From NCBI GenBank assembly GCA_026225015.1, contig JAMFRY010000038.1, forward strand, positions 1-32,042: a stretch of DNA of 32,042 bases, in the 5' to 3' direction. Source of the stretch: Alphaproteobacteria bacterium (GTDB taxonomy: Bacteria; Pseudomonadota; Alphaproteobacteria; Acetobacterales; Acetobacteraceae). The notes beneath the pieces were generated by a model. It did not search any database, was not told where the DNA came from, and worked only from the letters and a program-made list of their open reading frames with translations. The position numbers and the translations under genes are program-made. Positions 1 through 32,042 of the stretch are shown in pieces (the stretch's first letter is position 1; each line of letters opens with the position of its first letter).

Positions 1-561
1 ACCTGGCAAAGCACCGAGCAAAATACCGATTTGTTCGTCGCTTTCACAAAACTTGGCCGCAAGGAGGATGCCGCTTCAGCCGGTGATTTTGTTCACGCGA
101 TGTTTGAGCCGGCAAAAACACTGTTTAACGCAGGGACTGCCCCGAATGGGTCGATTAACCCGCTACTGGCGGCGGATGCCGGCATCTGGCCGTTCCTGGC
201 GGGCCTGGGCAGCGCCAAATCAGCAGAAACGGCGATTGAAGCGCTACGGCGCGGCGCCGGCATTGGCTTCAGCGCCGCCAGCCTCGGTATATGGCCGGAG
301 GGCACAGCCTTCGCGGCTTTGGCCTTGCAGCGCTTGAACCCTGCCGAGGCGGTCGATTTTCTGGCGACGGTCGAAGCACAGATTTCGCCATCCGGCTTCG
401 TTTACGCCGCCATTGGCGACAGCCTTGCCACGGGCCTTGACGTAGGCCCACCGCCGCCCGGAAAACCGCCCGTGCCCTTCAACTATTTCCGCCGCCCGGC
501 TTTGGCGCCAACGGCCTGGGCCGCGATGAGCGCAATGGGGTGCAATCCACTTTCAACTTGA
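1..561 (+). CDS. C-terminal part of a hypothetical protein, possibly alpha/alpha-toroid (six-hairpin-like); 5' end outside window
   Basis: Frame 1 is open from base 1 (TWQSTEQNTDLFVAFTKLGRKEDA...) and ends at 559-561. C-terminus ...YFRRPALAPTAWAAMSAMGCNPLST resembles toroid-type proteins. Family assignment is weak. Confidence 0.6.
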   Translation, partial: TWQSTEQNTDLFVAFTKLGRKEDAASAGDFVHAMFEPAKTLFNAGTAPNGSINPLLAADAGIWPFLAGLGSAKSAETAIEALRRGAGIGFSAASLGIWPEGTAFAALALQRLNPAEAVDFLATVEAQISPSGFVYAAIGDSLATGLDVGPPPPGKPPVPFNYFRRPALAPTAWAAMSAMGCNPLST

Positions 562-607
562 GATAGAATATGATAGCGGGCAAAGAAACCAACGCAAACG
601 GGTCTCG

Positions 608-3600
608 ATGCCGCTTCCCGCCGCCCTGCTTTTGCAGCCTGATTGTACTGTAAAACCCGGCTGGGCGGTATTCGATCCGGTATGGTATCTTAAAAAATAC
701 GGCAATTTCATCCCCGCTCGCATCGCGCGAACGCCAGCCGATTTGCTGTCCTATTATTTGCAACACGGCGCCAGGAGCGGCCACGCGCCCAGCCCATTTT
801 TCGACGAGCATTACTACCGCTCGGCCAACCCGAACATTGCCGCATTGGTCAAGGCCGGCCGCTACGCATCCGGCTTTGACCATTTCTGCCAGCTTGGCCA
901 TCGCTTCCATGCAGGGCACTGGCTGTTCGACGATCCACTCTATGGCAGCCTGTACGACGACATGGCGCTGGAGAATCTCGACGCCCAACAGTTTTACGGC
1001 CGCTATGACCATTTTTTACGTTCCGGCCAGTATGAACATCGGCAGCCGCATTTGCTGTTCGACAGCCACTTCTATCGCTCCCAGGCGATTGCCGCCGGTG
1101 ATTCGGCCTCTGTCATCGATCATTGCGGTTCCTTCAGCCATTACCTCTACCGCCTTGCAACCGGCGCAACCGAGTTGCCGCCATCAATTTACTTCGATCC
1201 GGCCTGGTATCTTCGGCAAAACGAAAATGCCGACGAAAACGCGGACCAGAAATTCGGCTCGGCCATTGCGCATTATCTGGCCGGCAGAAACCCGGTCCAT
1301 CCAGACCCGGTGCCGGAATTCTCCGAGCGTTATTATTGCCAAACAAATCTCGATCTGGCCGGAGATTATTCAAATGGTTATCGGCATTTTCTGCAAACCG
1401 GCGTATTTGAATTCCGCCGGCCAAGCCCGGATATCGACCTCACCTTTTACCGCGACGCCAATGCGGAGGTTCGCAATGCGTTAAATACGGGCCAGGCGCG
1501 CGACGCCTTCGCGCATCTGCGCGCGGTCGGGTTGAGCAAAGGGCTGCCATGCGCGCCGGAGGACCAAAAACCTGCAACCGTTGAGGCGGCGGCAAGGCAG
1601 TTATTCATCCGCAAAGCCCGCGACAATCTGGCCATCTTCGCTCGCCGAAAAATTGATTTTGGTTTTGTGGGGGCCTGCCAACTATCCGTCATTATGGTGG
1701 CTTGCGAAAAATTCGAACTGACCATGCTGGCCTTGAGTTCGCTGCGCAGCAATTTTGCCGGCGCCATGCAGCTTATTCTGGTCGATAACGGCTCATGTGA
1801 TGCGACGGCGGATATCGTGCAATATGTCGCAGGCGCCAGCATCATCCGGCTCGACCGGAATATCGGCTATCTGCGCGCCTGCAATCTGGCACTAAGGCAA
1901 GTTGCCGCTGAAGTCGTGCTGTTTGTGAACAATGATGTCGAATTCGGCTTCGGCGCGGTGGATGCCGCGATCGCCCGCATACATTCCGATCCCGGCATCG
2001 GCGCCGTTGGGGCTAAGGTGATTCGCATGCACGGCCTGCTGCAGGAAGCCGGCTGCATCGTCTGGCGGGATGGTTCCACGAGCGGCTATATGCGCGATGC
2101 CTCGCCGCTGGCGCCGGAGGCGAATTTCACGCGCGATGTCGATTTCTGTTCCGGGGTTTTTCTGCTCTGCCGCGGCGCGGTGGTGAAGCGTTTGGGTGGC
2201 TTCGACCCTGATTTCGGCCCCGCCTATTACGAGGATGCCGACTTATGCGTCCGCATGGCCGAGGCGGGATTCCGCGTCGTGGTTGATCCGGCGATCGTGA
2301 TCCACCATCTTGAATATGGCAGCGCGGGTAGCCACGCCGCGCGGGCGCTCATGCAGCGTGGGCAGAGGATTTTTGCGCGCAAGCACGCGGCATTTCTAGC
2401 AACCAGGCTGCCGAACAGCCCGCATAACCTGGTTGCCGCCCGCTCGCCGCGGGGAGGCCGGCGCAATGTTTTATTCATCGAGGATACCGTCCCGCTGCGC
2501 CGGCTCGGCTCCGGCTATGCCCGCGCCAATGACATCGTGCACGCCATCGTTGCCGCCGGCCATGCGGCCTCCATTTTTCCCGTGAGCGGCGCCGATTTTG
2601 ACGTGACGAGCATGTTTGCAGACCTGCCAGACAACGTGGAAATTCTGCATGACCGCGATGTGAACCAGCTCGCCGAATTTCTGGAAGCGCGGCCCGGCTA
2701 TTATGATCTGATCTGGGTTTCCCGGACGCATAATCTCTCGCGCATTCTACCCGCTTGCCTGCAGGCGGGAATTGATCCGGGTATTGTGCCCTTTGTGCTC
2801 GATACCGAAGCCATTGTCAGCCTGCGAGAAAATGCCCGCGCGGCGCTGATCGGCGTGCAAAAATTCGATTTTGCCAGCGCGCTGCGCAGCGAGTTGGAGT
2901 GGGCGCCGCTTTGCCGGCATTGCATCGCGGTCAATGATTCGGAAGCGAGCCTGCTCCGCGATGCAGGGTTGCGCAATGTTTCCGTGCTCGGCACGCAACG
3001 ACCGCCGGAGCCGATTCCGGAGCCGTTCGATGCCCGCTCAGGCTTGCTGTTTGTCGCCAGTATTCATCAGCCCGACAGCCCGAATCTGGACGCGCTGCAC
3101 TGGTACCTGCAAGCCATCCTGCCAGCGCTGATGCGCGAGATGGAAGCGCCGCCAACCCTTAATGTTGCCGGCCATGTCGCGCCGGGAATCGATCTGAGTC
3201 CATTCGCCGATCATCCTTACATTAAACTGCACGGCGCCGCGCTTTCGTTGCGGCGGCATTACGCGCAGAACCGGCTGTTCATTGCGCCGACACGCTTTGC
3301 CGCCGGCACACCGTACAAGCTCTACGAAGCGGCCTCCTTCGGATTGCCCATTGTCGCAACGCAACTGCTCGCCGACCAACTGAATTGGCAGGATGATATC
3401 GAGCTTCTCACTTCCCCCGCCAATGATCCGCAATGTTTCGCAAGCCGGATCGCCAGTCTTTACCGCTCCGAGCGGCTATGGGGGCGCTTGCGAGATAACG
3501 CGGTCTCCCGGCTCGAACGTGAAAACACCGCCGAGGCTTTCAACGGCGCGGTAGCAAAGATTGTCGAAACTTCGCTCGCTTGGGTGGTTTATGATGAGAC

Positions 3601-3622
3601 GCGGTTGGCCGTTGGCGGGTGA
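608..3622 (+). CDS. Large multi-domain glycosyltransferase: N-terminal tandem FDxxWYL/HYYR-type repeats, GT2-like domain, C-terminal GT4-like domain
   Basis: 1004 aa ORF. GT2 hallmarks LSVIMVACEKFELTMLALSSL...LILVDNGSCDAT...NIGYLRACNLAL...VVLFVNNDVEF. C-terminal half VLFIEDTVPLRRLGSGYARANDIVHAI...PYKLYEAASFGLPIVAT is GT4-like. Confidence 0.9.
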   Translation: MPLPAALLLQPDCTVKPGWAVFDPVWYLKKYGNFIPARIARTPADLLSYYLQHGARSGHAPSPFFDEHYYRSANPNIAALVKAGRYASGFDHFCQLGHRFHAGHWLFDDPLYGSLYDDMALENLDAQQFYGRYDHFLRSGQYEHRQPHLLFDSHFYRSQAIAAGDSASVIDHCGSFSHYLYRLATGATELPPSIYFDPAWYLRQNENADENADQKFGSAIAHYLAGRNPVHPDPVPEFSERYYCQTNLDLAGDYSNGYRHFLQTGVFEFRRPSPDIDLTFYRDANAEVRNALNTGQARDAFAHLRAVGLSKGLPCAPEDQKPATVEAAARQLFIRKARDNLAIFARRKIDFGFVGACQLSVIMVACEKFELTMLALSSLRSNFAGAMQLILVDNGSCDATADIVQYVAGASIIRLDRNIGYLRACNLALRQVAAEVVLFVNNDVEFGFGAVDAAIARIHSDPGIGAVGAKVIRMHGLLQEAGCIVWRDGSTSGYMRDASPLAPEANFTRDVDFCSGVFLLCRGAVVKRLGGFDPDFGPAYYEDADLCVRMAEAGFRVVVDPAIVIHHLEYGSAGSHAARALMQRGQRIFARKHAAFLATRLPNSPHNLVAARSPRGGRRNVLFIEDTVPLRRLGSGYARANDIVHAIVAAGHAASIFPVSGADFDVTSMFADLPDNVEILHDRDVNQLAEFLEARPGYYDLIWVSRTHNLSRILPACLQAGIDPGIVPFVLDTEAIVSLRENARAALIGVQKFDFASALRSELEWAPLCRHCIAVNDSEASLLRDAGLRNVSVLGTQRPPEPIPEPFDARSGLLFVASIHQPDSPNLDALHWYLQAILPALMREMEAPPTLNVAGHVAPGIDLSPFADHPYIKLHGAALSLRRHYAQNRLFIAPTRFAAGTPYKLYEAASFGLPIVATQLLADQLNWQDDIELLTSPANDPQCFASRIASLYRSERLWGRLRDNAVSRLERENTAEAFNGAVAKIVETSLAWVVYDETRLAVGG

Positions 3623-5136
3623 ACGGGGCCGGCCAGCGTGCTGCGGCCGGGAATCCGGTGCCGGTAGGCGAGCGCCTCCAGAATATGCGCGCGGTGCACC
3701 AGTTCAGACTTCGCCAGATCGGCGATCGTGCGGCCGACGCGCAAAATGCGGGTGAAGCCGCGGGCCGAGAGCCGTAGCCGCGTGCTGGCGGTCTCGGCGA
3801 GCGCCCTGGCTTCCGGCGCCATTTCGATCTGGTCCGCAAGCGCTTCGGCATTGCTGGGAGCGCTCTCGCCATAACGCTCGCGCTGCAATTGCCGCGCCGC
3901 CGCCACCCTGGCAGCCACGATCACGCTTGCTTCGCCCGCCGGCGCGCGGCTGAGTTCGGCAGGGGCGATGGGTGAAATTTCGATGATCAAATCAATTCTA
4001 TCCAGCAACGGCCCGCTGATTTTTGACTGATAATCTTCCCCGCAACGCGGCGCCCGGCCACATTCGCGCGAGGCGTCGCCCAAATAGCCGCAGCGGCAGG
4101 GATTCATCGCCGCGACCAGTTGAAACCGCGCCGGATAGGTAATATGCGCCGCGGCCCTTGCCACCGTGGTATGCCCCGCTTCCAAAGGCTGGCGCAACGC
4201 CTCCAATGTCGCGCGTGGGAATTCCGGTAATTCGTCCATGAACAGAACCCCGCGATGCGCGAGCGAAACTTCACCCGGCTTGGCCCGGTTGCCGCCGCCG
4301 GTGATGGCCGCCATGCTGGCCGAATGATGCGGCTCCCGAAAAGGCGGGCGCGTCACCAGCCTGCCATCCTCCAGCAGCCCGGCAACCGAATGTACCATGC
4401 TGACTTCCAGCGCTTCCCGCGGACGCAAATCCGGCAGCAGGCCCGGCAATCGCGCCGCCAGCATGGATTTGCCCCCGCCGGGTGGCCCTATCATCAACAG
4501 ATTATGCCCGCCTGCGGCGGCAATCTCCAATGCGCGGCGCGAGGTTTCCATGCCACGCACATCCGCGAGATCGAGGGTTTTGAAGCCGCCGCCCAGCATC
4601 CCCTCCGGCGGCGCTGACATCACCTGCGTGCCGCGAAAATGGTTGATCAGGCAAAGCAGGTCGGGAGCCGCCAGTACCGTCAATTCGCCCGCCCAACCGG
4701 CCTCCGGGCCTTGAGATTCCGGGCAGATCAACCCCAGTTCCCGATTCTGCGCCGCGATCGCCGCGGGCAGCACGCCGGCGACGGGTTGTATCCTGCCATC
4801 CAGGGAAAGTTCGCCCAAAGCCGCAAATTGCGCAATTTCCTCGCGCGGCAGAACGTCCATCGCGGCCAGCACGGCCAGCGCTACCGGCAGGTCGAAATGG
4901 CTGCCCTCCTTCAGCATATCGGCCGGCGCCAAGTTGACCAGCACCCGCTTGGGCGGCAGCGCCAAGCCCATGGCTGTCAGCGCGGCGCGCACCCGCTCGC
5001 GCGCCTCGCCAACCGCTTTGTCTGGCAGGCCCACCATCAAAAAAGCCGGCAGGCCGGAGGATATCTGCACCTGAATCTCGACCGGTTGCGCGTCGATCCC
5101 GGCAAAGGCGAAGCTCTGGACGCGCGCGATGCTCAT
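3589..5136 (-). CDS. comM: YifB family Mg chelatase-like AAA ATPase (ComM-like)
   Basis: 515 aa; MSIARVQSFAFAGIDAQPVEIQVQISSGLPAFLMVGLPDKAVGEARERVRAAL, Walker A GPPGGGKSMLA, MNPCRCGY motif. Confidence 0.95.
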   Translation of the reverse strand: MSIARVQSFAFAGIDAQPVEIQVQISSGLPAFLMVGLPDKAVGEARERVRAALTAMGLALPPKRVLVNLAPADMLKEGSHFDLPVALAVLAAMDVLPREEIAQFAALGELSLDGRIQPVAGVLPAAIAAQNRELGLICPESQGPEAGWAGELTVLAAPDLLCLINHFRGTQVMSAPPEGMLGGGFKTLDLADVRGMETSRRALEIAAAGGHNLLMIGPPGGGKSMLAARLPGLLPDLRPREALEVSMVHSVAGLLEDGRLVTRPPFREPHHSASMAAITGGGNRAKPGEVSLAHRGVLFMDELPEFPRATLEALRQPLEAGHTTVARAAAHITYPARFQLVAAMNPCRCGYLGDASRECGRAPRCGEDYQSKISGPLLDRIDLIIEISPIAPAELSRAPAGEASVIVAARVAAARQLQRERYGESAPSNAEALADQIEMAPEARALAETASTRLRLSARGFTRILRVGRTIADLAKSELVHRAHILEALAYRHRIPGRSTLAGPVHPPTANRVSS

Positions 5137-5139
5137 CGT

Positions 5140-5176
5140 AAAAATACCCGCATAGGTTGCAGGCTAGCAACGCGGG
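5140..5176 (-). terminator. Probable intrinsic terminator downstream of the SDR gene, in the SDR/comM spacer
   Basis: Minus-strand reading CCCGC-GTTGC-TAGCCT-GCAAC-CTAT-GCGGG-TATTTTT: two 5-bp stem segments with a bulge, then a T-rich tract. Confidence 0.55.
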
Positions 5177-5198
5177 ACGCTGGCAGGCAAGCGGTGTT

Positions 5199-5951
5199 TT
5201 ATCCGCGTTTCACCGCGAAGGCGGCGCTGGCCTGGCAGGTTGGCATCAGCTCGATCCGGTTGATGTTCACATGCGCCGGCAGGCCGATGATCCAAGCCGC
5301 TGTTTCTGCAATATCTTCGGGCGAGAGCGGGGTTATTCCCTCATAAACTGCCCGGGCGCGCTGCGCATCGCCGCCAAAGCGCACCTCGCTGAATTCGCTG
5401 CCGCCGACCATTCCGGGCTCGATATCCGTCACGCGGATGTTTTTACCGACCAGATCGGCCCGCAGATTCAGGGAAAACTGCTTCACGAAGGCCTTGCTGC
5501 CGCCATAAACATGGCCGCCGGGATAAGGATAGGTTCCGGCCACGCTGCCGAGATTGATAATGGTGCCGCGATTGCGTTCCACCATGCCCGGAAGCACCGC
5601 CCGGGTCACATGCATCAGCCCGGTGACGTTGGTGGCGACCATTTGGTCCCATTGCGCCAGATCGGCATCCCAGGCGGGGGACAGGCCCAGCGCCAGGCCG
5701 GCATTGTTGATCAGCACGTCGATTGCGCGCCAGTCTTTCGGCAGGCTGTCCACAAAGCCGGCGACGGCGGCAGCGTCGGTAACATCAAGCGGCCGGGGTA
5801 GGAGCGCATCGCCGAGTTCCGCGGCGAGACCCTCCAACCGCTCGACCCGCCTGCCCGTGGCGATAACCTTATGCCCGTCCTTCACGAAGCGCCGCGCGAA
5901 GGCCGCACCGAAGCCGGCGGTTGCACCGGTCACCAAAATCACCTGCTGCAT
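5199..5951 (-). CDS. SDR family NAD(P)-dependent oxidoreductase (YdfG-like)
   Basis: MQQVILVTGATAGFGAAFARRFVKDGHKVIATGRR; NNAG; YGGSKAFVKQ catalytic YxxxK. Start placed at internal Met (5951) because the Rossmann motif begins there. Confidence 0.92.
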   Translation of the reverse strand: MQQVILVTGATAGFGAAFARRFVKDGHKVIATGRRVERLEGLAAELGDALLPRPLDVTDAAAVAGFVDSLPKDWRAIDVLINNAGLALGLSPAWDADLAQWDQMVATNVTGLMHVTRAVLPGMVERNRGTIINLGSVAGTYPYPGGHVYGGSKAFVKQFSLNLRADLVGKNIRVTDIEPGMVGGSEFSEVRFGGDAQRARAVYEGITPLSPEDIAETAAWIIGLPAHVNINRIELMPTCQASAAFAVKRG

Positions 5952-6008
5952 CGAAATCCTCGCCACATTACCGATCCCTATTGTGCTGCATTCGAGGAGC
6001 GGTGGCAA

Positions 6009-6105
6009 AGCTTGGAGCGCAGGCGTCCCGCCCGCATAAGGCCGCGCCGCAGAGCATTGAGTACAACCCGGCGGAGGCGCGGGCGAGACGCCCGCGCTCC
6101 AAGCT
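6009..6105. repeat. REP-like inverted repeat pair
   Basis: agcttggagcgcaggcgtcccgcccgc (6009-6035) and gcgggcgagacgcccgcgctccaagct (6079-6105) are inverted copies matching at 25/27 positions. The right copy contains the perfect 7-bp hairpin gcgggcg-aga-cgcccgc. Confidence 0.8.
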
Positions 6106-6192
6106 GGGCGTCGCCTTTGTCCCGCAATGCGGGTTGAGTCTCGGCCCTCACTGGAGTAGCGCTCTGCCGATCAAACAAGACAGGATTTCTCC

Positions 6193-6501
6193 GTGACCAA
6201 ATCAACCACACTCGGCTTCCCCCAAGCCGCGCAGGCGCTTGGGGTTTCCATCCGCACATTGCGCCAGGCCATCCGCAACGGGAAGATACCGGCTCCCGGC
6301 GCCAACGTAACCGCCGTAACCACGCTTACCCCCGAATGGCTCGCCAGCGTTCAGCAAACCGCCAAAGCCTCCCCCGATCGCTTCAAGGATAGCGGCCGCC
6401 CGGCTGTCCCGGCTTTCGCCCGCTATGAAGGCACCTCCGCCTGGCGCAAGTTTCATCGCCGCGTGCATGCCTATAATCGCAACCGGACGGCTGCCGGCTA
6501 G
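6193..6501 (+). CDS. Small helix-turn-helix DNA-binding protein (excisionase/MerR-like N-terminus)
   Basis: 102 aa, GTG start; FPQAAQALGVSIRTLRQAIRNGKIPAPGANV is HTH-like; basic C-terminus WRKFHRRVHAYNRNR. Confidence 0.6.
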   Translation: MTKSTTLGFPQAAQALGVSIRTLRQAIRNGKIPAPGANVTAVTTLTPEWLASVQQTAKASPDRFKDSGRPAVPAFARYEGTSAWRKFHRRVHAYNRNRTAAG

Positions 6502-7787
6502 GCAAGGTCCAGGCTTGCTTTGGTGAAATCGACGTGTCGCTCCTGCCGGCCGAACCGCACCAGCGTCTCCCTGGGGCTCGCCTCTGCCAATATCTTGCCG
6601 CGGCGGATCACGAATAGCCGTTCGGCGCGCAGGCGGATGGCTTCGATCGGATCGGCGGCCTGCAGGACGATCAAATCGGCAGCCTTCCCCGGCGCGATGC
6701 CGTAATCATTCAAATTCAAGGTTTTCGCCGCGTTTACTGTCACCGCGTCGAAACAGGATTTGATCTCCTCCACGCCGGTCATCTGCCCGACATGCAGCGC
6801 CATGTTGGCGACTTCCAGCATGTCGTGGCTGCCCAGCGGGTACCAGGGGTCCATCACGCAGTCATGGCCGAAGGAGACGTTCACCCCGGCCGCCATCAGC
6901 TCCTTCACCCGGGTCATGCCGCGGCGTTTGGGGTAGGTGTCGTGCCTTCCCTGCAGCGTGATGTTGATCAGCGGGTTGGCGATTGCCGAAACCTGCGCCT
7001 CCGCAATCAGCGGGATCAACTTGCTGACATAATAATTATCCATGCTGTGCATCGAGGTGAGATGCGAACCCGCAACGCGGCCGTGCAGCCCGTGCCGGAT
7101 CGTCTCCGCCACCAAATTTTCGATATGGCGGGAGAGCGGGTCGTCGCTTTCATCGCAATGCATGTCCACCAGCAGCCCACGATCGGCGGCGATCCGCATG
7201 AGCTGCTTCACGCTGGCGGCGCCGTCTTCCATCGTGCGCTCAAAATGCGGAATGCCGCCGACCACATCCACGCCCTTATCCAAGGCGCGGGCCAGGTTTT
7301 CCGGTGATTTGGGGTAGCGGATATAGCCGTCCTGCGGAAAGGCGACGAGTTGGATGTCGAGATAGGGTTTCATCTCCTCTCGCAGCGCCAGCAAGGCATC
7401 TACCGCGAGCAGCCTGTCGTCGGAGATATCCACATGGCTCCGGATCACCAGCGTGCCGCGCGCGATCGACCAGAGGCAGAGTTTTTTCGCGCGCTCGTAA
7501 ATCCCCGCTTGCGTGAGCGAGGGCTTCAACTCGCCCCAGAGCGCAATGCCTTCCAGCAAGGTGCCACTCTGATTCGGCCCCGATAGCCCCAGGCTCAGCG
7601 TGGTATCCAGATGCAGGTGGGAATCGATGAAAGGCGGGCAGACCAGCCTTCCGGCGGCGTCGATTTTCTGCTCCGCCTCCGCCGCCAGTCTTGGCTCAAC
7701 GGCGACGATCCGCTCGCCGGCAATGCCGATATCCACTGGCGCGCGCCCATCTTGCAGGGTGGCGCCACGAATAATCAGGTCGAGCAT
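6498..7787 (-). CDS. Cytosine deaminase-family amidohydrolase (CodA-like; substrate may differ)
   Basis: 429 aa; PPFIDSHLHLDTTLS, VDMHCDESDD, GSHLTSMHSMDNYYVSKLI, ANPLINITLQGRHDTYPKRRGMTRVKEL, FGHDCVMDPWYPLG align from memory with E. coli CodA. Good RBS GGAGACGAAGATG. Confidence 0.9.
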   Translation of the reverse strand: MLDLIIRGATLQDGRAPVDIGIAGERIVAVEPRLAAEAEQKIDAAGRLVCPPFIDSHLHLDTTLSLGLSGPNQSGTLLEGIALWGELKPSLTQAGIYERAKKLCLWSIARGTLVIRSHVDISDDRLLAVDALLALREEMKPYLDIQLVAFPQDGYIRYPKSPENLARALDKGVDVVGGIPHFERTMEDGAASVKQLMRIAADRGLLVDMHCDESDDPLSRHIENLVAETIRHGLHGRVAGSHLTSMHSMDNYYVSKLIPLIAEAQVSAIANPLINITLQGRHDTYPKRRGMTRVKELMAAGVNVSFGHDCVMDPWYPLGSHDMLEVANMALHVGQMTGVEEIKSCFDAVTVNAAKTLNLNDYGIAPGKAADLIVLQAADPIEAIRLRAERLFVIRRGKILAEASPRETLVRFGRQERHVDFTKASLDLA

Positions 7788-7867
7788 CTTCGTCTCCTTC
7801 TACCGCTTTCGTGACCTTGGCCGGAGCGTTATTGCCGCGCAAGCCCGCATTCTTTAGGAGGATGCAC

Positions 7868-8293
7868 ATGCGCTCATCCAACCTGCTCCCGTTTCTGGCT
7901 TTGGGATTCCTGGCCGCCTGCCAGGTGCCCGGCCGCAACAGCTTTGCGCCAGCGGCGGCGGGGCCGGATACCGCCAGCGTCTCCGCCACCCAGGCCTTCA
8001 ACGGCCGCGTGCCGCTCATCACCATCCTGCCCGGCACCAGTGATTTCGCCGCCCCGGTCGCCTCCGCCGTGCGCCAGGCTCTGGCCATCAAGACCGGCGC
8101 TGCGTTCGAGGTGCAGGCCCAGAGCCCGGCCTCCGCCACGCCGGATGCCAGCGCCGCCGAACTAGCCGCCCTTTCGGACACCGCGGCGGCGGTCGCCAAG
8201 GCCATTATCGGCGATGGCGTCGCGGCTTCGCATGTCTCGCTCACCGCCAAATCCGCCGGGCTGGATTCCTATGTGCTCGTCTATGTGAAATGA
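7868..8293 (+). CDS. Hypothetical lipoprotein
   Basis: RBS AGGAGG (7856-7861) upstream of ATG 7868; signal peptide MRSSNLLPFLALGFLAAC with lipobox LAAC; ORF overlaps pyrD start by 4 bp. Confidence 0.75.
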   Translation: MRSSNLLPFLALGFLAACQVPGRNSFAPAAAGPDTASVSATQAFNGRVPLITILPGTSDFAAPVASAVRQALAIKTGAAFEVQAQSPASATPDASAAELAALSDTAAAVAKAIIGDGVAASHVSLTAKSAGLDSYVLVYVK

Positions 8294-9321
8294 GTTTTTG
8301 GGCCGCCGCCGCCATGCCGTTGATGCGGCGGTTGGACCCTGAAACCGCGCATCTTTTTTCACTCCGCGCCCTGCGCTGCGGCCTTGCCGGGCGCGATCCT
8401 GGCCTGGATGATCCAAGCCTTATTGTCACCGCTTTTGGCCGCAGCTTGCGCAACCCCATTGGCCTGGCGGCCGGGTTCGACAAGAACGGCGTGGCGATCG
8501 ATGCTTTGGGCCGGCTGGGCTTCGGCTTTGTCGAGGCCGGCACGGTCACCCCGCTGCCGCAGCCGGGCAATCCGCGCCCGCGTTTGTTTCGGCTGGCCGA
8601 GGATCGCGCGGTGATCAACCGGATGGGTTTCAATAACGAGGGGATCGAGGCGCTGCTGCCCCGGCTTAAAGTGGCGGACCGTTCCAAAATCGCCGTCGGC
8701 GCCAATCTTGGGATCAACAAGGAAGGGGCTAGGCCGGAGATCGACTATCCGGCGCTGGTCAAGGCCGTTGAGGCCCATGCGGATTACATCACCATCAACA
8801 TATCCTCGCCTAACACATTGGGTTTGCGGGATTTACAGAGCGAACAGCGCCTTGCCGCCATTCTGGATGCGATCACCACGCAAACCCCGCTTTTCGTGAA
8901 AATCGCGCCCGATCTCTCCGATGCCGGGTTGGCCGCCGTGGTGGAAACCTGCCTCAAGCGCAGCATTACCGGCCTGATTGTCTCCAACACCACCATCGCC
9001 CGGCCGGCGACGCTTAAAGGGGATAAAAAATCGGAGACCGGCGGACTTTCCGGCGCGCCGCTGTTTCAGCCCTCCACGCAAATGCTGGCGAAAGCCTATA
9101 AACTCGCGCAAGGAAAACTCATGCTCATCGGCGCCGGCGGTGTTTTTTCGGGCGAGGATGTTTTTGCCAAAATCCTGGCCGGCGCCAGCCTGGTGCAGCT
9201 TTATACGGGTTTTGCCTATGCCGGCCCGGCGCTCATTCCGCGGCTCAAATCGGGCCTGGCGTCGCTGCTTGCGCAAAACGGTTTCACAAGCGTCGCCCAG
9301 GCCATCGGCGCCGGCGCATGA
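8290..9321 (+). CDS. pyrD: Quinone-dependent dihydroorotate dehydrogenase
   Basis: 343 aa; NPIGLAAGFDKNGVAIDALGRLGFGFVEAGTVTPLPQPGNPRPRLFRLAEDRAVINRMGFNNEG; ITINISSPNTLGLRDLQ. Confidence 0.97.
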   Translation: MSFWAAAAMPLMRRLDPETAHLFSLRALRCGLAGRDPGLDDPSLIVTAFGRSLRNPIGLAAGFDKNGVAIDALGRLGFGFVEAGTVTPLPQPGNPRPRLFRLAEDRAVINRMGFNNEGIEALLPRLKVADRSKIAVGANLGINKEGARPEIDYPALVKAVEAHADYITINISSPNTLGLRDLQSEQRLAAILDAITTQTPLFVKIAPDLSDAGLAAVVETCLKRSITGLIVSNTTIARPATLKGDKKSETGGLSGAPLFQPSTQMLAKAYKLAQGKLMLIGAGGVFSGEDVFAKILAGASLVQLYTGFAYAGPALIPRLKSGLASLLAQNGFTSVAQAIGAGA

Positions 9322-10148
9322 GCGGGTTTTCGGAGATTGCCGCGAATTATGATGGATTCGTCGTCGATCTCTGGGGCGTGGTGCATGACGGAGTAAAACC
9401 CTATCCCAGCGTCATTGACTGTCTGCAGCAACTCCGCGCGCTGAAAAAACCGGTGGTTTTTCTCTCCAACGCGCCGCGCCGCGCCACCGCGATTGGTAGG
9501 GGTCTGGCCGCCATGGGCATCGGCGCAGAACTTTACGCCGGCATCATGTCGAGCGGCGAGGCGGTTTATCTTGCGTTGCGCGACCGCACCGATACCGATT
9601 TCGCGGCGCTGGGAAACCGGCTTTTCCATCTCGGACCCGAGCGTGATCGCGACGTGTTCGATACGCTGCCGCTCATTTCGGTGAATACGCCGGCGGAAGC
9701 GGATTTTCTGCTCAATACCGGGCCGGATGATTATCTTGGGCTAGACGATCCCAGCATTTACACGCCCATATTGAATGCGGCGCTGGCGGCCGGCCTGCCG
9801 ATGGTGTGCGCGAATCCCGATCTGGAGGTGGTGCGTGACGGCAAGCGCATCATCTGCGCGGGCCTGCTGGCGCAATACTACGTTGCCCAGGGCGGCAAGG
9901 TTGTACTGCGCGGCAAGCCGGACCCGGCGATCTACACGCCCACGCTGGCGCTGCTGGGGGTGGAAAAATCCCGCGCGTTGGCGGTCGGTGATTCGCTGCG
10001 CACTGATATGGCGGGCGCCAAGGCGGCGGGGATCGATGCGTGCTGGGTGCTCTCCGGTATCCATGCGCTGCACCCAGGTGTCGCACCCGAGCAGGCTATG
10101 CTGGCGGGGATTGCGCCGGTTGCGATTCTGCCGGAATTTGCTTGGTAG
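9318..10148 (+). CDS. HAD superfamily (class IIA, NagD-like) hydrolase
   Basis: YDGFVVDLWGVVHDGVKPYPSVIDCLQQLRALKKPVVFLSNAPRR ... GKPDPAIYTPTLALLGV...ALAVGDSLRTDMAGAKAAGID. Confidence 0.92.
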   Translation: MSGFSEIAANYDGFVVDLWGVVHDGVKPYPSVIDCLQQLRALKKPVVFLSNAPRRATAIGRGLAAMGIGAELYAGIMSSGEAVYLALRDRTDTDFAALGNRLFHLGPERDRDVFDTLPLISVNTPAEADFLLNTGPDDYLGLDDPSIYTPILNAALAAGLPMVCANPDLEVVRDGKRIICAGLLAQYYVAQGGKVVLRGKPDPAIYTPTLALLGVEKSRALAVGDSLRTDMAGAKAAGIDACWVLSGIHALHPGVAPEQAMLAGIAPVAILPEFAW

Positions 10149-10154
10149 AATTTG

Positions 10155-10982
10155 TTACGCGATGAGGGATTTCGATAATCTGTCGAATGCCGCTAGGGTT
10201 TCGACCAGCTTTGGCATTTCCTGCAAGTAAATCATGTTCGGGCCGTCGGATGGCGCATGGTCGGGGTCCTGGTGGCACTCGATGAACACTGCCGCGCAGC
10301 CCACCGCCAGCGCGGCGCGTGCCAGCACCGGCGCGAATTTGCGCTCGCCGCCCGATGACGCACCCTGGCCGCCTGGCTGTTGCACGGAATGGGTGGCGTC
10401 GAACACCACCGGATAACCAGTCTCGGCCATGATCGGCAGAGAACGCAAATCGCTGACCAAGGTGTTGTAGCCGAAGCTGACGCCGCGTTCGGTGAGCAGG
10501 ATTTTTTCATTGCCGGTGCTGGCGATTTTGGCGGCGACGTTGGCCATGTCCCAGGGCGCCAGAAACTGGCCTTTCTTCACGTTGATCGCGCGCCCGGTTT
10601 GGCCGGCGGCGAGCAGCAGATCGGTCTGGCGGCACAAAAAGGCGGGGATTTGCAGCACGTCCACCGCCTGCGACGCCGGGGCGCAATGCGCGGCGTCGTG
10701 CACATCGGTTAGCACGGGGATGCCAAAGTTTTCGCGCACACGGGCCAGGATTTCCAGACCCTTATCCATGCCGATGCCGCGCTGCGCGTTGGCCGAGGTG
10801 CGGTTGGCTTTGTCATAGCTCGACTTGTAGATCAGGCCGATGCCGAGCCTTTGCGACATCTCTGCCAAGAAGCCGGCGACCTCCATGGTGTGGGCTTCGG
10901 ATTCGATCTGGCATGGGCCGGCGATCAGGACGAAGGGCAGATTGTTGCCAATGGTCAGACTGCCGATTGTGACGTGGGTCAT
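10155..10982 (-). CDS. kdsA: 3-deoxy-8-phosphooctulonate synthase
   Basis: FVLIAGPCQIESEAHTMEVA, YKSSYDKANRTSANAQRGIGMDKGLEIL, LPIMAETGYPVVFDATHSVQQPGGQG. Start at 10982 (MTHVTIGSLTIG) rather than the longer ORF. Confidence 0.96.
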   Translation of the reverse strand: MTHVTIGSLTIGNNLPFVLIAGPCQIESEAHTMEVAGFLAEMSQRLGIGLIYKSSYDKANRTSANAQRGIGMDKGLEILARVRENFGIPVLTDVHDAAHCAPASQAVDVLQIPAFLCRQTDLLLAAGQTGRAINVKKGQFLAPWDMANVAAKIASTGNEKILLTERGVSFGYNTLVSDLRSLPIMAETGYPVVFDATHSVQQPGGQGASSGGERKFAPVLARAALAVGCAAVFIECHQDPDHAPSDGPNMIYLQEMPKLVETLAAFDRLSKSLIA

Positions 10983-11014
10983 GGGACGCTCGGGACCGGG
11001 GTCGGTTTGGGGAA

Positions 11015-11050
11015 GTGATGGGCTTCGCTTCGCTCTGCCCATCCTACGTT
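11015..11050. repeat. REP-like palindrome (GATGGGC ... GCCCATCCTACG type)
   Basis: gatgggc (11017-11023) and gcccatc (11037-11043) are perfect inverted arms around ttcgcttcgctct, followed by ctacgtt. It sits between pyrG and kdsA. Confidence 0.65.
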
Positions 11051-11058
11051 GGGTTGGG

Positions 11059-12699
<1,641 letters not shown>

Positions 12700-12750
12700 T
12701 CATACAGGAGTCGCGGAAAAAGCGACAGGGCTGGCGCTTGGCGAAGTGTC

Positions 12751-13167
12751 TTAGTTCGTTTTGCCGGGCAGAGGAACGGCTGGCTGCGGCACGGCTTGTT
12801 GCGGGGAGGCAGGGCGGGTATCGGCCGGGATTTGCGGCAGGGCATTGGCGGTGCCTGGAATCGCGGGTCCGGGAACGGCCGGCGCGCTGGCGGGCGCTGC
12901 CGGTTGCGTTGCCAATATGGCCGCGGCATTGCCGCCGACTCCGCCTTTATAAAGCAGCGCCAAGGAGAGCGAGAGCGCGAAGAACGCGGTGCCCAGAATG
13001 GCGGTGGTGCGGGTGAGCAGGTTGGCGGTGCCCCGGCCGGTCAAAAAACTGCCCATGCCTTGCGCGCCGCCCAGCCCCAGCCCGCCGCCCTCGCTCCGCT
13101 GGATCAACACCACGCCGATCAGCGCGATGGTGATGAAGACATGCAGAACGAGTAGAACCTTGATCAT
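12751..13167 (-). CDS. secG: Preprotein translocase subunit SecG
   Basis: 138 aa; VLLVLHVFITIALIGVVLIQRSEGGGLGLGG...TRTTAILGTAFFALSLSLALL; Ala/Pro-rich C-terminal tail. Confidence 0.95.
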   Translation of the reverse strand: MIKVLLVLHVFITIALIGVVLIQRSEGGGLGLGGAQGMGSFLTGRGTANLLTRTTAILGTAFFALSLSLALLYKGGVGGNAAAILATQPAAPASAPAVPGPAIPGTANALPQIPADTRPASPQQAVPQPAVPLPGKTN

Positions 13168-13267
13168 CCAAAACCTTGCCTGAAGCTTGAACCGCGCAGG
13201 CTGACGCCCGGGTTGCGCGGGGTTCTAAGCAGAGATTCGCGGCTTGTCCAACGCAACGGCCACCGCC

Positions 13268-14446
13268 TCACTCCGCCGGCCGCCGGCCTCTAAGCTTGCG
13301 CATCCCCGTTTGCGCCATCTGCCGCGCCATCAGGCCCCACAGATCATCATAGTCCTTGGTACCTGCCGTGATTTCCAGATAGCCCTCTCGGACGATCCGG
13401 GCGCGGCGGAATGCAAGGGCGAACAGGCCTCGCGCCCAGGTAGAAAAGATCAGCCTCCGCCAGAAGCGCGCCTGGCGCAAGGACCGGCGGATCGGCGCGG
13501 TCGCTTTCAGATAGAGCGCGAAGGCCGTGTCCGGCCGTCCTGCTGCCGCCGCTTGCGCGATCGCGGCGCCGGCCGCCGCACCGCTTTCAATCGCGTAGCC
13601 AATGCCCTCGCCGGTGATCGGATCGACGAAGCCGGCCGCGTCGCCGCATAAAAGAATGCGACCGCGTCCGGGCGCCGGGCGGCGGCCACCGAAAGGCAGG
13701 TACTGGCCCTTGACCTTGTAGCGCGCCGGATCGAGCCCCTTCGCCGTCAGATAGGCGTTCAAACGCTCGCGCAGATACGGATTGCGCCGGTGCACGCCGC
13801 CAACGCCGATGGTGAACGTTTCGCGCTTGGGAAACACCCAGCCATAGCCCCAATTGGCCACGCCGAAATCGATCTCCGCATCGTCCCCCTGTTTCGGCAG
13901 GTCGGCGCGGGGAACCTCCACCTCGAGGCCAAAGCCGATCGCGCGCGGGTCGAACGCGGCGCCGAACAGCTGCTTGGCCACCGTACTCGAGACGCCATCC
14001 GCGCCGACCAGATGGCCAAAACGCAGCGTCCTGCCCGATTTCAGCCGCAGCGTCCGCGCAGCCGGGTCGATTACGTCCACGGCGTCACCCAGCACCGCGA
14101 CTGCGCCGGCCGCCCGCGCCAGAGCCACCATGTGCGCGTCGAACGCCCGGCGCATGGTCAAATGCAGCCGTCCATCCATACGCGAGAGCGCCTCGCCCGC
14201 CATCAGGAAGAGCATCTGGTCCGAGTCGCCGACGATGGCGGCCGGCAGGGACTGTTCGAACACGGTCTCGAACTGGACCCGACAGCGCTCGGTCAGGCCA
14301 CCACCGCAGAGCTTGGCGCGGGGAAATTCGGCCTTGTCGATCAGGCAGACGCGCATGCCCGCTTGCGCCGCGGTGAAGGCGGCCGCCGCGCCCGCTGGCC
14401 CGCCGCCGGCCACGATCACGTCGAAATCGTCCGGCTCAGACGGCAA
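13268..14446 (-). CDS. Geranylgeranyl reductase family FAD-dependent oxidoreductase
   Basis: 392 aa; DVIVAGGGPAGAAAAFTAAQAGMRVCLIDKAEFPRAKLCGGGLTERC; ILLCGDAAGFVDPITGEGIGYAIESG. Confidence 0.92.
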   Translation of the reverse strand: MPSEPDDFDVIVAGGGPAGAAAAFTAAQAGMRVCLIDKAEFPRAKLCGGGLTERCRVQFETVFEQSLPAAIVGDSDQMLFLMAGEALSRMDGRLHLTMRRAFDAHMVALARAAGAVAVLGDAVDVIDPAARTLRLKSGRTLRFGHLVGADGVSSTVAKQLFGAAFDPRAIGFGLEVEVPRADLPKQGDDAEIDFGVANWGYGWVFPKRETFTIGVGGVHRRNPYLRERLNAYLTAKGLDPARYKVKGQYLPFGGRRPAPGRGRILLCGDAAGFVDPITGEGIGYAIESGAAAGAAIAQAAAAGRPDTAFALYLKATAPIRRSLRQARFWRRLIFSTWARGLFALAFRRARIVREGYLEITAGTKDYDDLWGLMARQMAQTGMRKLRGRRPAE

Positions 14447-14476
14447 GGTGATGGTCCAAAGCGTTAGCTGATATGG

Positions 14477-15208
14477 TTAGCTAACTGGGGCGCTGGCGGC
14501 GATGGCCAGGAAGTCAGCGGCGTTCAGGCTGGCGCCGCCGACCAGCGCGCCGCCCACCTCCGGCAGCGCCAAAAGGCTCGCCGCATTGCCGGGCGTCACC
14601 GAGCCGCCATAGAGAATCGGCGTTGCCGCGCCTGTTTCCGGAAACTGCGCGATCAGCACCGCGCGAATCGCTGCATGCATGGCGGTGACATCGGCTTCGC
14701 TGGGGGTGCGGCCGGTGCCGATCGCCCAGATCGGCTCATAGGCGATCAGCCCTTTGAACGCCGGTGGCAGGCTATGGGTGAGTTGCTGGCGCACCACGGC
14801 CTCGGCCTCGCCGGCATCGCGCTCTGCCTCGCTCTCGCCGACACAGACGATGGGAATCAGCCCGGCGGCGAGGGCGGCCAGGACCTTGGCGGCGACATCG
14901 GCATTGGTCTCGCCATGATCGGCGCGGCGTTCGGAATGGCCGAGGATGACGTAACTGGCGCCCGATTCGGCCAATAACGCAGCACATACATCGCCGGTAT
15001 GCGCGCCGGAGCCGTTGGCATGGCAATCCTGGGCGCCCAGTTCGGCGCCGCTGTCTTTCAGGGCGGCGGCGAAGCCTGGCAGCAAGGGAAAAGGCGGGCA
15101 AACAATCAACTGTGCCGGGCTTGGGGTGGACGACAAGGCGCTTGCATAGGGTGCGATATCGGTGAATTTGCCGTTCATTTTCCAATTTCCGGCGATGATC
15201 TGTCGCAT
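14477..15208 (-). CDS. tpiA: Triosephosphate isomerase
   Basis: 243 aa; MRQIIAGNWKMNG; YVILGHSERR; AYEPIWAIGTGRTPS; ILYGGSVTPGNA; RBS AAGGAGAACAAATG. Confidence 0.97.
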   Translation of the reverse strand: MRQIIAGNWKMNGKFTDIAPYASALSSTPSPAQLIVCPPFPLLPGFAAALKDSGAELGAQDCHANGSGAHTGDVCAALLAESGASYVILGHSERRADHGETNADVAAKVLAALAAGLIPIVCVGESEAERDAGEAEAVVRQQLTHSLPPAFKGLIAYEPIWAIGTGRTPSEADVTAMHAAIRAVLIAQFPETGAATPILYGGSVTPGNAASLLALPEVGGALVGGASLNAADFLAIAASAPVS

Positions 15209-15326
15209 TTGTTCTCCTTGGGCGCGGGGTTAGAGCGTTGGCAACGTGCCATGCCGCAATCGGCGCTGCAATGAAGCGTGCAGGTCAGGCCATAGCTAGG
15301 CGCATGGTGCGGTGCAACATATTTTC

Positions 15327-15356
15327 TTGACATTTTCTGCTGCAATGCAACATAAA
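15327..15356 (+). promoter_or_regulatory. Putative sigma70-type promoter with flanking TGCAACATA direct repeats
   Basis: TTGACA (15327-15332), 18-bp spacer to CATAAA (15351-15356). TGCAACATA occurs at 15313-15321 and 15346-15354. Confidence 0.5.
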
Positions 15357-15424
15357 ACTTACTCGATGTTAAGGAATCTCGATTACCAAAAGGTCGTCGA
15401 AATTGCATCGTTAAGGAGAAGGTA

Positions 15425-15616
15425 ATGTTTTATTTTCTTGTCTGCCTGTTTGTCGGGATTGCGGCCGTGGTGCTCGCGCAAAAGGCGGATATCGAGTGTG
15501 TAAATACTCCGCTTTTCCAGGATCCCGTTCTGAAATCCTTTGCAATCAAGCCCGCCGCGAAACGGCAGGAAGATCGGGCCAGTCACGCAATGCTAGCGCA
15601 GCTGGCGCAGCAGTAA
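15425..15616 (+). CDS. Candidate small single-TM membrane protein (63 aa)
   Basis: MFYFLVCLFVGIAAVVLAQKADIECVNTP...; strong RBS TTAAGGAGAAGGTAATG; lies just downstream of the putative promoter. Confidence 0.5.
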   Translation: MFYFLVCLFVGIAAVVLAQKADIECVNTPLFQDPVLKSFAIKPAAKRQEDRASHAMLAQLAQQ

Positions 15617-15967
15617 GACTGCACCCAATAGACCAATGGTCATGGCGATCCCGCCTGCGGGCTGAATTGCTTTGGCCATCTCCCGGCGAATAATCTGCCG
15701 CGCGAAGCCTTCGCCGTCCTGCGCGGCGATGGCCTGTTTGAGCCGGGCTTCGGCCCGCGGCAATTGAATGCGCTGCAATATCCAGATGACGGCATTGCAC
15801 AACAGGGTGGCGGTTAGAATCTGCAAGGCCGCGCGGTAACCGGTGCCCGGCAGATGCCGCATCGACAGGCTAATCAAGCAGCCGGCGATGAAATAAACGA
15901 TTGAAATGGTAACCAGCGCGACGCGGGTGGCGACGCTGTAATTGCCGGGCGAGACGGTGATAGGCAT
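15593..15967 (-). CDS. Hypothetical membrane protein
   Basis: MPITVSPGNYSVATRVALVTISIVYFIAGCLISL...LQILTATLLCNAVIWILQRI...GGIAMTIGLLGAVLLLRQLR: several hydrophobic segments. Start uncertain. Confidence 0.5.
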   Translation of the reverse strand: MPITVSPGNYSVATRVALVTISIVYFIAGCLISLSMRHLPGTGYRAALQILTATLLCNAVIWILQRIQLPRAEARLKQAIAAQDGEGFARQIIRREMAKAIQPAGGIAMTIGLLGAVLLLRQLR

Positions 15968-16118
15968 TTTTGTCCGGATCAGACCTTCGCGGGGAAAAGC
16001 TGTGGCGGCAATAGACCGAATCGTCCCGCCGCGCCATGCGCGGGTAAGGCAAATACTGTTGAATTGCCCGCTTCGGGCGGCGTGGCTATAGAGGCGCCGC
16101 CTCGGAGTAGTACTTGCC

Positions 16119-17999
16119 ATGATGTCCCGCCTGCGAAAACTTCTGGAAAACTGGGTTGCGCGCGTTTTTTTCGTGCTGCTGTTCCTGGTTTTCGTGTTCT
16201 GGGGCATCTCCAACGTGGTGACGCTGATCGGCAGCAACAGCGCCGTGGCGCATGTGGACGGCCGTCCGGTGGATGTGTCCCTGCTGCAGGCGGAGTATCA
16301 AAAGGAGCTTGGCCGGGCGATGCAGAGCAACCCGGCGCAGCCGGATCTGGCGGCCCGCCAGCAGATCGCCCAGGCAGCGATGACGGTGGTTCTGCGCCAG
16401 CTTGTGTTGCAGGTGGAACAGAAACGCCTGGGGCTGGCGGTGCCCGATAGCGTGTTGCGGCAAACCGTGTATGGCGTGCCGGCGTTCCAGAGCAATGGCC
16501 GGTTCAATCAGGCGAAATTCAACCAGGTTTTGCAAGCGAATGATTCTTCTCCGGATCAGTTTCTGGCCTTGGTACGACAGGATCTGGGGAACGATCAGTT
16601 GGTTCAAACCGTGGCGGCCGGGGTGGCGGCGCCGCAGGAATTGAGCAACCGGATTTTCAACTTCGTCTCCGAGCAGCGTTTAGCCGAATCGGTGGATATC
16701 TCCGCCGCCGCGCAAGCACCGCCGGCTTTGCCCCCGGATGCGGTATTGCAGCGCTACTGGAGGAACCACCCGGCGGCGTTCACCGCGCCGGAATACCGGG
16801 AGGCCAAAATCGTCGTCCTCTCGGCGCAGACCTTGGCGCCAGGGCAACCGGTCTCGGACGCCGAAATCCACGCCGCATATAATGCGAGTTATGCGCAGGA
16901 GAATGTGACGCCGACTCGCAGCGTGCAGGTGATTACGGCGCCGGATCGGACCAGCGCTGCCAGGCTCGCCGCTCTGTGGCAAACCGGCGCGAGTTGGAGC
17001 GCCATGCAGGCGGCCGCGACAAAAACCGGCAGCTCCGCGGTGGAGTTGGATAAGGCCACGCAGGTTCAAATCCCTTCGCCGGACTTGGCAAACGCGGTAT
17101 TCGCGGCCGCGCCGTTTACCATTGGCGGCCCGCTGCAAGGGGCGATGGGATATTTCGTCTTCAACGTGATCAACGAGACGGCAGGTGGCGCGCCGCCGCT
17201 CTCCCAGGTTTCGGACCAGATCAAGCAGCAGATCCAACTGCAGAAAGCGCAAGTGCAAGTGAACCAGGACGTAGACAACGTGCAGGACGCGCTGGCGGGG
17301 CAGACGCCGTTAGATCAGTTGCCGGGCAATCTGGGTCTGGTTGCGGTTGAAGGGACGCTCGATGCAAATGGCAGTACGCCGGATGGTCAACCGGCCCCGA
17401 TTCCGGGCGGCGATGAGCTGCGTAACGCCATTATCAAAGCAATCTTCGCCGCCCATCCCGGCGATTCGGCGCAGCTCATCAACGGTCCGGATAACGGCTA
17501 TTTCGCCTTCACCTTGGATACGATCACGCCGCCGGCGATTGAGCCTTATGATACGGTGAAACAAACGGTGGCGGCGGCATGGAGTCAAGACGCTCTGTTG
17601 CGCGAGGCCGAGGTGAAAGCGGCGGCGCTGCTGAATGCGGTGAATCACGGCCAGAGCCTGGATGCGGCGGCACAGGGGGCTGGCTATTCCGTCTCGATGC
17701 TGCCGCCGGTCACCCGTAACGCGCCGCCCAGCGGCGTTTCCAAGCAGATGGTTGATATATTGTTCAGCCTCAGCCAAGGCCAGGCAACCATGCAGCAAAC
17801 CGCAGATGGCTTCCAGGTGGTGGCCTTGGCGTCGATAAACCGGCCAAAGCCGGCGGATGACCCGAATACTTGGAATGAAGTCGGCCAGGCGATGACAAAA
17901 TCGCTTGCAGATGACACGGTAGCGAGCTTTATCGCAGGATTGCAGGGCCGTGATAAGGTAACAGTCGATGCCAAACTCTACGCGCAGATCTACCAATGA
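16119..17999 (+). CDS. ppiD: Periplasmic folding chaperone, PpiD/SurA-N-domain family peptidylprolyl isomerase
   Basis: 626 aa; MMSRLRKLLENWVARVFFVLLFLVFVFWGISNV TM anchor followed by VAHVDGRPVDVSLLQAEYQKEL SurA_N-like region. Confidence 0.88.
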   Translation: MMSRLRKLLENWVARVFFVLLFLVFVFWGISNVVTLIGSNSAVAHVDGRPVDVSLLQAEYQKELGRAMQSNPAQPDLAARQQIAQAAMTVVLRQLVLQVEQKRLGLAVPDSVLRQTVYGVPAFQSNGRFNQAKFNQVLQANDSSPDQFLALVRQDLGNDQLVQTVAAGVAAPQELSNRIFNFVSEQRLAESVDISAAAQAPPALPPDAVLQRYWRNHPAAFTAPEYREAKIVVLSAQTLAPGQPVSDAEIHAAYNASYAQENVTPTRSVQVITAPDRTSAARLAALWQTGASWSAMQAAATKTGSSAVELDKATQVQIPSPDLANAVFAAAPFTIGGPLQGAMGYFVFNVINETAGGAPPLSQVSDQIKQQIQLQKAQVQVNQDVDNVQDALAGQTPLDQLPGNLGLVAVEGTLDANGSTPDGQPAPIPGGDELRNAIIKAIFAAHPGDSAQLINGPDNGYFAFTLDTITPPAIEPYDTVKQTVAAAWSQDALLREAEVKAAALLNAVNHGQSLDAAAQGAGYSVSMLPPVTRNAPPSGVSKQMVDILFSLSQGQATMQQTADGFQVVALASINRPKPADDPNTWNEVGQAMTKSLADDTVASFIAGLQGRDKVTVDAKLYAQIYQ

Positions 18000-18020
18000 G
18001 GCTGAAAGATTCTTGAACCC

Positions 18021-19550
18021 ATGAATGCTGCTGTTCCACCCGGATATGATGCTTTTCGCGCAGCCTATGAGGCCGGACGCGGCGCGCTGGTGTGGCGGCA
18101 CGATGTCGCCGATTTGCTGACGCCGGTCGCGGCGTTTTTAAAGTTGGCGCATGGCAAAAAATTCTCGTTTCTGCTGGAGAGCGTGGAAGGCGGCGCGGCG
18201 CGCGGGCGCTATTCGGTCATCGGCATGGCGCCGGACCTGATCTGGCGCTGCGATGAGGGCGTGGCCTCCATCAACCGCAATGCACAAGCCGCGCCGGATG
18301 CGTTCGAAGCGTTAAACGATGCGCCGCTCGATAGCCTGCGCAAATTGATCGCGCAAACGCGGCTGGACGTACCGGAAGGCCTGCCGCCGATGACCGGCGG
18401 ACTCTCAGGGTATCTCGGCTATGACATGGTGCGGCTGATGGAAAAACTGCCGGATTCCAACCCGGACGAGCTGGGCATCCCCGACGGCATTCTGGTGCGG
18501 CCGAGCTTGTTCGCGATTTTTGACAGCATTACCGACGAGCTGACACTGGCGGCGCCGGTTTATCCGCGTGAGGACGTTATTGCGAGCCAGGCCTATGCGG
18601 CGGCGGAAGAGCTTCTGGCTGAAGCGGCCGCGGCGCTGGACAAGCCGGTGCCAAAACTATTCTGCCCCGCAACATTGCCAGAGCCGGTCGCAACGTCGAA
18701 CATGACGAAGCCCGAATTCCTCGCGATGGTGGCGCGTGCCAAGGAATATGTTGCGGCGGGCGATGTGTTTCAGGTGGTGCTGAGCCAGCGCTTCGAGGCG
18801 CCGTTCGTCATGCCGCCCTTCGCGCTGTATCGATCGTTGCGACGGATCAATCCGGCACCGTTTCTGTTCTACCTCGATTTTGGGGATTTCGTGGCGGTGG
18901 GTTCAAGCCCGGAAATCCTGGTGCGGCTGCGCGGCGGGGTGGTGACCATCCGGCCTCTGGCCGGAACCCGCAGGCGCGGCGCCAATAAAACCGAAGACGA
19001 CGCCCTGGAAGCGGAATTGCTGGGTGATCCGAAAGAGCGCGCCGAGCATCTGATGCTGCTCGATTTGGGCCGCAATGATGTCGGCAGGGTATCGGAAATC
19101 GGCTCGGTGAAAGTGGTGGAAAGTTTTGCGATCGAGCGCTTCAGCCATGTGATGCATATCTCCTCCACCGTGGAAGGGCGGATCAGCCCGGAATATGATG
19201 CGTTGGATGCGCTGGTCGCTGGTTTTCCGGCCGGAACCTTGTCCGGCGCGCCGAAGGTACGGGCGATGGAGATTATCGAAGAGCTGGAGCCCTCGCGGCG
19301 CGGGCTGTATGGCGGCTGCATTGGCTATTTTGCCGCGAATGGCACGATGGATACCTGCATCGCCTTGCGCACCGCGCTGGTGAAGGACGGCACGATGTAT
19401 GTGCAGGCCGGCGTGGGCGTGGTGGCGGATTCCGACGCGCAGGCTGAATATGCCGAAACTGTGCAAAAGGCGCGGGCATTGTTCCGGGCCGCCGAGGATG
19501 CGGTGCGCTACGCCGATCATGGAAACCTGAAGCGGGAGCGCTCTGCATGA
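18021..19550 (+). CDS. trpE: Anthranilate synthase component I
   Basis: 509 aa; [74 protein letters not shown]. Confidence 0.97.
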
Positions 19551-20140
19551 TTTTGCTGATCGACAATTACGACAGCTTTACCTTCAACTTGGTGCATTTC
19601 CTAGGCGATCTTGGGGCTAGATGCGTGGTCAAGCGCAATGATGCGCTGAGTCCGGAAGAAGCCCTGGCGATGCAGCCGGAGGCGATCGTGCTATCCCCCG
19701 GCCCCTGCTCGCCGAACGAGGCCGGAATTTGCCTGGATTTGATCATGGAAGCTGCCGGCAAATTGCCGATTTTGGGCGTTTGCCTGGGGCATCAGGCGAT
19801 CGGCCAGGCTTTTGGCGGAGATGTCATCCGCGCGCCCGAGCTGGTGCATGGCAAGACCAGCCAAATTTACCACGCCGGTACCGATATCTTTGCCGGCCTG
19901 CCGGACCCCTTCACCGCGACGCGCTATCATTCGCTGATTGTGGACGCCAATACGCTGCCCGATGTGCTGGAAGCCACGGCCTGGACTGAGCAAAAGCTCA
20001 TTATGGGCCTGCGGCATAAAAGCCTGCCGATTTTCGGGGTACAATTTCATCCCGAAAGCATTGCCACCAGCCATGGCCACGAGATTCTTGGGAATTTCCT
20101 CAACGTCATGCGCGGCAGTAATTCGAAACAAGCCGCGTGA
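19547..20140 (+). CDS. trpG: Anthranilate synthase component II (glutamine amidotransferase)
   Basis: [68 protein letters not shown]. Confidence 0.97.
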
Positions 20141-21171
20141 ACGATTTGAAGCCGGTACTCAAGCGCCTGGCGAGCGGCGAGCGCTTGAGCCAGGCCGAGG
20201 CGGAGGCGGCTTTTGGCGTGGTGATGGATGGGCAAGCCACGGCTGCCCAGATTGCCGGCATGCTGATGGCGATGCGTGCCCGCGGCGAAACCGTTGCGGA
20301 GTTGATCGGGGCGGTGACCGCCTTGCGCAGCCGGATGGCGGAAGTGGATATTCCCGAGGGCGCAATCGACGTTTGTGGTACGGGGGGTGACGGCGCGGCG
20401 TCCTTGAACATTTCCACAGCTGTCGCCTTTGTGGTGGCGGCATGCGGGGTGCCGGTCGCCAAGCACGGCAACCGCGCATTGACCTCGCGCGCCGGCGGGG
20501 CGGATGTGCTGCGGGAGCTGGGCGTGAATATCGAGGCTGAGCTTGCGCATCTGCCGGAGATTTTTCGCAAGGTTGGTTGCGTGTTCATGTTTGCGCCGCG
20601 CCACCATCCGGCTTTGCTGCATGCGGCGCAGGCGCGGGTTGAGCTTGGGACGCGTACGATTTTCAACCTCACCGGCCCGATGGTGAATCCGGCGCGGGTC
20701 AAGCATCAGTTGCTTGGTGTTTTCGACCCTATTTGGATTCGGCCGGTGGCTGAAACCTTAGGCGCCTCGGGCACGGAGTCGGCCTGGGTGGTGTATGGCA
20801 ATGGGCTCGATGAGCTGACTCTGGACGGTGAGAACCAGGTGGCGGCGCTGAAGGGCGGCGAGATATCGGAATTCACCCTGGACGCCGCCGATGCCGGTCT
20901 GCAAGCCGCCCCGCACGCGGCGATCAGAGGCGGCGATGCCGCCCATAACGCCGCCGCTTTGTGCGCAATGCTGGCAGGCGAAAAAGGCGCATATCGCGAC
21001 ACGATATTGTTCAACGCCGCCGCGGCATTGATTGTGAGCGGTAAAACGCTATCCTTGCATGAAGGCGTGGCCCTGGCGGCTGAGGCCATCGATAGCGGCA
21101 AAGCGGCAACGGTTCTTCAGGCGTTGATAAATGCCTCTCAAGGGGGCTTCTCAAGGGGTGTGACGGTTTAA
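20137..21171 (+). CDS. trpD: Anthranilate phosphoribosyltransferase
   Basis: GTG start; [70 protein letters not shown]. Confidence 0.97.
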
Positions 21172-21987
21172 ATGGACGGCGCATCGGGTTTGCATGAGGA
21201 TATTCTGGCCAAGATCTGCGCGGATACGCGTGCGGAGCTGGCGCGCCGAAAGCAGCGCATCAGCCTGGAGGAGATTCGCCACCAGGCTCGCGAAGCGGAC
21301 AAGCCGCGCGGGTTTGGCCGGGCGCTGATGGATGCAACGGCCAAGGGTCGGCCGGGATTGATCACCGAGATCAAGAAATCCTCGCCCTCCGGCGGCCTGA
21401 TCCGCGCCGATTTTGATCCCGCCACTTTGGCGCAAGCCTATGCGCTGGGCGGCGCGGTCTGCCTTTCGGTGCTTACCGATGAGCCCTATTTCCAGGGCAA
21501 AAACGCGGATTTGAAGGCGGCGCGCGCGGCGGTGAAACTGCCGGTATTGCGCAAGGATTTCATCCTCGACCCGTGGCAGGTTTATGAAAGCCGGGCGATC
21601 GGCGCCGATTGCATCCTGCTCATCATGGCCGCCTTGGGCGATTCCGAGGCCCGCGACCTGGAGGAGTTGGCCCGGGCGCTGGATATGGATGTGCTGGCCG
21701 AAGTGCACGACGAATCGGAGCTGGATCGGGCTTTGGGCCTCTGCACGCCACTGCTCGGCATCAATAACCGCAACCTGAAAACACTGGAAACCAGGCTGGA
21801 AACCACCGAGGAACTTTCCAAATTCGTGCCGCCCGACCGTTTTCTGGTCTCCGAATCGGGCATCAAGACCCATGAGGACATCGAGCGCCTGCAAAAGGTT
21901 TGTGTGCAAGGTTTCCTGGTCGGCGAATCCCTGATGCGCGAGCAGGACGTGACCGTGGCTGTACGGAAACTTCTGGCGTCGCCGTGA
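21172..21987 (+). CDS. trpC: Indole-3-glycerol phosphate synthase
   Basis: [88 protein letters not shown]. Confidence 0.97.
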
Positions 21988-22469
21988 GGCAGGCCGGCCC
22001 ACTCAGCCATATCGATGCGGCGGGTCATGCCCGGATGGTGGATGTGTCGGCCAAGGTGGAGACGGTTCGGGAGGCGACAGCCAAAGGCAGCGTGAACATG
22101 CTTCCCGAAACACTGGCGCTGATTGCATCCGGCCAGGCCGCGAAGGGCGATGTGCTGGCGGTGGCGCGGATCGCCGGCATCATGGCGGCCAAGCGCACTT
22201 CGGAGTGGATTCCACTTTGCCATCCGCTGCCGATCGCCTCGGTTGCGCTGGAATTTGAGTTGGACGAGGTTCATTCAACGGTGGAAATTATCGCGATCGT
22301 CCGCAGCACCGGGCGCACCGGCGTGGAGATGGAGGCGTTGACGGCGGTTAGTGCGGCGGCGCTTACCGTGTACGACATGCTGAAGGCCGCGGATCGGGGG
22401 ATGCGGATCGAACATATTCGCGTGGTCGCCAAATCCGGCGGCAAATCCGGCGACTTCAAGCAGGAATAG
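21984..22469 (+). CDS. moaC: Cyclic pyranopterin monophosphate synthase
   Basis: GTG start overlapping the trpC stop; [73 protein letters not shown]. Confidence 0.96.
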
Positions 22470-22472
22470 CGG

Positions 22473-23675
22473 ATGATCAGCGTCGAGGAGGCCAGGAGCA
22501 GAATTCTCGATGCGCTTGTGCCTGTCGGCGCGGAAACGCTGGGGTTGGCGCAGACGCATGGACGGGTGTTGGCGGCGGCGTTATTGGCAAGGCTAACCCA
22601 GCCGCCGGCGGATCTATCGGCGATGGACGGCTACGCCCTGCGCGCCGCAGACGGACAAAAGGGCGCTGTGCTGCGGGTGATCGGCACGGCGCCGGCGGGG
22701 CATCCCTTTGCCGGCGCGATCCAACCGGGCGAAGCAGTCCGCCTCTTTACCGGGAGCGTGCTGCCGGCCGGCGCCGATACCGTTCTGCTGCAGGAAGATG
22801 CGAGCCTGACCGGGAACCAGGTTCGGGTAAACGAAACCTGCCTCGCGGGTAAGCATATTCGCCGCGCTGGACAGGATTTTCGCGCCGGCGATGTGCTGCT
22901 CCAGGCCGGCAAACGGCTTACCGCCCGAGATGTCGGGCTGGCGGCGGCGGCCAATCATCCTTGGGCGAGCGTATTCCGCCAGCCGCGAATCGCGATTCTG
23001 GCAACCGGCGACGAAATTTCGCTCCCCGGCGAACCGGTCGGGCCGGGCGGGATCGTGAGTTCCAATGCCCACGCGCTGGCCGCCTTGATTCAGGCCTGCG
23101 GCGGCGAGGCGGTGGTGCTGCCCATCGCCGCCGATGACCGGGCCGCCATCGCCGCCGGCGCCGATGCGGCCAAGGGCGCGGATTTGCTGGTCACCACCGG
23201 CGGCGCCAGCGTGGGCGACCATGATCTGGTGCAGGCCGGGCTGGAAGCGCGCGGGCTTAAGCTGGATTTTTGGAAAATCGCCATGCGGCCCGGCAAGCCG
23301 CTGATTTTTGGTTCGGTGGATGGACTGCCTTTGCTAGGCCTGCCGGGAAATCCTGTTTCCGCTTATGTCTGTGCCCTGCTGTTCTTGAAACCGGCCATCA
23401 TGCGGCTTGGCGGACTGCAGGACAATGCGCCGGAGACCGAGCAGGCCCGGCTGCAAACTGCGATGAAAGCCAATGACCAGCGCCAGGATTATGTACGGGC
23501 GAGCCTCAGCCGTGATGAGCGCGGCTGGCTGGCAACGCCCCTCCCGTTGCAGGATTCCGCAATGCTGCAGGCGCTGGCTTTGGCCGACGCGCTGATCCTG
23601 CGCGTGCCCTTTGCTCCCGCTTCGCAACAGGGGGAGATCGTGGAGATTATGCGGTTGGGCGAATTTGGTTTGTAA
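22473..23675 (+). CDS. moeA: Molybdopterin molybdotransferase
   Basis: [21 protein letters not shown]-like region [55 protein letters not shown]. Confidence 0.96.
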
Positions 23676-23693
23676 CGCTTGACGGGCGGATGA

Positions 23694-23708
23694 GAACCAA
23701 ACTAGAAC
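23694..23708 (-). promoter_or_regulatory. Alphaproteobacterial LexA-binding site (SOS box GTTC-N7-GTTC)
   Basis: Plus strand GAAC-caaacta-GAAC at 23694-23708 equals GTTC-N7-GTTC on the minus strand. It lies 60 bp upstream of lexA and overlaps a possible TTGACG(-35)/TAGAAC(-10) promoter. Confidence 0.85.
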
Positions 23709-23767
23709 ATGCGCAGTTAGCGCTTTGTTCTTTTTTGACGATCGTGTCGCGGATTGTGGAGGCTTCA

Positions 23768-24487
23768 ATGTTGACTATAAAGCAGCATGAACTGCTGGCT
23801 TTTATTGACAAACATCTGCGTGAAACCGGCTGCTCGCCCAGCTTTGAGGAAATGAAGGACGCGCTGGATCTGAAATCCAAATCGGGCATTCACCGGTTGA
23901 TTTCGGCGCTGGAGGAGCGGGGGTTTCTGCGCCGCCACAAGCATCGGGCGCGGGCGCTGGAGGTGATAAAACTGTCGGAAGATTTATCCCCGCAGCCCCA
24001 GCATTTTGGCGGTGCGCCGCCCCGGGCTCAGCGCTTTTCCCCCAACGTGATCCACGGCGATTTTTCCGGCAAGCTTCCCGGCGTGCGCGCCGCCAATGTC
24101 GCCGGCGCGGTGCAACTGCCGCTTTACGGCAAAATCGCCGCCGGCCAGCCGATCGAGGCGCTGAACGGCAGTACCGAGGAGATCGAGGTGCCGGTGGCGC
24201 TGATCGGCAAAGGCGATCACTTCGCGCTTGATGTCGAAGGCGATTCGATGATCGAGGCCGGGATTTTGGACGGCGATACCGTTATCATCCGCAAGGGCGA
24301 AACGGCGGAGAACGGCCAGATCATCGTGGCGCTGATCGACGGCAATGAAGTGACGCTGAAGCGCTTGAGGCGGCGCGGCAACTCCATCGCGTTGGAGCCC
24401 GCGAACGTTCGCTACGAGACGAAAATTTTCCCGGCCGAGCGCGTCAGTATCCAGGGCCGGCTGATTGCGCTGCTGCGGAAGTATTAG
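23768..24487 (+). CDS. lexA: LexA repressor
   Basis: [56 protein letters not shown]; cleavage-site region [38 protein letters not shown]. Start placed at the conserved N-terminus. Confidence 0.97.
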
Positions 24488-24501
24488 GGAGTCAGCAGGG
24501 C

Positions 24502-24522
24502 AGGGCGGGCATCGCCCGCCCT
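24502..24522. repeat. Perfect 9-bp inverted repeat between convergent lexA and DEAD helicase genes (REP-like or bidirectional 3'-end hairpin)
   Basis: agggcgggc-atc-gcccgccct (24502-24522). No clear U-tract on either side. Confidence 0.7.
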
Positions 24523-24525
24523 ACT

Positions 24526-26232
24526 TTATATCCTGTTCGCGCGGTTTTTCTTTCGCCTGGCTTGTTCGCTGGGTTTGCCGGATGGCGCGCGGATGGCTTC
24601 TTTTTCGCGTAGCGGTTTGTGAATCGAAGGCGGCGTTGTTTGCGTAACGACCAGATCGCCGTTCGGCGCGCTGGCGGCGGCGGCGAAGCGCTCGGCGGCG
24701 TAGGATGCGATTTCGAATTTTGTTTCGCGGTCAAAAATGCGGATCGCCCCGATTTCCTGTTTGGTAATGCCGCCGATCCGGCAGATCAAAGGGATAAGCC
24801 ATTTCGGGTCGGCATTGTTTTTTCTGCCCACCGTGGAACGGAACCATACCGTTTCGCCGTTATTTGCATGTTCGTAATCCGCTTTCGGGAATGTCTTTTT
24901 GACGCGCGGTGCCTCCAGGGGGGCCTTCTGGATTGTGATTTCTTCCGGCTCCGGCAGTCTGGATTGAAAGATGCGGATCAGCGCGGTGGCGATTGCCTCG
25001 GGCGTTTGGTGCTCGAGTAACGCTGCTGCAAGCACGCGCTCTTCCTCCAGCGGAGGTCCGGTCAGCGCCGGGTCGGAGAGCAATCTTTCTTGGTCCCGCC
25101 TGCGGATTTCCTCGGCTTGCGGCGGGTCAACCCAGGCGGCGGTGATGTTGGCGGAGGTTAGCAGCATCTCGGCGCGGCGGCGTTTGGAGGTGGGGACCAG
25201 CAGCAGGCAGATGCCTTTGCGCCCAGCCCTGCCGGTGCGGCCGGAGCGGTGCAGCAGGGTTTCCTTATTGGTCGGCAGGTCGGCATGAATGACCAGATCG
25301 AGATCGGGCAGATCCAGGCCGCGGGCGGCGACGTCGGTGGCGATGCAAACCCGGGCGCGGCCGTCGCGCAAGGATTGCAAGGCGGTGTTGCGCTCGTTTT
25401 GGCTTAGTTCGCCGGAGAGCGCCACCGCCGAGAAACCGCGCTCCTGCAGCCGGCCATGCAGCCGGCGCACCGCTTCGCGCGTGGCGCAGAACACCAAGGC
25501 GCGGGAGTCGTAAAAGCGCAGCAGGTTGACCAGGCCGTGTTCGATCTCATGGCCGGCGATCAGCACCGCGCGGTATTCGATGTCCTCATGCGGCTGGCCG
25601 CGGCCGCCGGCGTCGATGCGCAGCGCGTCGTGCTGGTATTTGCGGGCCAGCGCGACGATTTCCTTCGGGATAGTCGCGGAGAACAACAAGGTTCTGCGCT
25701 CGGACGGCGCGGCTTTGAGAATAAACTCCAGCTCCTCGCGAAAGCCGAGATCGAGCATTTCATCGGCTTCATCGAGCACCACGGCGCGGCATTGCGACAG
25801 GTTGAGATTGCCGCGCTGGATATGATCCTGCAGCCGGCCCGGCGTGCCGACGACGATATGGCTCCCCGCCGCCAGCGCCCGCTGCTCGCGCCGCGGGTCC
25901 ATGCCGCCGACGCAGGAGATGACGCGACCTTTCGCATGCTCGTAGAGCCAGCTCAGCTCGTTATGGACCTGGATCGCCAATTCCCGCGTTGGGGTGACGA
26001 CCAGAACCAGCGGCAGCCCGGGAGCGCTGAGCTGCTCGGCGTCGCCCAGGAGCGTTGTGGCCAAAGCCAGGCCGTAAGCGACGGTTTTGCCGGAGCCGGT
26101 CTGCGCGGAGACCAAAAGGTCGCGGTTTCCCGCATCGCTCTCCAGTACCGCCTGTTGGACGGGCGTAAGCGCGGTATAGGAACGGGCGCTGAGCGCTTGC
26201 TGCAATGCAACATTGATGATGGGGAAAGTCAC
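24526..26232 (-). CDS. DEAD-box RNA helicase with DbpA-like C-terminal RNA-binding region
   Basis: 568 aa; AQTGSGKTVAYGLAL, TPTRELAIQV, GTPGRLQDHI, VLDEADEMLDLGF, FSATIP, TDVAARGLDLPDLDLVIHADLP, HRSGRTGRAG. C-terminus ...KWLIPLICRIGGITKQEIGAIRIFDRETKFEI is DbpA_RNA-bd-like. Confidence 0.95.
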   Translation of the reverse strand: MTFPIINVALQQALSARSYTALTPVQQAVLESDAGNRDLLVSAQTGSGKTVAYGLALATTLLGDAEQLSAPGLPLVLVVTPTRELAIQVHNELSWLYEHAKGRVISCVGGMDPRREQRALAAGSHIVVGTPGRLQDHIQRGNLNLSQCRAVVLDEADEMLDLGFREELEFILKAAPSERRTLLFSATIPKEIVALARKYQHDALRIDAGGRGQPHEDIEYRAVLIAGHEIEHGLVNLLRFYDSRALVFCATREAVRRLHGRLQERGFSAVALSGELSQNERNTALQSLRDGRARVCIATDVAARGLDLPDLDLVIHADLPTNKETLLHRSGRTGRAGRKGICLLLVPTSKRRRAEMLLTSANITAAWVDPPQAEEIRRRDQERLLSDPALTGPPLEEERVLAAALLEHQTPEAIATALIRIFQSRLPEPEEITIQKAPLEAPRVKKTFPKADYEHANNGETVWFRSTVGRKNNADPKWLIPLICRIGGITKQEIGAIRIFDRETKFEIASYAAERFAAAASAPNGDLVVTQTTPPSIHKPLREKEAIRAPSGKPSEQARRKKNRANRI

Positions 26233-26406
26233 CCGCGGCTCCTAAGCCTGTTGCAGGTGTTCGGCAACCCGGCTTGAAGCGCAGCTGTCGAAACTTAGGT
26301 CCTAATGGCGGTTTGGGATTGAAGGCAACGCCTTGGTGCCGTATGTTGACAGTTCCTTGGGTGGATACCAGGATCGTTTGAACATAGGTAGAGGACAGTT
26401 TTTATA

Positions 26407-27069
26407 GTGCGACCCCCGAAAAACGACCGCCAGCGCCAATCGCGCCGCCGCGGCTTTGATGACGATAATTTCTTCGGCAATACGCCGCCACTCCCGCCAT
26501 CCTTTTCCGGGTTCGGGTCCTCTTCCGCAGCACCGGAAGCCAAGGCCACGGTAAAATGGTACAATTCCGAGAAAGGTTTCGGTTTTGTCGAAATGGCCGA
26601 TGGCTCGGGTGACGTGTTTCTGCACGCCAATTCACTGCAGCAGGCCGGCGTTCAATCGGTGACGCCAGGCTCCATTTTGCAGGTCCGCGTTGGGCAGGGG
26701 CAAAAAGGCAGGCAGGTTGACCAGGTAATTTCGGTCACCGAAGGCACCGGCGAGGCGCCCAGTGCCGCTCCGCGTGGCGGCGGCTATGGTGGGGGTGGCG
26801 GGTTTGACCGGCCACGCTCCTCGGGTCCGCGGCCGCCGCGCCAACAGGCCTCCGGCCCGGCGGTGGAGATGACCGGCGTGGTGAAATGGTACAATTCCAC
26901 CAAGGGCTTTGGCTTCATCAGCCCGCAGGATGGCGGCAAGGACGTGTTCGTGCACGCCACCGCGCTGGAACATGCCGGCCTGCCGCCGCTGCAGGAAGGC
27001 CAGTCCGTGCGCATGAATGTCGTGCAAGGCGCCAAAGGTCCGGAAGTAAGCTCCATCAGCGTCGGCTGA
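26407..27069 (+). CDS. Cold-shock protein with two cold-shock domains
   Basis: 220 aa, GTG start; [28 protein letters not shown] and [28 protein letters not shown] (RNP1/RNP2 motifs in each). Confidence 0.93.
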
Positions 27070-27100
27070 CGCGCGGCTTCCGGCAATTTAAACATAACCG

Positions 27101-27147
27101 AGAGCGCAATTCGGCCTTATCCGCCGGGTTGCGCTCTTTTTCTTTGG
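27101..27147 (+). terminator. Rho-independent terminator of the cold-shock gene
   Basis: agagcgcaa (27101-27109) ... ttgcgctct (27129-27137): perfect 9-bp stem followed by ttttctttgg. Confidence 0.85.
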
Positions 27148-27230
27148 TCCCGCGTCAGCCCAGGATTGATCAGAACAGTTCCAGCGCGGTGGAGCATGTA
27201 AGCGCAAGGTAGGTGTAAAAGGAAGGGAAG

Positions 27231-27785
27231 ATGGAGACCAACCGGTTTGTCTTGATCTCCGGATGCTCGGGCGGCGGTAAATCCACACTTCTTGCGGAAC
27301 TCGGCCGGCGCGGTTTTACCACTGTGGAGGAACCTGGCCGGCGGATCGTCGCACAAGAACGGCTCGGCGATGGCCTGGCACTGCCTTGGGTGAGCGAGAC
27401 AGAATTTGCCCGCCGTGCCATCGCGCTCGCTTTTGCGGACCGCACCGAAGCGAGCGTCGCGAAGGGCTGGGTATTCTTTGACCGAGGCTTGATCGACGCC
27501 GCTGCCGCCTTGCAACACCTCACCGGCGAGCCTGCGTTGGCGCGTTTCGGGCAGGCCTGCCGTTACCACAGCCGCGTGTTTCTCACGCCGCCTTGGCCGG
27601 AAATCTATGTCACCGACCATGAACGGCGGCACGGTCTTGATGCCGCCATCGCTGAGTATCAACGTCTGCTTGGCGCATACCCCGCTTTGGGCTACGCGGT
27701 GATAATTCTGCCCAAGGTAGGCGTGATTGAGCGCGCCGATTGCGTGCTTGCTGCATTGGAAAGCGAAAGAAGAGGCCAGTTTTAA
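27231..27785 (+). CDS. AAA family ATPase/NTPase (AAA_28-like)
   Basis: 184 aa; FVLISGCSGGGKSTLLAELGRRGFTTVEEPGRRIVAQE; VFFDRGLIDAAAAL. Confidence 0.8.
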   Translation: METNRFVLISGCSGGGKSTLLAELGRRGFTTVEEPGRRIVAQERLGDGLALPWVSETEFARRAIALAFADRTEASVAKGWVFFDRGLIDAAAALQHLTGEPALARFGQACRYHSRVFLTPPWPEIYVTDHERRHGLDAAIAEYQRLLGAYPALGYAVIILPKVGVIERADCVLAALESERRGQF

Positions 27786-27789
27786 TGGA

Positions 27790-27821
27790 TTGACAGTTTC
27801 CATATTTCTATTATTATGGAA
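27790..27821 (+). promoter_or_regulatory. ars operon promoter with inverted-repeat operator
   Basis: TTGACA (27790-27795), N16, TATTAT (27812-27817); inverted repeat TTCCATA (27798-27804) / TATGGAA (27815-27821). Confidence 0.7.
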
Positions 27822-27823
27822 GG

Positions 27824-28180
27824 ATGGAATTAATTGACGCCATTGCTGCGTTGGCCGCGCTTGCACAGGAATCCCGCCTCGCCATATTCCGGCTTCTGGT
27901 TCAAGCCGGGCCTGAAGGGCAACCGGCGGGCCAGATCGCCGAGCGCCTGAATCTGCCCTCGGCCACGCTGTCTTTTCACCTGAACCAGCTCAAACATGCC
28001 GGTCTTGTCCGCTTCCGCCGGGAAAGCCGCTCTTTGATTTACGTGGCCCAATATGCCGCCATGAATGATCTGCTCGCCTATCTGACGGAAAATTGCTGCC
28101 AGGGCGACGCGGCGAGCTGCGGCGCGGTCACCTGTGACACGACCACCCTCATCAAACCTCCGAAGGAAACCCGTCAATGA
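27824..28180 (+). CDS. arsR: ArsR/SmtB family metalloregulator
   Basis: 118 aa; ALAQESRLAIFRLLVQAGPEGQPAGQIAERLNLPSATLSFHLNQLKHAGLV; C-terminal ENCCQGDAASC cysteine cluster. Confidence 0.95.
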   Translation: MELIDAIAALAALAQESRLAIFRLLVQAGPEGQPAGQIAERLNLPSATLSFHLNQLKHAGLVRFRRESRSLIYVAQYAAMNDLLAYLTENCCQGDAASCGAVTCDTTTLIKPPKETRQ

Positions 28181-28662
28181 AGCGGCTTCACGTTCACATG
28201 TCGGTTGAAGACATTGCGCAATCGGTCAAATTCTACCGCATAATTTTTGCGGCCGATCCGGCCGTCATCAAGCCGGATTATGCAAAATGGATACTCGATG
28301 ATCCACGCGTGAATTTCGCGATCTCGACACATGGCAGCCAGATCGGCCTCGACCATCTCGGCATTCAGGTCGAAACGGCCGATGAGCTGCGCGACGTTTA
28401 CGGCCGCTTGCAAAAGGCCGACCGTCCTGTGCTTGAAGAGGGCGCCACGACATGCTGCTATGCAAACTCCGAGAAATCATGGATCGCGGACCCGCAAGGC
28501 GTATCATGGGAAGTCTTCCTCACCTCTGGTGAGAGCACGGTTTACGGCGATGAGATTGATCTCAGTGCGATCCGCGCCACGCAAGGCGCGTGCTGCGCGC
28601 CAAAAATCGAAGCTCCGCCGGTAGCAGCCTGCTGCGGCCCCAAGGCCGGCGCCAATGTCTGA
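28177..28662 (+). CDS. arsI: ArsI/CadI family glyoxalase-fold metalloenzyme (putative C-As lyase)
   Basis: 161 aa; KRLHVHMSVEDIAQSVKFYRIIFAADPAVIKPDYAKWILDDPRVNFAIST...GLDHLGIQVE...CCYANSEKSWIADPQGVSWEVF; Cys-rich tail ACCAPK...AACCGPK. Confidence 0.85.
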   Translation: MKRLHVHMSVEDIAQSVKFYRIIFAADPAVIKPDYAKWILDDPRVNFAISTHGSQIGLDHLGIQVETADELRDVYGRLQKADRPVLEEGATTCCYANSEKSWIADPQGVSWEVFLTSGESTVYGDEIDLSAIRATQGACCAPKIEAPPVAACCGPKAGANV

Positions 28663-29182
28663 GCGCGTATACAATGTGATGTTTCTCTGCACGGGCAACA
28701 GCGCGCGCTCGATCATGGCCGAGGCGATTTTGCGCGTGGACGGGCTCGGCCATTTCCGTGCCTTCTCGGCGGGGAGTCACCCTAAAAGCGAGGTCAATCC
28801 CATTGCGCTCAAGGTGCTTGAGAGCTTTGATTACCCGCTAGATGAGTTGCGCGCAAAAAGCTGGAACGAATTTTCCCGCCCTGAAGCGCCCGTCATGGAT
28901 TTTGCCTTTACGGTTTGCGACAATGCGGCTGGTGAAATTTGCCCGGTTTGGCCTGGCCAGCCGATGACGGCGCATTGGGGCATAGATGATCCGGTGGCGA
29001 TTGAGGGGACGGATATTGAAAAGGAAAGGGCCTTTCTACTAGCCTTCAAATATCTCAAGCAGCGGATCAGCCTGTTCTTGAGTTTGCCGCTTGCGAGCAT
29101 CGATAAAATGGCGCTCGGCGTCAAGCTTGAGGAAATCGGCCGCGCCGAGGGCGCATCAACCCCAAACTCCGGTGGCGCGTGA
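28655..29182 (+). CDS. arsC: Low-molecular-weight phosphatase-type arsenate reductase (ArsC)
   Basis: 175 aa; VMFLCTGNSARSIMAEAIL P-loop; AFTVCDNAAGEICPVWPGQPMTAHWGIDDP. Confidence 0.9.
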   Translation: MSERVYNVMFLCTGNSARSIMAEAILRVDGLGHFRAFSAGSHPKSEVNPIALKVLESFDYPLDELRAKSWNEFSRPEAPVMDFAFTVCDNAAGEICPVWPGQPMTAHWGIDDPVAIEGTDIEKERAFLLAFKYLKQRISLFLSLPLASIDKMALGVKLEEIGRAEGASTPNSGGA

Positions 29183-29625
29183 TGCCTTTCCATGACGTCA
29201 TCATTTATCACAACCCCGATTGCGGCACGTCGCGCAACACGCTGGCGTTGATCCGCAATGCCGGCATCGAACCGCATGTCATCGAATATCTGAAAACGCC
29301 GCCGGCTCGTGCATTGCTGGTGCAACTCATCGCGCGTGCCGGTTTGACGCCGCGCGCTTTGCTGCGCGCAAAGGGCACGCCCTACGCCGATCTTGGCCTC
29401 GGCGATGAGACTTTGACAGATGACCAGCTTGTGGATGCAATGATGGCGCAGCCGATCCTGATCAACCGCCCGATCGTCGTCACTTCGCAAGGGGTCAAGC
29501 TCTGCCGGCCGTCCGAACTGGTGCTTGATATTCTCCCCGCGCCGCAACGCCAAGCATTTACCAAAGAGGATGGCGAGCCTGTCATTGATGCGCATGGCAA
29601 CCGCCTCGCGAAATCGACGCCATGA
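29179..29625 (+). CDS. arsC: Glutaredoxin-coupled arsenate reductase (ArsC, Spx/ArsC fold)
   Basis: 148 aa; VIIYHNPDCGTSRNTLALIRNAGIEPHVIEYLKTPP; INRPIVVTSQGVKLCRPSELVLDIL. Confidence 0.93.
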   Translation: MMPFHDVIIYHNPDCGTSRNTLALIRNAGIEPHVIEYLKTPPARALLVQLIARAGLTPRALLRAKGTPYADLGLGDETLTDDQLVDAMMAQPILINRPIVVTSQGVKLCRPSELVLDILPAPQRQAFTKEDGEPVIDAHGNRLAKSTP

Positions 29626-30698
29626 GTGAAACAGTTGCGGCCATTCCTGGCAGACGCCATGCAATCGGAACCTTCGAGCGTTATTTGACGCTTTGGGTGC
29701 TGCTCTGCATCGTCGCCGGTATTGGCCTCGGCCATCTGGCGCCCGGTGCCTTCCACGTCCTAGGCACGGCAAGCATCGCGCAAATCAATCTGCCGATCGC
29801 CGTGCTGGTCTGGCTGATGATTATCCCGATGCTGCTCAAGATCGATCTTGCTGCGCTCGGCCAGGTCAAGGCGCATTGGCGCGGCATAGCCACCACGGTG
29901 GGCGTCAACTGGCTGGTCAAACCGTTTTCTATGGCATTGCTTGGCTGGCTGTTCATCGATCATCTGTTCCGCGCCTGGCTGCCGGCCGGGCAGATCGACT
30001 CCTACGTAGCTGGCTTGATCTTGCTCGCCGCCGCGCCCTGCACGGCGATGGTGTTCGTCTGGTCGAATCTGGTGGAAGGCGAGCCGCATTTCACGCTGAG
30101 CCAGGTCGCGCTCAATGATACAATCATGGTTTTCGCCTTCGCGCCGCTCGTGGCGCTGCTGCTTGGCCTGTCCTCCATTTCGGTGCCATGGGAGACGCTG
30201 ATTTTATCGGTCGTGCTCTACATTATCGTGCCGGTGATCGTGGCGCAGCTCTGGCGGCGCGCGCTGCTGGCGAAGGGCGAAGCGGTGCTCGGGCGCACCT
30301 TGCGAGGGCTGGGGCCAGTATCGCTTTTGGCGCTGCTGCTCACATTGGTGCTGTTGTTCGGTTTGCAGGGCGCCCAGATCGCGCGGCAACCGATCGTGAT
30401 TGCATTACTGGCGGTGCCGATCCTGATTCAGGTCTATTTCAATGCCGGGCTGGCTTACTGGCTCAATCGCCGCTTTGGGGTCGACTGGTGCGTCGCTGGG
30501 CCGTCGGCGCTGATCGGGGCAAGTAATTTTTTCGAGCTGGCGGTCGCCACGGCAATCGCATTGTTTGGGTTTCAATCCGGCGCGGCGCTCGCAACCGTTG
30601 TCGGCGTGTTGGTCGAAGTGCCGGTCATGCTCTCGGTGGTGCAAATTGTGAAAGGGTCGCGCGTTTGGTATGAACGCGGTGCGGCGCGTAAATTATGA
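29622..30698 (+). CDS. acr3: ACR3 family arsenite efflux transporter
   Basis: 358 aa; RYLTLWVLLCIVAGIGLGHLAP; APCTAMVFVWSNLVEGEPHFTLSQVALNDTIMVFAFAPL; GASNFFELAVATAIALFGFQSGAALATVVGVLVEVPVML. Confidence 0.95.
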   Translation: MSETVAAIPGRRHAIGTFERYLTLWVLLCIVAGIGLGHLAPGAFHVLGTASIAQINLPIAVLVWLMIIPMLLKIDLAALGQVKAHWRGIATTVGVNWLVKPFSMALLGWLFIDHLFRAWLPAGQIDSYVAGLILLAAAPCTAMVFVWSNLVEGEPHFTLSQVALNDTIMVFAFAPLVALLLGLSSISVPWETLILSVVLYIIVPVIVAQLWRRALLAKGEAVLGRTLRGLGPVSLLALLLTLVLLFGLQGAQIARQPIVIALLAVPILIQVYFNAGLAYWLNRRFGVDWCVAGPSALIGASNFFELAVATAIALFGFQSGAALATVVGVLVEVPVMLSVVQIVKGSRVWYERGAARKL

Positions 30699-30713
30699 TT
30701 TTCGGAGCATGGG

Positions 30714-30980
30714 CTATTCGATAGACATGCTTTGGCTCGGCTTTGGGGCAGGCTCGGGCTTAACCTCTCCGCTATGCGCGGATGCGATGGCGGCGGCGAT
30801 CTTCGCCACGCTTTCTTCGATGGTTAGATGCGCGGTATCGCGTTGCAGTCGCGGATGACCCCAGGCTTCCCGCGCGGATTAAGAAGTACGCAGCACCTCC
30901 TGCCTCACCGCGTTCCCGGCGGCCAGGGGTTTTTCAACAAACTGAAAATCGGCAGCCGACGTTACGGCGCAATTAAGCAA
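30714..30980 (-). pseudogene. Possible degenerate gene remnant, family unknown
   Basis: One minus-strand frame reads ...AADFQFVEKPLAAGNAVRQEVLRTS*SAREAWGHPRLQRDTAHLTIEESVAKIAAAIASAHSGEVKPEPAPKPSQSMSIE*, with a single internal stop (30879-30881) and no clear start. Confidence 0.3.
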
Positions 30981-31025
30981 TAGGGAATAGCTACGCGCCC
31001 ATTACCCAACGATGCGGAGCTTCCC

Positions 31026-31337
31026 GTGTCTGATGAGATGTTCGCGACCGTGAAATTGTCCGGCAAGATCGATGTTCGGTCAATCGATGACTCTTTTGAG
31101 AAAATCAAGCAGGCCGCGGATGCCGGCACGGCTTTTGAAATCGATCTCGACGATGTTACAGATATCGACCTGACCTTTCTGCAACTGATCGAGTCCGCCA
31201 GGAGGAGCGCCGCCCAAACCGGAACGGCGATCCGACTGGCCGCACCGGCAACTGGCTCCGTCTTCGAGACCCTGCAGCGGGGCGGATTTTTGAGCGACCC
31301 TGCCGGCGCGCAAACCCAGTTCTGGCTTTGCCGGTAA
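31026..31337 (+). CDS. STAS domain protein (anti-sigma-factor-antagonist-like)
   Basis: 103 aa; VKLSGKIDVRSIDDSFEKIKQAADAGTAFEIDLDDVTDIDLTFLQLIESARRSAAQTGTAIRLAAPA; GTG start with GGAG upstream. Confidence 0.88.
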   Translation: MSDEMFATVKLSGKIDVRSIDDSFEKIKQAADAGTAFEIDLDDVTDIDLTFLQLIESARRSAAQTGTAIRLAAPATGSVFETLQRGGFLSDPAGAQTQFWLCR

Positions 31338-31702
31338 TGGCATCAATCCTGACAGTCGATGACTCAGCAAGTATCCGCCGGACCATCAAAATCGCTTTGA
31401 CGGGCGAAGGCTATGACGTCACCGAAGCAGCCGACGGCGCCGAAGGATTTCGCAAGGCCGGGTCTGCAAGTTTCGACCTGATCATCACCGATCTCAACAT
31501 GCCGGTCATGGATGGTCTGACCATGATCCGGGAGCTGCGCAAGAACCCTGCCAATACCGGCGTGCCGATCCTGTTTTTGACCACCGAGTCCGACGCCGGC
31601 ATCAAAGCCCAGGCGAAGGCGGCTGGCGCGACAGGATGGCTGACGAAGCCTTTCGATCCCGACGGGTTGATCAAAATCGTCCAAAGGATACTGGCGAAAT
31701 GA
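31337..31702 (+). CDS. cheY: CheY-like response regulator
   Basis: MASILTVDDSASIRRTIKIALTGEGYDVTEAADGAEGFRKAGSASFDLIITDLNMPVMDGLTMIRELR...PILFLTTESD...GWLTKPFDPDGLIKIV; start overlaps the STAS stop (TAATG). Confidence 0.94.
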   Translation: MASILTVDDSASIRRTIKIALTGEGYDVTEAADGAEGFRKAGSASFDLIITDLNMPVMDGLTMIRELRKNPANTGVPILFLTTESDAGIKAQAKAAGATGWLTKPFDPDGLIKIVQRILAK

Positions 31703-32042
31703 GCATGAATGAAGGAATCGAGATCTTTCGCGTCGAAGCACGGGAACTTTTGGAGCTGATAGAGCAAGGGCTTCTGGACCTGGCGCATAATCCCGATGAC
31801 AAGGAACTGGTCGCAACCGTTTTCCGTGCCTTGCATACGCTCAAAGGATCGGGGGCCATGTTCGGCTTCGATGCCCTGGCTGGTTTTACCCATCACTGCG
31901 AAACCGCGTTCGACCGGGTACGCAAGGGTGAGGTTCCGGCAACGCGGGCGTTGGTGACGGCGGTCCTGAACGCTATGGACCACATGCGTGCATTGGCCGA
32001 GCAGCAGGCGGTTGCGGATGGCGTCGGCGATGCTTTGCTGGC
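31699..32042 (+). CDS. cheA: Chemotaxis histidine kinase CheA, N-terminal Hpt domain (3' end outside window)
   Basis: My translation: MSMNEGIEIFRVEARELLELIEQGLLDLAHNPDDKELVATVFRALHTLKGSGAMFGFDALAGFTHHCETAFDRVRKGE...; HTLKGSG Hpt motif. Open to window end. Confidence 0.92.
   Translation, partial: MSMNEGIEIFRVEARELLELIEQGLLDLAHNPDDKELVATVFRALHTLKGSGAMFGFDALAGFTHHCETAFDRVRKGEVPATRALVTAVLNAMDHMRALAEQQAVADGVGDALL

Follow-up and report, generated by a model that had tools for sequence, protein, structure and literature searches.

The window analysed here, a stretch of 32,042 nucleotides from a member of the Acetobacteraceae, carries a gene for a homologue of Escherichia coli CodA in which cysteine is found where CodA has Asp314. 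In CodA this aspartate excludes the 5-methyl group, and Hitchcock and colleagues reportedly found in 2014 that homologues without it, including Kpn00632 and Rsp0341 (Rhodobacter sphaeroides), deaminate 5-methylcytosine. The initial annotation accordingly proposed the gene product as a candidate 5-methylcytosine deaminase and questioned whether the name cytosine deaminase was right. The locus thus raises the question of which bases the encoded protein, referred to here as P0001, would be expected to accept.

Family assignment and the residue at position 314

The codA-like reading frame is intact (Table 1). Comparison of P0001 with the NCBIfam profile for subfamily PRK07572, which bears the name 'cytosine deaminase', gave a score of 749.8 bits against a cut-off of 438, and comparison with the E. 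coli-type family PRK09230 gave 454 bits, which is below the cut-off of 483. E. coli CodA scores 491 bits on PRK07572, and hence passes there also, and 896 on PRK09230. By these profile scores P0001 is classed as a member of the PRK07572 subfamily, apart from CodA.

Table 1. Features of the window in the vicinity of the codA-like gene.
Feature	Position	Strand	Basis and remarks
YdfG-like short-chain dehydrogenase	5199..5951	-	PRK10538 (YdfG), 363 bits, below cut-off of 411; synteny
codA-like pyrimidine-base deaminase gene	6498..7787	-	429 aa (P0001), ATG start, stop counted in coordinates; subfamily PRK07572 (NF005748)
TGC codon of Cys310 (Asp314 in E. coli CodA)	6858..6860	-	Alignment and codon reading
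Small putative lipoprotein gene	7862..8293	+	Lipobox-like LAAC by eye; position conserved in genus; divergent from codA; start codon chosen by the analyst
pyrD, quinone-dependent dihydroorotate dehydrogenase	8290..9321	+	TIGR01036, 357 bits; synteny, divergent from codA

Residue equivalences were established with phmmer searches against the PDB and with a MAFFT alignment to CodA of E. coli K-12 MG1655. The best PDB matches, at about 380 bits, were CodA of E. coli (1k6w, 379 bits, E=2.7e-112) and variants of it altered at Asp314, while Klebsiella Kpn00632 (4r7w) scored 342 bits. The match to 1k6w covers residues 36-421, such that the similarity to CodA is wider even than the C-terminal half over which it was originally noticed. 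Within it, the segment SFGHDCVMDPWYPLG of P0001 aligns without gaps to CFGHDDVFDPWYPLG of CodA, with Cys310 opposite Asp314 and the metal-binding Asp313 retained. The first reading of this site, in which a TGC-encoded cysteine follows the conserved aspartate, is therefore borne out by both codon and sequence alignment, and the cysteine is not displaced to another position. Chance or misalignment as the source of Cys310 was ruled out, since the alignment is ungapped and the cysteine is fixed in relatives.

The alignment also identified equivalents in P0001 of CodA residues H61, H63, Q156, I183, H214, E217, H246, D313 and W319, and a leucine in place of Phe82, which is shared with the homologue from Cereibacter sphaeroides. 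P0001 thus has the catalytic and substrate residues H61, H63, Q156, H214, E217, H246, D313 and W319 of CodA-type cytosine deaminases and lacks their Asp314. The E. coli cytosine/isoguanine deaminase (1k6w), which shares all of the checked catalytic residues except Asp314, differs from P0001 in overall sequence (43-46% identity), in its assignment to PRK09230 and in having codB as a neighbour. Substitution of alanine for the aspartate at this position, numbered 315 in the study concerned, confers 5-methylcytosine activity on CodA, and Kpn00632, in which serine replaces the aspartate, is a 5-methylcytosine deaminase (PMC6186785).

Occurrence of cysteine among relatives

The frequency of the substitution was assessed in 60 sequences with at least 58% identity to P0001, which were collected with P0001 as query and without residue 314 as a selection criterion. 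Cysteine occupies the position in 55 of these, serine in four and aspartate in one, so that Asp314 is lost in 59/60. Among orthologues from the same genus cysteine is present in 20/21, the exception being locus L016 of genome G015 (1501-2790, minus strand), which has aspartate (GAT); the other sequences from the same class (n=39) comprise 35 with cysteine, four with serine and none with aspartate. All 80 named loci have cysteine as well, a count that is unfit as a frequency estimate because one of the two motifs used for retrieval, DC[VT]MDPW, itself contains cysteine. Cysteine is the norm of subfamily PRK07572, and not a peculiarity of the present gene. Two distant paralogues from the same class (L190 in G631 and L193 in G724; about 40% identity), which read FGQDCVKDTFYPF or CGQDCIRDPFYPF, also have cysteine at this position, together with phenylalanine in place of Trp319, and form a separate clade.

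A tree of 112 rows was calculated with a quick IQ-TREE run, with SH-aLRT values as the only measure of support. A clade of 93 rows (SH-aLRT 100, branch length 0.99) unites P0001, all members of its genus and the C. sphaeroides protein, along with other alpha- and betaproteobacterial homologues, whereas E. coli CodA (Asp) and Kpn00632 (Ser) are placed together in another clade (support 99). P0001 hence clusters with a cysteine-bearing homologue rather than with CodA. Kpn00632 resembles P0001 in its fold family and in the loss of Asp314 (structures 4r7w, 4r85 and 4r88), but has a FAQDS motif with serine rather than cysteine, and because it groups with E. coli CodA the aspartate was probably lost in separate events in Kpn00632 and in the cysteine clade, although some of the deep branches are long. 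The G015 protein, the sole orthologue in the genus with aspartate, is nested within the genus beside a cysteine protein (support 97), and since it lies among cysteine proteins its aspartate looks like a reversal.

The C. sphaeroides homologue

The C. sphaeroides genome, recognised because 3763 of its bases match plasmid pA of strain 2.4.1 at 100% identity, contains one CodA homologue only, whether P0001 or E. coli CodA is used as the query. The protein is 60% identical to P0001, belongs to the same PRK07572-type clade, has the same catalytic set and reads GWGQDCVLDPWYSLG where P0001 reads SFGHDCVMDPWYPLG, so that it too has cysteine at position 314. Its gene maps to roughly 2.071 Mb on a contig of 3,188,524 bp, some 90 kb from pufL and pufM at 1.981 Mb. 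On the assumption that pufM and pufL are RSP_0256 and RSP_0257, a locus tag near 341 would be expected at this distance. By elimination and map position, therefore, the homologue is very probably Rsp0341, and if so P0001, with its Asp314 equivalent replaced by Cys310, groups with an enzyme reportedly active on 5-methylcytosine. The genes differ in their surroundings: that of C. sphaeroides lies within an ABC-importer cluster, where it is directly preceded in the same orientation by genes for a BMP protein, an ATPase and two permeases, an order that recurs in many members of the clade, whereas the gene for P0001 adjoins the pyrD region.

Gene neighbourhoods

All loci of the genus that span the relevant genes show codA divergent from the putative lipoprotein gene and from pyrD. 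The open reading frame at 7811-8293, from which the former was taken, has no match in NCBIfam or Pfam. In most of the genus members examined the YdfG-like dehydrogenase gene comes after codA in the same orientation, usually within about 20 bp, and is followed in most loci by yifB; in L145, L146, L147 and L149 the dehydrogenase is on the other side of codA. The intervening stretch in the window (5952-6498) is about 550 bp long, compared with <20 bp in most genus members and 564 bp in L137, and contains an imperfect inverted repeat of ∼100 bp and an open reading frame (6193-6501, plus strand) that appears HTH-like by eye; the stretch is possibly an insertion. A search for RutR-type operators gave nothing close to codA in the window, and an Rfam search of 5800-8400 revealed no RNA.

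Orthologues in the named and plasmid loci are usually accompanied by a BMP-type ABC importer. The 88 loci besides the window include at least 57 with the importer ATPase family, at least 45 and 40 with the permeases, at least 34 with the BMP protein and at least 18 with an amidase, these counts being lower bounds owing to simple greedy calling of reading frames and the incompleteness of some loci. URC4 and upp, which serve the use of uracil, lie near the orthologue in L033, L038, L075 and L078, and URC4 in L073, this linkage being found in Azospirillum and several betaproteobacteria. In G043, from the same class, the orthologue and importer adjoin upp and genes for PydA, PreA, dihydropyrimidinase and hydantoinase/carbamoylase-family proteins. 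The amidase-signature gene lies inside the cluster of BMP importer and deaminase in at least 18 loci (among them L034, L036, L059, L060 and L096), a combination for which no counterpart among described pathways was identified.

The genome from which the window derives is 78% complete in 331 contigs, and absences from it carry little weight because it is incomplete. It contains upp, and on contig C197 (L207) a cluster encoding PydA, PydB/PreA, parts of an ABC transporter, a TetR/YcdC-like regulator and an amidohydrolase, the last of these in the place of the dihydropyrimidinase. A site resembling the RutR operator, with two mismatches, is present at 5011-5026 of this contig between the TetR gene and pydA; it is not significant alone. 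RutA above the cut-off was not found in this genome, and among the genus members searched G015 alone has it (588 bits, G015:C40). Across 23 genomes of the genus upp is present in 16/17 carriers of codA and in 2/6 non-carriers (Fisher p=0.008, shared ancestry ignored). No DNA cytosine C5 methyltransferase (PF00145), the presence of which the initial annotation had suggested checking, was found in the 78% complete genome, and within the genus PF00145 does not track codA (6/17 carriers against 2/6 non-carriers, Fisher p=1). A link of codA to DNA methylation was consequently rejected for the genus.

Predicted substrates

P0001 is predicted to act on cytosine-type bases as a metal-dependent amidohydrolase, removing their exocyclic amine by hydrolysis. 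Because cysteine takes the place of aspartate at position 314, a carboxylate would no longer close the pocket next to C5, and 5-methylcytosine would therefore most likely be accepted. The products would be thymine from 5-methylcytosine and uracil from cytosine, and 5-fluorocytosine would most likely be accepted also; salvage via uracil phosphoribosyltransferase and degradation via the reductive (Pyd) pathway are the probable fates of the product. Residue and clade together make activity on 5-methylcytosine likely, while the surrounding genes suggest that the enzyme serves the salvage and breakdown of pyrimidine bases in general, with cytosine a likely substrate too. Since the former favour 5-methylcytosine and the latter general pyrimidine use, P0001 is probably a deaminase of relaxed specificity that accepts both bases. 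We infer this substrate range and physiological role, and 60% identity to the C. sphaeroides relative does not settle which base is preferred.

The orthologues beside URC4 and upp, the co-occurrence with upp in the genus (with phylogeny ignored) and the NCBIfam name would also suit an ordinary CodA that supplies uracil, with cytosine as the real substrate and 5-methylcytosine turned over as a weak side activity. This appears unlikely, however, for a clade that almost always lacks the aspartate that excludes the 5-methyl group and that very probably includes Rsp0341, reportedly a 5-methylcytosine-active enzyme. The same loss of Asp314 in 59/60 sequences could conversely be taken to indicate a dedicated 5-methylcytosine deaminase, poor on cytosine, that recovers the 5-methylcytosine set free when DNA or RNA is degraded, and the genome does encode a Pyd pathway of the kind that also takes thymine. 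The reductive pathway accepts both uracil and thymine, though, and therefore cannot tell the two deamination products apart; with relatives linked to uracil-specific genes, and with no association with C5 methyltransferases, such narrow specialisation seems highly improbable. The proposal of a candidate 5-methylcytosine deaminase is sustained as regards the loss of Asp314 and the grouping (SH-aLRT 100) with the protein that is very probably Rsp0341. This support does not extend to 5-methylcytosine as the main substrate or to an error in the existing name; the gene contexts fit general pyrimidine use, and methyltransferases do not track the gene in the genus.

Another aminated heterocycle, such as isocytosine, isoguanine or creatinine, could feasibly be the main substrate, given the promiscuity of the amidohydrolase superfamily and given that the BMP-type importer and amidase beside many relatives name no substrate. 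However, all of the CodA substrate-binding residues that were checked are kept save Asp314 and Phe82, Gln156 and Trp319 being among those retained, and the isocytosine deaminases described so far cluster with 8-oxoguanine deaminases and not with CodA (PMC6186785), which makes a substrate of this type very unlikely. A relaxed specificity for cytosine and 5-methylcytosine hence remains the favoured reading of P0001. Counting against it, no C5 methyltransferase was found in the 78% complete genome or tracks the gene in the genus, and the cysteine is not strictly needed for the role of the gene, because the Asp-bearing orthologue of G015 (L016) has the same neighbourhood; this natural change from cysteine to aspartate inside one genus offers a ready-made comparison.

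Implications

P0001 is a credible but ordinary addition to a large known subgroup with cysteine at position 314. An observation on a single residue thereby becomes one on a clade, in that the residue which blocks 5-methylcytosine is missing from a large group of proteins named cytosine deaminase, and the label for this reason understates the likely substrate range. Residue 314 also governs the use of 5-fluorocytosine and is thus relevant to prodrug enzymes; CodA variants at this position are present in the PDB. The turnover of 5-methylcytosine in bacteria is poorly mapped. The cysteine clade is common in Alpha- and Betaproteobacteria and is often accompanied by a BMP-type ABC importer, and it may, tentatively, represent a widespread system for the uptake and deamination of environmental 5-methylcytosine and cytosine. 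If that were true, many genes that are now named cytosine deaminase would encode at least bifunctional scavengers of 5-methylcytosine.
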